Positions 1-64,000 of a DNA stretch of 64,000 nucleotides are shown in pieces. How positions within the stretch are numbered: position 1 is the stretch's first letter; every line of letters begins with the position of its first letter. Below the pieces are notes generated by a model. It did no database searches, was not told the origin of the DNA, and saw nothing but the letters and a program-made list of their open reading frames with translations. Origin of the DNA: Sphingomonas mali NBRC 15500 (GTDB taxonomy: Bacteria; Pseudomonadota; Alphaproteobacteria; Sphingomonadales; Sphingomonadaceae); assembly GCF_001598415.1 (NCBI RefSeq), contig NZ_BCYX01000007.1, positions 1 through 64,000 on the forward strand, in the 5' to 3' direction. A program made the translations under genes and the position numbers.

Positions 1-22
1 GGGGGGGGGGGGGGGGGGGGGG
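1..22. other. Homopolymer G run at the window edge
   Basis: The first 22 bases are all G. Nothing biological is evident in a run of this kind at the very end of a sequence. Poly-G at a contig end is a known artefact of two-colour sequencing chemistry, so it is probably not genomic. Confidence 0.7.
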
Positions 23-66
23 CATGCCTCGCAGAGAATTTCGCTTGGGGCACTGCCCCACCCCAA

Positions 67-88
67 CCCCTCCCCTGAAGGGGAGGGG
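67..88. repeat. Short perfect hairpin upstream of nadB
   Basis: Ten-base arms (67-76 and 79-88) are exact reverse complements, in a C-rich/G-rich motif. It lies about 20 bases before the nadB start. Similar pyrimidine-rich hairpins recur at 28049 and 44813, so it probably belongs to a dispersed small repeat, although it could also terminate an upstream transcript. Confidence 0.45.
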
Positions 89-108
89 CTAATGAAAGGA
101 AGGGGCTG

Positions 109-1695
109 TTGACCGACCCCCACAATGCCGACGTCCTGATCATCGGTTCCGGCGCCGCCGGGCTTACCGCCGCGCTCAACCTTGCCGACCGTTTCCGGGT
201 GACGGTGCTCGCCAAGGGCGGGCTCGCCGAGGGGTCGACCGCCTGGGCGCAGGGCGGCATCGCCGCGGTGCTCGAGCCGGGCGACACGTTCGAGAGCCAT
301 ATCGAGGACACGATGATCGCCGGCGCGGGGCTCAATGACCGCAAGACCGTCGAGTTCGTCGTCGAGAATGCGCCGCGCGCGATCGAGCGGCTGATCGAAC
401 TCGGCGTGCCGTTCAACAAGGAAGGCGGCGACCTCCATCTGACGCGCGAGGGCGGGCACAGCCACAGGCGTATCGTCCATGTCAACGACGCCACCGGCTG
501 GGCCGTTCAAGAAGCCCTGCTCCATGCCGCCCAGGCCCATGCCAACATCACGCTCGTCCCCGACATGGTGGTGGTCGACCTCGCCACCTCGAAGCACGAG
601 CAGCGTTATTCGGGCGCGGGCAATATCTGGGGCGTCTATGCGGTCAACCGCGCCACCGGCCGGGTCGAATTGTTCACTGCCAATGCGACGATCCTGGCGA
701 CCGGCGGGGCGGGGCGGACCTATCTGTTCTCGACCGCGCCGCGCGGGGCGACCGGCGACGGCATCGCCATGGCGTGGCGCGCCGGCTGCCGCATCTCCAA
801 CATGGAGATGATGCAGTTCCACCCGACCTGCCTCTACAATCTCGAGGTCAAGAATTTCCTGATCACCGAGGCGGTGCGCGGCGAGGGCGGGCAGCTCAAG
901 ATCCCGGAAACGGGCTATCGCTTCATGCCCGATTTCGATCCGCGCGCCGAACTCGCGCCGCGCGACATCGTGGCGCGCGCGATCGACCATGAGATCAAGC
1001 GGCTCGGCCTGGATTACGTCCATCTCGACATCAGTCACATGGGCGCGGAGTTCGTCACCCATCACTTCCCGACCATCTACGAGAAGCTCAAGGGCCTCGG
1101 TATCGACATGACCAGGGAGCCGATCCCGGTCGTGCCGGCGCAGCATTACACCTGCGGCGGGATCGTGATCGACTTGGACGGCCGTACCGACTTGCCGCAC
1201 CTTTATGCCGCCGGCGAATGCACCGAATCGGGGTTGCACGGCGCCAATCGCCTGGCCTCCAACTCGCTGCTCGAATGTTTCGTGTTCGGCGAAGCCTGCG
1301 CGCGGCACATCAATACGCATTGGGACGATTTGCCGCCGCCGCCGCCGATCCGGCCATGGGACGAAAGCCGCGTGACCGATTCGGACGAAGAGGTGGTGAT
1401 CAAGCAGAACTGGACCGAGATCCGCCGCTTCATGTGGAATTATGTCGGCATCGTCCGCACCACCAAAAGGCTCGAACGCGCCGCCCATCGGATCAAGATG
1501 CTGACCGGCGAGATCGAGGATTATTACGGCCATTTCCGGGTGACGCCCGACCTGATCGAGCTGCGCAATCTGCTCCAGACATCGGACCTGATCGTGCGCT
1601 CGGCGCTGCACCGCCACGAATCACGCGGGCTGCATTACACGCTCGATTATCCCGAAACTTTGCCGGTCGCCGCGGATACTGTGCTGGTCCCTTAA
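109..1695 (+). CDS. nadB: L-aspartate oxidase
   Basis: The 528-residue flavoprotein oxidises L-aspartate to iminoaspartate, the first step of de novo NAD synthesis. An N-terminal Rossmann motif (IIGSGAAGLTAAL) binds FAD. The succinate dehydrogenase/fumarate reductase fold follows, with the FHPT and GANRLASNSLLE segments typical of the family, then a helical C-terminal domain. The length matches characterised NadB proteins (about 530-540). The TTG start at 109 is preceded by a purine-rich ribosome binding site (AAGGAAGGGG). nadA and nadC are not adjacent within the window, so any operon partners would lie to the left. Confidence 0.95.
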   Translation: MTDPHNADVLIIGSGAAGLTAALNLADRFRVTVLAKGGLAEGSTAWAQGGIAAVLEPGDTFESHIEDTMIAGAGLNDRKTVEFVVENAPRAIERLIELGVPFNKEGGDLHLTREGGHSHRRIVHVNDATGWAVQEALLHAAQAHANITLVPDMVVVDLATSKHEQRYSGAGNIWGVYAVNRATGRVELFTANATILATGGAGRTYLFSTAPRGATGDGIAMAWRAGCRISNMEMMQFHPTCLYNLEVKNFLITEAVRGEGGQLKIPETGYRFMPDFDPRAELAPRDIVARAIDHEIKRLGLDYVHLDISHMGAEFVTHHFPTIYEKLKGLGIDMTREPIPVVPAQHYTCGGIVIDLDGRTDLPHLYAAGECTESGLHGANRLASNSLLECFVFGEACARHINTHWDDLPPPPPIRPWDESRVTDSDEEVVIKQNWTEIRRFMWNYVGIVRTTKRLERAAHRIKMLTGEIEDYYGHFRVTPDLIELRNLLQTSDLIVRSALHRHESRGLHYTLDYPETLPVAADTVLVP

Positions 1696-1836
1696 GGGAA
1701 TCCACGGATTCTCAGCGGGTTGGTTGCTCGCTCCACCGCTTTTCAGGTGCGGTTCATCGCGGAGACACTATATCAGGGATTCCGCAACAGGTTTCCTGCG
1801 ATACTCTCATCGTCGAGAAGAACATGGGCGGGGATC

Positions 1837-2943
1837 ATGGGTCGTTCTGTGAAGCGTTTCGGTAAAATAGCGTTGGGTGTAGTCGTCGGCCTCGCGATCG
1901 CGGGCTGCGTCTCCGATAGCCAGTCCAGCAGGGTCTCGCGCAGCCTCGCGCCGCCGGTGGCGTATGCGCCGCCGCGCGAAGTCGTGCAGCCGCTCCCGGC
2001 GCCCAAGCCGGCAGTGCTGGCGCCCGCCGCGCTGACCAATTTGGTGCCGTCGCTGACGCGCGATTTCGGCGGCAAGGTCGGCATCGCGGTGATGAGCATC
2101 GACGATGGCTGGACGGTCACCTCGAACGGCGATCTGAAATTGCCGCAGCAGAGCGTGTCGAAGCTGTGGGTAGCGATGACCGTGCTCGACCTGCGCGATC
2201 AGGGTAAGTTGACGCTCAACGATCCCTATACCGTGCGCAAGGACGATCTGACGCTGTTCCACCAGCCGATCGCCGCCCTGGTCAAGGATGACGGCTACAA
2301 GACCACGGTCGGCGAATTGCTGCAGCGTGCGCTGACGCAGAGCGACAATACCGCCAATGATTGCCTGTTGCGGCTTGCCGGCGGGCCGACCGCGGTGCGC
2401 GCCTTCCTGGCGAAGAAGGGGATCGCCGATATCCGCTTCGGACCGGGCGAGCGTTTGTTGCAGAGCTTCACCGCCGGGCTCGAATGGAAGCCGCAATATT
2501 CGACCGGCCGCTCGTTCGAGGCCGCGCGCGCGAAAATCCCCGCCTCGACCCGGATGGACGCGTTCGAACGCTATGTCGCCGATCCGCCCGACGGCGCCGC
2601 GCCGCGTGCGATCGTGACCGCGCTCGCCCGGCTGAAGAAAGGCGAATTGCTCTCGCCGGCCTCGACCCAATATCTGATGTCGACGATGGAATCCTCGCAT
2701 ACCGGCCGCCAGCGGCTGCGCGGCGCGGTTCCGGAAGGGTGGACCTTTGGGCACAAGACCGGAACCGGGCAGGATTTCAGCGGACGGACCGCCGGCTATA
2801 ACGATGTCGGCTTCCTGATATCGCCCAACGGCAAGGCCTATGCCATCGCGGTGATGATCGGCGACACGCCCAAGACCATCCCCCAACGCCAGCAATTGAT
2901 GCAGGCGGTCGTGCTGGGCGTGGTGACCAACCACCGTTGGTGA
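1837..2943 (+). CDS. Class A beta-lactamase-like serine hydrolase, lipoprotein
   Basis: This 368-residue protein starts at ATG 1837, which places a lipobox (AIAGC, Cys24) right after a hydrophobic stretch, so it should be a lipid-anchored periplasmic protein. A proline-rich linker (about residues 38-62) precedes the hydrolase domain. The serine beta-lactamase motifs are present: SVSK (Ser106/Lys109), SDN (169-171) and KTG (307-309). The ExxLN omega-loop motif of true class A enzymes is not recognisable; the nearest acidic residue is Glu205. It may therefore be a beta-lactamase-fold (Beta-lactamase2) protein without strong beta-lactamase activity. It is longer than classical class A enzymes (about 290). 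Confidence 0.82.
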   Translation: MGRSVKRFGKIALGVVVGLAIAGCVSDSQSSRVSRSLAPPVAYAPPREVVQPLPAPKPAVLAPAALTNLVPSLTRDFGGKVGIAVMSIDDGWTVTSNGDLKLPQQSVSKLWVAMTVLDLRDQGKLTLNDPYTVRKDDLTLFHQPIAALVKDDGYKTTVGELLQRALTQSDNTANDCLLRLAGGPTAVRAFLAKKGIADIRFGPGERLLQSFTAGLEWKPQYSTGRSFEAARAKIPASTRMDAFERYVADPPDGAAPRAIVTALARLKKGELLSPASTQYLMSTMESSHTGRQRLRGAVPEGWTFGHKTGTGQDFSGRTAGYNDVGFLISPNGKAYAIAVMIGDTPKTIPQRQQLMQAVVLGVVTNHRW

Positions 2944-2999
2944 TTTGACCGCAATCCCCGGGGCGCGGTCCGGCAAGGCCGCGCCCTATGGGCTGCTTC

Positions 3000-3692
3000 A
3001 TGAACGACGATCACGATTGGACGAGGCTCGCCGGCGAGCTCGATGCGCGCGGCTGGGCGATGTTGCCTGGGCTGCTCGATGCCGACAGCTGCGCGCGAAT
3101 TGCCGCCGGCTATGATGATCCGGCCCAGTTCCGCAGCCAGGTGGTGATGGCGCGGCACGGCTTTGGACGCGGCGAATATCGTTATTATCGCTACCCGCTG
3201 CCCGATCCGATCGTCGGGTTGCGCTCGGCGCTCTATCCGCGCCTCGCGCCCATCGCCAATCGCTGGCACGAGCGGCTCGGCCTGCCGACGCGCTTTCCCG
3301 CCGGCCATGCGGACTTCCTCGCGCGGTGCCACGAAGCGGGGCAGACGCGGCCGACGCCGTTGCTGCTGCGCTATGGACCCGGCGATTACAATTGCCTGCA
3401 TCAGGATCTGTACGGCGAGCACGTCTTCCCGCTCCAGGTCGCGATCCTGCTGTCGCGCCCGGGCGAGGATTTCACCGGCGGCGAATTCGGCCTGACCGAG
3501 CAGCGGCCGCGCATGCAGTCGCGGGTAGAGGTGGTGCCGCTAAGCCAGGGCGATGGGGTGGCGTTCGCGGTCAATCACCGGCCGGTTGCGGGCGGCCGCG
3601 GCGATTATCGCGTCGCAATGCGTCATGGCGTCAGCACGTTGCGGTCGGGGCGGCGTCATACGCTGGGGATCATCTTCCACGACGCGGCGTAG
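3000..3692 (+). CDS. 2OG-Fe(II) dioxygenase family protein
   Basis: The 230-residue protein has the hallmarks of a 2-oxoglutarate and iron(II)-dependent oxygenase. These are an HxD pair in CLHQDLYGE, the following strand ending in FTGGEF, and a distal histidine/arginine region near HGVSTLRSGRRHTLG. The family hydroxylates small molecules, proteins or nucleic acids; the substrate cannot be read here. ATG 3000 is preferred over the ATG four codons upstream because homologues begin close to the first helix; neither has a strong ribosome binding site. It stands alone between a beta-lactamase-like gene and polA. Confidence 0.75.
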   Translation: MNDDHDWTRLAGELDARGWAMLPGLLDADSCARIAAGYDDPAQFRSQVVMARHGFGRGEYRYYRYPLPDPIVGLRSALYPRLAPIANRWHERLGLPTRFPAGHADFLARCHEAGQTRPTPLLLRYGPGDYNCLHQDLYGEHVFPLQVAILLSRPGEDFTGGEFGLTEQRPRMQSRVEVVPLSQGDGVAFAVNHRPVAGGRGDYRVAMRHGVSTLRSGRRHTLGIIFHDAA

Positions 3693-3719
3693 CTGGAAGA
3701 GGGGTTGCACCTCCGCCTT

Positions 3720-3827
3720 CGTCACCCCGGCCTTGTGCCGGGGTCCAACGGGAGGCAGGCGTGAAGTAAGAGGTTCGAAAGCCCGCGCTGGAGGCGCATT
3801 GGACCCCGGAACAAGTCCGGGGTGACG
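3720..3827. repeat. Palindromic dispersed repeat, copy A
   Basis: Left arm 3720-3749 and right arm 3799-3827 are near-exact inverted repeats, each with its own internal hairpin (GTGCCGGGG / CCCCGG type). About 50 bases of unrelated sequence lie between them. The same arms occur at 8363-8453 and, inside a gene, at 10507-10594. This copy lies in the 245-base gap between the 2OG oxygenase and polA. Confidence 0.8.
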
Positions 3828-3937
3828 GTTGAGGTATTGGGCGAGGCGGTCGCCGCTGTCGGATTGGTCGAACGAATGTCCCTCCACCCATCCTAACCAT
3901 TTGTTCCGGCGCGCGCGGGGCGCTATCTCCTCCCGCG

Positions 3938-6721
3938 ATGCCTCATCTCTATCTCGTCGACGGTTCGGGCTATATCTTCCGCGCCTATCATCAGCTCCCG
4001 CCGCTGACCAACCGGCACGGTACGCCGGCGGGCGCGGTCTATGGCTATACGGCGATGCTGTGGAAGCTCGCCGACGCGCTCGACAAGGCGGAGGGGCCGA
4101 CCCATCTCGCGGTCGTGCTCGACAAGGGCTCGCACACCTTCCGCAACGATCTCTACGACAAGTACAAGGCGCAGCGTCCGCCGCCCCCCGAGGATTTGAT
4201 CCCGCAATTCCCGCTGATCCGCGAGGCGACCCGCGCCTTCTCGCTGCCGTGTATCGAGGAAGAGGGGTTCGAGGCCGACGACATCATCGCCACCTATACC
4301 TGCCGTGCGGTCGAGGCGGGGTGGGACGTCACCATCGTCAGTTCCGACAAGGACCTGATGCAGCTCATCCAGCCGGGTGTCGACATGCTCGACACGATGA
4401 AGAACGAACGGCGCGGCGCGGACTATGTCGAGACGAAGTTCGGCGTGCGACCCGACCAATTGGGCGATGTGCTGGCGCTGATGGGCGATGCAGTCGACAA
4501 CGTTCCCGGCGTGCCGGGGATCGGCGCCAAGACCGCGGCCAAGCTGATCGTCGAATATGGCAATCTCGACGCGGTGCTGGCCGCCGCGCCGGAGATGAAA
4601 CCCAGCAAGATGCGCGACAATCTGATCGAGCATGAGGCGATGGCCCGGCTGTCGCGCAAGCTGGTCGCGCTCCATGTCGACACGGCGGTGCCGCACACGC
4701 TCGACGAGCTCAAGCTCGACGGCATCCCGCCCGAGCCGTTGCGCGCCTTCCTCGAGGATCAGGGGTTCAAGACCCTGTTGTCGCGCATGGCCGCGCACGC
4801 CCCGGGCCGCGAGCAGCCCGATCCGGTCGCCGCGGCGGTCGCGACCGCCGGGCCGGTCACGCCCGATTTCATCGAGCTGCCGCCGGTCAATTGCGATGCC
4901 TATGAAACCGTGACGAGCATCGACCGGCTCGAGGCGTGGATCGCCGAAAGCCATGCCAGCGGCACGATCGCGATCGATACCGAAACCGATTCGCTCGACA
5001 GCATGGCGGCCAATCTGGTCGGCATCTGCCTCGCCACCGCGCCGGGGCGCGCTTGCTACATCCCGATTGGGCACAAGAGCAGCGACGACATGTTCGGCGA
5101 AGTCCCGCCGCAGCTGCCGCTGGCCGAGGTGGTTAGCCGGTTGAAGCCGCTGTTCACCGCGCCGGGCGTGCTCAAGATCGGGCACAATATCAAATACGAC
5201 ATCAACGTGCTGATCCGCCACGGCCTGCCGGTCTCGCCGATCGACGATACGATGGTGATGAGCTTCGATCTCGATGCCGGCCAGTCGCTCGCCGGTCACG
5301 GCATGGACGAGGTGGCGCATGCCGTGCTCGAACATAGCTGCATCAGCTTCAAGGACGTGACCGGCACCGGCAAGAAAGCGATCAGCTTTGCCCAGGTGCC
5401 GCTCGACCAGGCGACGCGCTATGGCGGCGAGGATGCCGACGTCACCTGGCGGCTATGGACCCGGTTCAAGCCGCGGCTGGCCTATGAAGGCGCGACCCGC
5501 GTGTACGAGATGGTCGACCGCCCGATCATCCCGGTCGTCGCCGCGATGGAGCGCGCCGGGATCAAGGTCGATCGCGACCAGCTCTCGCGCCTGTCGAGCC
5601 GTTTCGCGCAGGAAATGGTCCGGCTCGAGGAAGAGATCCAGGCCGAGGCCGGGCAGCCGTTCCAGATCGGATCGACCCAGCAGCTGGGCGCGATCCTGTT
5701 CGACAAGATGGGACTGAAGGGCGGCAAGAAGGGCAAGTCCGGCGCCTATTCGACCGACGTCACCGTGCTCGAGAAGATGAAGGCCGAGGGCGTGACGATC
5801 GCCGGGTTGGTGCTTGACTGGCGCCAGCTGTCCAAGCTCAAGTCGACCTATACCGACGCGCTCCAGCAGCAGATCGATCGCGACACCGGGCGCGTCCACA
5901 CCAGCTATTCGCTGACCGGCGCGCAGACCGGGCGCCTGTCCTCGACCGATCCAAACCTGCAGAACATCCCGATCCGCACCGAGATCGGGCGGCAGATCCG
6001 CGACGCTTTCGTGGCGGAACCCGGCAACGTGATCCTGGCGGCCGACTATTCGCAGATCGAACTGCGGCTGGCGGCGCACATGGCCGACGTGCCGCCGTTG
6101 CGCGACGCGTTCCTGCGCGGCGAGGACATCCACGCCGCGACTGCCAAGGAGCTGTTCGGCGAGGTCAATCGCGACACGCGCGGGCGCGCCAAGACGATCA
6201 ATTTCGCCATTCTCTACGGCATTTCGCGTTGGGGCCTCGCCGCCCGGCTGGAGATCGACGCGGACGAGGCGCAGGCAATGATCTCGCGCTATTTCGACCG
6301 CTTCCCCGGCATCTCGTCCTATATCAACGAGACGCTCGAGGGCGTGCGGCAGCGGGGCTATACCCAGACATTGTTTGGCCGAAAGACCTGGTTCCCCCAG
6401 ATCCGCGCGCCGATCCAGCACGTCCGCCAGGGGGCGGAACGCGCGGCGATCAACGCGCCGATCCAGGGCACCAGCGCCGACATCATCAAGCGCGCGATGG
6501 CGCGGATGGGACCGGCGCTGGCCGATGCCGGTCTGACCGGCACGAAAATGCTGCTCCAGGTCCATGACGAACTGGTGTTCGAAGTGCCCGAAAGCGAGGT
6601 CGAGGCGGCCAAGCCGGTGATCGAACGTGTCATGGCGACGGCGGCGGAGCCCGCGGTGCCGCTATCGGTGCCGCTCGCGGTCGAGATCGGCACCGGCGCC
6701 AGCTGGGGCGCGGCGCATTGA
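3938..6721 (+). CDS. polA: DNA polymerase I
   Basis: The 927-residue enzyme carries all three PolA activities. Residues 1 to about 290 form the 5' nuclease (MPHLYLVDGSGYIFRAYH, acidic EEGFEADD cluster, helix-hairpin-helix GVPGIGAKTAAKL). The 3'-5' exonuclease keeps its catalytic pair Asp347/Glu349 in IAIDTETDS, so proofreading should be active. The polymerase domain shows motif A (DYSQIELRLAAHM), motif B on the O helix (RAKTINFAILYG) and motif C (VHDELVFE). It acts in Okazaki-fragment processing and repair. The length equals the family norm (about 930). Confidence 0.98.
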   Translation: MPHLYLVDGSGYIFRAYHQLPPLTNRHGTPAGAVYGYTAMLWKLADALDKAEGPTHLAVVLDKGSHTFRNDLYDKYKAQRPPPPEDLIPQFPLIREATRAFSLPCIEEEGFEADDIIATYTCRAVEAGWDVTIVSSDKDLMQLIQPGVDMLDTMKNERRGADYVETKFGVRPDQLGDVLALMGDAVDNVPGVPGIGAKTAAKLIVEYGNLDAVLAAAPEMKPSKMRDNLIEHEAMARLSRKLVALHVDTAVPHTLDELKLDGIPPEPLRAFLEDQGFKTLLSRMAAHAPGREQPDPVAAAVATAGPVTPDFIELPPVNCDAYETVTSIDRLEAWIAESHASGTIAIDTETDSLDSMAANLVGICLATAPGRACYIPIGHKSSDDMFGEVPPQLPLAEVVSRLKPLFTAPGVLKIGHNIKYDINVLIRHGLPVSPIDDTMVMSFDLDAGQSLAGHGMDEVAHAVLEHSCISFKDVTGTGKKAISFAQVPLDQATRYGGEDADVTWRLWTRFKPRLAYEGATRVYEMVDRPIIPVVAAMERAGIKVDRDQLSRLSSRFAQEMVRLEEEIQAEAGQPFQIGSTQQLGAILFDKMGLKGGKKGKSGAYSTDVTVLEKMKAEGVTIAGLVLDWRQLSKLKSTYTDALQQQIDRDTGRVHTSYSLTGAQTGRLSSTDPNLQNIPIRTEIGRQIRDAFVAEPGNVILAADYSQIELRLAAHMADVPPLRDAFLRGEDIHAATAKELFGEVNRDTRGRAKTINFAILYGISRWGLAARLEIDADEAQAMISRYFDRFPGISSYINETLEGVRQRGYTQTLFGRKTWFPQIRAPIQHVRQGAERAAINAPIQGTSADIIKRAMARMGPALADAGLTGTKMLLQVHDELVFEVPESEVEAAKPVIERVMATAAEPAVPLSVPLAVEIGTGASWGAAH

Positions 6722-6763
6722 TCGATTCCGCGCTTGCCGGACGCATGGTTGAGGGGATGGCGC

Positions 6764-8329
6764 GTGTCGACTGACACTGCCGCCGCGCCGGTCGTGCCGC
6801 CGACCGGTCCGGCGGACGACCTTGCCGTGCTGGCCAAGGGCGGCCGGACCAATATCGGCGGGTTCGCGCTGCGGCTGGTCGCACGTCTGCCGTTCCTGTT
6901 CGTCGCGGGGCGGCTCTATGGACCGGATGCGGTCGGGCGGTTCGCGCTCGCGCTCGTGGTGGTCGAACTCGCCGCGTTAGTCGCGACATTGGGGCTCAAG
7001 CGCGGGCTGGCCCAGGCGCTGGCCACGACCGAGCGCCCGCATCCGCACGTCGTGTGGGACGGGATGGCGGTGGCGATGCTCGCTTCGACCATCGCCGGCG
7101 CGGTGCTGATCGCCTTGCCGCGCGTGATGTACCCGCATGGCGACATCACCCTGATCGAGCGGCTGTTGCCGTGCATCATCGTCGCCAGCGCCTGGTCCGA
7201 TGTCGCGCTCTCGGCGCTCGCTTTTCGCCATAACATCAAGGCGAGCGTGACCGCGCGCGCGGTGGTCGAGCCCTGGACGATCTCGATCGCCGCGCTCGGT
7301 TTCTATTTCATCAGCGCGCGCAATGGGCTGGTGCTCGCGTACATGCTGTCGATGGTCGCGGCGATGGTCGCCTCGCTGATCCCGCTGATCCGCAGCTACG
7401 GCCTGCCGCGCGGCTGGACGCCGCACGTCGCGCACGTGGCGACCTTGGCGCGGCGCAACGCGCCGCTGGCCGGCGCCGACGCGATCGAATGGGCGACGCG
7501 CAATGTCGACCGCTTCATCCTCGGCTTGCTGTTCCCGCCGGCGATCGTCGGCATCTATTACATGGCGCAACAGGTCGCCTCGCTGCCGCAAAAGCTCAAG
7601 ACCAGCTTCGATCCGATCCTGGGGCCGGTCATTGCCACCAGCCTGGCCCGCGACGACAAGGCGGCGATCGCCGACCAGGTGCGCCAGGTCGGCTTCTGGA
7701 TCATGGGGCTGCAGACTTGCCTGGCGCTGATGGGTTCGATCCCGGGCGAGGCAGTGATGGGGCTGGTCGGCAAGCAATTCGTCGCGGGCACTGCCGCGCT
7801 CGCTTTCCTGTTATGGGCGGAAGTGTTCGCCTCGACCGGCGCGGTCTGCGAATCGGCGCTGGTCTATATCGCGCGGCATCGCAACCTGATGATCTCGATC
7901 GGCGTGCTGGTGCTTCAGATCGTGCTGAGCTTCGCGCTGGTCGCGGTGATGCGATCGATCGACTGGGACCGCTCGATCCTGGCACGGTTCGGCACGCGCG
8001 ATTCGGTCCAGGGAGTGAGCGTCGCGATCGCCTTGTTTGTCGCGCTCAGCGTCGGGTCGGTGATCAAGTCCAATTTCCTCGCCCGGCTGTTGAAGGCGCG
8101 CGTGGCGGGGTGGCGCTGGTCGCTGCTCGGCGCCGCGGCGGTCGCGATCCTGGTCGGGATGGCGTTCACCTCGCTGCCCAAGCGCTATGAATGGATCGAG
8201 CTCTCGGTCGGCGAGCCCGCGATCATGGTGACCTATCTGTTCGTGCTGTGGAAATGGGCGTTCCGGCCCGAGGACCGGGCGTTGTTCAAGAAATTGCCCG
8301 GGGCGAGCGCCGCGGTACCCGCTAGCTGA
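6764..8329 (+). CDS. Polysaccharide/lipid flippase family membrane protein
   Basis: A 521-residue protein with roughly 12-14 hydrophobic segments, resembling the Wzx/MATE-like oligosaccharide flippases (FALRLVARLPFLFVAGRLYGPDAVGRFALALVVVE-type N-terminus, described in parts). Such proteins move lipid-linked sugars across the inner membrane. The GTG at 6764 is chosen because GAGGGG lies just upstream and the residues before it do not look like protein. It begins 42 bases after polA and could be co-transcribed. No glycosyltransferase genes are next to it, so the substrate is unknown. Confidence 0.78.
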   Translation: MSTDTAAAPVVPPTGPADDLAVLAKGGRTNIGGFALRLVARLPFLFVAGRLYGPDAVGRFALALVVVELAALVATLGLKRGLAQALATTERPHPHVVWDGMAVAMLASTIAGAVLIALPRVMYPHGDITLIERLLPCIIVASAWSDVALSALAFRHNIKASVTARAVVEPWTISIAALGFYFISARNGLVLAYMLSMVAAMVASLIPLIRSYGLPRGWTPHVAHVATLARRNAPLAGADAIEWATRNVDRFILGLLFPPAIVGIYYMAQQVASLPQKLKTSFDPILGPVIATSLARDDKAAIADQVRQVGFWIMGLQTCLALMGSIPGEAVMGLVGKQFVAGTAALAFLLWAEVFASTGAVCESALVYIARHRNLMISIGVLVLQIVLSFALVAVMRSIDWDRSILARFGTRDSVQGVSVAIALFVALSVGSVIKSNFLARLLKARVAGWRWSLLGAAAVAILVGMAFTSLPKRYEWIELSVGEPAIMVTYLFVLWKWAFRPEDRALFKKLPGASAAVPAS

Positions 8330-8362
8330 GCGATCTTGGAGCCGAATACGACTAAGCCGAAT

Positions 8363-8453
8363 CGTCACCCCGGCCTTGTGCCGGGGTCCAACTCTCCACC
8401 ACGGACTCCAGCCGTTGTTGCACGTTGGATGCCGGAACAAGTCCGGCATGACG
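8363..8453. repeat. Palindromic dispersed repeat, copy B
   Basis: Left arm 8363-8392 is identical to copy A's left arm over 30 bases, including the GTGCCGGGGTCCAA core. Right arm 8425-8453 is the inverted partner with a CATGACG variant. It sits between the convergent flippase and ankyrin genes. Confidence 0.8.
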
Positions 8454-8524
8454 GCTAAAGCTGATCGCAAACGATTTTGGCCGCGGCGCTGCCCCCTGCG
8501 GTCATTCCATCGGCCGCTACCGGT

Positions 8525-9136
8525 TCAACGAAGCGTCGGTCCCGAAACGCCGCGCTTGGGCGCAGCCGGGAGATCGGCGAACAGCTTGATCATGCCGGGA
8601 CTGCGCGCATCGCCATTGGCGTAATCGCGCGCCGATTTGCCCGCCATGTAATCGCGCCTGTCGGGGTCGGCGCCGCCCTCGATCAGGTCGCGCGCCATCT
8701 GTTCGTCGCGGCGCAGCACTGCCTTGATCAGCGGGGTCTGTCCGCCATCGCCCGCCAAATTGGGGTTGGCCTTGTTCTTGAGCAGGATCGGAATCAGGTC
8801 GCCATAGCCGCGGTCGACCGCAACCAGCAGCGGCGTGTCGCCCTGGCGGTTCTTGATATTGGGATTGGCGCCCTTGGCGAGCAGATACGACAGATAGCGC
8901 GAATCGTCGCGGCGGACGACGATGTGCAGCGCGCCTTCGCCGGTCGACGGGTCCTGGGTGTCGATGATGCGCGACCCCGGCTTGGCCAGGATCGATTCGA
9001 CGTCGTTGCCCTTGTCGTTCTTGACCGCGTCGAGGAATTGATAGCCGGGCGAGCCGCTGGCGAGCTGCGCCGCGGCGGGTAGGGCGGTGACGGCCAGCGC
9101 GCCGGCAAGCGCGATGCGGGAAAGTCGTGCGATCAT
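8525..9136 (-). CDS. Ankyrin-repeat periplasmic protein
   Basis: From ATG 9136 the product is 203 residues with a clear signal peptide (ARLSRIALAGALAVTALPAAAQ). Three to four ankyrin repeats follow, recognisable by EGALHIVVRRDDSRYLSYLL, QGDTPLLVAVDRGYGDLIPILL and GQTPLIKAVLRRDEQMARDLIE. It should be a periplasmic protein-protein interaction module; the partner is unknown. A much longer upstream reading frame exists but lacks a signal sequence and overlaps the divergent SCO promoter region, so it is not used. Confidence 0.85.
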   Translation of the reverse strand: MIARLSRIALAGALAVTALPAAAQLASGSPGYQFLDAVKNDKGNDVESILAKPGSRIIDTQDPSTGEGALHIVVRRDDSRYLSYLLAKGANPNIKNRQGDTPLLVAVDRGYGDLIPILLKNKANPNLAGDGGQTPLIKAVLRRDEQMARDLIEGGADPDRRDYMAGKSARDYANGDARSPGMIKLFADLPAAPKRGVSGPTLR

Positions 9137-9209
9137 GATCTGGTGCCCTGCGGGAAAAGTCGGGATCAACTTGCGTAGCCGACCGTAAAAGATCAAGGCT
9201 GGCGCTGCG

Positions 9210-9800
9210 ATGAACCTGCGTTTGCTTCCGATTTCACTGCTGCTGGCGCTCGCCGCTTGCTCGAACGCCACCCCGGCCGACCCCCCGCTGGCGGGCGCCA
9301 AGATCGGCGGCCCGTTCCAGTTGATCGACCAGGACGGCAGGGCGATCACCGACAAGGCGTTCGCGGGCAAATATCGGATCATGTATTTCGGATACACCTA
9401 TTGCCCCGATGTCTGCCCGACCACGGCGCAGACGATCGGCGCGGCGATGCGATTGCTCGACAAGAGCGATCCCGCGCTGTCGCTCAGGGTCGTGCCGGTA
9501 TTCGTGACGGTCGATCCCGATCGCGACACGCCGGCGGTGGTCAAGCAATTCGTCAGCGCTTTCTATCCGCGCTTCGTGGGCCTGACCGGGAGCGCGGCGG
9601 CGATCGACACGATCAAGACCGAGTACGGCGTGTTCTCGTCCAAGGGCAAATCCACGCCCAATGGCGGCTATCTGGTAGAACATTCCAACGCTGCCTATCT
9701 GATGGACAGCAACGGCAAGCCGCTCGCCCTGCTGCCGACCGAGCAGGGCGCGCAGGCGACCGCGGATGAGATCAAGCGCTGGGTGAAGACCAACCCGTGA
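9210..9800 (+). CDS. SCO1/SenC family lipoprotein
   Basis: The 196-residue thioredoxin-fold protein carries the SCO copper-binding motif CPDVC (Cys65, Cys69) and the distal histidine in LVEHSNAAY. A lipobox ending at Cys17 (LALAAC) predicts anchoring to a membrane facing the periplasm. SCO proteins deliver copper to the CuA site of cytochrome oxidase or act as thiol reductases. It is the first of a tightly packed trio: its TGA overlaps the GTG of the next gene. A second SCO protein is encoded at 61381-61998. Confidence 0.93.
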   Translation: MNLRLLPISLLLALAACSNATPADPPLAGAKIGGPFQLIDQDGRAITDKAFAGKYRIMYFGYTYCPDVCPTTAQTIGAAMRLLDKSDPALSLRVVPVFVTVDPDRDTPAVVKQFVSAFYPRFVGLTGSAAAIDTIKTEYGVFSSKGKSTPNGGYLVEHSNAAYLMDSNGKPLALLPTEQGAQATADEIKRWVKTNP

Positions 9801-10234
9801 CGACCGACAGGTTCTGGGAAACCAAGACATTGGCCGAACTCGATCGCGGCCAATGGGAGGCGTTGTGCGACGGCTGCGGCAAATGCTGCATCCACAAGCT
9901 CGAGGATGAGGAAACCGGCGAGCTCCATCCGACCAACGTCGCGTGTCGGATGCTCGATCGCCGCGCCGGCCAGTGCAAGGACTATCGCAATCGCCGCGCC
10001 TATGTGCCCGATTGCGTGCGGCTGACGGTCAAGAACGTCTATACCACCGACTGGCTGCCCTCGACCTGCGCCTATCGCCTGCGCGCCAATGGCGAGAAGC
10101 TGCCCGATTGGCATTATCTCGTCAGCGGCGACCGCGAGGCGGTGCATCGCGCCGGCGAATCGACGCGCGGCTGGACGGTCAGCGAGGACGATGCCGGCGA
10201 ACTCGAATTCCATCTGGTCGACCGCAAGCTGTGA
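9797..10234 (+). CDS. UPF0260 (YcgN) family cysteine-cluster protein
   Basis: The 145-residue product matches the YcgN/UPF0260 family: WEALCDGCGKCCIHKLED near the N-terminus and further conserved cysteines (NVACRMLDRRAGQCKDY, PDCVRLT, STCAYRL). The cysteine pattern suggests metal or iron-sulphur binding, but the biochemical role is unknown. The GTG start overlaps the SCO stop in GTGA, and its own stop overlaps the next GTG in the same way, so the three genes are translationally coupled. Confidence 0.9.
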   Translation: MTTDRFWETKTLAELDRGQWEALCDGCGKCCIHKLEDEETGELHPTNVACRMLDRRAGQCKDYRNRRAYVPDCVRLTVKNVYTTDWLPSTCAYRLRANGEKLPDWHYLVSGDREAVHRAGESTRGWTVSEDDAGELEFHLVDRKL

Positions 10235-10989
10235 GCGGCGATCTCGACGTCGTCCGCCATGCCCGCGCCCGGCGGATGCGGCTGTCGGTCGATCCGGCGA
10301 GCGGGCGCGTACGGCTGACCATTCCCCCGCGCGCCTCGCTCAAGCAGGCGATGGCCTGGGCCAACGATCATCGCGGCTGGATCGAGGCGCAGCGGGCGAA
10401 GCTGCCCGAGGGGCGGCCGTTCGTGCCGGGGGCGGTCATCCCGATCGAGGGTGAGGATGTGGCGATCGACTGGTCGCCGGAGCGGTCACGGACGATTACC
10501 CTAATCCGTCATGCCGGCCCTGTGCCGGCATCCACGGAGCCGCACGACCCGGGATTTGCGGCTCTGTGGACCCCGGCACAAGGCCGGGGTGACGAAAGGC
10601 TGGTGTGTGGCGGGCCGTTGGAAGGTCTCTCACGCCGCATAGAAACCTGGCTTAAACGCCGTGCGCTTGCGGTCCTGACCGAAGAGACCGCCGAATTCGC
10701 GGCCAAGGCCGGCGTCACCGTCAGCCGCGTCGCGGTCGCCGATCCCAAAGGCCGCTGGGGCAGCTGTGCGTCGACCGGTGCGATCCGCTACAGCTGGCGG
10801 CTGATCTGCGCGCCCACCTATGTTCGGCGTTCAACCGTCGCGCACGAAGTCGCGCATCGGCTCCATATGGACCATTCGCCGGCATTCCACGCCGCCTATC
10901 GGCATTTGCTGGGCGATGACCCGGCTCCGGCGCGCGCCTGGCTGCGGCGCCACGGCGCGACGCTTCACTGGGTCGGGCGGGGCGGCTGA
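10231..10989 (+). CDS. YgjP-type zinc metallopeptidase carrying an in-frame palindromic repeat
   Basis: The 252-residue protein belongs to the YgjP/DUF45 family. It has the RWGSC signature (KGRWGSCASTGAI), the zinc motif HEVAH and the following HMDHSPAFHAAY. The GTG at 10231 overlaps the UPF0260 stop. Residues about 93-122 (RHAGPVPAS ... AQGRGDE) do not look like family sequence: they are the translation of a palindromic DNA repeat that elsewhere in this window is intergenic. Without them the text runs on as a normal YgjP strand pair. The 3' end overlaps the convergent PBP gene by 25 bases. Confidence 0.88.
   Translation: MSGDLDVVRHARARRMRLSVDPASGRVRLTIPPRASLKQAMAWANDHRGWIEAQRAKLPEGRPFVPGAVIPIEGEDVAIDWSPERSRTITLIRHAGPVPASTEPHDPGFAALWTPAQGRGDERLVCGGPLEGLSRRIETWLKRRALAVLTEETAEFAAKAGVTVSRVAVADPKGRWGSCASTGAIRYSWRLICAPTYVRRSTVAHEVAHRLHMDHSPAFHAAYRHLLGDDPAPARAWLRRHGATLHWVGRGG
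10507..10594. repeat. Palindromic dispersed repeat, copy C, inside a gene
   Basis: Left arm 10507-10536 and right arm 10566-10594 match the arms of the intergenic copies at 3720 and 8363, with the CATGCCGG variant on the left and CCCCGG on the right. It lies within the YgjP reading frame without a stop codon or frameshift and adds about 30 residues. This is the behaviour described for Rickettsia palindromic elements, though this sequence is of a different family. Confidence 0.85.
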
Positions 10990-13109
10990 ATCTCGCGCGG
11001 CCGATCGGCCGGGGCGCCGTTCGGCACGACGCGCTTGGGCCGGTTCGGATCGCCGCCCGAACTGCCGGTCATGCGATCGATCCATTTGCGGTCGAGCCGC
11101 TCCTCGGGCCGTTGCGTACCATCGTCGGCGGCGTCGGGCGCGGTCTGCGGCGGGTCATTTTCGGTCTGCGGCGGCTCGCCCGCATCACCCCCGCCGATCG
11201 GAGCATCGGGAGCGATCTGGTCGGGCGGAATCGGATTGCCGTCGGGGTCGACGAACAGGCCGTTATCGGGCTGGCCGAAATCGCTTTCGTTGTCGAGCTG
11301 CCATTCGGGCAAGGTCACCTGGGTGTCGAACGCTTCGACCGGGCGCCCGGCGGTAGCGATCTTCATGAACGCCGCGAAGGCGCGCGCCGGCAAGGTGCCG
11401 CCCTGCAGGCCCGGAATAGACTTGGCGTCGTCGCGCCCCATCCACACCCCGGTGGTCAGGCCCGAGGAGAAACCGAGAAACCAGCCATCCTTGTTCGAGC
11501 TCGTCGTCCCGGTCTTGCCCGCGACCGGGCGTCCGATCTGCGCCGCCTTGCCGGTGCCGGTGGCGACCGCGGTCTGCAGCAGGTCGGTCATCTCGGCGGC
11601 GACATAAGGCGCGACCAGCACGTGGCTGCGGTCGACTTCGTGATTGTAGATCGTCTCGCCCATCGAAGTGACCTTGGTGATCCCGTACGGGGTCACCGCC
11701 ACGCCCTTGTTGCCGACGCTGGCGAAAGCGCGGGTCATGTCGATCAGGCGGACGTCGTTCGATCCCAGCACCATCGACGGCACGGTCGAGATCGGAGTCG
11801 AGATGCCGAAGCGGCGCGCCATGTCGGCGACGGTCGAGAAGCCGACTTCCTGACCGATCTTGGCCGCGACCGTGTTGACCGAGTAGGCAAAGGCCGTGCG
11901 GATATCCATTTCCCCGGCATTGCGCCCCGACGAATTGCGCGGGCTCCAGCCATTGATCGTGATCGGCTCGTCCACGATGCGGTCGCTCGGGCGATGCCCC
12001 GCCTCGAGCGCCGCCAGATAGACGAACAATTTGAACGACGACCCCGGTTGGCGCAGCGCGGTCACGCCGCGATTATAGTTCGAGGTGACGTAATCCTTGC
12101 CGCCGACCATCGCGCGCACCGCGCCGTCGCGATCGAGGCTGATCAGCGCACCTTGCGCATTGCGGGGGGCGTAAGCGGCGATCGCGGCGTCGGCCGCCTT
12201 CTGCATGCGGATGTCGATCGTCGTCCACACTTCGAGCGGACGGGTCGGCTCGTCGATCAGATTCTCGAGCTGGGGCAGTGCCCAGTCGGTGAAATAGCGC
12301 ACGCTGTTCTGGTTGGGCTCGGGCGCGAGCTTGACCGTCCTGGGATCGACCGACGCCGCTTCGGCAGCGGAGATCTTGCCGGTTTCCTTCATCAGCCCGA
12401 TCACCACGCCGGCGCGGTCGACCGCGGCCTGGGCGTCGGCGGTGGGCGAATAATGCGATGGCGCCTTGACCAGCCCGGCGATGATCGCCGCCTCGCCCAG
12501 GCTCAGCTGGCCGGCGCCATGGCCGAAGAATTTGCGGCTGGCGGCGTCGATGCCGTAAGCGCCGCCGCCGAAATAGACCTTGTTGAGATAGAGTTCGAGC
12601 ACCTGGTCCTTGGTGAACTTGCGCTCGAGCGCCAGCGCCAGGACCATCTCGCGCGCCTTGCGGCCGAACTTCTTGGTCGACGACAGGAAGATGTTGCGCG
12701 CCAGCTGCTGGGTGATGGTCGATCCGCCCTGGGTCCAATGCCCCTGTTGGGCGCGCACCTGGAACGAGCGGATCACGCCGATCGGATCGACGCCGGGATG
12801 GCTGCGGAAGCGGCGATCCTCGACCGCGACCATCGCATCCTTCATCACTTGCGGGATCTGGGCGTAAGGCAGCCACTCGCCATAGCTCGGCCCCAGGCTG
12901 ACGATCGGGGTGCCGTCATCGGCCAGCACGCGGATCATCTGGCCGTTGGGCGAGGATTTGAGCTCGTCGAAGCTCGGCAGCTGCGATTCGGTCACATAGA
13001 CGGTGACGACGAGCGCGATGATGCCGAGCAAGGCGGCGACGCCGGAAAGGCGCAGGCCCAGCACGAGCCAGCGGCGCCAGCGGGGGACAATTTTGGACGC
13101 CTTGGCCAT
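10965..13109 (-). CDS. Penicillin-binding protein 1A-type bifunctional peptidoglycan synthase
   Basis: The 714-residue class A PBP has one N-terminal membrane helix (about residues 15-37). A GT51 glycosyltransferase domain follows (VEDRRFRSHPGVDPIG, GGSTITQQLARN, LELYLNKVYFGGGAYG). The transpeptidase domain has active-site SSFK in RQPGSSFKLF, SVN in FAYSVNTVAAK and KTGT in VAGKTGTTSSN. It polymerises and crosslinks peptidoglycan in the periplasm. The C-terminal ~100 residues are low-complexity and rich in Pro, Asp and Gln. The gene lies 71 bases downstream of msrB in the same direction. Confidence 0.95.
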   Translation of the reverse strand: MAKASKIVPRWRRWLVLGLRLSGVAALLGIIALVVTVYVTESQLPSFDELKSSPNGQMIRVLADDGTPIVSLGPSYGEWLPYAQIPQVMKDAMVAVEDRRFRSHPGVDPIGVIRSFQVRAQQGHWTQGGSTITQQLARNIFLSSTKKFGRKAREMVLALALERKFTKDQVLELYLNKVYFGGGAYGIDAASRKFFGHGAGQLSLGEAAIIAGLVKAPSHYSPTADAQAAVDRAGVVIGLMKETGKISAAEAASVDPRTVKLAPEPNQNSVRYFTDWALPQLENLIDEPTRPLEVWTTIDIRMQKAADAAIAAYAPRNAQGALISLDRDGAVRAMVGGKDYVTSNYNRGVTALRQPGSSFKLFVYLAALEAGHRPSDRIVDEPITINGWSPRNSSGRNAGEMDIRTAFAYSVNTVAAKIGQEVGFSTVADMARRFGISTPISTVPSMVLGSNDVRLIDMTRAFASVGNKGVAVTPYGITKVTSMGETIYNHEVDRSHVLVAPYVAAEMTDLLQTAVATGTGKAAQIGRPVAGKTGTTSSNKDGWFLGFSSGLTTGVWMGRDDAKSIPGLQGGTLPARAFAAFMKIATAGRPVEAFDTQVTLPEWQLDNESDFGQPDNGLFVDPDGNPIPPDQIAPDAPIGGGDAGEPPQTENDPPQTAPDAADDGTQRPEERLDRKWIDRMTGSSGGDPNRPKRVVPNGAPADRPREIQPPRPTQ

Positions 13110-13180
13110 CGTTATGGGCGAGGGCTTAGAGGGTTAACCGAGGCTCGACAAGCGCGGGTTCAAGCGGTTCGCCGCGCCAA

Positions 13181-13579
13181 TCAATCCGCACGCGGACGGA
13201 AATCGAGGCTGATCGAGTTCATGCAATAGCGCAGACCCGTCGGCGGCGGCCCGTCGGGGAAGACGTGCCCCAGATGGCTGTCGCAGCGCGCGCAACGGGT
13301 TTCGGTGCGCGTCATGCCATGGCTGGTGTCGCTATGGTTGGTGACATGATCCTCGGCGATCGGCTGGGTGAAGCTGGGCCAGCCCGATCCCGAATCATAT
13401 TTGTCGGCGCTGTCGAACAGGTCGAGTCCGCACGCGGCGCAGGCATAGATGCCGTCGGCCTTATTGTCGTTGTAGATGCCGGCAAAGGCGCGTTCGGTCC
13501 CCGCCTCGCGCAGCACATGATATTGCTCGGGGGTCAGGCGCTTGCGCCATTCGGTTTCGGAGAGCGAGAGATGTTCCAT
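13181..13579 (-). CDS. msrB: Peptide-methionine (R)-S-oxide reductase
   Basis: The 132-residue MsrB repairs methionine-R-sulfoxide. It shows the structural zinc CxxC pairs (CAACG and CARC), [11 protein letters not shown], and catalytic cysteine in [12 protein letters not shown]. The ATG at 13579 gives the family-typical N-terminus ([20 protein letters not shown]); an upstream in-frame start would add 12 non-conserved residues. It follows the FAD-oxidoreductase gene by 25 bases, so it may be the last gene of the PKS operon. Confidence 0.95.
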
Positions 13580-13604
13580 GCGCGGGAAGATCGTTACGCT
13601 GCGA

Positions 13605-14711
13605 TCACGCGTCAAGCGGCTTGTGGCTGATCCGGGTTAGCCGGGCGGCGATTCCGGCGAGTTGCGGCGCCAGTCGCACGGCCGCGGTCAGTGCGCTCGC
13701 CCAGGCGGGTCGCTCGGCGGCGGCGCGAATTCTGTTGGCCACCGCGAACGGGGTCGTCAGGTCGCGCGCGAGCCGCTGCTGATAGAGGATGGCGCCGGCT
13801 GGGCCATGGCGAAGATAGTCGGTCGCCGCCCGCGCGCCGCTTTCGATCGCGATTCCCATGCCTTCGCCCGCCAGGCTGGGGATGCAGGCAGCTTGATCGC
13901 CAAGCCGGAACAGCCCGGCCGTGCCGTCCGCGACGCGCCAGCCATAAGGCACGTTGGCCACCGCATCGATCGCCGCAGCGCTGGCGCGATGGGCCAACCG
14001 CTCGGCTAGCCGGGGCGATTCGCGTGCCAGTGCGTCGAGCAATTTGTCCGGCGATCCCGCCCCGCTCAGCCGCGACCGGTGCACCGCCATGCACAGATTG
14101 ACCGTGCCGTCTTCCTGCCGCGCGATCCCGGCATAGCCGCGATCGAACAGATGGAGCTCGATCGTATCGCCAACTATCCGGTCGAGCGCGTCGCTCGGCC
14201 CCAGCCGGACGCGCAGGCCCAAAGTCGGGTCGTCGCTACGCTCGGCACCGCGTGCCAGCCCACGCAGATCATGCTTTCCCGTGGCGAGGAACAAGGCGTC
14301 AGGAGTGATTTCGCTGTCGTCGGCCAGGCGGACGCAATCGCCTTCGAGCGCGCGCGCCGCGACGCCGCGCTCGACCGCCGCGCCGGCGGTGATCGCGTGA
14401 TCGAGCAGCAAGGTATCGAGCCGCCGGCGCGAGACCGCGAGCGCCGGGCGCGGCAGCCATGCTTCGGCCCGACGCGCGCCGGCGAACAGCCGCAGCCGGC
14501 GGATTTCCTCACGGTTGAGCGCATCGCGTCGGATGCCGAGGCGATCGAGCGCCTCGAGCGTCCGCCAGCTCAGGAACCCCCCGCACAAGGCGTCGCCGGT
14601 CTCGGCGCTGCGCTCGATCAGCAGATGCGGCGTCCCGGCGCGCGCCAGCAGCAGCGCCGCCACCGCGCCTGCCGGCCCGCCGCCGACGATCAGTGCAGGC
14701 GTTCGACGCAC
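13605..14711 (-). CDS. FAD-dependent monooxygenase/oxidoreductase of the type III PKS operon
   Basis: The 368-residue flavoprotein begins with a dinucleotide-binding motif ([21 protein letters not shown]). It contains the second FAD motif ([26 protein letters not shown]) characteristic of the UbiH/geranylgeranyl-reductase group. Its GTG start at 14711 overlaps the end of the methyltransferase gene by 22 bases. In Streptomyces griseus the SrsA PKS, SrsB methyltransferase and SrsC flavoprotein hydroxylase make methylated phenolic lipids and alkylquinones. The same gene set here suggests ring hydroxylation or oxidation of an alkylresorcinol. The exact reaction is inferred. Confidence 0.82.
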
Positions 14712-15379
14712 AGGCGAAACGGAAAGGCGCGATAGACGCGCGCGTCAGTAATACCGGCCTCGGCCAGGATCGGCGGCCATTCGCCGGGGCGATAGGATCG
14801 CGCGATCGACAAGGTGCCATCAAGCCGGACGATGCGGTGCCAGCCGAACGTGCGGGCGAGTAACGGGAATCCCCAATGCGCGAAGCCGTGACGGTGGAGA
14901 TCGTTGACCAGCCATCCCATCCGCGCCTCGGCCTGCATGAAGCGCAGAAAGGCGACGAGCTGTTCGTGCGTCATGTGATGCGCGACCAGGCTGGAAATCA
15001 CCATGTCCCAGCCCTGGCCGGCAAGATCGGCGTAATCGCCGGTGATCCAGCGGATCGCCGTATCGGGGGACGAGTGCTGCCGCGCCGCCGCTTCGCTGCG
15101 CGGATTGAGGTCGACGCCGACCAGGTCGGCCGCGATGCCGCGCTTCGCTGCCCAGCGCGCGATCGTCCGCAGCATGTCGCCATCGCCGAACCCGACATCG
15201 AGTAATTTGAATGCTTTGCGGCCGTTGAGCGCGCGATCGATGAACGACAGGGTCGGACGCGCCGCCATCGTCACGACATTGACCTTGGCGAGATCGCCGA
15301 CCACCGCCGCATAGGTCGCCGCGTCGAGGTCGTCGGCGTCCATCAGCTCATCGGCGATGGCGCGCTGAGCGAGACTCAC
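14690..15379 (-). CDS. SAM-dependent methyltransferase of the type III PKS operon
   Basis: A 229-residue class I methyltransferase with motif I in FKLLDVGFGDGDML, an acidic residue at the end of strand 2 (LVGVDLNPRSE) and DYADLAGQGWDMVISS. It probably O- or C-methylates the phenolic product of the neighbouring polyketide synthase, by analogy with SrsB. The GTG start at 15379 overlaps the PKS stop codon (GTGA), so translation is coupled. A longer upstream frame runs antisense-like through the PKS gene and is not real. Confidence 0.85.
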   Translation of the reverse strand: MSLAQRAIADELMDADDLDAATYAAVVGDLAKVNVVTMAARPTLSFIDRALNGRKAFKLLDVGFGDGDMLRTIARWAAKRGIAADLVGVDLNPRSEAAARQHSSPDTAIRWITGDYADLAGQGWDMVISSLVAHHMTHEQLVAFLRFMQAEARMGWLVNDLHRHGFAHWGFPLLARTFGWHRIVRLDGTLSIARSYRPGEWPPILAEAGITDARVYRAFPFRLCVERLH

Positions 15380-16449
15380 GCCGCGCTCCGGAACCCGAAT
15401 CCTTCGGCGGCCAGCCCGGGCCCGAACGCCAGCGCGATGCCCTGGCCGACTCGCGGTCCCTTGAGCATCTTGGCCAGCGTGAACATCAATGTCGCCGACG
15501 ACATGTTGCCATAATCGTGCAGCGTCTCGCGCGATGCCCACAAGGCGCCTTGCGGCAGATGATAGGCAGTCTCGACCGCGTCGAGGATCGAGCGCCCACC
15601 GGCATGCACTGCCCAGCCGTCGATATCCTCGACGTTCCGCCCACCGAGCGCGGCGGTGGCGAAATCGGGATCGGCGAGCCCTTGCGCGATGCGCTGCGGG
15701 ACTTCGCCCGACAGATGCATCTCGAACCCCTTGTCGGTGATGTCCCAGCGGATCAGCTGCTCCGAATCGGGCAAGGTGGTGGCGAACGGCGCCTCGAGCT
15801 CGAACCCGGCGGCATCGCTGGTCACCAAGGCCGCGCCCGCGCCGTCGCCGAACTGGAGCATCGCCAGCAATTTCTCGATCTCGCCGGTATCCTGGAGATG
15901 GAGCGAGCAGAGTTCGACGCAGACCACCAGCACGCGCGCACCGGGTTCGGACCGCACGATGTGGCGCGCGCTGCGCAACGCGGCGACCGCGGCATAGCAA
16001 CCCATGAACCCGACCAGCAGCCGCTCCACCGACGGCGCCAGGCCGAGCCGGCGGGCGATGATCTGATCGACGCCGGGCGCGACGAAGCCGGTGCAGCTGG
16101 CCAGCACGAGATGCGTGATCCGGTCTATCTCGACCTGTTCGGCGAGCCGGTCGATCGCGTCGAGGCTCAGCGCCGGCGCTGCATCGGCATAGACCCGCAT
16201 CCGCGCGTCGGTGCCCGGCATGAAGCCACCTTCGTAGAATCCGCCGGGGCCGATCGGCGACCCGCCATCGTCGGCGTGTGGCAACACGGTCCAGCGATGC
16301 TCGATCCCCGATCGCGCGACCATCCGGCCGAACACTTTGGCGAGGCGTGGATCGGCGATCTTGGGCTGGGCCCAGCCGATGAACGCGTTGTGCGCGTCAT
16401 GGTCGGGCACTGCGGTACCGATAGCGTTGAGATAGACATTGGCGGACAC
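15376..16449 (-). CDS. Type III polyketide synthase (alkylresorcinol/alkylpyrone synthase-like)
   Basis: A 357-residue chalcone/stilbene-synthase fold protein. The catalytic triad is complete: Cys151 in VGFMGCYAAVAAL, His282 in WAVHAGGRSILD and Asn315 in HDYGNMSSATLMF. Bacterial enzymes of this kind extend long-chain acyl starters with malonyl-CoA to alkylresorcinols or pyrones that enter membranes or cyst coats. GTG 16449 is preceded by AAAAGG at a suitable distance and gives the normal family length (about 350). It leads the operon PKS - methyltransferase - flavoprotein (- msrB). Confidence 0.92.
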   Translation of the reverse strand: MSANVYLNAIGTAVPDHDAHNAFIGWAQPKIADPRLAKVFGRMVARSGIEHRWTVLPHADDGGSPIGPGGFYEGGFMPGTDARMRVYADAAPALSLDAIDRLAEQVEIDRITHLVLASCTGFVAPGVDQIIARRLGLAPSVERLLVGFMGCYAAVAALRSARHIVRSEPGARVLVVCVELCSLHLQDTGEIEKLLAMLQFGDGAGAALVTSDAAGFELEAPFATTLPDSEQLIRWDITDKGFEMHLSGEVPQRIAQGLADPDFATAALGGRNVEDIDGWAVHAGGRSILDAVETAYHLPQGALWASRETLHDYGNMSSATLMFTLAKMLKGPRVGQGIALAFGPGLAAEGFGFRSAA

Positions 16450-16566
16450 GAGCGGCGACCTTTTCGGCAACAAGGGACACCGGGTTAGTGCCTCGGAAGC
16501 GGTACGCCAGTTTAACAGATGCCGCGTCTTTTTGCTCCACTCGCCCTCGGCCGCTATCAGGCTGGC

Positions 16567-17727
16567 ATGAATCCGATCTATGCCGGTATGGGCACCACGA
16601 TCTTCGAAGCGATGTCGGCGCGCGCGCGGGCGACCGGCGCGATCAACCTGGGCCAGGGATTTCCCGAGGCCCAGGGGCCGGCCGATATCATCGACGCGGC
16701 GGCCAGGGCGCTGGTCGAGAAGTCGAACCAATATCCGCCGATGATCGGCTTGCCGGAACTGCGCCAGGCGGTTGCCGCGCATTATGCCGAGCATCAGGGG
16801 CTCGATCTGTCGCCGGACGAGGTGGTGGTGACGTCGGGCGCGACCGAGGCGATCGCCGCGGCGCTGCTCGCGCTCGTCTCGCCGGGCGACGAGGTGATCC
16901 TGTTCCAGCCCCTCTACGACGCGTACTTGCCGCTGGTCGAACGCGCCGGCGGCGTGGCGAAGCTGGTGCGGCTGAGCCCGCCCGACTGGCGCGTGACTGG
17001 GGATATGCTCGAGGCGGCGTGGTCGCCCAAGACCCGGCTGCTGGTGCTCAACAGTCCGCTCAATCCCTCGGCCTCGATGATTGGGGCAGGGGAATTGGCG
17101 GTGATCGCGCGCTTCTGCGTCGAGCGAGACCTGATCGCGATCTGCGATGAGGTGTGGGAAGAACTGGTGTTCGACGGCGCGCGTCACGTGCCGCTGATGG
17201 CGCAGCCGGGGATGCGCGAGCGCACGGTCAAGATCGGCTCGGCTGGCAAGATGTTCGCGCTGACCGGGTGGAAAGTCGGCTGGATGTGCGCCGCGCCCGA
17301 GCTGGCGCGCGGTCTGGCCAAGGCGCACCAGTTCCTGACCTTCACCACACCACCCAATCTGCAATGGGCGGCCGCCTACGGCCTCGCCAAGGACAAGGCC
17401 TGGTTCGACAAGGAACGCGCAGGCTTCCAGCGCTCGCGCGACCGGCTCGCGGCGGGACTGCGCGAGGCGGGCTATGTCACCTTGCCGTCGGCGGCGACCT
17501 ATTTCATCTCGATCGATCTGACCGCCTCGGGCATCGCGCTCGACGACGTCACCTTCTGCAATCGTCTGCTCGACGAGGCCGGCGTGGCGGCGATCCCGGT
17601 CTCGGCCTTTTATGCCGCAGACCCTGTGACCAATGTCGTTCGCCTGTGCTTCGCCAAGAGCGACGCCACTCTCGACGCCGCGATCGAGCGGATGGCGGGG
17701 TTTCGGCGGGCGCTGGGGTCTGCGTAA
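16567..17727 (+). CDS. Class I/II PLP-dependent aminotransferase
   Basis: From ATG 16567 the product is 386 residues and aligns by eye with the methionine/kynurenine aminotransferase branch (GTTIFEAMSARARATGAINL-type start, LGQGFPE). PLP-site segments are NSPLNPSA, AICDEVWEEL and the lysine in SAGKMFALTGWKVGW. The usual NPxNP is NSPLNPS here. The last 69 codons are present a second time, diverged by about 10%, at 18885-19090. An upstream in-frame ATG at 16519 would add 16 unconserved residues. The gene is divergent from the PKS operon. Confidence 0.9.
   Translation: MNPIYAGMGTTIFEAMSARARATGAINLGQGFPEAQGPADIIDAAARALVEKSNQYPPMIGLPELRQAVAAHYAEHQGLDLSPDEVVVTSGATEAIAAALLALVSPGDEVILFQPLYDAYLPLVERAGGVAKLVRLSPPDWRVTGDMLEAAWSPKTRLLVLNSPLNPSASMIGAGELAVIARFCVERDLIAICDEVWEELVFDGARHVPLMAQPGMRERTVKIGSAGKMFALTGWKVGWMCAAPELARGLAKAHQFLTFTTPPNLQWAAAYGLAKDKAWFDKERAGFQRSRDRLAAGLREAGYVTLPSAATYFISIDLTASGIALDDVTFCNRLLDEAGVAAIPVSAFYAADPVTNVVRLCFAKSDATLDAAIERMAGFRRALGSA
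17511..17716 (+). repeat. Duplicated segment, resident copy (aminotransferase 3' end)
   Basis: This 206-base stretch matches 18885-19090 without gaps. I counted 20 mismatches by hand (about 90% identity), of which about 16 are synonymous. It is the C-terminal coding part of the aminotransferase gene. Confidence 0.9.
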
Positions 17728-17884
17728 ACGGCCCATTTTTTCGCGGAGTCGAGCTTACTGAGCTGCCGTTCCCGCCGTTTCGGACTCTTTTGTGCGGTAG
17801 CGGGGGTGCGCTAACTATCAATCCAGCTTGTTACACCTTCGCCTCGAGCTAGTCCTGTCGCGGGGCTTCAAGCGGGAGAAGAGG

Positions 17885-18877
17885 ATGCGGGTTTTTCGTC
17901 TCTGGTTAGCGTTGTCGATCGTCGTGGTCGCTACGCTCTCGTTGAGCAGTCCGAGCATTGCCGATTCCCAAGATAGCCGACCGCTTGAAGGGTTGGCGCG
18001 AGAGGTAACCGCACGGACCTATCCGATATCCAATGAACCTTCGATCGCCTTTATCGAGCGGCGTCGAGCAACTCTTTCGATCGCGCTGAAGGAGGTGATT
18101 GCCACACACGGCTCGCCGCTTCTTCAAGACGGCTCGGTCGAGGATGGACACATACGTCTTATCTACCGGGATGCTCTTGTGGTCGTAACCGGGCGCTACT
18201 CCAACACTATCATCTGCCGCATTGAAGTGCCTGTTGCGAAACTCAAGGACGGGTTTGACAGCGCAGTCGTTATTTCACTTGCTGCCCGGTCTTGTCGAGC
18301 AGTTGAGGAACGCGGCTGGGGGGCCGCCGGCCTCGTTCGGCTAACTCCCATCGGGACCGAAGCATTGCCCAGCGTGACCGCCGCGAAAGTAGCTATTTAT
18401 GCGACGGATGAGCCGCTTACTCTATATCCTGAACTCGTTCGGGAGTTCGAGATAGTCGCTCATACGTCCGCGAGCCTTATCCGGGGTATAGACAGAGACG
18501 ACGGTTACGAGCGCCCGGGAAGCACGCAATGGCGGTATGCGTGGTTCGCCAACGGGAGCATTCTCGCTTTGCGCTATAAGGTCGGTAAGCGCGACGGACT
18601 TAGCTCTTCGGTCGAATTTGCCTGCACCGTTGAAACGCCAGCTTCGGCGATCGATAGCCTTGAGGGCAAATTTTCCGCCTGGTGCGACCGGCAGGAAGAA
18701 CGGCTGCGCCCTGGCCTGTCAGGCTTTATAAAGGCGACTGGCGAGTACAGAAGCAAGCAGCCTCAAAAGGCAGAAGCACCGCGTCCGTATGGGGGATTTC
18801 ACCTCGGAGCTTTTCCACCCGCGCTTGTCAGATCATACTGGCTAACTGGCGTCGCTGACAAAGCGCCATCGCCCTAA
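17885..18877 (+). CDS. Orphan secreted protein of unknown function
   Basis: I do not recognise this 330-residue protein. It has a signal peptide (FRLWLALSIVVVATLSLSSPSIADS) and then a soluble region with scattered cysteines (about residues 112, 137, 246 and 262) and no enzyme motif I can name. AGAAGAGG precedes ATG 17885. Its codons end in A or T far more often than those of its neighbours, and the surrounding spacer is also less GC-rich. It is flanked by the intact aminotransferase and a diverged copy of that gene's 3' end, which suggests acquisition by transfer. Confidence 0.65.
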   Translation: MRVFRLWLALSIVVVATLSLSSPSIADSQDSRPLEGLAREVTARTYPISNEPSIAFIERRRATLSIALKEVIATHGSPLLQDGSVEDGHIRLIYRDALVVVTGRYSNTIICRIEVPVAKLKDGFDSAVVISLAARSCRAVEERGWGAAGLVRLTPIGTEALPSVTAAKVAIYATDEPLTLYPELVREFEIVAHTSASLIRGIDRDDGYERPGSTQWRYAWFANGSILALRYKVGKRDGLSSSVEFACTVETPASAIDSLEGKFSAWCDRQEERLRPGLSGFIKATGEYRSKQPQKAEAPRPYGGFHLGAFPPALVRSYWLTGVADKAPSP

Positions 18878-19101
18878 TGTTTCCGATCGACCTGACCGCC
18901 TCGGGCATCGCGCTCGACGACGTCACCTTCAGCAACCGCTTGCTCGACGAAGCGGGAGTCGCTGCAATCTCGGTCTCGGCCTTTTATGCCGAAGACCCTG
19001 TGACCAATGTCGTTCGCTTGTGCTTCGCCAAGAGCGACGCGACGCTGGATGCCGCGATTGAGCGGATGGCGGGGTTTCGGCGGGCGGTGGGCAAAGAATA
19101 A
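18877..19101 (+). pseudogene. Aminotransferase 3'-end fragment, diverged duplicate
   Basis: The frame encodes 74 residues equivalent to the C-terminus of the aminotransferase at 16567-17727. Only 4 of about 69 aligned residues differ. The N-terminal three quarters, including the PLP lysine, are absent, so it cannot be active. It starts exactly at the stop of the orphan gene (TAATG). Because most base differences are synonymous, the segment was recently part of a functional gene, presumably in another strain. Confidence 0.85.
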
Positions 19102-19177
19102 GGCCCGCGGATCGCTCCGCAGGCCTCAAATCTCTATCAAAAAATCTCTATCAAACCGTCGCGGCGAAGCCGCGACG
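19101..19177. repeat. Cluster of hairpins and a 14-base tandem repeat
   Basis: A stem at 19101-19126 (ten pairs, one mismatch) is followed by a perfect two-copy tandem repeat of 14 bases (19128-19141 and 19142-19155, AAATCTCTATCAAA). A nine-pair stem with a GAA loop follows at 19157-19177. The cluster lies between the aminotransferase fragment and convergent rpoZ and may end transcription from one or both sides, though no strong T-run follows. Confidence 0.5.
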
Positions 19178-19246
19178 TCGGTCGGGCTTCGCCCGCCGTC
19201 CGTGGTTTCGGCTTTTTCAGGGATTAGCGACCGCTAATCGCTGGCC

Positions 19247-19591
19247 TCAACCGTCGTAATCCCCGCCCAAATTCTGGTTGCGCGGCGGCGCGGCGGCGGT
19301 GAGGCGAAGGGCCTCGGCCGACTGCGACAGCGAGCCGATTTCGTCGGGCGTGTCGTCGTCGTCGACCTGGACCTTCTGCATGCCGCTGATCACCGCGTCC
19401 TGCAGATGATCGGGGCGCACCGTCTCCTCGGCGATTTCGCGGAGAGCGACGACCGGGTTTTTATCGCGGTCGCGATCGACGGTGAGCTCGGCGCCGCCAG
19501 AGATCTGGCGGGCGCGCTGGGCCGCGAACAGGACCAGATCGAAACGGTTCGAAACCTTGTCGACGCAATCTTCGACAGTGACGCGCGCCAT
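19247..19591 (-). CDS. rpoZ: RNA polymerase omega subunit
   Basis: The 114-residue protein matches Rpo[31 protein letters not shown] (described in parts) and the [14 protein letters not shown] helix. Omega binds the beta-prime subunit and aids RNA polymerase assembly. The C-terminal half is longer and more acidic than in E. coli, as is common in alphaproteobacteria. A gene for SpoT/RelA, often adjacent in other bacteria, is not present here. Confidence 0.95.
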
Positions 19592-19746
19592 GAAACGCTT
19601 CCTTCAGCAAAACACCAAGATGGGAAGCGTGGGCGCTTAGGGCAATGGGTCGCAAAGAGTCAAGAAAATCGCGTTTTCCGCACATTGTCGCCACGAACGA
19701 CGGCGCCCGCTTGCCCGACGCGGCGCCGCGCTTCAATAGAGAGGGG

Positions 19747-20910
19747 ATGGCCGGCGAACCCAGTTTCAAGATCGAGGGCGACACGCTACGGCTCATCACC
19801 GATGGGCCGGAACGGCTGACCGCCTTGCTCGACCTGATCGCGGGCGCCGAGCGATCGCTGCGCATCCTCTATTACATCTATGTCGACGACGATGCCGGGG
19901 CGAAGGTGCGCCAGGCGTTGATCGACGCCGCGCGACGCGGGGTCACGGTCAAATTGATCGTCGACGGGTTGGGCAGCGAGCATGCCGAGAACCATCGCTT
20001 CTTCGATCCGCTGAAGGATGCCGGCATCGACGTCTGCCGCTTCGTGCCGCGCTGGGGGCGGCGCTATCTGTTGCGCAATCACCAGAAGCTCGCGCTCGCC
20101 GACGAGGAGCGGGTGATCATCGGCGGATTCAACATCCAGGACAGCTATTTCGGGACCAACGAAGAGCAAGCGTGGCGCGACCTGGGCTTCTATATCGAGG
20201 GGCCGTCGGCGAACCACCTGACCGGCTATTTCGACGCGCTCGACCGCTGGGCGAAGCGCGACCAGGCGCCGCTGCGGGCATTGCGCGCGCTATTGTCGAA
20301 ATGGAGCGAGCCGGACGGCGCGACGCGCTGGCTGTTCGGCGGTCCGACACGACGGCCCTCGCCCTGGGCCAGATCGGTGCGCGCCGACCTCGAACGCGCG
20401 ATGCGGGTCGACCTGATCAGCGCCTATTTCGCGCCGAGCCCCGGCATGTTGCGGCGGCTAGACCAGATCGGCCAGCGCGGCCAGGCGCGGGTAGTGCTGG
20501 CGTCGAAGAACGACCATGGCGCGGCGATCTGGGCGTCGCGCTTCACGTATGCCGGGCTGCTCCGCAAAGGCGTGGAGATCTACGAATACCAGCCGACCAA
20601 GCTGCACACGAAGCTCTTCGTGATCGACGACACCGTTTATGTCGGCTCGGCCAATTACGACATTCGCAGCCTCTATCTGAACCTCGAACTGATGCTGCGA
20701 GTCGAGGACAAGGCGTTCGCCGCGCATGTCCGGGGATATGTCGACGGAGAAATCGCCGAATCGGAGCGGATCACACCCGACCTCTATCGCGCGCGCACCG
20801 GCTGGTGGACGCGGACCAAGCAGGCGGCGGCGTTCTTCGTGATGACCGTGCTCGATTATAACGTCACGCGCAGCCTCAATTTCGGCCCCGAGCGGCGGTT
20901 TCGCAAATGA
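19747..20910 (+). CDS. Phospholipase D family protein, cardiolipin synthase-like
   Basis: The 387-residue protein contains two HKD motifs, NHQKLALADEERVIIGGFN and LHTKLFVIDDTVYVGSANYD, the two halves of a PLD active site. This arrangement is typical of bacterial cardiolipin synthases and related phosphatidyltransferases. ATG 19747 is preferred because GAGAGG precedes it; the upstream ATG at 19645 adds 34 residues without family features. It lacks the two N-terminal membrane helices of ClsA, so it is closer to the ClsB/ClsC group. Its stop overlaps the next start (ATGA). Confidence 0.85.
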   Translation: MAGEPSFKIEGDTLRLITDGPERLTALLDLIAGAERSLRILYYIYVDDDAGAKVRQALIDAARRGVTVKLIVDGLGSEHAENHRFFDPLKDAGIDVCRFVPRWGRRYLLRNHQKLALADEERVIIGGFNIQDSYFGTNEEQAWRDLGFYIEGPSANHLTGYFDALDRWAKRDQAPLRALRALLSKWSEPDGATRWLFGGPTRRPSPWARSVRADLERAMRVDLISAYFAPSPGMLRRLDQIGQRGQARVVLASKNDHGAAIWASRFTYAGLLRKGVEIYEYQPTKLHTKLFVIDDTVYVGSANYDIRSLYLNLELMLRVEDKAFAAHVRGYVDGEIAESERITPDLYRARTGWWTRTKQAAAFFVMTVLDYNVTRSLNFGPERRFRK

Positions 20911-21323
20911 CCCTCCGCGTCGCCTCCTGCCATTGCGGTGCGCTGGAGGTCGCGTGCGACGGGGAACCGCGCAAAGTGTCCTTGTGCCATTGCGAGCAAT
21001 GCCAGCGCCGCACCGGCAGCGCGTTCAGCGTCGCGGTCTTCTATATGCGCGAGCAGGTAACGGCGCGCGGCGAGGCGGCGAGCTATGTCCGCGCCTCTGC
21101 GAGCGGGCTCGCGGTCGATTTCCGCTTCTGCCCGGCCTGCGGGTCCAATTTGTTCTGGTATCCGCAGCGGATGCCGGCGTTGGTCGGAGTGGCGCTGGGC
21201 GGGTTTGCCGACCGCGATTTCGCGATGCCCGAGCAAGCGGTGTGGGCAGGCGAGGGACATCGCTGGGTGCGCTTGCCCGACCATGTCGTCAGTTTCGAGA
21301 AGAATCCGACACCGCGGGGGTAA
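20907..21323 (+). CDS. GFA/CENP-V-like zinc-binding protein
   Basis: The 138-residue protein has the glutathione-dependent formaldehyde-activating enzyme fold: SCHCGALEVAC, LCHCEQCQRRTGSAF and FCPACGSNLFW supply the zinc-binding cysteines. Some members activate formaldehyde-glutathione; most are uncharacterised carbon-sulphur lyase-like proteins. Translation is probably coupled to the PLD gene through the ATGA overlap. Confidence 0.88.
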   Translation: MTLRVASCHCGALEVACDGEPRKVSLCHCEQCQRRTGSAFSVAVFYMREQVTARGEAASYVRASASGLAVDFRFCPACGSNLFWYPQRMPALVGVALGGFADRDFAMPEQAVWAGEGHRWVRLPDHVVSFEKNPTPRG

Positions 21324-21409
21324 CGCATGGTTGCCGGCGCGACACCCAGACGTCCTCCCCGCGAACCCGGGGGCTCATCCTGGACGGGCGCCTTCGATCC
21401 TCCGGCCCC

Positions 21410-22024
21410 TCAGTCCTTCCAGGCGAAGAAATTGTGCGACGGCGGGATGTTCCACCATTCGATCGAATAGTCGATCCGGTCCCAATGCGGCTCCAGGAAG
21501 TCGCGCACCTTGGGACGGAACTGATAGACCAGGAAGGCGCCGCCGGTCTTCAGCACGCGGTGCGTCGCGGCGGCGATGGCCGGAGCGACGCCCTTGGGCA
21601 AGGTCGAGAAGGGCAGGCCCGACAGCACGTAATCGGCTTCCTCGAAGCCGTGCTCGGCGACGATCTGTTCGACATCGGCGGCCGAACCATGGACCGGGAC
21701 GAATCGCGAATCGGTGAACTTGATTCGCAGATAGTCGATGAAATCCGGGTTGGTATCGATCGAGATATAGGTCGCATCGGCCGGCAGGCGGTCGAGAATC
21801 GCCTGGGTGAAGGTGCCGACGCCCGGTCCGTATTCGACGAACAATTTGACCTTGGGCCAGTCGGGCACCTTGAGCATGGCGTTGATCTGCGCCTTGGACG
21901 AGGCGACGATCGAGCCGACCATGACGGGTCGTTTGAAGAACCCGCTGAGAAACATCGCCCATGGAGAGGGGAGCTTGCGCGCGCGCGTCTCCGCATTGTC
22001 TAGAGCGAAGCGGGGCTGGGACAT
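21410..22024 (-). CDS. PmtA-like SAM-dependent methyltransferase
   Basis: The 204-residue product has SAM-binding motif I (FVEYGPGVGTFTQAIL) and the segment DYVLSGLPFSTLP, both characteristic of the Rhodobacter PmtA type of phospholipid N-methyltransferase and of KsgA-like enzymes. A likely role is methylation of phosphatidylethanolamine or a related lipid. The ATG at 22024 is preceded on its own strand by AAGGAA. A longer overlapping frame on the same strand is a shadow. The flanking PLD gene also acts on phospholipids, but it is on the opposite strand. Confidence 0.78.
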   Translation of the reverse strand: MSQPRFALDNAETRARKLPSPWAMFLSGFFKRPVMVGSIVASSKAQINAMLKVPDWPKVKLFVEYGPGVGTFTQAILDRLPADATYISIDTNPDFIDYLRIKFTDSRFVPVHGSAADVEQIVAEHGFEEADYVLSGLPFSTLPKGVAPAIAAATHRVLKTGGAFLVYQFRPKVRDFLEPHWDRIDYSIEWWNIPPSHNFFAWKD

Positions 22025-22155
22025 GATATTCCTTGTAGCTGTGCGCCAATTCGTACGCGACCGGAAACCCCTGTCGCAAAGCTGTAACGCGCGATCAAGT
22101 CTTTAGGCTGCTTCGACGGGTTGCGCTAGGCGGCGTGCCGGTTCATCGACGCGAC

Positions 22156-22479
22156 ATGACGACGCTCGCACCCGGAACAATCGCGGTGATCTTCGTGTCC
22201 GAGGTCACCGGGGATGACCCCGAAGGTTATGCCGCCGCCGCCGCCGAGGCCGATGCGCTGGCCGCCGCGCAACCCGGCTATCGTGGAATCGACAGCGCGC
22301 GCGGCGCCGACGGTATCGGCATTACGGTGAGTTATTGGGCCGACGAAGCGGCAGCGATCGGCTGGCGGCAACACGCGCGGCACAGCGAGATTCGCGATGC
22401 CGGACGCGGGCGCTGGTATCGCTGGTATTCGCTCCATGTCGCCGAGGTCGGGCGCAGTTACGATTGGGAGAAGGGATGA
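22156..22479 (+). CDS. Antibiotic biosynthesis monooxygenase-type (ABM) protein
   Basis: A 107-residue ferredoxin-like alpha/beta barrel protein with the ABM-type pattern (IAVIFVSEV, QPGYRGIDSARG, ISVSYW-like segment, HARHSEIRDAGRGRWYRWY). Such small proteins are cofactor-free oxygenases or degrade quinols and haem; the substrate is unknown. ATG 22156 is preferred over a start seven codons earlier. Its TGA overlaps the ATG of the MFS gene, so the two form an operon. Confidence 0.75.
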   Translation: MTTLAPGTIAVIFVSEVTGDDPEGYAAAAAEADALAAAQPGYRGIDSARGADGIGITVSYWADEAAAIGWRQHARHSEIRDAGRGRWYRWYSLHVAEVGRSYDWEKG

Positions 22480-23774
22480 CGGCGAAGTTCGACCGCGACT
22501 TCGCCTTGTTGTTCACCGTGATGCTGACGATCGCGGCTGGCAACACTGCCTTGCAATCGGTCCTGCCCGCGATCGGGCGGTCGCTCCATGTCCGCGACAA
22601 TGCGGTGGCGGCGGCCTTTTCGGTATCCGCGCTGTTATGGGTGATCGCCGCGCCGCTCTGGGCGAGCCGGTCGGATCGGCGCGGTCGACGGTCGATGATT
22701 CTCCTTGGGGTCGGCGGGTTCGCCGTCTCGCTGACCTTGTGCGGAGTCTTTCTCGCAGCGGGGATCAACGGCTGGATCGGCGGGACCGCGGCCTTCCTGC
22801 TCTTCATCGTCGGTCGGTTGATCTACGGCACGTTCGGCGCGGCGGCGCCGCCGGCGGTGCAGGCGATCGTCGCGGGCCGCACCACGCGCGAAGAGCGGAC
22901 CAAGGCGCTGACCTTGCTCGGCTCGGCGTTCGGGCTCGGCACCATCCTGGGCCCCGCGATCGCGCCGTATCTGCTGCTCGGCAGCGTCGGCGGTATCGAA
23001 ATCGGTCTATCCGGCCCCGCTTTCCTGTTCGCGCTGTTCGGCGCCGCCATGTTCATCGCGGTGCTGCGCATGCTGCCCAACGACCGCAGCGAGGCGGCGA
23101 TGGACGATCCCGGCGCGCACGGCGCCGCCAATGCCTATCCGTCGATCGGCGGCCAGTCCTCTGGCGCGAGCATCACCGCCGCGATGGGTCAGCATGTCGA
23201 GGAAGTGGGCTTCCTCGATCCGCGGGTCCGTGCCTGGATGATCGCGGGGCTGGTCTTCGGCCATGCCCAGGCGATGACCGGGCAGGCGATCGGCTTTCTG
23301 GTGATCGACCGCCTCCATCTGCCGCCGGCCGAGGCGCTGCAGCCGACCGGAATCGTGCTGATGATGGGCGCCGGCGCGGCATTGCTGGTGCAATGGGGCC
23401 TCATTCCGCTGTTCAATCTGACGCCGCGCGTGATGATGCTGGTCGGGCTGGTGTTCGCCGCCGCCGGCTGCGCGCTGACCGGACTCGCTACCTCGCTCTA
23501 TGGCCTGGCGACCGCGTACGCGCTGGCGAGCATCGGCTTCGGCTTCACGCGCCCCGCTTTCACCGCGGGCTCGTCGCTCGCGGTTGGATCGGCCGCGCAA
23601 GGATCGGTCGCGGGCAAGGTCACGTCGGTCAACGGCGCCAGTTTCGTGCTCGGGCCCTCGATCGGGGTCGGGCTGTACGAGTTCTGGCACTCGCTGCCGT
23701 ATTTGACCGCGGGTGCGGCGTGTTTGGTGCTGATGGTTTATTGCTGGATTGCGTTGCGGCCGGCGGCACGCTGA
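22476..23774 (+). CDS. Major facilitator superfamily transporter
   Basis: The 432-residue membrane protein has about 12 hydrophobic helices. The MFS loop motif is present after helix 2 (WASRSDRRGRRSMILLG). A polar loop of roughly 60 residues separates the two six-helix halves, as in drug:proton antiporters. The start overlaps the ABM stop (ATGA) with AAGGG upstream. Substrate is unknown; pairing with an ABM-type protein suggests modification and export of a small organic compound. Confidence 0.85.
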   Translation: MTAKFDRDFALLFTVMLTIAAGNTALQSVLPAIGRSLHVRDNAVAAAFSVSALLWVIAAPLWASRSDRRGRRSMILLGVGGFAVSLTLCGVFLAAGINGWIGGTAAFLLFIVGRLIYGTFGAAAPPAVQAIVAGRTTREERTKALTLLGSAFGLGTILGPAIAPYLLLGSVGGIEIGLSGPAFLFALFGAAMFIAVLRMLPNDRSEAAMDDPGAHGAANAYPSIGGQSSGASITAAMGQHVEEVGFLDPRVRAWMIAGLVFGHAQAMTGQAIGFLVIDRLHLPPAEALQPTGIVLMMGAGAALLVQWGLIPLFNLTPRVMMLVGLVFAAAGCALTGLATSLYGLATAYALASIGFGFTRPAFTAGSSLAVGSAAQGSVAGKVTSVNGASFVLGPSIGVGLYEFWHSLPYLTAGAACLVLMVYCWIALRPAAR

Positions 23775-23775
23775 T

Positions 23776-24465
23776 TCACCAGGGCACGTCTTTCCCGAAG
23801 CGATCGAGATATTGAAGCCCGGGAACGCCGCGTTTCGACAGTAGCAGCCCGGCCAGGATCGGCGCACTGTCCGCGACCGTGTACGGCGCGTGTTCACCGC
23901 CGAGGTCGGTGCGGATCCAGCCCGGTGCCATCAATAGCAGCGCCCGGCCATTCTGCTCCGGCCGCGCCGCGAAGCTGCGCATCAGCATGTTGAGCGCCGC
24001 CTTGCTGGCGCGATAGACTTCGCGCGTTCCTATCTCGTTATTTGCGATACTGCCCTGGCCCGAGGACATCGCGCCGATCAGGCCGTCGGCCGGGACCAGA
24101 TCGTGCAACGCCTCGATAACCCGCATCGGACTGTACGCATTGGTGATCATAACCTGGGTGAATTCGTCGGCGTCGACATCACCGATGCGCGCCAGCGGAT
24201 CGTGCGTGGTGACGCCGGCATTGGCGAACAACAGGTCGAGCGTCCGGCCCGCCAACCGTCCGCGCAGCGCGGCGATCTGATCCGGGCGGTTCATGTCGAG
24301 CGTCTCGACCTCCGCCCGATCGGGACAGCTGTCGGCGAGATCGTGCATGCCGGTGCGTGCGCCGCCTCGGACGGTACCGATGACGTTCCATTCGCGCTCG
24401 AGCAGTTCGGCGGCGATCGCGAGGCCGAGGCCACGCGAAGCGCCGACGATGAATGCAGTCGGCAT
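23776..24465 (-). CDS. Short-chain dehydrogenase/reductase
   Basis: The 229-residue SDR has the cofactor motif GASRGLG, the NAG motif (LLFANAGVTTHDP) and catalytic YxxxK in YRASKAALN with an upstream serine region (GAMSSGQGS). Basic residues after the first strand suggest NADP(H) preference. It is convergent with the MFS gene (one-base spacing) and lies six bases downstream of the CDC48 gene, so it is probably co-transcribed with it. Confidence 0.9.
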   Translation of the reverse strand: MPTAFIVGASRGLGLAIAAELLEREWNVIGTVRGGARTGMHDLADSCPDRAEVETLDMNRPDQIAALRGRLAGRTLDLLFANAGVTTHDPLARIGDVDADEFTQVMITNAYSPMRVIEALHDLVPADGLIGAMSSGQGSIANNEIGTREVYRASKAALNMLMRSFAARPEQNGRALLLMAPGWIRTDLGGEHAPYTVADSAPILAGLLLSKRGVPGLQYLDRFGKDVPW

Positions 24466-24471
24466 GGCGGC

Positions 24472-26775
<2,304 letters not shown>

Positions 26776-26878
26776 AGGGTCACCTTGTTTCGCGAGCGGA
26801 AGAATCGAGAGCGCGTGAGATAGTGACCCGGTTCCCGAAGCGCGAGAGGGCGGCTATCAGGCGGCCCCGAATCGAGAC

Positions 26879-26908
26879 AAAAAAAGGCCGGACCCAAGGG
26901 GCCCGGCC
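26879..26908 (-). terminator. Strong intrinsic terminator, minus strand
   Basis: Read on the minus strand, a ten-pair GC stem (one G-U) with a CTT loop at 26886-26908 runs directly into seven T residues. It lies between the divergent CDC48 and LysR genes, where no annotated gene would need it. It therefore implies a short minus-strand transcript ending here. Confidence 0.85.
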
Positions 26909-26995
26909 GGGAAAGTTTTTAGGAGAGGATGCCTGAAAGGCCCGCTCTATGTGCAGTGCAGCAGATTATTGTGCAAGTGCGAAGTGAGATCGCTA
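26879..26995 (-). ncRNA. Candidate small RNA between cdc48 and lysR
   Basis: On the minus strand a promoter-like pair (TTGAAA at 27030-27025, AAAAAT at 27007-27002, spacing 17) is followed about 90 bases later by the strong terminator at 26879-26908. The predicted transcript of about 115 bases includes an unpaired CCUCUCCU stretch able to pair with Shine-Dalgarno sequences, a common trait of alphaproteobacterial small RNAs. The only ORF inside (27003-26947, 18 codons) overlaps the promoter and lacks a good ribosome site. Together with the cdc48 leader this accounts for the 332-base gap 26776-27107. Confidence 0.5.
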
Positions 26996-27107
26996 ACATG
27001 CATTTTTCGCAATCGACCCTTTATTTTCAAGGAGAGGGGATGATAGCGTTCCAAGCATCGGTATGTGACGCGACGCACAATCAGCCGCGCTAAAAGAAGG
27101 AACAATC

Positions 27108-27989
27108 ATGCGGCGTTTGCCACCGCTGACCGCGATCGAGGCCTTCATTCAGGTCGCCCGCACCGGGTCGGTCAAGGCCGCCGCGCAGGAACTCGCTCTC
27201 TCCGCGCCGGCGCTCAGCCGCCGAATCCAGGCGCTCGAACGGTTCATCGGCAAGCCCCTGTTCGAACGCCGGCATCAGGCGGTGGCGCTCAACAGTGACG
27301 GCGAACGGCTGCTGCAACAGATCGCGCCGGTGCTCGACCGGCTGACCGACGCGGTCGAATATATGACCAGCGGGGTCGAGGTGTTGCGCCTGCGGCTGGG
27401 TGTGTTGCCGCTGTTCGCGTCGCAACGCATCTTTCCCCACCTTGGCGACCTGCGGGCGCGCTACCCGCAGATCCATCTCGATATCGATACGGCCGGGCAC
27501 AATATGGCGCGGGTCGGCGACGGGCTCGATGCCGCGATCGCGCTGGCGCGCGATCCCGACCCCAGCCTCTATGCCAAGCGGCTCGACACCAATAACGTCT
27601 ATGTGATCGGCGCGCGGACGCTGCTCGAAGGGCCCGATCCGGTCACGCGCCCCGAACAGATCGAGAAGCTGACCGCGCTGATCCACCGCGACATGCCCGA
27701 CACGTTCAGCGCCTGGCGCCACGCGGCGGGGCTCGACGAACTCGAGCCGCTGGCGATCGACCATTTCGATTCGGGCGCGCTGATGCTCGAGGCGGCGGCG
27801 CAGGGCCTGGGCATCGCCTTCATGCACGAAAGCCATTTCGACGAGGCGCACGACCCGCGGCTGGTCAAATTGTTCGATATCGAGGTGGCCAGCCCGTACA
27901 GTTACTGGTTCGTCTGCCGCCCGCGCGCGATGCAGCTGCGCCAGGTCAAATGGTTCCACGACTGGCTGGTCGAGGTGTTGAAGGCGTAG
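27108..27989 (+). CDS. LysR-type transcriptional regulator (GcvA-like)
   Basis: The 293-residue protein has an N-terminal winged helix-turn-helix (LTAIEAFIQVARTGSVKAAAQELALSAPALSRRIQALE, in parts) and a two-lobe effector-binding domain. The MRRLPPLTAIEAF-type start and PLFERR segment place it in the GcvA-like branch. AAGAAGGAA precedes ATG 27108. No obvious target gene is divergent from it; the small-RNA candidate lies immediately upstream on the other strand and could be regulated by it. Confidence 0.88.
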   Translation: MRRLPPLTAIEAFIQVARTGSVKAAAQELALSAPALSRRIQALERFIGKPLFERRHQAVALNSDGERLLQQIAPVLDRLTDAVEYMTSGVEVLRLRLGVLPLFASQRIFPHLGDLRARYPQIHLDIDTAGHNMARVGDGLDAAIALARDPDPSLYAKRLDTNNVYVIGARTLLEGPDPVTRPEQIEKLTALIHRDMPDTFSAWRHAAGLDELEPLAIDHFDSGALMLEAAAQGLGIAFMHESHFDEAHDPRLVKLFDIEVASPYSYWFVCRPRAMQLRQVKWFHDWLVEVLKA

Positions 27990-28048
27990 GGCCGTAGCGG
28001 GCGCGACGCCCGCGGAGCGCTGCGCCCCAAGGCGTCTCAGTTCTCAAG

Positions 28049-28205
28049 CTCCCCTCCCTGCAAGGGAGGGGGTTAGGGGGTGGGTGCGCGCGTCTGCGCG
28101 CTCAGAAGACTCGTCTACCGATCGCCACAACAGCGTCGAGCGAGGCATCGAGCCTCGCTCGACGCTCAACCCACCCCTTGATCCCCTCCCTTGCAGGGAG
28201 GGGAG
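28049..28205. repeat. Nested palindromic element
   Basis: Outer arms (28049-28085 and 28169-28205) are imperfect inverted repeats built on CTCCCCTCCCTGCAAGGGAG-like sequence. Inside lies a perfect 15-pair stem with a five-base loop (28132-28146 / 28152-28166). It fills most of the gap between the convergent LysR and cyclophilin genes and could fold into a long hairpin able to stop transcription from both sides. Confidence 0.75.
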
Positions 28206-28216
28206 TCGCGAAGTCC

Positions 28217-28675
28217 TTACTCCGCCCGCGCCTTCAGGATCTTGCCCGGGTTCGCCGGCGGCTCGCCCTTGGGCAGCGCATCGATATGCTCCATGCCCTC
28301 GGTGACTTCACCCCATACGGTGTACTGGCCGTCGAGGAAGCGCGCGTCGTCGAAGCAGATGAAGAACTGGCTGTTGGCCGAATTGGGATCCATCGTCCGC
28401 GCCATCGACGCAACGCCGCGGACATGCGGCTCGCGCGAGAATTCGGCCGGAAGGTTCGGCTTGTCCGATCCGTGCATGCCGGTGCCGGTCGGATCGCCGC
28501 CCTGCGCCATGAAGCCGGGGATCACGCGATGGAACACGACGCCGTCGTAAAAGCCTTCATTGGCCAGCTCGGCGATGCGGTCGACATGCTGGGGCGCGAG
28601 ATCCGGGCGCAGCTTGATGACGACATCGCCGCCATCCAGCGTCAGGGTCAATGTTTCGGGGGTGTCGGCCATCAT
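28217..28675 (-). CDS. Cyclophilin-type peptidyl-prolyl cis-trans isomerase
   Basis: The 152-residue protein carries the cyclophilin active-site segments FHRVIPGFMAQGGDPTGTG, SMARTMDPNSANSQFFICF and FLDGQYTVWGEV. It lacks a signal peptide, so it should be the cytoplasmic (PpiB-like) enzyme assisting protein folding. The first two codons are both ATG; either may be used. It is divergent from mgtE. Confidence 0.93.
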   Translation of the reverse strand: MMADTPETLTLTLDGGDVVIKLRPDLAPQHVDRIAELANEGFYDGVVFHRVIPGFMAQGGDPTGTGMHGSDKPNLPAEFSREPHVRGVASMARTMDPNSANSQFFICFDDARFLDGQYTVWGEVTEGMEHIDALPKGEPPANPGKILKARAE

Positions 28676-28709
28676 TTTGCTCCATGAATCGGGGAATTTG
28701 CGCCTGCCC

Positions 28710-28798
28710 TAAACTGCTCGGTGAGTGCTGGCAAACCGCGCGGAAACCGCGTACGGCCCCCGATATGGATATGCCGGTGCCCGAAAAAAGGTCAGACG
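28710..28798 (+). promoter_or_regulatory. Structured mgtE leader, possibly M-box-like
   Basis: The 89 bases before mgtE include GGTGAG (28720-28725), a CGCGG-AAA-CCGCG hairpin, and a stretch at 28764-28798 that runs into the start codon (TATGGATATGCCGG, then GTGCCCGAAAAAAGG). Parts resemble conserved blocks of the ykoK/M-box magnesium riboswitch by eye, but the distal half of that riboswitch is missing. Treat it as a candidate leader only. Confidence 0.25.
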
Positions 28799-30217
28799 AT
28801 GAGCGAGACCGATCTGGCGCCCACGGACGGCGCCACCGAACTCGATAACGTCGCGGATCAGCTGGACGAGGACGACCGGCTGAAGCCCGAATTCGTGCGT
28901 GCGGTGCTCGACGCGGTCGAGGCCGGCGACAATGACGCGGCGCACGCGCTGGTCGAGCCGCTCCACCCCGCCGACATCGCCGATCTGTTCGAGCTGGCGC
29001 CGCACGAGGATCGCGGACCGCTCGCCAAGGCGCTGACCGACCTGCTCGATGCCGATGTGTTCGCCGAGATGAACGATTATGTCCGCGAGGACCTGATCGA
29101 CAGTCTCGAGCCGCAGGAAGTCGCGGAGATCGCGTCGGAACTCGATACCGACGACGCGGTCGCGATCATCGAGGACATGGAGCCGGCGGATCAGCGCGAA
29201 GTGCTCCGCGCGCTCGACCCCGACGATCGCGCCGCGATCGAGGAGGCTTTGTCCTATCCCGAGGAATCGGCCGGTCGCCTGATGCAGCGCGAGCTGATCG
29301 CGGTGCCCGAACATTGGACGGTTGGCGACGCGATCGATTATCTGCGCAGCCAGGACGAACTGACCACCGATTTCTGGGAAATCTTCGTGGTCGATCCCGG
29401 GCACAAGCCGATCGGCACCTGCTCGCTGTCGTGGATCCTGCGCGCGCCGCGCTCGGTCGCGATCGCCGATGTGATGAAGCGCGAACAGACGTTGATCCCG
29501 GTCGACATGGACCAGGAAGAAGTCGCGCTGCGCTTCCAGAAATACGCGCTGATCTCGGCCGCGGTGGTTGATGCCGCGGGGCGTCTGGTCGGCATGATCA
29601 CGGTCGACGACGTCGTCCACATCATCCAGGAAGAAGCGGGCGAGGACACGCTGCGCCTGGCCGGCGCCGGCGATGGCGACATCAACGAGCCAATCGTGAT
29701 GACGGTCCGGACCCGGCTGATGTGGCTGCTGATCAACCTGCCGACGGCGATGCTCGCGGCCTGGGTGGTCAGCCTGTTCGATACCGAGATCGCCAAGTTC
29801 GCGGTGCTGTCGGCGCTGATGGGGATCGTCTCCGGCATGGGCGGCAATGCCGGCACGCAGACTCTGGCGGTGGTGGTGCGCGCGATCGCGACCAACCAGC
29901 TGACCGATTCGAACACCGCGCGCATGATCTGGCGCGAATTCCGCATCGCCGTGTCGAACGGCGCGGCGCTCGGCGTGCTGATCGGGATCGGCACCTATTT
30001 CATCTTCGGGAGAGGCGATCTGGCGGCGGTGTTCGGGCTGGCGATCCTGATCAACAATATGGTTGCCGGCCTGGCCGGGGTGTTCGTGCCGGTGACGCTC
30101 GACCGCTTCCGGATCGACCCGGCGATCTCGTCCTCGGTATTCGTGACGATGTTCACCGATTGCATGGGCTTTTTCTCTTTCCTCGGCCTTGCCTTCTTGT
30201 GGGGCCTGGGCCGGTAG
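28799..30217 (+). CDS. mgtE: Magnesium transporter MgtE
   Basis: The 472-residue protein has the MgtE layout: an acidic N-terminal superhelical domain (HPADIADLFELAP, DDAVAIIEDM, EESAGRLMQRE), two CBS domains (about residues 145-270) and five membrane helices with the selectivity region GNAGTQTLAVVVRA. It is a Mg2+-gated channel-like importer in the inner membrane. ATG 28799 with AAAAAAGG upstream is chosen; the earlier frame start adds 26 residues that look non-coding. Confidence 0.94.
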   Translation: MSETDLAPTDGATELDNVADQLDEDDRLKPEFVRAVLDAVEAGDNDAAHALVEPLHPADIADLFELAPHEDRGPLAKALTDLLDADVFAEMNDYVREDLIDSLEPQEVAEIASELDTDDAVAIIEDMEPADQREVLRALDPDDRAAIEEALSYPEESAGRLMQRELIAVPEHWTVGDAIDYLRSQDELTTDFWEIFVVDPGHKPIGTCSLSWILRAPRSVAIADVMKREQTLIPVDMDQEEVALRFQKYALISAAVVDAAGRLVGMITVDDVVHIIQEEAGEDTLRLAGAGDGDINEPIVMTVRTRLMWLLINLPTAMLAAWVVSLFDTEIAKFAVLSALMGIVSGMGGNAGTQTLAVVVRAIATNQLTDSNTARMIWREFRIAVSNGAALGVLIGIGTYFIFGRGDLAAVFGLAILINNMVAGLAGVFVPVTLDRFRIDPAISSSVFVTMFTDCMGFFSFLGLAFLWGLGR

Positions 30218-30231
30218 CCCAGATCGGCTGG

Positions 30232-30636
30232 ATGCCGCTTCATCTGACCAAGGTCGCGTTCGGCGTGGCGAGCCTGGAGGCGTTCGTCGCGCGCTGGGCG
30301 GCGCGCGAGGGCGATCCGCCCTACGAACTCGGTACGCGCTATCTGCCCAAGCGCTGGGAAGAGATTGCCGGGCAGGGGTCGCTGTTCTGGATCCTCAAGC
30401 ACCAGCTCGTCGCACGGTCGCCGATCGTCGGGTTCGGCGAGCTGCCGGGCGGGCGCACCGCGATCAGGCTCGATCCGCGCCTGGTCCTGGTCGAAGCGCG
30501 GCCCAAGCGCGCGCACCAAGGCTGGCGCTATCTCGAAGACGCGAGCGCGCCGCGCGATCTGGGCGCAGGTGGCGAAGGGGTTGGTGAACTGCCGGCCGAC
30601 ATGATCGGCAAACTCGCGGAACTGGGATTGCTGTAG
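30232..30636 (+). CDS. DUF1489 family protein
   Basis: The 134-residue protein matches the alphaproteobacterial DUF1489 family (MPLHLTKVAFG start, YLPKRWEEIAGQGSLFWILKHQLVARSPIVG, described in parts, and HQGWRYLE). Function is unknown; I see no catalytic motif. It begins 14 bases after mgtE and is likely co-transcribed. Confidence 0.85.
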   Translation: MPLHLTKVAFGVASLEAFVARWAAREGDPPYELGTRYLPKRWEEIAGQGSLFWILKHQLVARSPIVGFGELPGGRTAIRLDPRLVLVEARPKRAHQGWRYLEDASAPRDLGAGGEGVGELPADMIGKLAELGLL

Positions 30637-30645
30637 AAGGAAATC

Positions 30646-31368
30646 CTAAGGCTGCGTCCCGGTGCCGCATTCGATCGGCCCGACCGATTGACCGCGCACG
30701 GTGCATTTCGGATTGCCGGTGACCGCGATCAGGCCCAGCCCCTTGTTGGTCAGGTCGGCTAAATAGCGTGCGCTTGCCCGCGTTTCGCCCGCGCCTTCGA
30801 GGATGACGACGATCTCGCCCGCGTCGAGCGCCGTCGCGGCGATCGAGCCGCCGCCATTGGTCGAGAACCGCGCCCGGGCGGTGCGCCCGGCGAGCGCGAC
30901 ATTGCCGTTGCCGATCACGGTGACCACGACGTCGTCGGCATCGACGCCGCGCGCGTCGATCGTCCCAGAACCGGTAACCTGCACGTCGAACCGCGTCGTA
31001 CGGAGCGTGCCGGCGAGCGCCAGCTTACCGCCCCCGACCACGGCCGCGCCGCGCACCGCCGGCGTGCGCAGGGTGATCACCGGCGGCGGGCCGCTCGCTT
31101 TGCCTCGCTCGCCCCAGCCCTGGCTGCCTTTGCGGACCGTCAGCGTGCTGCCGTTGACCGAGATATCGAGGTCGCCGAGCGCCCGGTCGTCGCCCGACGC
31201 GCTGGCGGCGGCGCCGCCAGTGCCGACCTCGACCTGCACCGAATAGGGGCCGTCCACGCGGACGCGGTCGAAATTGGTGACGACATAGCTGCGGTCGGCG
31301 GCCTGCGCCGGCACAGCGAGCGCGATCAGCGCGAGGACGAGGGAGCGGCGGAGCATGGATGCGAGCAT
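30646..31368 (-). CDS. DUF2807 (GIN domain) exported protein
   Basis: From ATG 31368 the product is 240 residues with a signal peptide (LVLALIALAVPAQAAD). A DUF2807/GIN domain follows, a beta-helix-like fold whose turns contain repeated G-x-G motifs (VTGSGTIDARG, GNGNVALAG). An alternative start is ATG 31356. These proteins are periplasmic or surface-associated, with no known enzymatic role. It is convergent with DUF1489 and tandem with a second DUF2807 gene. Confidence 0.82.
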   Translation of the reverse strand: MLASMLRRSLVLALIALAVPAQAADRSYVVTNFDRVRVDGPYSVQVEVGTGGAAASASGDDRALGDLDISVNGSTLTVRKGSQGWGERGKASGPPPVITLRTPAVRGAAVVGGGKLALAGTLRTTRFDVQVTGSGTIDARGVDADDVVVTVIGNGNVALAGRTARARFSTNGGGSIAATALDAGEIVVILEGAGETRASARYLADLTNKGLGLIAVTGNPKCTVRGQSVGPIECGTGTQP

Positions 31369-31434
31369 CGCACCGCCCCGCCGCCTTATGCAAGCTGCGC
31401 TATTTAGTTTCAGCAAGCTGAAACGGTTGCGGCA

Positions 31435-31504
31435 CCGGCCCGCTCCCCCACCCGGCCTCCCAATCAGGGTATTCTATGGGAGGCCGGGCGGGGGAGCGGG
31501 CCGG
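31435..31504. repeat. Long hairpin element, family 2, copy 1
   Basis: Arms of 28 bases (31435-31462 and 31477-31504) are reverse complements with a single mismatch, around a 14-base loop. A second copy lies at 33601-33683. The two copies differ at paired positions in compensating fashion, so the stem is conserved rather than the exact sequence. It separates the two DUF2807 genes. Confidence 0.88.
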
Positions 31505-31529
31505 CACCGTGACAGCGAAGCTGAAAAAC

Positions 31530-32246
31530 CTAGCTGCAGCTGACGTCGCCCGATCCCATCTTGGAGGTGGTGCATTTGGCGCCACCGGTCAGGGTGACGT
31601 CGCCCGATCCCATGACATTGACGCTGGCCGTACCGTTCACCGCCGCGGTGACTCCGCCCGATCCCATGACGTTGACGCTGGCTTGGCCGAGCGAGAGCTT
31701 GGGTGCGGTGATGTCGCCCGATCCGGTGACCGAGAAGGACCCGGTCCTGGCGCTGCCGGCGGTGCCGAGGCTGCCCGACCCGGTGACCGACAGCTCGACC
31801 GCCTGGACGTTGAGCGATCCGACGGTGAGGTCGCCCGACCCTGTCGCGCTGGCCTCGAACTTCTCGCCATCGATATGGTCGACCGCCATGTCGCCCGATC
31901 CGGTAGTGCTGGCGGCGGTCATGCGCGGCATGGTGATGAAGACCTTGGCGCCCTTGCGCTCGCCGCCCCAGCTGAAGCTGTGCTCCTTGCGGCGTACCTT
32001 CAGCGTATCGCCTTCCTTCACGATTTCGAGCTTGTCGAGAATCTTGGGATCGCCCTCGGCGCGGACCGAAAATCCCGACCCGACGCGGACATCGACATCG
32101 TCGGGCCCAGCGGCATCGACGCTGGTGAAGTCGTTGACGGCGAACGTGCGATTGCCGCCGGTGCCGCTGGGAGGCGTACCTTCCGACCGGGCCGTGCCCG
32201 AACAGGCGGCGAGCGGAAGCAAGGCGAGCAGCATGTAGCGGTTCAT
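31530..32246 (-). CDS. DUF2807 (GIN domain) lipoprotein
   Basis: A 238-residue product from ATG 32246 (GGAGG upstream) with a lipobox (LPLAAC, Cys15). The DUF2807 region repeats the motif (T/M)GSGD or close variants about eight times (TGSGDMAVD, TGSGDLTVG, TGSGSLG, TGSGDITA, MGSGGVTA, MGSGDVTL, MGSGDVSC), consistent with a right-handed beta-helix. It is probably a surface or periplasmic lipoprotein with a scaffold or adhesion role, which is inferred. It is tandem with the DUF2807 gene downstream. Confidence 0.85.
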   Translation of the reverse strand: MNRYMLLALLPLAACSGTARSEGTPPSGTGGNRTFAVNDFTSVDAAGPDDVDVRVGSGFSVRAEGDPKILDKLEIVKEGDTLKVRRKEHSFSWGGERKGAKVFITMPRMTAASTTGSGDMAVDHIDGEKFEASATGSGDLTVGSLNVQAVELSVTGSGSLGTAGSARTGSFSVTGSGDITAPKLSLGQASVNVMGSGGVTAAVNGTASVNVMGSGDVTLTGGAKCTTSKMGSGDVSCS

Positions 32247-32300
32247 GGGATCCTCCATTGTGTGTTGTCTTGTTAACACACCATCGGCGGGGCCGCAACG

Positions 32301-32333
32301 AAAAAGGGCGGCCCCGCAGGACCGCCCTCTTTT
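32301..32333. terminator. Bidirectional intrinsic terminator
   Basis: A seven-pair GC stem (AGGGCGG / CCGCCCT) has AAAAA on the left and CTTTT on the right. It therefore has a T-run after the hairpin on either strand. It lies 20 bases past the carD stop and should terminate carD. Confidence 0.85.
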
Positions 32334-32353
32334 GTCAACGACTTGGTCGGGCG

Positions 32354-32887
32354 TTAAGCCGGAACCTTGTCCTTGTTGTGGATCGCCGCGGCCTTGCGCA
32401 GGATGTCGAGGATCTTCTCGAGCGCACCCTTTTCGTCGGTCTCTTCCATCGCCGCGAGTTCGCGGGCGAGGCGGGACGCGGCGGCCTCGAAGATCTGGCG
32501 CTCCGAATAGCTCTGCTCGGGCTGGTCGTCGGCACGGAACAGGTCGCGGACCACTTCGGCGATCGACACCAGGTCGCCCGAATTGATCTTCGCTTCATAT
32601 TCCTGCGCGCGGCGCGACCACATGGTCCGCTTGACCTTGGGCTTGCCCTTGAGCGTGTCGAGCGCCTCGCGGAGCGTCTTGTCCGAGGACAGCTTGCGCA
32701 TGCCGACACTCTCGGCCTTGTTGGTCGGCACGCGGAGCGTCATGCGCTCTTTCTCGAACCGGAGCACGTAAAGCTCCAGCGTCATGCCGGCGATTTCTTG
32801 TTTCAGAAGTTCAACGACACGGCCGACACCGTGCTTGGGGTAAACAACGTAATCACCGACGTCGAAGGACAGCGCCTTGGCAGCCAT
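32354..32887 (-). CDS. carD: CarD family transcriptional regulator
   Basis: The 177-residue protein has the N-terminal RNA-polymerase-interacting domain (FDVGDYVVYPKHGVGRVVEL, MRVPTNKAES-like segment) and a helical C-terminal DNA-binding domain (MWSRRAQEYEAKINSGD). CarD binds the RNA polymerase beta subunit and stabilises open complexes, notably at rRNA promoters. ATG 32887 gives the normal length. It is followed by a clear terminator. The order helicase, S4 protein, fdxA, carD is common in alphaproteobacteria. Confidence 0.95.
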   Translation of the reverse strand: MAAKALSFDVGDYVVYPKHGVGRVVELLKQEIAGMTLELYVLRFEKERMTLRVPTNKAESVGMRKLSSDKTLREALDTLKGKPKVKRTMWSRRAQEYEAKINSGDLVSIAEVVRDLFRADDQPEQSYSERQIFEAAASRLARELAAMEETDEKGALEKILDILRKAAAIHNKDKVPA

Positions 32888-33150
32888 GTAACTTCAACCT
32901 TTCACTGGAATGTCGCCCGAATAAACGCACGACGCCCGGACATGGCGCCGGCAGGGGCTTGATTGGATGTGTGTGTCTCCACACGAGAGACTCGGAAAGG
33001 GGCTCTCGTCCTGACCTATTTAACACAGTCGTAATAAAATTACCAGCCCGGCGTCGTTTTCATACGACGGAGCCCCGACCTAGAATGGGTACGGCCCCGT
33101 CCCATTGCTGGGCGAGGCCGCTTTGATCTCGATCAACTTTGTTGGCGCGC

Positions 33151-33492
33151 TCAGTCGCCCTGGCCGGCTTCGGGCGAGAAATACTTGTCGTATTTGCCTT
33201 CTTCGCCCTTGTGCTCGTCGGCATCGGCGGGAGTCTGGTCGTTCTTGCGCGTGACGTTGGGCCATTGGCTGCTGAACGTGTTGTTGAGTTCGAGCCACTT
33301 TTCCAGGCCGCTCTCGGTATCGGGCAGGATCGCCTCGGCCGGGCATTCGGGTTCGCACACGCCGCAGTCGATGCATTCGCTGGGATTGATGACGAGCATG
33401 TTCTCGCCTTCATAGAAACAGTCGACCGGACACACCTCGACGCAGTCCATATATTTGCAGCGGATGCAGGCGTCGGTCACGACGTAGGTCAT
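33151..33492 (-). CDS. fdxA: Seven-iron ferredoxin FdxA
   Basis: The 113-residue ferredoxin has the 3Fe-4S/4Fe-4S cysteine pattern: [20 protein letters not shown] near the N-terminus and [12 protein letters not shown] in the middle. The long C-terminal extension after residue 60 is typical of the alphaproteobacterial FdxA/FdII group. It is an electron carrier in the cytoplasm. GGGGAG lies just before ATG 33492 on its strand. Confidence 0.95.
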
Positions 33493-33600
33493 TTCTGGCT
33501 CCCCAGGAGTACGATTTGGGCCGTGCTATGCGCGTGTTCCGCGCCCGTCAATCAATCGCGCCTTTCTGCGAGACGTTTTCAACTTGTCGGCTTTGGTGTC

Positions 33601-33683
33601 GCGGCTCCGGCCCACTCCCCCACCCGACCGCCCAGACAGCGTATCTTGATGGGCGGTCGGGTGGGGGAGCGGGCCGGAGCCGC
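33601..33683. repeat. Long hairpin element, family 2, copy 2
   Basis: Arms of 34 bases (33601-33634 and 33650-33683) pair with one mismatch around a 15-base loop. The arms resemble those at 31435-31504 (CTCCCCCACCCG core). Where the left arm differs from copy 1, the right arm carries the matching change. It lies between fdxA and the S4-protein gene. Confidence 0.88.
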
Positions 33684-33688
33684 AGTCG

Positions 33689-33988
33689 TCAACAAGCATC
33701 CCCCGCCTGGAGATCCTGATAGCAACGCTGCGCCTCGGAAGGCGGGCCGCGCCGAATCGGCAGCGCTTCGATCCGGATGGTGCGGACGTGGCCGCGATGC
33801 GTGACGAATGTCAGGATATTGCCCAGGCGCACCGGTGCCGCGGCGCGATCGATCGGGCGACCGTCGATCCGCAGATGTCCCTCCTCGGCAAGCCGTTGCG
33901 CGAAGCTTCGCGTCTTCACGATCCGCGCGAACCACAGGAACTTGTCGAGGCGCATCGTCGGGCCGTTACTGAAAGGATGCTCAGCCAT
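33689..33988 (-). CDS. S4 domain RNA-binding protein (Hsp15-like)
   Basis: A 99-residue protein with an S4 domain (MRLDKFLWFARIVKTRSFAQRL, in parts, then GHLRIDGRPIDRA and VRLGNILTF). Hsp15-like proteins bind ribosomal RNA, and Hsp15 rescues stalled 50S-tRNA complexes. Its ATG overlaps the last codons of the helicase gene by eight bases, so translation is coupled. An internal start at Met12 would give the bare S4 domain. Confidence 0.88.
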   Translation of the reverse strand: MAEHPFSNGPTMRLDKFLWFARIVKTRSFAQRLAEEGHLRIDGRPIDRAAAPVRLGNILTFVTHRGHVRTIRIEALPIRRGPPSEAQRCYQDLQAGDAC

Positions 33989-36452
33989 CGAGCATCCCGG
34001 CGAGCGCGGCGAAGGCGTTGTCCCTGGGCGGTGCCTTGGGCTTGGCGTTGGGCGTCAGGCCCTGCCACATCCAGCGCGGCTTGCCGTCGTCGCCTGGCCG
34101 CGCGGCGCGAAAGCCGAGCTGGGCCATCAGCCGCGCCAGCGTGTCGGGCTGGATTCCCATCGACGTCGCGAGCGCGGCGTCGGGCGCGAACGGCGCGCGT
34201 CCCTTTCGGGAATCGTGCGCCGCGCGCGCGATGCGCTCCACCATATCCATGCGTACCGCTTGCTGGCCGAGCGGGCGGAAGCCGAAGGGCAGATCGGCGC
34301 CGGGCGCGTTGCGCGGCAGCACCGTAGCACCGTCGCGCGGTCCCTCGCCGAGCCGCATCAGCATCCGCCGCCAGCGTGCGGGACCGGGCTTGAGCAAGGC
34401 AGGCGCGAATAGATCGAGCGTACCGATCGTCACCCCCATCTTGTGCAATTTCTTGCGCGCGATCGGATCGAGCGCCTCGACCTGCGCGCCGATCGCGCGG
34501 CGCGGCAACAATCCGCCGGCGTCGAGCAGCGCCCCCGCGACCGCCCGCAGCGGTGCGCCGGCGGCGGCATCGCGCAGGCAGGCATCGAGCGTGCCGAATA
34601 CCGGCAAATGCCGCGCCAGCTGCGCTGCGACCCAGCGGTCGAGCCGAGCCTGCACCGCTTTGCGTACCGCCGGATCGAGCGCCTCGACCGCGCGATCCAG
34701 GAGGACGCGCGGCTGGGCGAGATTGGGACCGGCGGCCAATTCCGCCACGCCGACGCCGCGCCACTCGATCCGGGGGAAGGACAAAGCGAGCTCATCGTCG
34801 CTCGATTCCGCCAGCTGGCGGCCACGCTTCGCCAGCTCGGCGCCGAGCCTTTTCTCCGCCGCCGCGAGCAACAGCCTTTTGTCCGCATGGCGCGCGTCGG
34901 CGGCGACGGTGAAGCGGAACCCCTCGAGCGTGCCGATCGCATGATCCTCTACCAGCACCTCGCCTTCTTCGCCGATCACCACCGGCAGCGCGCCGGCATC
35001 CTTGCCGATCTGGCGCAGCAATGCGGTCGTGCGCTTGTCGACGAAGCGCTGGGTCAGTGATGCGTGGAGCGCGTCGGACAGGCGTTCCTCGACGGCTGCC
35101 GTGCGCGCGGCCCAATGCGCCGGGTCGGCCAGCCAGTCGCCGCGATGCGCGATATAGGCCCAGGTGCGGATCGCGGCGATCCGCCCGGCGATCGTCTCGA
35201 CATCGCCAGTGACGTCGTCGAGCCGCGCGACCTGATCGGCGAACCAGGGCGCGGCGATATGGCCATTGCCCGTGCTCAGATCGTCGTAGAGCCGGGCGAC
35301 CAGCCGCGCATGCGGATCGACCCCGAGCTTGCGGAAGTCGGGCACGCCGCATGCCGCCCATAATCGCGCGACCTGAGCCGGCGATCGCGCGCGGTCGCGG
35401 ACGGCATCGTCCTCGGTCAGCCGCTTGAGCACCGCGAGATCGGTCGCGACCGGCGCCGCGCGCAGCACGCGATTGTCGGGTTTGGCTTCCAGGCTGGCGA
35501 TCAGCGCGTCGACCGAGTCGTAATCGGGCTCGCCGTCGCGCCAATAGAGGAAGTCGAGCCGCGGGAAATGGTGGTGCTCGATCGCGTGCACTTCCTCGGG
35601 CGTGAACGCGCCTGGACCATCCGCAGTGAGTGCGCCAAACGTCCCGTCGCGCTGGTGGCGCCCGGCGCGCCCGGCGATCTGCGCCATTTCGCTCACCGTC
35701 AGCCGGCGCTGGCGATAGCCGTCGAACTTGGTCAGGCTGGCGAAGGCGACATGGTTGACGTCCATATTGAGGCCCATGCCGATCGCGTCGGTCGCGACGA
35801 GATAATCGACCTCGCCGGCCTGGAACATCGCGACCTGGGCGTTGCGCGTACGAGGGGACAAGGCGCCCATCACCACCGCCGCGCCACCGCGCAGACGCCG
35901 CATCATCTCGGCGACGGCATAGACTTCCTCGGCGCTGAACGCGACGACCACCGAGCGCTTGGGCAGTCGCGACAGCTTGCGCGCGCCGGCATAGGAAAGC
36001 GTCGAGAAACGCGGGCGATTGATGATCTCGGCGTCGGGAACCAGCGCCTTGACCATCGGCCGCAGCGTCTCGGAGCCCAGGATCATCGTCTCCTCGCGCC
36101 CGCGCGCGCGCAACAGGCGGTCGTTGAAGACATGGCCGCGTTCGGGATCGGCGCCGAGTTGCGCCTCGTCGAGCGCGACGAACGCCAGGTCTCTCTGGAG
36201 CGGCATGCTCTCGGCGGTGCAGAGGAACCAGCGCGCGTCGGGTGGGACGATCCGTTCCTCGCCGGTGATCAACGCGACCTGCTTGGCGCCCTTGAGCTTG
36301 ACGACGCGGTCATAGACTTCGCGCGCGAGCAATCGCAGCGGGAAGCCGATCATCCCGCTCGAATGACCGCACATCCGCTCGATCGCGAGATGCGTCTTGC
36401 CGGTATTGGTAGGGCCGAGCACCGCGGTGACCGGGGACGAGAACGCACGCAT
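33981..36452 (-). CDS. SUV3-like superfamily 2 helicase
   Basis: The 823-residue protein resembles the mitochondrial RNA helicase SUV3. It has Walker A in LGPTNTGKTHLAIERM, DEAQ in FVALDEAQLGADPERG, SAT-like GSETLRP, a C-terminal helicase domain with VATDAIGMGLNMDV, and motif VI QIAGRAGRHQRDGTFG. A long alanine/arginine-rich C-terminal region follows. SUV3 works with a nuclease in RNA turnover; bacterial homologues are poorly characterised. It is transcribed with the S4 protein gene. Confidence 0.88.
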   Translation of the reverse strand: MRAFSSPVTAVLGPTNTGKTHLAIERMCGHSSGMIGFPLRLLAREVYDRVVKLKGAKQVALITGEERIVPPDARWFLCTAESMPLQRDLAFVALDEAQLGADPERGHVFNDRLLRARGREETMILGSETLRPMVKALVPDAEIINRPRFSTLSYAGARKLSRLPKRSVVVAFSAEEVYAVAEMMRRLRGGAAVVMGALSPRTRNAQVAMFQAGEVDYLVATDAIGMGLNMDVNHVAFASLTKFDGYRQRRLTVSEMAQIAGRAGRHQRDGTFGALTADGPGAFTPEEVHAIEHHHFPRLDFLYWRDGEPDYDSVDALIASLEAKPDNRVLRAAPVATDLAVLKRLTEDDAVRDRARSPAQVARLWAACGVPDFRKLGVDPHARLVARLYDDLSTGNGHIAAPWFADQVARLDDVTGDVETIAGRIAAIRTWAYIAHRGDWLADPAHWAARTAAVEERLSDALHASLTQRFVDKRTTALLRQIGKDAGALPVVIGEEGEVLVEDHAIGTLEGFRFTVAADARHADKRLLLAAAEKRLGAELAKRGRQLAESSDDELALSFPRIEWRGVGVAELAAGPNLAQPRVLLDRAVEALDPAVRKAVQARLDRWVAAQLARHLPVFGTLDACLRDAAAGAPLRAVAGALLDAGGLLPRRAIGAQVEALDPIARKKLHKMGVTIGTLDLFAPALLKPGPARWRRMLMRLGEGPRDGATVLPRNAPGADLPFGFRPLGQQAVRMDMVERIARAAHDSRKGRAPFAPDAALATSMGIQPDTLARLMAQLGFRAARPGDDGKPRWMWQGLTPNAKPKAPPRDNAFAALAGMLDG

Positions 36453-36759
36453 GACGACCTATAGATCGTCGCGCCAGGCGACCGACGCAAGCATGACTTG
36501 GCTGAGCCATGATAGTCGCGCCCTTGTTGCGAGTCCGTAAGTAATCGCCCCTAAGGCAAGTCACCGCGGTCAAAAGTTCCCCGATTCATCGGTACTTGAA
36601 ATAGTTCCGCGTCAAATGGGATTTGTCCCTCGCTCTGCACGGCTTGCCGCACGGATCGGCGCAAGAGCGGGCGGTTAAATTGACTTTAACACCCCATCGG
36701 CAGAGTGATTCGACAGCGCCGGGGGTGGATCGGCGATTACGGATCGGGATCGTTTCGTC
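36453..36759. other. Intergenic region between divergent helicase and M23 genes
   Basis: This stretch of about 307 bases holds the divergent promoter regions. TTGACT near 36680 could be a -35 element, but I could not find a convincing -10 partner. I saw no hairpin, repeat or short gene with a good ribosome binding site here. Confidence 0.5.
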
Positions 36760-38277
36760 GTGTTTCTGCGCAATGAGCATTATGAGCAATCGGGGGGAGC
36801 TGCCCCCAGCTCGGCCGGCCGCGACCTCATTCTCACCACCGACCTCTCTTTCGTCGACCGGCTGCGCGCCACGATGGCGCAGGTTGACTGGGCGCCCGAT
36901 CTCGGCGCGCGGATCGGATCGCGCGACTGGTTCCGCGGGCTTGCCACCTGCACCGCGCTGATCGGCGCGTGCTGGGCGCTGTCGCCGGGCATCGGCCAGC
37001 CGCTGGTCGCCGCGTCCGCTTTGCCGCTCAAGGGCAAGGCATGGGAAAATGCCCGCGCGCAGTCGATCGCGCCGCTCGCCTTCGGCGCCGATACCGGTCA
37101 GCGCATGGCGGCGACCGATCTGGTGCGGCCGCTCGCCGAAACGCCCGATCGTCCGACCCAGGCCTTCGCTTCGGCGATGAGCGACGGCGACAGCCTGGCG
37201 GCGGTGTTGCGCCGGGCGGGCGCCGCCAAGACCGATATCGCGCGCGTGACCGATCTCGTCGCTGCGGCATTGCCACTCGACCAGATCCGCCCGGGAACGC
37301 GGTTCGAAGGCGTGCTCGGCCGCCGCGCGAAGAAGAGCGACCCGCGTCCGCTCGAACAATTGAGCTTCCAGCCGGCATTCGATTTCCGCCTGACCATCAA
37401 GCGCACCGCCAATGGCCTGACGATGGATCGCCAGGCGATCGCGGTCGACGACACGCCGCTACGCATCCAGGGCCTGGCCGGATCCAGCCTGTACAAGTCG
37501 ATGCGCGCCGCCGGCGTGCCCTCGACCGTCGCCGCAGATTACATCAAGGCGATCGCGACGCGGATCTCGATCGGCGGCGATGTCGCGTCGGACGATACCT
37601 GGGACGTCATGTTATCGCAGCGCCGCGCCGCGACCGGCGAGGTCGAACTCGGCAAGATCCTGTTCGCCGGACTCGATATGGGCCGCCGCAAGGTCCAGTT
37701 GGTCAAGTGGAGCCGCAACTCCGATGACGACGAGGATGACGGCAACGGCCATGGCGATTGGTACGACGCCAGTGGCCAGACCGAGCGCCAGGGCTTCATG
37801 GGCTTGCCGGTCGCGGGGCGGATCAGCTCGTCCTTCGGCATGCGGCTGCACCCGATCCTCGGCTATTACCGGATGCATAAGGGCATCGACATTGCCTGCG
37901 CTTATGGTTCGCCAGTCTATGCGGTGTTCGACGGCACGGTGAACTGGGCCGGCTACAAGGGCGGCTATGGCAGCTTCGTCGGCATTCGTGCGCAGGGTGG
38001 CGGGGTCGGCACCGGCTATGGCCATTTGAGCCGGGTGCTGGTGCGCAACGGCCAGCATGTCCAGCGCGGCCAGATCGTCGCTTATTCCGGCAATTCGGGC
38101 CTGTCGACCGGACCGCATCTGCATTTCGAGGTCTATCGCAGCGGCCAGGTAGTCAATCCGCGCGGCTTCTCTTTCTCGAGCGTTGCCGCGCTGACCGGTG
38201 CGGCGCTACGCGCGTTCAAGTCGCACGTGTCCGAACTGCTCTCGGTCCATCCCGGGACGGCGCGCAAGTCGAGCTGA
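36760..38277 (+). CDS. M23 family (LytM) metallopeptidase, membrane-anchored
   Basis: The product is about 505 residues. One hydrophobic segment lies near residues 58-80, a long periplasmic middle contains a LysM/opacity-like stretch (DSLAAVLRRAGAA), and the C-terminal M23 domain has zinc motifs HKGIDIACAYG and GPHLHFEVYRSGQ. It should hydrolyse peptidoglycan cross-bridges or act with other hydrolases in growth and division. The GTG at 36760 is the best in-frame start seen, but its ribosome site is weak, so the N-terminus is uncertain. Confidence 0.87.
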   Translation: MFLRNEHYEQSGGAAPSSAGRDLILTTDLSFVDRLRATMAQVDWAPDLGARIGSRDWFRGLATCTALIGACWALSPGIGQPLVAASALPLKGKAWENARAQSIAPLAFGADTGQRMAATDLVRPLAETPDRPTQAFASAMSDGDSLAAVLRRAGAAKTDIARVTDLVAAALPLDQIRPGTRFEGVLGRRAKKSDPRPLEQLSFQPAFDFRLTIKRTANGLTMDRQAIAVDDTPLRIQGLAGSSLYKSMRAAGVPSTVAADYIKAIATRISIGGDVASDDTWDVMLSQRRAATGEVELGKILFAGLDMGRRKVQLVKWSRNSDDDEDDGNGHGDWYDASGQTERQGFMGLPVAGRISSSFGMRLHPILGYYRMHKGIDIACAYGSPVYAVFDGTVNWAGYKGGYGSFVGIRAQGGGVGTGYGHLSRVLVRNGQHVQRGQIVAYSGNSGLSTGPHLHFEVYRSGQVVNPRGFSFSSVAALTGAALRAFKSHVSELLSVHPGTARKSS

Positions 38278-38439
38278 GACGGCTTGGCTGCGCCCGGGTT
38301 TGAGAGTGCGCGGAATCGCCACGCCTCCCGGGCGAAGGCAGTGGGATAGATGATTATCGCTCCATAGGCACCTGCCCGATCGCGATCATGGCGGGCGGAA
38401 CCGCTAACGGGCGCCGACCGCCGCGCCGGCACACGCCTA

Positions 38440-39654
38440 TCAATTTCCCTCCCGGGTGCGGACCCGGACGCCGTCGGCAACCTTGTCGCCCGGATACAGG
38501 ATCACGCGATCGCCCGGCGCCACGCCGCGCAGCACTTGCGCCCACTCGTCGTTCATCTGTCCCAGGCCGACCGTCGTGGCCCTGGCGCGGCCATCGGCGC
38601 CGACTCGATACACCTGCCAGTCGCTGCCGCTGCGGAACAGCCCGCTCACGGGGACCCGCACCGCGTTCGGCGCGGACCAGGTTTCGATCCGCACCGTCGC
38701 GCGAAAACCATGGCCGAGGCGTGTCCAGGCGTCGGGCGAGCCGACCAGGTCGATGACGACGTTGACGCGCTGTTCCTCGACCCCGAGCGCGGAGATCTTC
38801 ACGAAGCCAAAGGGCTCGACCAGGCGCACGCGCCCCTTCAACGGTGCGGTGCCGCCCCAATCCTCGATCGATACGGCGGCACCCGGCCGGACCTGGACAG
38901 CGTCGGACGAGAGCAGGTCGGTCACCATCTCGAGCTGTTGCGGGTCGCCGAGCGCCACCAGCGGCGTGCCCGCCGCGATCGGACGCTCGCTTTCCTGCGG
39001 TACGCTCAGGACGTAGCCGGACACCGGGGCGCGAACATCGACCACGCCCCGGCCGCGCGCCGTAGTGTCCGATGCGATCAGGCCGGCGCGGGCTGCTGCC
39101 ACACTTTCGCGCGCAGCATGTTCGGCCTCGATCGCCGAGCGCATGCCGGCGCGAGCGCGGTCGCGCGCCGCGCGCGCCTCGTCCAACGCGGCCATCGTGG
39201 CGAACCCGCGCTGCTGCAGCGTCGTGACGCGTCCGAGTTGGCGATCGGCCAGCGCCAGAGCCGAGTTGGCTTCGTCGACCCGCGCCCGCGCCGCCTGTTG
39301 TTGCTCCTGAAGCGTTCGGATATTGGCCTGAATCTGTGCGACGGTGCGCGCGTCGAGAGGCCCCGGCGCGCTGGGCTGGATACGGGCGAGCACCGTCTTG
39401 CCGGCAATGACGCGCGCGCCAGGCTTCAGCGGCACGCGTAGCATCTCTCCGGAGATCGGCGCCGAGACCATGTAGAGGTCGCGGACGCGGGTTTCGGCGA
39501 GGTCGCTGACGGTGACCGACAGGGGGCCGCGCGTGACCTGTCCCATCTCGACCTCGACCGCCGGCGTGCGCGTTGCGACGACGATCGCGATGGCGAGCAC
39601 CAGAGCGACAAGTCCGACGATCAGCCGAGGGCCGGTGATGAGCTTCTTCGCCAC
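38440..39654 (-). CDS. HlyD-type periplasmic adaptor of an ABC exporter
   Basis: The 404-residue protein has one N-terminal membrane helix (LIVGLVALVLAIAIVVATR), a long coiled-coil hairpin rich in Gln/Ala/Arg (about residues 115-205), and lipoyl/beta-barrel segments (VSAPISGEMLRVPLKPG; VVDVRAPVSGYVLSV). It would link the inner-membrane transporter to an outer-membrane channel. GTG 39654 lies two bases past the permease stop region (TGACGTGG). It is the last gene of the ATPase - permease - adaptor operon. Confidence 0.85.
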   Translation of the reverse strand: MAKKLITGPRLIVGLVALVLAIAIVVATRTPAVEVEMGQVTRGPLSVTVSDLAETRVRDLYMVSAPISGEMLRVPLKPGARVIAGKTVLARIQPSAPGPLDARTVAQIQANIRTLQEQQQAARARVDEANSALALADRQLGRVTTLQQRGFATMAALDEARAARDRARAGMRSAIEAEHAARESVAAARAGLIASDTTARGRGVVDVRAPVSGYVLSVPQESERPIAAGTPLVALGDPQQLEMVTDLLSSDAVQVRPGAAVSIEDWGGTAPLKGRVRLVEPFGFVKISALGVEEQRVNVVIDLVGSPDAWTRLGHGFRATVRIETWSAPNAVRVPVSGLFRSGSDWQVYRVGADGRARATTVGLGQMNDEWAQVLRGVAPGDRVILYPGDKVADGVRVRTREGN

Positions 39655-39655
39655 G

Positions 39656-42031
39656 TCATTCCCTGGTTTTGAGTGCGCGCACGAGATCGAGCCGATCGAC
39701 GCGACGGTTGATGAGGAACGCGGTGCCAACCGCCGCAACGGCGACGACGAGCACTCCCTGACCGAGCACGCGCGTGTCGATCACGAAGGGGATGGTGAAC
39801 AGGTCGCTGTTGAACCGGCTGCTGAGGTAGCGCCACAACGCGATCCCGCCCAGCATGCCCAAGGGGAGCGATAGCACCACCAGCAGCGCCTGTTCGCCGA
39901 GCAGGATGAACGACACTTCGCGCCGCCGGAACCCCAGCACGCGTAGCGACGCCAAGTCGCGCGCTTGTTCGGACAGGCTGATGCGCGCGCCATTATAGAC
40001 CACGCCGGCCACCACCAGGACGGCCAGTCCGCCATAGAATAGCGTCATCGTTCCGATATTCTCCTGGATCGTCGCGCGGATCGAGCGGAGCGCGGAGGCG
40101 CTCGAACTGATTCCCGCGACCATCGGGCTTTCCTTCAACCGTGCGCGAATGCGGGGCAGCTGGCGCGCATCGACCGCCAGATAGGCGCCCGACAGCACGT
40201 CGCCTTCGCGCATCAGCCGATTGAGCGCCGCGCGATCGAGCGTCGCGCTCGCGCCGAACGGGCTGTCGAGCACGCCGACCACCGGCAAGCTAAGCTGTGG
40301 TTGTTCGCCCTCCGTGACGCGGACCTCGATAACGTCGCCGCGTCCTACCCCGAGAGTCTGCGCCATGCGGCCGGAGACGAGCGCGCCCATCCGCGGCGGG
40401 GGAAGCGCGTTGCCCTCGATATCGATCACGCGCTCGAGGCCGCCCCCCGCCTCGACGCCCGACAGGCCCTCTCGCATCGTGCGATGGCCAGCGCGAAAGC
40501 GTGCCTCGGTGGCGCGAAACGGCTGGACCGCAAGCACGCCGGGAATGCGCTCGAGCTCGTGCAGCGCGTTGGCATCGCGTGGTTCGGCGAACGTCACCAC
40601 CAGGTCCGAGCGGTTCGCGCCGCCGAAGCCGAGCCCGATCATCCGCTCGATACTCGCCGGCGCGCTTTCGGTCGCGATGTAGAGGGCAAGCGCGGCGGCG
40701 AGCCCCAGGACCGACAGCCCACTGCGAACCGGGCGGCGCAGCAGCCCGCGCAGGATGATGCGGGATGGTTCGTCGGGTCCGAGGGCGCGGGCAAGATTGC
40801 CGGTCAGCCGCCCGGCATAATCGGGCGGCGCCGGTGGGCGCATCGCCTCGGCCGGCGTGAGGCGTGCCGAGCGCCAGGCGGCGGTCGCAGCCCCCAGCAT
40901 GACCGGCACCAGCGTCGACGCTGCGGCGATCAGATGGACGTCGAGCCCGGCGCGGAAGGTCAGGAAGGGAAAGGTGTAAAAGTGTTGATAGACGCCGGCG
41001 AGCGCGCGGCCGAGCCAGATGCCAAGCACGATGCCCAGGGCGAAACCGCCGAGCGACAGCAGCAACGCCAGCTGGACATAGTGCGACATGATCGAAAAGT
41101 TGCGAAACCCGAACGCCTTGAGCAGCCCGATGACCTCGCGCTCGGTGTCCACCAGCCGGGCGAGGACGATGTTGAGCAGGAAGGCGGCGACCAGCAGGAA
41201 TACCGGCGGTAGCACCAGGGCCATCGTCCGGAGTTGATCGATCTCGCTGGAGATGAACCGGTCCGAAATCTGCTGCTTGCGGGTATAGGCGCCAACGCCG
41301 CCATAGGAAGCCAGCAGAACGTCGAGCCTGCGCGCCACGTCCTCCGGCACCGTGCCGGGCGTCGTGCGGACGATCAGGTCGTTGAATGCCTGTTTGCGGT
41401 CGAGCGCGGCCGCGAGCGGCTCGCGGTCCATCCACAAGATGCCGTATCTTTCATTGTCGGGCACGATCTGGCCAGGGGCGAGCGCGTAGACATATTCGGG
41501 GGACAGGACCGTGCCGACCAGCCTGAGACCGATCTGCTTGCCATAGATCACCGCCTTGATCGGATCGCCCAGCCGCAGCCGCGCCGCCTTGGCGAACGGC
41601 TCGCTCGCGACCACGTCGCGGGGACTGCCCGGCTCGGGAAAGCGGCCGCTGCGCAGGACGAGGCGGTTGAGCGCCGATCCGCCGGCCGGCGGTACCGAGT
41701 GGACACGCGCCGATACCGGCTCCGCGACATGCGCGACGTCGAGCGTCGCGTAAGCGGTGACGCGGCTGTCGGCGGCGGCCACGCCCGGGATGCGCCGGAC
41801 CTGAGCCATCACGGCTTCGGGCGCACGGACCAATGGCGCGAACACGTCGGCGAAGCGGTAGCGGTCGTAATAATCGGCACGCGTCGCTTCGAGCGAGCGG
41901 ATCAGCCCCGCCGCCATCACGACCGTGCCGACGCCCGCCGCGATGACCAGCGCGATCGCCACCGATTGCGCGCGCAGCCGCCACAGGTCGCGGAACAGCT
42001 TGACCGTCAGCGTCGACCGAAACCGCCTCAC
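39656..42031 (-). CDS. ABC transporter permease with two FtsX-like domains
   Basis: The 791-residue protein starts at a GTG overlapping the ATPase stop (GTGA). It has an N-terminal membrane helix, a large periplasmic region and two FtsX/MacB-type membrane domains ([19 protein letters not shown] ... and [20 protein letters not shown] ...), about ten helices in total. Such permeases belong to the MacB/LolE-like type VII ABC group that drives periplasmic machinery rather than pumping across the inner membrane. Substrate is unknown. Confidence 0.85.
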
Positions 42032-42783
42032 CAGCTCAGCTCCATCGGCGGCACGCGCGTCGCATTGTGTCGGCTGCCGGAGATTCGGCCGTCGCCGAAC
42101 AGCATCACTTCGTCGGCCATGCCGGCAATCACGGCATTGTGCGTGATGATGAAGGTAGTGGTGCCGAGCTCCCGATTGACCTGATCGAGCGCGGCCAGGA
42201 CGCGGGTGCCGGTGAGACTGTCGAGCGCGCCGGTGGGCTCGTCGCACAGCAGCACCTTGGGACGTTTGGCGATCGCGCGCGCGATGGCGACGCGTTGCTG
42301 TTCGCCGCCCGACAGCTGGGCGGGAAAATGATCCAGCCGATGATCCAGCCCGACCAGCGCCAGCGCTTCGACCGGGTCCATCGGCGCGTCGGAAATCTCG
42401 GTGATGAGCGAGACGTTCTCGCGCGCGGTGAGCGACGCGACGAGATTGTAGAACTGGAAGACGAAGCCGACGTTCTGGCGCCGATATTCGGTAAGGGCTG
42501 CGTCGTCGAACAGGGTGATGTCACGGTCGTAGAACCAGACCTTGCCGGCGCTGGCGTGATCGAGTCCGCCGAGAATGTTGACCAGCGTCGACTTGCCGGA
42601 CCCCGACGGGCCGAGCAGCACGAGCATCTCGCCTTCGGCGATCTCGAAGTCGACCCCACGCAGCGCGTGGACGGCGTTGTCGCCTTCGCCGTAGATCTTG
42701 GTGAGCCCTTCGGCGCGATAGATGATTGGGCGCCCTCGATGGGATTCCGATGTCTCCGCCGCCGTTTGCGAAGATCGCGCCAC
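42028..42783 (-). CDS. ABC transporter ATP-binding protein (LolD/MacB-like)
   Basis: The 251-residue ATPase has Walker A (GPSGSGKST), Q-loop region ([10 protein letters not shown]), signature [14 protein letters not shown], Walker B ([12 protein letters not shown]) and the H-loop (FIITHN). The sequence pattern is that of LolD/MacB-type subunits pairing with FtsX-fold permeases. It is the first gene of the three-gene exporter operon, with ATG 42783 as the start. Confidence 0.93.
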
Positions 42784-43015
42784 GCTTCCTCCTTCCCGGC
42801 CGGCATCCGAAGCGATGCACTGCTCGGGGAAGGCGCAAGCGCCGGGCGAGCCGCATCAAGCCAATGACGCAACCGATCGCGCTTCGGCTAAGTTGCTGCC
42901 ATTGGTGATGATACTTAGTCCGGCATATCCTGGATCCGGGCCTGCACCGGGGAGGTGTCGTTACGGTCGCGCCGACGTCAATCGACGCGCCGATTGATCC
43001 AGGCAGCCCGGGCGA

Positions 43016-44683
43016 TCAACGCCCCTGCGACCGCCAGCGGCGGATGGTGCGGCCGATGATCTGATCCTCGCCGCCGGTCTCGCGCCACAACGTGGAGAAG
43101 GTCGGATCGTCCGACGCCGGGCGCTTATTGGCTTCCAGCCCATCGAAGGCGACGCGGATCGGGATGGCGACGCCCTCGCCGCAAATGATGCACTCGCGGT
43201 TGCGAAGCGCCGGGATCGCGTCGAGAAAGCCGCGCGCGCCTTCGGGCATCGCGGCGCGGACGAACGCCTGGTCGCGATCGTTGTTGAGGCGCATCGCGAT
43301 GATCGTGCCGCATTGCGACAGCACGCCTTCCGCCAGATCCGACGGACGTTGCGTGATCAGGCCCAGGCTGACGCCGTATTTGCGGCCTTCCTTGGCGATA
43401 CGGCTGAGGATCTTGCCGACCGACGATCCGTCGGCGTTGCGCTCGTTGGGGATATAGCGGTGCGCTTCCTCGCAGACGAGCAGGATCGGGCGCCGCGCTT
43501 CGTTGCGCGACCAGATCGCGAAGTCGAACACCATGCGCGACAGGACGGCGACCACCACCGAGGTGATCTCGCTCGGCACGCCCGACACGTCGATGATCGA
43601 GATCGGCTTGCCGTCGCCGGGCAGGCGGAACACGCGGCTGATGAAATCCTGCATCGTGTCGGCGACGAGCATGCCGGAGAACATGAAGCTGTAGCGCGGA
43701 TCGGCCTTGATCTCGTCGATCTTGGTCTTGATCCGCAGATAGGGGGCCGTGTCGCCGGCGCGATCCATCTTGCCCATTTCGAGCTGGATCAAATTGGTCA
43801 GGTCGCTGAGCAGATAGGGGACCGGGGCGTCGACCGTCAGCTTGCTGATCTCCTGCCCCAGCCGCCCCTTGGCGCGCGCGGCGAGCAGGCATTTGGCCAG
43901 GATGTCGGCGTCGATCTGACGTTCGGAGTTGGACGTCGTCAGGAACACTTCGCAATGTTCCTCGAAATTCATCAGCCAATACGGCATCTGCAGGTTCGAC
44001 ACGTCGTAGATCGCGCCGGTGGTCTGGAACGCGGCGGAATATTCGCCGTGCGGATCGACCATCACGATATGGCCCTGCGGCGCGAGCTCGCAGATCTTGT
44101 GCAGGATCAACGCGGCGCTGGTCGATTTACCGGTACCGGTCGAACCGAGTAGCGCGAAATGCTTGCCGAGCATCGCGTCGACATAGAGCGAGGCGCGGAT
44201 GTCCTTGGTCGGATAGACCGTGCCGATCTCGATATTGGCGCGATCGTCGGCGGCGTAAATCTGTTTGAGGTCGGCGGTCGAGACCGGAAACACCGCCGCG
44301 CCCGGAGAGGGATAGCGCGTGACGCCGCGGCGGAATTTGTAGAGCTTGCCGGTCAGCCGTTCCTCATCGCCTTCGCCGAGGAAGTCGATCAGTGCCAGGA
44401 CGCCGGCCTCGACCAGGCGTAGCGACCGGATATTGGCGATCATCCAGCAGGCGCCGACGCGGATCTTGACCTGCGCGCCGACCGACCCGGCCGATGCCAG
44501 CACGGGATCGGGATCGGCGGCATAGCTGGCAATGGCATCGGGATCGAACAGCACCTGGCCGCCCGAACCGGCGATCTCGATCAATCCGCCGATCTCGCTA
44601 CCGAGGCTCGCGGCGGGGGTCGGCGCTTCGGCCTCATCGGCCGTCGTCCGCGCGAATGCGCTACCCCCCAGCATTTCGGTCAT
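43016..44683 (-). CDS. HerA/FtsK-superfamily ATPase (DUF87 type)
   Basis: The 555-residue protein has an N-terminal beta-barrel (HAS-barrel-like, residues ~30-150), Walker A in LLGSTGTGKSTSAALIL, and Walker B in ILLVCEEAHRYIPNE. It also has a sensor/arginine region (SLGLITQRPSDLAEGVLSQCGT). HerA ATPases translocate DNA, often with the NurA nuclease. No nurA, SIR2 or other defence partner lies next to it, so the role is open. AGGGGA precedes ATG 44683. Confidence 0.88.
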   Translation of the reverse strand: MTEMLGGSAFARTTADEAEAPTPAASLGSEIGGLIEIAGSGGQVLFDPDAIASYAADPDPVLASAGSVGAQVKIRVGACWMIANIRSLRLVEAGVLALIDFLGEGDEERLTGKLYKFRRGVTRYPSPGAAVFPVSTADLKQIYAADDRANIEIGTVYPTKDIRASLYVDAMLGKHFALLGSTGTGKSTSAALILHKICELAPQGHIVMVDPHGEYSAAFQTTGAIYDVSNLQMPYWLMNFEEHCEVFLTTSNSERQIDADILAKCLLAARAKGRLGQEISKLTVDAPVPYLLSDLTNLIQLEMGKMDRAGDTAPYLRIKTKIDEIKADPRYSFMFSGMLVADTMQDFISRVFRLPGDGKPISIIDVSGVPSEITSVVVAVLSRMVFDFAIWSRNEARRPILLVCEEAHRYIPNERNADGSSVGKILSRIAKEGRKYGVSLGLITQRPSDLAEGVLSQCGTIIAMRLNNDRDQAFVRAAMPEGARGFLDAIPALRNRECIICGEGVAIPIRVAFDGLEANKRPASDDPTFSTLWRETGGEDQIIGRTIRRWRSQGR

Positions 44684-44812
44684 CGGAATCCCCTGGTCAT
44701 TCCGAGTCGCTATGGCAGGTCAGGGGTAAATATTGGGTTTGCTATCGCTAACGGGCTGCTGGCGCGGCCTTGGCCGTCATGTCGGACTTATTCCAGATTA
44801 AAGCACGCGTTT

Positions 44813-44905
44813 CCCTCTCCCGCTTGCGGGAGAGGGCTAATAGGGCTCGGCAGATTGGCCCCGGGACCAGTCCGGGTGACGAAGCCCGGCATGTTCGGGA
44901 TCCAA
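44813..44905. repeat. Composite palindromic repeat
   Basis: A perfect ten-pair stem with a CTTG loop (44813-44836) is followed by degenerate pieces of the dispersed palindrome seen at 3720. A right-arm-like stretch lies at 44855-44881 and a left-arm-like stretch in reversed order at 44885-44905. It occupies the gap before the TIGR02186 gene. Confidence 0.55.
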
Positions 44906-44910
44906 ACCCA

Positions 44911-45687
44911 TCAAACCCGCCGCGCGATATACCCGGCGCTCCAGCCGAACAGCACCGACAGCGCGACCGCGACCAGCCCGTAAGCGATCGAGCTGCGCTG
45001 CGCCGACCGCGCGACGAACCGCTCGAACCCCGATTTGCGGATGTCGATATCCTTGGTCGCGACCGCCAGGACGTGGCGGTCGCGGATCAGGAAGGTCTCC
45101 GCGGTGAAGCGGCCGACCGGCACGCGCGCCGGAATGTTGACGCGGGCACGGTAGAGCACGCCGTCGCTGATCTCGACCGCGTTGGGCTGCTCGTAATAGA
45201 GACCCGACCGGCGCTTGAGGTCGACCAGCCCGCGTGCGAAACGGTCCTGCTCGTCCTGCGGCGCGCTCGATGCCGGGGACAATTGCAGGCTGTCGAGCCC
45301 GAGTTCGTAGATGGCGCGCGTGCGGCCATCGACCACCTGATTGATCGGGCGCGACGACACCATGCCGTAGAAACTCGGCGCCGAGCGATAGCGCAGCCGC
45401 GAGGCATTGACCCAGATGCCGGCGATCTTTTCCTTTTCGCGCACCAGGATCGACTGGGTCGGGCCCTTCACCACCACGACGATATCGGTCGGCGCATCGT
45501 CGTCGGGCAGCCGCCCGCCGGGATAGAGGATCGCGCCGAACAGCAACAGGTCCGCACCCGTGAACGAATAGGCGATCTCGATCTGGCGTTGCGAGACGTC
45601 GGGGACCAGTACCGGTTTCGACACCGGCTTGGACTGGCCGAGCAGGAGCGGCGCGCTCACCAACGCGAGAGCGGCACGGCTCCTCAA
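44911..45687 (-). CDS. TIGR02186 family membrane protein
   Basis: The 258-residue protein matches the alphaproteobacterial TIGR02186 family: an N-terminal signal-like segment, a beta-rich periplasmic domain (RQIEIAYSFTGADLLLFGAI; VVVVKGPTQSILVREKEKIAGIWVN, in parts) and one C-terminal membrane helix (IAYGLVAVALSVLFGWSAGYI). The TTG start overlaps the stop of the TSUP gene. The two are usually paired, which suggests a joint role in transport of a sulphur-containing or organic anion. Confidence 0.82.
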   Translation of the reverse strand: MRSRAALALVSAPLLLGQSKPVSKPVLVPDVSQRQIEIAYSFTGADLLLFGAILYPGGRLPDDDAPTDIVVVVKGPTQSILVREKEKIAGIWVNASRLRYRSAPSFYGMVSSRPINQVVDGRTRAIYELGLDSLQLSPASSAPQDEQDRFARGLVDLKRRSGLYYEQPNAVEISDGVLYRARVNIPARVPVGRFTAETFLIRDRHVLAVATKDIDIRKSGFERFVARSAQRSSIAYGLVAVALSVLFGWSAGYIARRV

Positions 45688-46598
45688 GATAGCTCAACCG
45701 AATAGATTTCATCGGGCCGCCAGCCGAGCCCGATCGCGATGCGCAAGCCGACCAGCAGGACCAGCACGGCAAGCGCCAGGCGGAGATATTCGGGCTTCAC
45801 TCGCGCCGCGAAGCGCGCGCCGAGCTGCGCGCCGGTCACCGACCCGATCAGCAGCAGCACCGCGAGCACGATGTCGACCGCCTTGGTTGTTGTGGCGTGG
45901 ACCATCGTCGCCCAGGCGGTGACGAACAATGTCTGGAACAGGCTGGTCCCGATCACGACCTGGGTGGCCATGCCGAGCAGGTAGATCATCGCCGGGACCA
46001 GAATGAAGCCGCCGCCGACGCCGAGCAGGATGGTCAGGATGCCGACCCCGAACCCGAGCAGCAACGGCGCGAGCGGCGAGATGTAGAGCCCCGAGCGATA
46101 GAAACGCATCCTGAGCGGGAGGGCCGCGACCAAGGGATGGTGGCGCCGCTTGCGCGCCGGCAGTGGCGCTCCGCCGCGCGCGGCGAGAATGTACTGGACC
46201 GATTCCCTGGCCATGGTCGACCCGATCCAGCCGAGCATCAGCACATAGATGACCGCGATCACCGTATCGATCTGCCCGGTCCGCTGGAGGATGCGGAAGA
46301 TCCACGCGCCGACTCCAGAGCCGACGAAGCCGCCCGCGACCATCAAGCCGCCCATCTGGAAATCGACCCCGCGTCGCTGCAGATGCGCGAACACGCCGGA
46401 GACGCTCGCCCCGGTCACCTGGCTCGCCGACGAGGCCGCGGCGACGGTGGGCGGGATGCCATAGATGATCAGCAACGGCGTGGTCAGAAACCCGCCGCCG
46501 ACCCCGAACATCCCCGACAACAACCCGACGAACAGTCCGAGCGCGACGATCACCACCGCGTTGACCGACATGTTGGCGATGGGGAGATAGAGGTCCAC
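45684..46598 (-). CDS. TSUP (TauE/SafE) family anion permease
   Basis: The 304-residue protein has eight or so membrane helices and the two TSUP repeats with VGLLSGMFGVGGGFLTTPLL and VGILTILLGVGGGFILVPAM. TSUP proteins export or import sulphite, sulphoacetate or similar anions. The GTG start at 46598 is preceded by weak Shine-Dalgarno sequence; ATG nine codons later is possible. It is coupled to the TIGR02186 gene. Confidence 0.9.
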   Translation of the reverse strand: MDLYLPIANMSVNAVVIVALGLFVGLLSGMFGVGGGFLTTPLLIIYGIPPTVAAASSASQVTGASVSGVFAHLQRRGVDFQMGGLMVAGGFVGSGVGAWIFRILQRTGQIDTVIAVIYVLMLGWIGSTMARESVQYILAARGGAPLPARKRRHHPLVAALPLRMRFYRSGLYISPLAPLLLGFGVGILTILLGVGGGFILVPAMIYLLGMATQVVIGTSLFQTLFVTAWATMVHATTTKAVDIVLAVLLLIGSVTGAQLGARFAARVKPEYLRLALAVLVLLVGLRIAIGLGWRPDEIYSVELS

Positions 46599-46732
46599 GG
46601 GGCTACGTTAGACGCAGGTTGTGGCGGGTGGAAGGCGGTTGGCGACGGCGAACGTGAGACGACTATTCGGCCGGGAGCGGCCGGACCGTTTTCTGCCAAG
46701 AAGCCGCCGAAGCGGAGGCTTGCAGTCGGGTC

Positions 46733-47317
46733 CTAACGACTGTCCGGGAGGAGCGGCTTCTGCGGGCCAGGACTCTGTGCGCGCAGCCCGTCGAGGTAGA
46801 AATCGAGATGCCGATGAGCAAGCGATCGCTCCTCGTCCGGCGGCAATCCCACTGCCAACGGCCGGGCGAAGCGCGTCAAGCCGAACACGATGTCCCGCTC
46901 GGACAGATCATCGCGGAGGGCGCCTCCCCGCACGGCGCGGCCGACCAAGGATTTCATGAGCCGAGCCGCACGAACTCGGAGGTCGGGCCAATCCGGTTTC
47001 TCCAGAAGCGGGTGGAGAATGTTCACCGCGCCAATGCCGTTATCCAACGCCAAGTGCATATATTGGCGGAGCGCGTCGGCACCGTCGGGAACGGTTCCGA
47101 TCAGGACTTCTCCGGCACTGATGCTCTTTTCCAGCACGTGACGCGTGGCAGCGTGAAGTAGCGACTGTTGGTCGGGGAAGTGCCTGTAGAGCGTTCCGAT
47201 GCCGACACCGGCGCGTTGGGCGATAGCGTCTCGCGCCGGCTCGCCGCCAACCTCCAGAACCAGCTCGACGGCGACATCGATCAGCCGCTGCCGGTTCTTT
47301 TGCGCATCAGCCCGCAC
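46733..47317 (-). CDS. TetR family repressor
   Basis: The 194-residue protein has a TetR helix-turn-helix (RLIDVAVELVLEVGGEPARDAIAQRAGVGIGTLYRHFPDQQSLL, in parts) and an all-helical ligand domain. Its GTG start at 47317 lies 50 bases from a perfect inverted repeat that overlaps the divergent promoter. It most likely represses itself and the NTF2-like/hydrolase/arr genes and responds to a small molecule. Many Arg and Pro codons follow the genome average. Confidence 0.92.
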   Translation of the reverse strand: MRADAQKNRQRLIDVAVELVLEVGGEPARDAIAQRAGVGIGTLYRHFPDQQSLLHAATRHVLEKSISAGEVLIGTVPDGADALRQYMHLALDNGIGAVNILHPLLEKPDWPDLRVRAARLMKSLVGRAVRGGALRDDLSERDIVFGLTRFARPLAVGLPPDEERSLAHRHLDFYLDGLRAQSPGPQKPLLPDSR

Positions 47318-47350
47318 CGTGCACCCGCGGCCGGCCTATCGCCGATCTCC

Positions 47351-47383
47351 TTGACGCCTCCATAATCGGAGGATATTCCTCCG
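47351..47383. promoter_or_regulatory. TetR operator within a divergent promoter
   Basis: CGGAGGATATTCCTCCG (47367-47383) is a perfect palindrome with seven-base arms and a three-base centre. It overlaps a promoter for the plus strand: TTGACG at 47351-47356, a 17-base spacer, and TATTCC at 47374-47379. Repressor bound here would block RNA polymerase at the -10 element. Confidence 0.78.
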
Positions 47384-47436
47384 TTTGATTGGCTGTCAAG
47401 GCGACCATGAGGCAAGGACCTTGGGGAGTGGAGCGG

Positions 47437-47823
47437 ATGCAGGCGGCATATTCGCAAGACGTAGATGGGCTGATAGGCTTGGCAAAAGCCTATTTCGAAG
47501 CCGCGTACACGATGGATGCGGAAAAATTCGCGACGATCTTCGATCCATCCGCTTCCGTCACTCGGCGAGACGATCAGGGCGGAGCGGTTGTTACGCCCAT
47601 AGCGAAATGGCTCGACCTAGTCCGCGGCATGCCCTCGCCGCGTGATGCCGGCAGCATGCGCAGGGACGAGATTCTTTCCATCGCCATTACCGGTGACCTG
47701 GCGGTGCTTACGCTCCGTCTGCGACTTCCCCCTCGAGAAGTGACGGATTTGCTATCCTGCTTCCACCTCAACGGCCGCTGGCAGATCGTCCAGAAGGTGT
47801 TTGCGGCCGAGGTCCTGTCGTGA
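47437..47823 (+). CDS. NTF2-like (SnoaL/lumazine-binding type) protein
   Basis: A 128-residue NTF2-like protein (AYFEAAYTMDAEKFATIFDPSASV, in parts; IAITGDLAVLTLRL; FHLNGRWQIVQKVF). Such proteins are small cone-shaped binders or isomerases; I cannot assign a substrate. ATG 47437 has GGGGAG at the right distance; a TTG at 47389 would put the start within the operator region. It is the first gene after the TetR operator. Confidence 0.78.
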   Translation: MQAAYSQDVDGLIGLAKAYFEAAYTMDAEKFATIFDPSASVTRRDDQGGAVVTPIAKWLDLVRGMPSPRDAGSMRRDEILSIAITGDLAVLTLRLRLPPREVTDLLSCFHLNGRWQIVQKVFAAEVLS

Positions 47824-47916
47824 AGGCCTTGCGCGCGACGGCAGCCAACCGCGCGGCTCAGAGATTCAATCGAACGACGTAATCAACCGATCGGATCAAC
47901 CGCGAAGGATGGCGCG

Positions 47917-48882
47917 ATGGATCGCAGGCAATTTGTTCAATCGTCGTTGCTCGCGGCAGGAATCCTGGCGTTCTCCCCAGGCGCCTCGGGCCGCAACAAG
48001 AAGGGCTTGCCGACCAGATTGGATGCGGCGGCGTATCACGCGTCGCGACGCTATGTTTCCACCCGATTCGGGCGCATCGCCTTCGTCGAACGCGGCCGCG
48101 GTCCCGCCGCGCTCTTCATCCACGGCTTCCCGCTCAGCGGCTTTCAATGGCGCGGCGCTCTGGAACGCCTGGCAAGCCAGCGGCGATGTCTCGCACCGGA
48201 CCTGATGGGGCTAGGCTATTCGGAGGTTGGTGAGGAGCAGGATCTTTCCCCTCATGCACAAGCCGACATGCTCGTGGCGTTTCTCGACCGGCTTTCCATC
48301 CCGGCCGTCGACCTGATCGCGAACGATAGCGGAGGCACCGTTGCGCAGCTTCTCATGGCGCAGCATCCGCGCAGAATTCGCACCGTCATTCTGACCGATT
48401 GCGACGTTCACGAGAACAGTCCACCGCCGCAAATGCGCAACTCGATTCAGCAGGCTCGCGACGGACTGTACGACAAGAAGATCGAGCGACACCTGACGGA
48501 TCGATCCTATGCGAGATCTCCGCAAGGCATCGGCGGCGGTGCCTATGTCGATCCCGCGAATTTCAGCGATGAGGCAATCGAATACAGCTTCCGCCCGCTG
48601 ATCGCCTCACCTCTGAGAAGAACCCAGCTGAACCGCTACCTGGCCGCATTCGAACCCAATCCGCTTGTGGCGATCAAGCCGTTGCTCGAACATTGTAACG
48701 CGCCAACCCGGATGGTGTGGGGAACGGCCGACCCGCTTTTCCCGCTTACATGGGCGAAGTGGCTCGATCGCACCCTGCCCAAGTCGCGCGGCGTGCGTCT
48801 TGTCGACGGTGGCCGATTGTTCTGGCCGGAGGAGCACCCGGATCTCTTCGCCGCGGAAGCGCGAACCTTGTGGTCGACTTAG
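47917..48882 (+). CDS. Alpha/beta hydrolase with Tat-like signal
   Basis: The 321-residue protein has an N-terminal twin-arginine-type sequence (MDRRQFVQSSLLAAGILAF) and an alpha/beta hydrolase core. The oxyanion region is HGFPLSGFQWR. The nucleophile elbow reads ANDSGG: aligned to dehalogenases and epoxide hydrolases (DWGG), the Asp would be the nucleophile, but Ser is adjacent. The acid is in WGTADPLFP and the histidine in PEEHPDLF. It could be an epoxide hydrolase, a dehalogenase or an esterase. It is 93 bases after the NTF2-like gene. Confidence 0.82.
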   Translation: MDRRQFVQSSLLAAGILAFSPGASGRNKKGLPTRLDAAAYHASRRYVSTRFGRIAFVERGRGPAALFIHGFPLSGFQWRGALERLASQRRCLAPDLMGLGYSEVGEEQDLSPHAQADMLVAFLDRLSIPAVDLIANDSGGTVAQLLMAQHPRRIRTVILTDCDVHENSPPPQMRNSIQQARDGLYDKKIERHLTDRSYARSPQGIGGGAYVDPANFSDEAIEYSFRPLIASPLRRTQLNRYLAAFEPNPLVAIKPLLEHCNAPTRMVWGTADPLFPLTWAKWLDRTLPKSRGVRLVDGGRLFWPEEHPDLFAAEARTLWST

Positions 48883-48961
48883 CAACTCAGTCGAGCAGCG
48901 AAAGCATATAGCGACCAGATGATCCATTTTGCTGCGGCCGACGCAGCCTGAGGAGGCATTA

Positions 48962-49378
48962 GTGTACGCCAAGGACGTTCCCCCCGGGACCATCTTCTAT
49001 CATGGCACCAAGGCCGAACTCGACATCGGAAGCCTCATCGGACCGGGCTTCGGAAGCAATTTCGTCGAGCGCGGGCTGAAGCACGTCTATTTCACCGCGA
49101 CGCTTGAAGCGGCCACCTGGGGCGCGGAACTCGCCAAGGGCGAAGGCCGGGGCCGCATCTTCGTGGTGGAGCCGACCGGCCCGTTCGAGGACGATCCGAA
49201 TCTGACCGATCAGAGATTCCCCGGCAATATGACCGCATCCTACCGCTCGGTCGATCCGCTACGGATCACCGGCGAGGTCGAGGATTGGGTCGGCCATCCC
49301 CCCGAGCGACTCCAGGAGATGAAGGATAATCTCGCCCGTATGAAGCAGGAGGGCAGCGACACGATCATCGAGGACTAG
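48962..49378 (+). CDS. arr: Rifampicin ADP-ribosyltransferase
   Basis: The 138-residue protein is a close match to Arr enzymes, which transfer ADP-ribose from NAD+ to rifampicin and so inactivate it. Visible hallmarks are FYHGTKAELDIG with His14, HVYFTA with Tyr43, and VEPTGPFEDDPNLTDQRFPGN with Asp78. The spacing corresponds to the catalytic His-Tyr-Asp of characterised Arr. RITGEVEDWVGH is also conserved. GAGGAGG precedes the GTG at 48962. It follows the hydrolase gene by 79 bases, so TetR control is likely. Confidence 0.93.
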   Translation: MYAKDVPPGTIFYHGTKAELDIGSLIGPGFGSNFVERGLKHVYFTATLEAATWGAELAKGEGRGRIFVVEPTGPFEDDPNLTDQRFPGNMTASYRSVDPLRITGEVEDWVGHPPERLQEMKDNLARMKQEGSDTIIED

Positions 49379-49429
49379 GTTGAGAACCAAAATAAGTCGT
49401 TGTTCTTAAAGCGATCCATTTCCAAAACT

Positions 49430-49542
49430 CGTCATCCCAGCGAAAGCCGGGATCTCAAGCGGCATCGCGTCACCGCCAGAGACCAACATCGGGTTGAGTA
49501 TGTGGGGCATGCTCAACCCGATGTTCTTTCGCTGGGGTGACG
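49430..49542. repeat. Nested palindromic element
   Basis: Outer arms 49430-49446 and 49526-49542 (17 bases, one mismatch) enclose a second inverted repeat, 49487-49502 and 49508-49523 (16 bases, one G-T mismatch). It lies between the convergent arr and flotillin genes. Confidence 0.85.
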
Positions 49543-49574
49543 GGAGGATTCCGCGGGGATAGCGGCGGACGACC

Positions 49575-51272
49575 CTATTCCTTGCTGCCTTCCGCCTCAT
49601 CGTCGGTCGCGACCGCGCCCTGCGCGGCTGCCGCACCCGAGAGCATGCCGTTGAGGCTGCCCCCGCTCATCCCCAATTCCGCCATCAGTCCGTCGATCAG
49701 CGGGCCGCCGACCCGATAGCGCATGGCCGCAGCAACCGCGGAATCGGCAAGGTTCCCGGGACCGCCAGCACCATCCGAGGCGCCCGAATCTCCGTGCAGG
49801 CCGCGTGCGTCGAGGATCGAAATCTTGTCGATCTGCTCCATCGGCTTGCTCGCCGCCGCGATGATCCCGGGCAGCGCCTCCAGCATCGCCTTGCGCACCA
49901 GCAAGGCCGTCTGCGAATCGTTGAGCACGTTGGTGGCTTCGTTGAGCGCGGTCTGGCCCGCGGCATCGACCTCGAACGCTGCCGCCCGACCCTCGGCGCG
50001 CGCCTTTTCGGCATCGGCCTCGGCCTCGGCCTCGGTGCGCAAAGCGGCAGCGCGGGATTCGGCGGCTTCCTTCTCGGCCGTCGCGGCGACGGTGATCTGG
50101 ACCGCCTCTTCCTGCGCGCGCTGGGTGGCCGCGATCACCGCGACATTCTTGTTGCGATTGGCGATCTCCGTCGCCTTTGCGGTCTGGACGCTTTCTTCGG
50201 CACGCACGGCCAAGGCGCGTGCTTCGTTGGCCGCGGCGGTCGCCGTCGATTCCTCCTCGGACTTCTGCGCGGTCTGTACCGCGGTGGTGATGCGCGCGAT
50301 CTCGATAGTGCGGTCGCGCTCGATCGCCGCGGTCTGCACCGCCCCGTCGCGGGCGATCGTTGCCGTCTGGATCACCTTGTCGGCCTCGGTCTGCGCGACC
50401 GTCTGCGCCTGCTCGGCATTGATCCGGGCGATTTCGGCCAGCCGGGTCTGTTCGGCTTCGGCAGTGGCGATCGCGGTCGCTTGCTCTGCCCGGCGGGCGG
50501 CCAGTGTCTGTTCCTGCGTGAGGCGGGCCTGCTCGGCTTCCTGCGCGATCGCCAGCGATTGGTTGTTCGCATCGAGATTGCGTTGCTCGATCTCGACGCG
50601 GTTGGTCGCGACGATATCGTTGCGGATCTTCTTGCGCTCCTCGATCGTGCGGGTGAGCACGGTCAGGCCTTCGGCGTCGAACGCGTTGTTCTCGTTGAAA
50701 TGCTCGAACGCGGTCTGATCGAAATGGGTGATGCTGACCGATTCCAGCTGAAAGCCATTCATGTCCAGATCGGTCATCAGCGCTTCCTGGACCTTCTGGA
50801 TGAAGTCGGCGCGGTTGGCGTGCAGATGCTCCATCGTCATCGTCGCCGCGACCGAGCGCAGCGCCGAGACCAGCTTGCCGTCAAGCAGCGACTTCACCGC
50901 ATCGGGACTGTTGACCGATTCGCCGAGCGTCTGCGCCGCGGCGGCGATCGACTGTGCATCGGGCTTCACCTTGATGTGGAAAAGCCCGACGACATCGACG
51001 CGCAATTTGTCGAGCGTGATCAGCGCGTCCTTGTTGAGGCGCGAAACCTCGAGCTTCACGGTGGTCAGCCGGACTTGCATCAATTCGTGCAGCACGGGGA
51101 TCACCATGATGCCGCCGTTCAGCACTACCTTCTCGCCGCCAAAGCCGGTGCGGATCAGCGCGATGTCCTTCGTGGCGCGGCGATACAGGCGGGTGAGGAT
51201 GATCCCCATCACGACCAGCGCCAGGAGCGCGATACCGGCATAAATCAGGACGTTCAGCAGCGATGCGGACAA
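49575..51272 (-). CDS. Flotillin family (YqiK-like) membrane protein
   Basis: From TTG 51272 (GGGGGAGGG upstream) the product is 565 residues. It has an N-terminal membrane helix, a band 7/PHB domain (TGFGGEKVVLNGGIMVIPVLHE, in parts; DVVGLFHIKVKPD) and a very long Ala/Glu-rich coiled coil (about residues 215-440). A glycine-rich tail follows. Flotillins scaffold membrane microdomains. It is downstream of a YqiJ-like gene, matching the E. coli yqiJK pair. Confidence 0.9.
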   Translation of the reverse strand: MSASLLNVLIYAGIALLALVVMGIILTRLYRRATKDIALIRTGFGGEKVVLNGGIMVIPVLHELMQVRLTTVKLEVSRLNKDALITLDKLRVDVVGLFHIKVKPDAQSIAAAAQTLGESVNSPDAVKSLLDGKLVSALRSVAATMTMEHLHANRADFIQKVQEALMTDLDMNGFQLESVSITHFDQTAFEHFNENNAFDAEGLTVLTRTIEERKKIRNDIVATNRVEIEQRNLDANNQSLAIAQEAEQARLTQEQTLAARRAEQATAIATAEAEQTRLAEIARINAEQAQTVAQTEADKVIQTATIARDGAVQTAAIERDRTIEIARITTAVQTAQKSEEESTATAAANEARALAVRAEESVQTAKATEIANRNKNVAVIAATQRAQEEAVQITVAATAEKEAAESRAAALRTEAEAEADAEKARAEGRAAAFEVDAAGQTALNEATNVLNDSQTALLVRKAMLEALPGIIAAASKPMEQIDKISILDARGLHGDSGASDGAGGPGNLADSAVAAAMRYRVGGPLIDGLMAELGMSGGSLNGMLSGAAAAQGAVATDDEAEGSKE

Positions 51273-51305
51273 AAGACCCTCCCCCAATTGCAAATTTCAA
51301 ATCGT

Positions 51306-51932
51306 TCAGATTGGCTGGAACGGCGTGCTGACGTCGGGAATGGCGAAGAACACCGCCCCCCGCTTGCCAACCAACAGGGCGCTTTCGCCCTGCGCGATCA
51401 CGTCGGCGTCGTCATGCGGCTCGACCATGACGTAATGCGCCTGGCCGAACTGATCCACGACCTTCGCGCGCGCCGGATGTCCGCGCGAGGCGGCGCCTTC
51501 CAGCACCGTCCCGCGGTGCCGAAGCAGGTCCTCGGCGTTGATCACGGAAGACTCATAGGACGGAAAGATTCGCGCCAGGCCGGCGGAGACGAATGCATTT
51601 GCGACGCCCGCGATCACTAGCGCCGCAGCGCTCGCGATGCCCCAATGTAGCGGGCTTCCGATCGCGACCGTGGCGATCTGCTGGATGGCGACGCCAGCGA
51701 CACTGAAGCAACATAGCAGCGAGGTCAGCCAGATCAGGATCGGCAAGTCGCGCCCGAACCCCAGCCAATCGAGCAGACCCGGCCCAGCCTCGGCGCCGCC
51801 TGCATCCAAATGCGACCCGAGGTCGAGATGCCCCAGACCCAGCCCCACGCCTTCGATGATGCCAATGCCCAACATTACCACGAAGGCGACCGCGAAAGGC
51901 GCATATTCCGTAGTTAAAAGAAGGCTGAACAC
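51306..51932 (-). CDS. YqiJ-like membrane protein with OB-fold domain
   Basis: A 208-residue protein with about three to four N-terminal hydrophobic segments and a C-terminal soluble OB-like domain (RGTVLEGAASRGHPARAKVVDQFGQAHYVMVEP, in parts). It matches the YqiJ (DUF1449) group that is co-transcribed with flotillin. A function in membrane organisation or envelope stress is likely but not shown. ATG 51932 is used. Confidence 0.83.
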   Translation of the reverse strand: MFSLLLTTEYAPFAVAFVVMLGIGIIEGVGLGLGHLDLGSHLDAGGAEAGPGLLDWLGFGRDLPILIWLTSLLCCFSVAGVAIQQIATVAIGSPLHWGIASAAALVIAGVANAFVSAGLARIFPSYESSVINAEDLLRHRGTVLEGAASRGHPARAKVVDQFGQAHYVMVEPHDDADVIAQGESALLVGKRGAVFFAIPDVSTPFQPI

Positions 51933-52225
51933 TGGCCGATCATATCGGAATTCATTCGGAAGAATATAGCAAATTACGGCATCTTAGGGCCGAGCGGACG
52001 TTTGTTTTCGGGTGCCGACTGTCCAATTAGATGACAGCGCCTGGCCGAATAGTGGTGAACATCGTCTCCCGCTCAGCACCGGCGACCAGTCGTCGCCCGC
52101 CGCGCCGGCCGGTCGGCCTCGCCGCTGTCATGCGATCGCAACCGAAACGACGCGAAAATGGCATCATGCGGAGGCACAGGCGCCTCGTTCTGCAGTGCAG
52201 CAACGTCCACAATAAAGGGGCCGCC

Positions 52226-54823
52226 GTGATCCGTTCCACTACCAGCTTGTTCGCGCTCGCCGGCGCGCTGTTCTGCGCCGATGCGGCGTCCGCGCAGACC
52301 GCCATGGCGGATGCTGGCACGACGCAACCCGGCGATGCCCATCCGGCCAGTGCGCAGCCCGACGATGCCCAGCTCGACCCCGCGGCGACGATCGTGATCA
52401 CCGGCCGGTCGACGCGTTCGTCGACCGAGCTTCCCGGGACCGAGATGCAGAAGATCCTGCCCGGCGTCTCGCCGCTCAAGGCGATCCAGACCTTGCCCGG
52501 CGTGCTCTACATCACCGCCGATCCCTGGGGCTATAACGAGCAGAACGCGCAGATCTTCATCCACGGCTTTGCTAGCAACCAGCTCGGCTACACGATGGAC
52601 GGCGTGCCGCTGGGCGACCAGAGCTACGGCAATTATAACGGCCTGGCGCCGCAGCGCGCGATCATCTCGGAGAATGTCGGCCGCGTCGTCGTGTCGACCG
52701 GCGCCGGCGATCTCGCCACCGCGTCGAACAGCAATCTCGGCGGCACGGTCGAAACCTATTCGTCGGCGCCGCTCGACAAATTCGGTATCCAGCTCGGCCA
52801 GACATTCGGCAGCTTCGACACGTCGCGAACCTTCGTCCGGATCGATACCGGCGCGTTCGGCGTCGACGGCAATACGTCCGCTTACGTCTCGGCGGCGCGC
52901 CAGCATGCCCGCGCCTGGGACTTCAACGGCATCCAGGGCGGCTGGCAGGCGAACGGCAAGTTCGTCAATGACGGCAAGGCCGGCAAGCTGACGCTCTATT
53001 TCGACTATAACGACATGACCCAGCCGAACGAGGACGCGACCACCTTCTTCAAGCCGTCAGCTGGCGGCACGGCGACGCCGGTCCAGCTCTATACCCCCTA
53101 TACCAAGCCGTTCTTCTATCCCGACCTGGCCACCTACCGGACGTCCTATCTGAACGCGCTGGGCAATTCGCCCGCGGCGCAAGGCAGCAATTACCGCAAT
53201 TATTATTCGGACGCGCAGCGGACCGATTACCTGCTCTACATGCGCTACGACGCGCATCTGTCGGACCGCGTGACCTGGTCGACCACCGGCTATTTCCACC
53301 ATAATGACGGCGTGGGCGTGGTCGCCGGCCCGCTTGGCCAGTCGATCACCACCGCGCAGCCCTATCTCGACCCCGCTTATGCCAGCCTTCCCGCCAATTG
53401 CCGGTTCGGCGGCAACGCCAATGGCGTGCGCCCAACTGCCTGCACCGGACTGACCGACGCCCAGGCGGCGGCGGCCGGCGCCGCCCTGGTCGCGGCGACC
53501 GGCGGCTCGGGGTTGATCACCCGCACCACCGAATATCGCATCGACCGCGGCGGCATTATCTCCGCGCTCAACCTCGATCTGGGCAATCACAAGATCGAGT
53601 TCGGCGGCTGGTTCGAACGCAACAGCACGACGCAATATCGCCGCTGGTACGCGGTCGACATCAACAATCCGGCCGCGAGCACGCCCTATATCCGCCCGCT
53701 CGACGCCAAATCGCCCTTGTTCACCCAATATCAGGGCGAGGCGCGGATCAACGAGCTGCAGCTCCATTTGCAGGACAGCTGGCAAGTGACCAGCAAGCTG
53801 CTCGTCAACGCCGGCTTCAAGACCAGCGCGCAATGGGCCAATGGCTGGTTCCCGGTCCAGCCCAAGGCGGGGTCGCTGTCGGGCCTGGCCGGCGGTCTGC
53901 CTCAGGGCCGGATCGATACGAAGAACTGGTTCCTGCCCGCGGTCGGCGCGAACTATAATTTCAACGGCCACGAGCAGCTCTATTTCAACGTCCAGAAGAA
54001 TCTGCGTCAGTATCAGGCCTATCTGGCCGGCGGTGGCGGTCCCTGGTTCACCGGCAGCCAGGCGGCGTTCGACGCCTTCGCCGACCAGGGCAAGCCCGAG
54101 AGCAGCTGGACCTATGAAGGCGGCCTGCGCACCAGCCGCGGCTTGGGCAACGGCATCGGCTTCGACGCTCAGGTCAATTATTATCACGTGGTGTTCAACA
54201 ACCGCTTGCTGGCGATCTCGACCAATCCGGGCGGCATCGCCGGCAGCGGCATCACCGGCGGCACCTCGATCCTGGTCAATGTCGGCGACGTCCATACCGA
54301 CGGCGTCGACGCCGCCTTCACCTTCCGCGTCGGCCGCACTTTCTCGCTCTACAATGCGACGTCGTACAACCTGTCGAAATATCAGAGCGACTATTCGTCC
54401 ACCGCGACCGGTATCGGCGCCGCCACCGGGACCTGTATCGGCGGCTATCTGGTGACCGGTGGCGTCGTCCCGACCTGCGGCAAGCAGCTGCCCGGCACGC
54501 CAAAATGGATGAACAAGACCGTCGCCACTTTGTCGGTCGGGCCGTTCGAGGCCCAGGTGATCGGCGATTTCGTCGGCCGTCGCTTCGCCACCTTCACCAA
54601 CGACACCAGCGTGCCGTCCTATTTCCTGACCTCGCTGCGCCTCGCGGCCAAGGTGCCGGACAATATCCTGCCGCTGCGCAAATTGGAGGTGTCGCTCAAC
54701 GTCACCAACCTGACCGACCGCAAGGGCGTGTCGAGCCTGTCGATCGGATCGGCGACCAACAGCTATTCCGCCTATCCGATCGCGCCGCGGCAATGGTTCC
54801 TGACGCTGTCGGCAGCCTATTGA
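52226..54823 (+). CDS. TonB-dependent outer-membrane receptor
   Basis: The 865-residue protein starts at GTG 52226 (AAAGGGG upstream) with a signal peptide (RSTTSLFALAGALFCADAASAQ). The plug domain contains TIVITGRSTRSST and IFIHGFASNQLGYTMDGVPLGDQ. A 22-strand barrel ends in QWFLTLSAAY, with the terminal aromatic needed for assembly. No TonB-box-linked SusD or sigma/anti-sigma genes are next to it. It is convergent with a secreted HExxH peptidase 28 bases away. Substrate is unknown. Confidence 0.9.
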   Translation: MIRSTTSLFALAGALFCADAASAQTAMADAGTTQPGDAHPASAQPDDAQLDPAATIVITGRSTRSSTELPGTEMQKILPGVSPLKAIQTLPGVLYITADPWGYNEQNAQIFIHGFASNQLGYTMDGVPLGDQSYGNYNGLAPQRAIISENVGRVVVSTGAGDLATASNSNLGGTVETYSSAPLDKFGIQLGQTFGSFDTSRTFVRIDTGAFGVDGNTSAYVSAARQHARAWDFNGIQGGWQANGKFVNDGKAGKLTLYFDYNDMTQPNEDATTFFKPSAGGTATPVQLYTPYTKPFFYPDLATYRTSYLNALGNSPAAQGSNYRNYYSDAQRTDYLLYMRYDAHLSDRVTWSTTGYFHHNDGVGVVAGPLGQSITTAQPYLDPAYASLPANCRFGGNANGVRPTACTGLTDAQAAAAGAALVAATGGSGLITRTTEYRIDRGGIISALNLDLGNHKIEFGGWFERNSTTQYRRWYAVDINNPAASTPYIRPLDAKSPLFTQYQGEARINELQLHLQDSWQVTSKLLVNAGFKTSAQWANGWFPVQPKAGSLSGLAGGLPQGRIDTKNWFLPAVGANYNFNGHEQLYFNVQKNLRQYQAYLAGGGGPWFTGSQAAFDAFADQGKPESSWTYEGGLRTSRGLGNGIGFDAQVNYYHVVFNNRLLAISTNPGGIAGSGITGGTSILVNVGDVHTDGVDAAFTFRVGRTFSLYNATSYNLSKYQSDYSSTATGIGAATGTCIGGYLVTGGVVPTCGKQLPGTPKWMNKTVATLSVGPFEAQVIGDFVGRRFATFTNDTSVPSYFLTSLRLAAKVPDNILPLRKLEVSLNVTNLTDRKGVSSLSIGSATNSYSAYPIAPRQWFLTLSAAY

Positions 54824-54851
54824 CGCAATCGCGGCAGTGATGCCGCCGCCG

Positions 54852-55826
54852 TCAGGGTCGCGGCGACGCCATCTCGCGCAGTGCGTCGCGGATGAGTGCG
54901 TGGACCTGACGGGGCGGCATATGCGCGAGTTGGCCGAGCGTATGGCGCCGGGCGAGCTGTGCGGCGATGAGATAGCCGATATAATAACCCGATCGCCAGG
55001 GCAGGCCGCGCGCGGCCACGGCCTTGTTCCCGTAGGTGAAATAGGTCCGGTAGATATCCGGGTCCGCCCGATCGAGATGCGCCAGCAGGTCGGCGGCGAT
55101 CGTCTGCCGCAAGGGCGCGGCCCGTTGCGAGAGGTCGGCGGGCAGCATCAGCGCCTGCTCGATCGTCGCGCCACGGGTCAGCGCGCGGCTGGCATAGGTC
55201 GCGAGCCCTTCCGCCCAGAGCGTGCGCCATAGCGGCTGGCGGTCGGCATCGTCGTCGCTGAAGCCGCCGGCCATGAAATGGTACCGGTGGAATATCTCGT
55301 GAGCGATGAAGACGGGAAGCGAGATGAGGCGTTGCTCGCCGTCGAGCGCATCCACCCCCAGGACCAGCGATCGCTGTCCGTCGACGATACGGCCGGCGCC
55401 ATCGAACTGGCCCAGGCTGTCGGTGAGATAGATCGGGAAGTCGCAGCGAAAGCCGTCGAGTTTCCGGAACGACGTCTGCGTCCGGTCGACCAAGTGGCGC
55501 AACGTGGCCATCAATGCGGCGCGCGTCCGGCTTTCACGCGCCGAGGCCAAGGAAGCGAGGACGAGCGTATCCATATCCTGACCGGGCGAGAGATCGAGCA
55601 CCTGTGGCGCATAAAGGCCCGGATATCGCGCGACGACGTCTCGCCGGAACGCCGCCAGCTGATCGGCCGACGCCATGCCGGTGGTGCGATGCGACAGCGT
55701 ATCGGCGGGCGTATAGGCATCGATCACGCGACAGGGCGACGCCTGGGCGGCCCATGGCGCCAGCAGGCACAAGATCGCCGCCAGCCCCTTTCCACTGCGA
55801 CGTAATTTCCGCGAAATCATGGACAT
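54852..55826 (-). CDS. Secreted HExxH zinc peptidase (gluzincin-like)
   Basis: I do not recognise the family with certainty. The 324-residue product has a signal peptide (GLAAILCLLAPWAAQASP) and a zinc site: HEIFH in FIAHEIFHRYHF, and about 30 residues later WAEGLATYAS supplying the likely third ligand Glu. This is the gluzincin pattern. Several cysteines (PCRVID, FRCDFP) may form a disulphide. A shorter start at the second ATG is possible. It sits tail-to-tail with the TonB receptor gene, which may hint at peptide or chelate uptake. Confidence 0.7.
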   Translation of the reverse strand: MSMISRKLRRSGKGLAAILCLLAPWAAQASPCRVIDAYTPADTLSHRTTGMASADQLAAFRRDVVARYPGLYAPQVLDLSPGQDMDTLVLASLASARESRTRAALMATLRHLVDRTQTSFRKLDGFRCDFPIYLTDSLGQFDGAGRIVDGQRSLVLGVDALDGEQRLISLPVFIAHEIFHRYHFMAGGFSDDDADRQPLWRTLWAEGLATYASRALTRGATIEQALMLPADLSQRAAPLRQTIAADLLAHLDRADPDIYRTYFTYGNKAVAARGLPWRSGYYIGYLIAAQLARRHTLGQLAHMPPRQVHALIRDALREMASPRP

Positions 55827-56130
55827 GGAAGGGCGCCCGCCGCTCGGTTCGTGGTCGAGCGATCTAGCCTTAAGCAGGCGCGAATGTAAGCGGCCGTTAT
55901 GGCCGCGAAAGCGATCGGTATCGGCCGCTGTTCCTGCAGCGCTCGTCCGCGCCGTCGGAGATCACCGTCGCAACGGCGACCGAAAATGGCGTTGTTCTGC
56001 CACCACACTTTCGAAAGGAGTTGTGGGTTGGGCGGCGATTGAAGCTTTTGTGCTTGCGCCTTGTCCCGATTTGGTCCCTTTTGCCGTCACAGGGGAGCGA
56101 TGCTTGAGGGCCGTAAAGGGAGACGGCTCA
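55827..56130. other. Intergenic region upstream of the second TonB receptor
   Basis: About 304 bases with promoters for the peptidase gene (minus) and the receptor gene (plus). An open frame runs through it in the receptor phase, but it lacks a signal peptide and is better read as untranslated leader. I saw no palindrome or promoter I would defend. Confidence 0.45.
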
Positions 56131-58986
56131 ATGAATCGCGTACGCATCACACAACGCACCTCGGTGGCTACCTTGGCGCTGATCGCTGGTCTGTCGGCAA
56201 TGCCGGCATTCGCCCAGGACACCGCCGGCGCCACCCCCGCAGCAGCAGCATCCGCCACCGGCGACGAAATCGTCGTCACCGGATCGCGCATTCGCCGTAG
56301 CCCGCTGGATAGCGACAAGCCGGTCGTCACCGTTGACGAAGCGGCAATGGCCAAGACCGGACTCAGTTCGGTTGCCGACGTGCTTCAGCGCCTGCCCAGC
56401 GCGGGCGGCGGGCTGAACACCAAGGTCAACAATGCCGGCAATATCGGCGGTCCCCCCGACGGCACCGGCGTCAGTTCGGGCTCGGCCGAGATCGATTTGC
56501 GCTATCTTGGCGCCAAGCGCACGCTCGTGCTCGTCGATGGATTGCGGTTCGTGAACGGGTCCGCCGCGGGCGGGATTCCGGCCTCGGTCGACCTCAACGA
56601 AATCCCGACCAACATGATCGAGCGCGTCGAAGTGCTCCAGTCCGGCGCGTCGCCGCTCTACGGCTCGGACGCGGTCGCCGGGGTGGTGAACATCATCACC
56701 CGCCAGGCGCAGAAAGGGCTCAAGGCATCAGCGCAATTCGGCACCTATCGGGAAGGCGATGGCCATACCACCGACCTCCAGCTGAGCTATGGCATCCAGT
56801 CGCCATCGACCGGCACGTCGCTGGTCTTCGGTGCGACCTATACCAAGCAGGAAGCGGTGAGCACCGCCAACCGCGCCATCTCGCTATTCCCGACCGCCGG
56901 CATCACCTCGTGCGCGGTGCCGACCAGCGGCTGCAGCAGCGCCATCCCCAATGGCCGGTTCGACGTGCTTGGCCAGAGCCTGACCCTGGTCGCCCCGGTG
57001 GTCGGGCGCAAGCCGGTCTATCCGACCGATTTCCGGGACTATACGCTCGCCGACCGGTTCAATTTCGCGCCGTATAACTATTTGATCACGCCGAACGAGC
57101 GGATCGGCGGGTTCTTCAACTTCAAGCAGGAATTGTCGAGCTCGGTCAATCTGCGGGTCAAATTGGTCTATAACCATCGCCATTCGACCACCGAGGCGGC
57201 GTTCCTGCCGCTGTTCATCGGGCCCGACGCCGGGAACGGCAATCTGCTCGACACGATCTCGGTCGATGCCACCAACCCGTACAATCCGTTCGGCGTGACC
57301 CTGTCCTCGGGCGCGGACGGCACCCCGGCCAATTATTCGACCATCCGGCGGCGCTTCGTCGAAGGCGGCCAGCGCGTCTTCACCCAGGACGTCAACACTT
57401 TCTCGGGCACCGTCACGCTCGACGGCTCGTTCTTCCTCGGCACCAAGAAATGGTATTGGGACGCCAATGCCGTGGTCGGCCTGAATGACGCCCATCAGCT
57501 GTTCACCGGCAACCTCAACGCCGCCAAGCTCGCCAAGGCACTGGGTCCCGTCGCGAATTGCACCGGGGACTGCGTGCCGTTCAACATCTTCGGCGGCCTG
57601 GGGTCGATCACTCCGGCGATGCTGAACTACGTGACGTTCGACGAACGCGACAAGAGTTCGCAACGGCTGTACGATTACACCGCCAATCTGTCGGGCGAGC
57701 TGTTCGACCTGCCCGCCGGCCCGGTCGGAATCGCGATCGGCTACGAACATCGCGTCCAGAAAGCGAGCTACGATCCCGATCCGGTGATCGTGGCGGGGCT
57801 CGGCGCCGACGTGCCGACCAGCCCGGCGCGCGGCGGCTTCAATGTCGACGAAGTCTATGGCGAGCTTCGCGTGCCGATCCTCGCCAACACGCCGTTCTTC
57901 CATCGGCTCGAACTCGACGGTGCGGTCCGCCATTCGGACTATTCGTCGTTCGGCAGCAGCACGACCTTCACCGCTTCGGGCCTGTGGAAACCCGTCGCCG
58001 ACCTGCTGTTCCGCGGCGGCTATGCCGAAAGCCTTCGCGCGCCCAGCATCGGCGAACTCTATGCCGGCCTGTCGCGCAGCGACGCGACGATCAACGACCC
58101 CTGCACCAGCGGCGCCGGCGGATCGTTCCAGACCAATGCGACGGTCAGGGCGAATTGCATCGCCAACGGCGTGCCGGCCAATGGCAGCTATGCCGACCCG
58201 ACCGGCGGACAGCTCGGCGTGTTCTCCAAGGGTAATGCGGCGTTGAAGCCGGAGACCGCCAAGACCTGGACCGCGGGCGGCGTGTACAGCCCGTCCTGGG
58301 CGAAACCATGGTCGTCGGCGCTGAGCCTGGAGGTCAATTACTATAATATCAGCCTGAAGAACGCGATCGACTCGGTGCCGGCGTCGCTCACCTTGGCGCG
58401 CTGCGCGTTCAACGCCGACCCGGTCAGCTGTTCCGCGATCAAGCGCACGCCCAGCGGCACGATCGCGGGCATCAGCGCCGGCTTGCTCAACCTCAACGCG
58501 ATCAAGACCGACGGGCTCGACGCCACCTTCATCTATCGCTCGCCCAAGGTCCGCGGCGGGACGATCGGGTTGTCGGCCAATGCCGCCTATCTGCTGAAGT
58601 ACAATGTCGCGCCGCCATCCGCACCGGTCCAGGTCTGCGCCGGGACCGAACGCTGCCTGGCGACGGACCAGGCATTCCCACGCTTCAAGCTGAACAGCAC
58701 GATCGACTGGTCGTCGCCCGCCTTCGGCGCATCGTTCACCGCGCGCTACATCAGCGCGGTGACCGAAGGGAACGGCCATGTCATGTCGGCGACCTTCTAC
58801 GGAGACGTGCAACTCTACTATTCGCCGCCCTGGATGAACCATGACATGCGCCTGACGATCGGCGTGAACAACGTGTTTAACAAGAACCCGCCGGTCTGCG
58901 CCACGTGCGACAGCGCGAACTTCGATCCGACGACCTACGATATCCCGGGTCAATTCGGTTATGCGCGGTTGTCCTACGGGTTCTGA
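56131..58986 (+). CDS. TonB-dependent outer-membrane receptor
   Basis: The 951-residue protein begins at ATG 56131, with AAAGGGAGA upstream and a signal peptide (ATLALIAGLSAMPAFAQD). The mature start contains DEIVVTGSRIRR, a common sphingomonad TonB-receptor motif. The plug domain shows LGAKRTLVLVDGLRFV and GASPLYGSDAVAGVVNIITR, and the barrel ends in GQFGYARLSYGF. The IVVTGSRI-type receptors with long plug regions often take up oligosaccharides or large organics, but the substrate cannot be told. A longer upstream frame is not used. Confidence 0.92.
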   Translation: MNRVRITQRTSVATLALIAGLSAMPAFAQDTAGATPAAAASATGDEIVVTGSRIRRSPLDSDKPVVTVDEAAMAKTGLSSVADVLQRLPSAGGGLNTKVNNAGNIGGPPDGTGVSSGSAEIDLRYLGAKRTLVLVDGLRFVNGSAAGGIPASVDLNEIPTNMIERVEVLQSGASPLYGSDAVAGVVNIITRQAQKGLKASAQFGTYREGDGHTTDLQLSYGIQSPSTGTSLVFGATYTKQEAVSTANRAISLFPTAGITSCAVPTSGCSSAIPNGRFDVLGQSLTLVAPVVGRKPVYPTDFRDYTLADRFNFAPYNYLITPNERIGGFFNFKQELSSSVNLRVKLVYNHRHSTTEAAFLPLFIGPDAGNGNLLDTISVDATNPYNPFGVTLSSGADGTPANYSTIRRRFVEGGQRVFTQDVNTFSGTVTLDGSFFLGTKKWYWDANAVVGLNDAHQLFTGNLNAAKLAKALGPVANCTGDCVPFNIFGGLGSITPAMLNYVTFDERDKSSQRLYDYTANLSGELFDLPAGPVGIAIGYEHRVQKASYDPDPVIVAGLGADVPTSPARGGFNVDEVYGELRVPILANTPFFHRLELDGAVRHSDYSSFGSSTTFTASGLWKPVADLLFRGGYAESLRAPSIGELYAGLSRSDATINDPCTSGAGGSFQTNATVRANCIANGVPANGSYADPTGGQLGVFSKGNAALKPETAKTWTAGGVYSPSWAKPWSSALSLEVNYYNISLKNAIDSVPASLTLARCAFNADPVSCSAIKRTPSGTIAGISAGLLNLNAIKTDGLDATFIYRSPKVRGGTIGLSANAAYLLKYNVAPPSAPVQVCAGTERCLATDQAFPRFKLNSTIDWSSPAFGASFTARYISAVTEGNGHVMSATFYGDVQLYYSPPWMNHDMRLTIGVNNVFNKNPPVCATCDSANFDPTTYDIPGQFGYARLSYGF

Positions 58987-59212
58987 TCGCAAGTCGACGA
59001 CGGTGGCGGGCGCGTGCGCTCGCCACCGACTCCCGATCACCGACCTCCACCGGCTCTAGCGCCGCGGACAAGGGTCGACAGCTTGCGCTGGTGAAACAGG
59101 AAACGAACGGATCGGCAGGAGGGACGCGTTAGGCCCCTCGACCGGAACGGTGGTCTACGCTTCCGGCCTATTCGACCGCGCCGCGTCGACGGTTCCTGGC
59201 GCTGTCGACCGA
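58987..59212. other. Intergenic region after the receptor
   Basis: This stretch before the 105-bp repeat shows no open frame with a good start and no clear terminator hairpin. The total gap to the next gene is 341 bases, of which the repeat at 59213-59317 takes about a third. Confidence 0.5.
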
Positions 59213-59317
59213 CTAGAGCGTCGCGCGGAAAAGTGGGTACCGGTTTTCCGCAAAAAGCGACTCGACAACAAATACCTAGAGCGGAGTACCTGATTCAGAA
59301 ATCAGGCACTCCGCTCT
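59213..59317. repeat. 105-bp repeat, left copy
   Basis: Begins CTAGAGCGTCGCGCGG and contains an internal hairpin at its inner end (ACTCCGC arms around CTGATT/AATCAG). An inverted copy lies at 63181-63285. CTAGAGCG-type repeats are dispersed in several alphaproteobacteria. The outer ends of both copies face away from the enclosed genes. Confidence 0.9.
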
Positions 59318-59327
59318 ATTGAGGGGC

Positions 59328-60353
59328 TCAGCCCTTCGACAGTTGGTATTCGCGCAAATTTTCGGCGCGGCTGACGTCGTGGCTGGTCACCGCGCTGCCG
59401 AAAGCGGCGCAGAAGACCAAGGCGACGAATGCGATCATGCCGATCGCGAGGCGCCGATTCTTCGTCTTGACCATCGCGCGCAGCGCCGCGGCCGTTTCCG
59501 GATAGAGCAGGATCGCCGAGTTGGACGGCGACCATCGCCGGCGCTTTATGTCCATCTTCGTTTCGTGGCGCCCCCAGCGGTCGATCGCGACGATCAGCGC
59601 CACCAGCGACAGGAAACTGCTGGGCACCCAGATCAGGAACCCGCCGGTCTGTTCGTCGATGATCGCGCGGACCGCGGCGAGGTGCTGACCGGGCGCATAA
59701 GCGGGATAGAATATCTCGCTCTTCACCGTGAGATAGGCGCCGAGCAGGACCTGGCTGAGCACCGCGATCAGGATCATCATCAGCCGCCAGCCATGCGCTG
59801 GCGCATGCGGCGCGGGGCGCCGCTCGAACACGCGGCTCCAGAACAGTAATCCGATCAACAGCAGGCTGAAATGCATCGCCAGCCCGGCGGCGGGCTCGCT
59901 GATGGCATCGGCCTGCAACGCGGGGATTTCCCAGAAATACAGCGTCGCGACATAGAGCGACAGCGCAACCGCCGGGATCGCGATGATCGACCAGGTTCGC
60001 CGCACGACCGGATGCGACAGCCCCGGCTTGAGAACGCGCCGTCGGACTGGCCGCGGCAAGCCGGCGATCAGCAACCCCGCCGGCCGCGACGCGACGATCA
60101 GGATCGGCGAGACGATGCGCGCGATCAGGATGCCGATCTGATGGACCGAGAACAGTTCGTGCGCCCAGTCGGCGAACGGCCATTCGATCGACAGCAGGAA
60201 AGCGACGACGCCGGTGACGAACATCGCGCGGCGCAAGGTCGATACCGGTCGTTCGACCGTCGCCCGTCGTCGGGCGCCCATTTCGTAGGTCAAGCCGATC
60301 AAGATCAGCGGGATCGCACCCGCCACGAAAAACGCCGCACTAGGATCGCTCAT
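59328..60353 (-). CDS. CtaG (caa3 type) family membrane protein
   Basis: The 341-residue polytopic protein has about seven or eight membrane helices and the caa3_CtaG family pattern (SIEWPFADWAHELFSVHQIG, FSLLLIGLLFWSRVFERRP, GGFLIWVPSSFLSLVALIV). Family members assist cytochrome oxidase assembly, probably by copper insertion. The conserved HQIG and WxHELF histidines may bind copper. It is divergent from a second CtaG-like gene only 29 bases away. No oxidase subunit genes are in the window. Confidence 0.85.
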   Translation of the reverse strand: MSDPSAAFFVAGAIPLILIGLTYEMGARRRATVERPVSTLRRAMFVTGVVAFLLSIEWPFADWAHELFSVHQIGILIARIVSPILIVASRPAGLLIAGLPRPVRRRVLKPGLSHPVVRRTWSIIAIPAVALSLYVATLYFWEIPALQADAISEPAAGLAMHFSLLLIGLLFWSRVFERRPAPHAPAHGWRLMMILIAVLSQVLLGAYLTVKSEIFYPAYAPGQHLAAVRAIIDEQTGGFLIWVPSSFLSLVALIVAIDRWGRHETKMDIKRRRWSPSNSAILLYPETAAALRAMVKTKNRRLAIGMIAFVALVFCAAFGSAVTSHDVSRAENLREYQLSKG

Positions 60354-60382
60354 CGCGATGCGTTAACGCGCGCCCCGATGTT

Positions 60383-61357
60383 ATGCCAGTCTTCACATCG
60401 CCCTGGACCTCGGCGCGCGTGAGTTCGGTCCTGTCCGGCGGCCGCCCGAGCCTTGCGGCGACGATCATCGTCGCGACGAGCGCGATCCTGTGGTGGCTCA
60501 GCACCTTCCACGCCGCCGCCATGCCCTCCTGGGCGCCGTGGGACTTCTCCTTTTCCTGGTTCTACGCGACCGCGTTCCCCTTGCTCTGGTATGTCCGCGG
60601 TTGGCGCAGGACGCCGGCCGAGCGGCGGCCGGGCTGGTGGCGAGTCGCGCTCTTCCTGCTCGGCATGGCGCTCATCTATGCCGTGCTGCAGACGCGGCTC
60701 GAATATCTCGCCCAGCACATGTTCTTCCTCAACCGGCTGCAGCATGTCGTCATGCATCACCTCGGCCCGTTCCTGATCGCGCTGGCCTGGCCTTGGGCGA
60801 CGATCCTTGCCGGTGCGCCGCCCGCGGTCAGCCGCCTGGTCGAGACGAAGCCGGTTCGCCGGCTGCTGGCCGCCTCGCGCCAGCCGGTCGTCGCGGCCTT
60901 TCTGTTCGTCGGCCTGATCGCATTGTGGCTCATCCCGGACGTGCATTTTCGCGCGATGATCGATCCCGATCTCTATCTGGTGATGAACTGGACCATGGTC
61001 GGCGACGGCGTGCTGTTCTGGAGCCTGGTCCTCGATCCCCGCGACCGCAGCGAGGCGGGAACCTCGTTCGGGGTTCGCGCGCTGCTCGCGGTCGCGATCA
61101 TGTTCCCGCAGATCGCGATCGGCGCCGTGATCGCGCTGTCGACGCGCGATCTCTACGCCTTTTATACATGGTGCGGGCGGCTCTATCCGTCGATCGGTCC
61201 ACTCGACGACCAGAATTACGGCGGGCTGATCGTGTGGATTCCGCCGGCGATGATGAGCGTCGTCGCGTTGATCCTGGTGCTCAACGCGCTGCGTTTGAAC
61301 GAGGAGCGCCAGTCCGAGGGGCAGGAGGTCATGGCGGCGCCCTGGACCGGTCGCTGA
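60383..61357 (+). CDS. CtaG (caa3 type) family membrane protein
   Basis: A 324-residue protein with about seven membrane helices. Like the divergent neighbour it shows the family features (NRLQHVVMHHLGPFLIALAWPW, in parts; YGGLIVWIPPAMMSVVALILVLN). The histidines in QHVVMHHLG and the LYAFYTWCGRLYP segment with its Cys differ from the other copy, so the two are diverged paralogues. The start may be ATG 60383 or GTG 60419; the 29-base spacing to the divergent gene is too short for two normal promoters, which favours the later start. Confidence 0.83.
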   Translation: MPVFTSPWTSARVSSVLSGGRPSLAATIIVATSAILWWLSTFHAAAMPSWAPWDFSFSWFYATAFPLLWYVRGWRRTPAERRPGWWRVALFLLGMALIYAVLQTRLEYLAQHMFFLNRLQHVVMHHLGPFLIALAWPWATILAGAPPAVSRLVETKPVRRLLAASRQPVVAAFLFVGLIALWLIPDVHFRAMIDPDLYLVMNWTMVGDGVLFWSLVLDPRDRSEAGTSFGVRALLAVAIMFPQIAIGAVIALSTRDLYAFYTWCGRLYPSIGPLDDQNYGGLIVWIPPAMMSVVALILVLNALRLNEERQSEGQEVMAAPWTGR

Positions 61358-61380
61358 GGTCCTGGTCGATCCGGCGACGT

Positions 61381-61998
61381 TTAGCTTAGTAGAGCGCGAA
61401 GATCGCTCGCCGTGCCGTCGATATCGGGTTTGCCGGTCGACAGCGAGCTGATCAGCAGCCGCGCCTTGCCGTCGCGATCGAAGACATAGATGCCCGAACT
61501 GTGTGTGACCTCATACGCGCCGCCGGCGCCGTGCGGATCGACCGAATAGGCCACGCGGTAGCGCCGGGCGAGCGACGCCAGCTGGTCGGGGTCGCCGCGC
61601 AAGGCATCGACATCGCGGCCGAATGCCGCGGCATATTGGTTGAGGACCGCCGGGCTGTCGCGGTTCGGATCGACGGTGACGAACAACACTCGCACGCGGT
61701 CGGCCGATGGCCCCAATCGTTTCAGCACGCGCGCGACATTGCTCAGCGTCAGCGGACAGACATCGGGACAATAGGTGTAGCCGAAATAGAGCAAGGTCAC
61801 CTGGCCGCGGTAATCGGCGGCGGTCACCGCCTTACCGTCCCGCGTCCGCGTCATCGACAATTGCAGCGCCGGCGCCGCACCCGATACGTCGGTCGCGTGC
61901 CAAGCCGCCGCTCGCCGGCAGCCGCCGAGCGATACCCCAGCCAGCACGGCGAGGGCGATGCCGAGCGCGATGGTCCTGCTGCCTGCACCGATCCTCAT
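61381..61998 (-). CDS. SCO1/SenC family lipoprotein (second copy)
   Basis: The 205-residue thioredoxin-fold protein has CPDVC (Cys77, Cys81), YFGYTYCPDVCPLT context and the distal histidine in YEVTHSSGIYVF. A lipobox ends at Cys27. It is a paralogue of the SCO at 9210-9800 but clearly diverged. Placed next to two CtaG-like genes it probably loads copper into the same oxidase. Confidence 0.92.
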   Translation of the reverse strand: MRIGAGSRTIALGIALAVLAGVSLGGCRRAAAWHATDVSGAAPALQLSMTRTRDGKAVTAADYRGQVTLLYFGYTYCPDVCPLTLSNVARVLKRLGPSADRVRVLFVTVDPNRDSPAVLNQYAAAFGRDVDALRGDPDQLASLARRYRVAYSVDPHGAGGAYEVTHSSGIYVFDRDGKARLLISSLSTGKPDIDGTASDLRALLS

Positions 61999-62243
61999 GC
62001 CTCGACCTTCCTTCCGCTTCTGGCGACGCGCGGGCCATGCGCGCGAGAAGCGAGTGACTCAACTCCCCGGGTCGACGTTTCCGGGGGCCAGACGTGAAAA
62101 AGGCTGACGTCCACGGCCTGCGGGGAGGCGTCGGTTCGACGCAGCTCGAAAGCGCGGCTAGCCGCCGATCCACTCCTCCATGGTCAGCTGACCCCGTCGG
62201 GCCGGGCTTTCGCCGGGCGCGTCGCTGACATACAGAATGCAGG

Positions 62244-63134
62244 ATGCTTGATCGTCGAGCCGCGTTGATTGGCGGCACCGCCCTTTTACTTACTGGCGCG
62301 TCCCGGCCGGCGGCAGCCGATATTGCCGCAAGGGTCGCCGATCTCAGGGCGTTGGAACGGCGCGCAAAGGGTCGGCTGGGCGCCTATGTTCTCGATCCGG
62401 TCCGCGGTGTGCGATTCGGCTGGCGGGAAAACGAGCGCTTCGCCCATTGCAGCTCGTTCAAAATGTCGCTCGCCGCCATGATCCTCGCCAAGGCTGATCG
62501 CCGCGAGATCGACCCTGCCGAGGTGTTGCATTGGACCAAGGCCGACATGCTGGGCGTGAGTCCGGTCACCGAAGCCAAGATCGATGCCGGCCTTGCCGTC
62601 GAGGATCTGGCGCGGGCAACCCTGGTGACCAGCGATAATACGGCGGCCAATGTCCTCCTGCGCCGGTTCGGCGGGCCGGTGCAACTGACCCGCTTCTGGC
62701 GGTCGATCGGAGACGATGTCAGTCGCCTCGACCGCTACGAGCCCGAATTGAACCAGACGCCTCCAGGGACCGAACTCGATACGACGACGCCCGCGGCGAT
62801 GGCGGCTACCACAGCAGCATTGATACACGGCAAAACGCTTTCCCGCGCCAGCCGCGCCAAGCTCAAGGCGTGGATGAGAGAAGTGAGAACCGGTCGTGAC
62901 CGCATTCGATCGGGCTTCCCCACCGGATGGGACTCCGGCGACAAGACCGGCACGGGCATTGGAAACACCAAGCACACTTATGTCGATCTGGCATTTGGCG
63001 GTCCCGCCGCTCGGACACCGCTGATCGTTACCGCTTACTTCGAGCCCGCGCGGCTCGTGGAGCCGATGGATCCGGTCGCGACGGCAGCGCTCGCCGAAGT
63101 CGGCCGCATCGCAGCCGCGAGCTTGTCCGCGTAA
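62244..63134 (+). CDS. Class A beta-lactamase
   Basis: The 296-residue enzyme has all catalytic motifs at positions that coincide with the Ambler numbers: SSFK (Ser70/Lys73), SDN (130-132), EPELN (Glu166 to Asn170) and KTG (234-236). An N-terminal DRRAALIGG-type sequence with a hydrophobic core suggests Tat export. It should hydrolyse beta-lactams in the periplasm; the spectrum cannot be told. It differs from the beta-lactamase-like lipoprotein at 1837 in having an intact omega loop. The ATG has only a weak ribosome site. It is adjacent to a copy of the 105-bp repeat. Confidence 0.93.
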   Translation: MLDRRAALIGGTALLLTGASRPAAADIAARVADLRALERRAKGRLGAYVLDPVRGVRFGWRENERFAHCSSFKMSLAAMILAKADRREIDPAEVLHWTKADMLGVSPVTEAKIDAGLAVEDLARATLVTSDNTAANVLLRRFGGPVQLTRFWRSIGDDVSRLDRYEPELNQTPPGTELDTTTPAAMAATTAALIHGKTLSRASRAKLKAWMREVRTGRDRIRSGFPTGWDSGDKTGTGIGNTKHTYVDLAFGGPAARTPLIVTAYFEPARLVEPMDPVATAALAEVGRIAAASLSA

Positions 63135-63180
63135 AACGGATCGACCAGCACCGTTTGTGTCCGGCCAGGACGAGGCCCTT

Positions 63181-63285
63181 AGAGCGGAGTGCCTGATTTC
63201 CGAATCAGTCACTCCACTCCAGGTATTTGTTGTCGCGTCGCTTTTTGCGGAAAACCGGTATCCACTTTTCCGCGCGACGCTCTAG
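63181..63285. repeat. 105-bp repeat, right copy (inverted)
   Basis: Reverse complement of the repeat at 59213-59317 with scattered differences. It begins with AGAGCGGAGTGCCTGATT and ends CGACGCTCTAG. Together the two copies bracket 3.86 kb holding two CtaG-like genes, a SCO gene and a class A beta-lactamase gene. Confidence 0.9.
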
Positions 63286-63336
63286 CCTACAGGCTGCGGA
63301 CTATCCGCCCGCAGCCTGTTTGAGCCTGGTCCTACC

Positions 63337-64000
63337 TCAGCGGAACGAGCCGCTGATCATCACGCCGACGACGCGCGGATCGTTGTAGACGCCCGCGCGA
63401 TAGTTCGACGTGTCGATCGCGCCGATCAGGTTCTTCGTGTTGGTCAGGTTGCGGGCGAATACCGCCAGTTCGTACTTGCCCCAGGCATAGCCGACCTTGC
63501 CGCCCAGCTCGTAATTGCCGTCCGCGCTATATTCGACCGAGCGATAGAGCACGAAGTTGGTCTTGCCCTGGATGTTGAAATCACCGGCGACGAACAGCTT
63601 GCTCTCCCCGCCCAGCGGCAAATCGTACCGCGCGCTCAGGTTGATGTTATAGTCCGGCGCGTTCGGGAACGGATTGCCGTTGATGTTGGCGTAATAATTG
63701 TTGCCGATCCGCACCGTCGGATTGAGCACCGTCTGCGACATCACGCCGCCCGCCGCACCGACCTGGGCATAGACGTTGGGCGCGTTGATCTCGGTGTGCA
63801 GCAGGCTGAGGCCGAGATTGACGCGGAAGTTGTTGGTCGGCCGCGCCTCGAGCTCGGCCTCGACGCCATAGCCCTTGCCCTTGTTGCCGTTGAACAGCAC
63901 GCCGTTTCCGTTGCTGTCGTTGCCGTTCAGCTGGATGTTGTCGATAGTGTAATAGAAGCCGGCGACGTTGAGATGAACGCGATCGTCGGCAAAGACGGTC
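63337..64000 (-). CDS. TonB-dependent receptor, C-terminal part (cut by window edge)
   Basis: The visible 221 residues or so are barrel strands typical of the C-terminal half of a TonB-dependent receptor (LFNGNKGKGYGVEAELEARP, FRVNLGLSLLHTEIN, ELAVFARNLTNTKNLIG) and end in SGSFR. The frame stays open to the window edge, so the N-terminus lies beyond it. The family is common in sphingomonads for polymer or siderophore uptake. Substrate is unknown. Confidence 0.85.
   Translation of the reverse strand, partial: TVFADDRVHLNVAGFYYTIDNIQLNGNDSNGNGVLFNGNKGKGYGVEAELEARPTNNFRVNLGLSLLHTEINAPNVYAQVGAAGGVMSQTVLNPTVRIGNNYYANINGNPFPNAPDYNINLSARYDLPLGGESKLFVAGDFNIQGKTNFVLYRSVEYSADGNYELGGKVGYAWGKYELAVFARNLTNTKNLIGAIDTSNYRAGVYNDPRVVGVMISGSFR

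Follow-up and report, generated by a model that had tools for sequence, protein, structure and literature searches.

Three overlapping minus-strand genes in a 64,000-nucleotide stretch of Sphingomonas mali NBRC 15500 (the whole stretch is referred to here as the window) encode a type III polyketide synthase (PKS), a class I SAM-dependent methyltransferase and an FAD flavoprotein, and these three genes are a real, conserved and coherent unit. The best overall explanation of the locus, and one that we consider probable, is a single biosynthetic unit for a methylated alkyl-hydroquinone or quinone membrane lipid, with the adjoining methionine sulfoxide reductase gene (msrB) as a bystander. The analysis established gene integrity, the catalytic residues of the PKS, family relations, co-inheritance and the clade to which the PKS belongs.

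Gene arrangement and conservation of the triad

The genes of the locus and its immediate surroundings were as follows:

10965-13109, minus strand: bifunctional penicillin-binding protein, above the cut-off of the PBP1A family model; neighbour, outside the pathway
13181-13579, minus strand: msrB, methionine-R-sulfoxide reductase; neighbour, probably outside the pathway
13605-14711, minus strand: FAD flavoprotein of the geranylgeranyl-reductase/QhpG type, 368 aa, GTG start; probable ring hydroxylase
14690-15379, minus strand: class I SAM-dependent methyltransferase, 229 aa, GTG start; related to NCBIfam PRK06202
15376-16449, minus strand: type III PKS, 357 aa, GTG start
16519-17727, plus strand: PLP aminotransferase (PRK08912); divergent neighbour, outside the pathway

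The PKS and methyltransferase genes overlapped by 4 bases, the GTG start of the methyltransferase lying inside the PKS stop, while the methyltransferase and flavoprotein genes overlapped by 22 bases and msrB followed 25 bases after the flavoprotein stop. The arrangement given in the original prediction, three overlapping minus-strand genes with msrB 25 bases further on, was confirmed in its coordinates, strand and overlaps. The window corresponds to the start of contig C7, and its PKS was the one PF00195 match found in the 5.2-Mb genome. Comparison with a second genome of the same genus (G155) gave dN/dS values of 0.07, 0.06 and 0.20 for PKS, methyltransferase and flavoprotein, respectively, and the three genes have therefore been maintained. 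Among the triad loci compared, the aminotransferase gene stood beside the triad only in the window and in this same-genus genome. A promoter scan of the locus found no sigma-70-like site, and the one terminator-like site, no more than expected by chance, lay within the methyltransferase gene.

Conservation of the triad was assessed across 199 family genomes (the window's own included), with a PKS assigned to the clade at an identity of at least 50% and two partial copies counted. The clade PKS was present in 103 of these genomes; the methyltransferase was found in 102 and the flavoprotein in 101. A complete set occurred in 100, about half of the sampled family, and was contiguous in 92. None of the 96 family genomes lacking the clade PKS had a strong match to either the methyltransferase or the flavoprotein. 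Three triads were incomplete: two genomes (G124 and G190) had no strong flavoprotein match, and in the third (G026:C1:1989617-1990949) the PKS was in two pieces with no methyltransferase match, this triad apparently being in decay. Any PKS match at all was obtained in 125 family genomes, 22 of which had only a distant type III PKS (27-33% identity), and neither partner gene was found at any of eight loci with such a distant PKS (four from the family and four from other families of the class). This second, distant lineage (L087-L094; 27-37% identity), found elsewhere in the family and class, grouped with Rhizobium bcsA and with a Nitrobacter PKS that precedes a gene for isoprenylcysteine carboxyl methyltransferase (ICMT).

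Outside the family, 47 out of 398 genomes sampled from the phylum had a PKS match at E<=0.001, 12 of these with at least 48% identity. Named plasmid records held the order PKS-methyltransferase-flavoprotein in Methylobacterium oryzae, Falsirhodobacter algicola and Deinococcus radiodurans, the order methyltransferase-flavoprotein-PKS in Paludisphaera borealis, and a rearranged set in Sphingobium indicum and Psychrobacter urativorans. A scan of named-organism genomes produced at least 572 PKS relatives, and the best 80 were retained. Among these best 80 of at least 572, the three genes lay within 2.5 kb of each other at 55 loci, one partner was found at 10 (the second lying slightly farther off in one case), and both partners were absent, within the DNA examined, from 15 (L103, L113, L114, L116, L118, L119, L120, L128, L132, L134, L139, L142, L147, L148 and L174). 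Some of these partnerless loci were near contig ends and others were not. The partner profiles were iterated on the same loci, and the methyltransferase was cross-checked against an independent library (NCBIfam PRK06202). Two of the plasmid-borne units adjoined transport genes, namely efflux-pump genes for the rearranged unit on plasmid pSRL1 of S. indicum B90A (L061) and an MFS exporter gene in M. oryzae (L059), and export of the product is possible there.

The msrB product was over the cut-off for PF01641 (178.2 bits), and the gene lay directly downstream of the flavoprotein gene in at least 33 of the 101 flavoprotein-carrying family genomes, with a gap of 28-115 bases between the matches. 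The association had originally been taken to suggest redox-active chemistry, and it could be read as a five-gene redox operon that couples the lipid or quinone to the repair of methionine sulfoxide or to the synthesis of the cell wall; in line with such an operon, the gap between the flavoprotein and msrB genes held no terminator-like site. However, the best msrB match lay elsewhere in 39 of the 101 genomes (msrB positions were available for all but the other 29), and no msrB match was found at the Paludisphaera, Methylobacterium, Falsirhodobacter, Sphingobium and Deinococcus plasmid loci. Furthermore, at all 13 loci picked for good msrB matches (10 in genomes without the triad and 3 in genomes with the triad elsewhere), msrB adjoined the same penicillin-binding-protein gene in the absence of the triad. 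Because the msrB-penicillin-binding-protein block exists without the triad, msrB is probably a bystander. Its proximity is not specific to the triad and does not support a link to redox chemistry, and a five-gene operon appears highly improbable.

The type III PKS and its relatives

The PKS scored over the cut-offs for both domains of the CHS fold (PF00195, 86.5 bits; PF02797, 84.1 bits) and had Cys151 in the motif GCYAA, His282 in WAVHAGG and Asn315 in YGNMSS, residues that we take, by motif, to be the catalytic triad. The earlier description of a complete type III PKS with these three residues was borne out. Among the named plasmid records, the closest PKSs were those of Sphingobium and Novosphingobium. 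The best-scoring NCBIfam model was DpgA, at 115 bits far under its cut-off of 425, which would be compatible with a DpgA- or PhlD-like enzyme making a small aromatic acid or phloroglucinol, and with the triad as a non-lipid pathway. DpgA itself, however, belonged to another well supported group of the PKS tree, and the neighbouring genes identified (immediate neighbours only) were not dpg genes, so that a non-lipid pathway is very doubtful.

The placement of the PKS comes from a careful 70-row tree, made up of the 93 rows of a quick tree minus 26 (the rice enzyme and 25 others) plus three PDB rows. The rice enzyme, absent from the careful tree, sat on a long branch of the quick tree, and its deep fork there was weak (34). 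In the 70-row tree the window PKS fell in a proteobacterial clade (support 100/100), the hid-like PKSs, with HidC represented by the picocyanobacterial loci L099 and L100, formed a separate clade (99/95), and DpgA, RppA, Pks11, CylI and the BpsA/BcsA-like enzymes made up a third group (100/98), outside which the window PKS stood. Triad PKSs from Actinomycetota, Deinococcus, Verrucomicrobiota and Balneolota were the nearest neighbours of the proteobacterial clade, a placement that was modestly supported (92/86). PKS18-type pyrone synthases fell among the triad PKSs, also with modest support, and were joined to a Pseudanabaena row (84/88). That all triad PKSs form one clade was neither shown nor rejected (p-AU 0.289), and the same applied to a pairing of the proteobacterial with the hid-like clade (p-AU 0.246). 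In the third group CylI, an alkylresorcinol-forming enzyme, stood beside the pyrone synthase Pks11, and clade therefore maps imperfectly onto product. At one locus of Legionella maioricensis (L112; order methyltransferase-flavoprotein-PKS) the PKS grouped with those of Psychrobacter and Bacteroidota, outside the proteobacterial clade, possibly as a result of transfer between phyla.

The tree bears on an alternative in which long-chain alkylpyrones are the PKS product and undergo O-methylation by the methyltransferase in a Bacillus- or mycobacterial-like manner, while the flavoprotein oxidises the chain or the ring. The nearness of PKS18-type enzymes to the triad lineages is in its favour, as are the best PDB matches of the window PKS by sequence, which were 7cb3 and PKS18. 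The alkylpyrone reading is nevertheless unlikely, given that the window PKS lay outside the group holding Pks11 and the BpsA/BcsA-like enzymes, and that planctomycete PKSs of such operons gave resorcinols, namely pentadecyl- and heptadecylresorcinols (PMC10896814). Cyanobacterial PKSs of such operons likewise make alkylresorcinols (PMC8086630). The window PKS was 35-43% identical to the hid-like rows (41% to L099 and L100) and outside their clade, and an alkylresorcinol product would therefore be an extrapolation from the planctomycete and cyanobacterial enzymes.

A single residue was also considered as a marker. Trp281 of ArsB is described as a resorcinol marker (PMC9927152), and Trp279 of the window PKS, three residues before the catalytic His, may occupy the same position. 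This Trp was dropped as a marker, since PKS18 and Pks11 carry it as well, and it does not decide for resorcinol over pyrone.

The methyltransferase and the flavoprotein

The methyltransferase was over the cut-off for PF13649 (42.3 bits), and no match to PF04140 (ICMT) was found in it, either at E<=1 or at 0.01; as a positive control, the Nitrobacter ICMT adjoining a type III PKS gave 93.7 bits with this model. PRK06202 was matched by all 25 chosen methyltransferases from several phyla, the window's included. The latter scored 141.7 bits relative to a cut-off of 243, and is therefore a relative rather than an equivalog. Judged from these profiles, the enzyme is a soluble class I SAM-dependent methyltransferase and not an ICMT.

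The flavoprotein was over the cut-off for PF01494 (60.8 bits). It had previously been called UbiH-like, but its best NCBIfam model was GG-red-SF (TIGR02032), followed by the monooxygenase QhpG, and it was not of the UbiH type; all of its NCBIfam matches were below the curated cut-offs. The flavoprotein of the picocyanobacterial locus L099 also had TIGR02032 as its best match, again below cut-off. The AlphaFold model (mean pLDDT 89.8) aligned with flavin halogenases and aromatic hydroxylases, with Z scores of 29.8-35.5 among the 50 matches listed. The closest folds, the first six matches (Z 33.8-35.5), were halogenases, including PltA (Z 35.5, 2.7 A over 351 residues), and a geranylgeranyl-reductase-like protein gave a Z score of 32.0. 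The fold by itself does not settle the reaction, and a reduction or another oxidation would be possible. Flavin-dependent halogenases have a catalytic lysine in the KxGxxF region. The stretch of the window flavoprotein taken by eye as the counterpart of this region had no lysine, and for this reason, on the by-eye match, the halogenase function suggested by the fold was provisionally set aside.

The motifs CG-x-x-L and GYxG were found in 24 of 28 chosen aligned flavoproteins, the window's among them; the remaining four, from three Actinomycetota triads and one Balneolota triad, did not share them. These four and the Deinococcus flavoprotein had monooxygenase/UbiH-family models as their best matches, below the cut-offs. 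UbiH/PHBH-type flavoprotein genes were seen accordingly in triads L164, L166, L150, L162 and L062 (Actinomycetota, Balneolota and Deinococcus), and the geranylgeranyl-reductase type in the window, picocyanobacteria, planctomycetes and Bacteroidota. One flavoprotein family has apparently taken the place of another at this operon position, next to a PKS and a methyltransferase of the same kinds, and one of the two flavoprotein types is close to known aromatic hydroxylases. That UbiH/PHBH-type proteins fill this slot argues that the window flavoprotein is a ring hydroxylase too, and the simplest reading would be that both types hydroxylate the ring. Two flavoprotein types in one slot also provide a direct handle on the role of the oxidoreductase, which was left open for the planctomycetes by the authors of the Gimesia work (PMC10896814).

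Proposed pathway and comparison with known systems

In the pathway that we favour, the type III PKS would load a long acyl thioester, extend it with three malonyl units and close the ring by decarboxylative aldol condensation, giving a 5-alkylresorcinol. The methyltransferase would then add one or more methyl groups, on oxygen or carbon, and the flavoprotein would hydroxylate the ring to give a methylated alkyl-hydroquinone, which could be oxidised to the quinone in the membrane. The substrate, chain length, cyclisation type, methylation site, hydroxylation and membrane role in this scheme are inferred. When the Gimesia maris methyltransferase and oxidoreductase were co-expressed, one methyl group was added, probably on carbon (PMC10896814). 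Hierridin B is C23H40O3 (PMC3726634), and its three ring oxygens, compared with two in a resorcinol, imply that a hydroxylation is needed. The original expectation of an alkylresorcinol- or alkylquinone-type lipid, made by a PKS with methylation and flavin oxidation, stands by inference as a reasonable guess.

Should the product be a redox-active membrane lipid, this would enlarge the lipid and quinone chemistry of a large and much used bacterial family. No characterised product of a sphingomonad or alphaproteobacterial unit was found among the papers listed by the literature searches; a sphingomonad type III PKS cluster has been reported, from genome mining only (PMC9281055). There is an outside chance that sphingomonads and other Alphaproteobacteria have an additional quinone pool in the membrane, besides ubiquinone, consisting of an undescribed class of methylated alkyl-hydroquinones made by a separate PKS lineage and by a resorcinol hydroxylase on a geranylgeranyl-reductase-type scaffold.

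The triad had been said to mirror SrsA-SrsB-SrsC of Streptomyces griseus. The two systems share the functional order of type III PKS, methyltransferase and FAD monooxygenase, and have a similar predicted end product, as a true srsABC homologue would. In an operon 51-63% identical to S. griseus srs, however, srsB was annotated as an isoprenylcysteine carboxyl methyltransferase (PMC6669644), whereas the window methyltransferase is of class I; on that annotation homology is already contradicted for SrsB, and the resemblance is therefore one of function and not of descent. The flavoprotein, not being of the UbiH type, also speaks against common descent (SrsA and SrsC were compared by description), and of the readings considered we give true homology to srsABC the least credence. 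The pkqABC genes of Mycobacterium smegmatis, likened by description, also comprise a PKS, a methyltransferase and an oxidoreductase, and their product is an alkyl benzoquinone used as an electron carrier, as described in PMC9927152 and PMC8730385.

The hidABC genes for hierridin in picocyanobacteria encode a methyltransferase (HidA), an oxidoreductase (HidB) and a type III PKS (HidC). Loci L099 and L100, arranged as hidABC, carried a methyltransferase and a flavoprotein of the kinds seen in the window. The usual hid order is methyltransferase-flavoprotein-PKS, in contrast to PKS-methyltransferase-flavoprotein in the window, and the window PKS belonged to a separate clade, with 41% identity to the L099 and L100 enzymes that stand in for HidC. 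The order of the window (hidC-hidA-hidB) does exist in cyanobacteria but is rarer (PMC8086630). The planctomycete operon of Gimesia maris and Rhodopirellula (methyltransferase-oxidoreductase-PKS; Milke 2024) had the same families at loci L058 and L098, which stand in for Gimesia, and its PKSs make alkylresorcinols when expressed (PMC10896814); it differed from the window in gene order and clade, the window PKS being about 40% identical to those of L058 and L098. The triad is thus a branch, without a characterised product, of a kind known from cyanobacteria and planctomycetes, rather than something new. Going by protein family assignments, its nearest known counterparts appear to be hidABC and the planctomycete PKS-methyltransferase-oxidoreductase set, both closer than srsABC.
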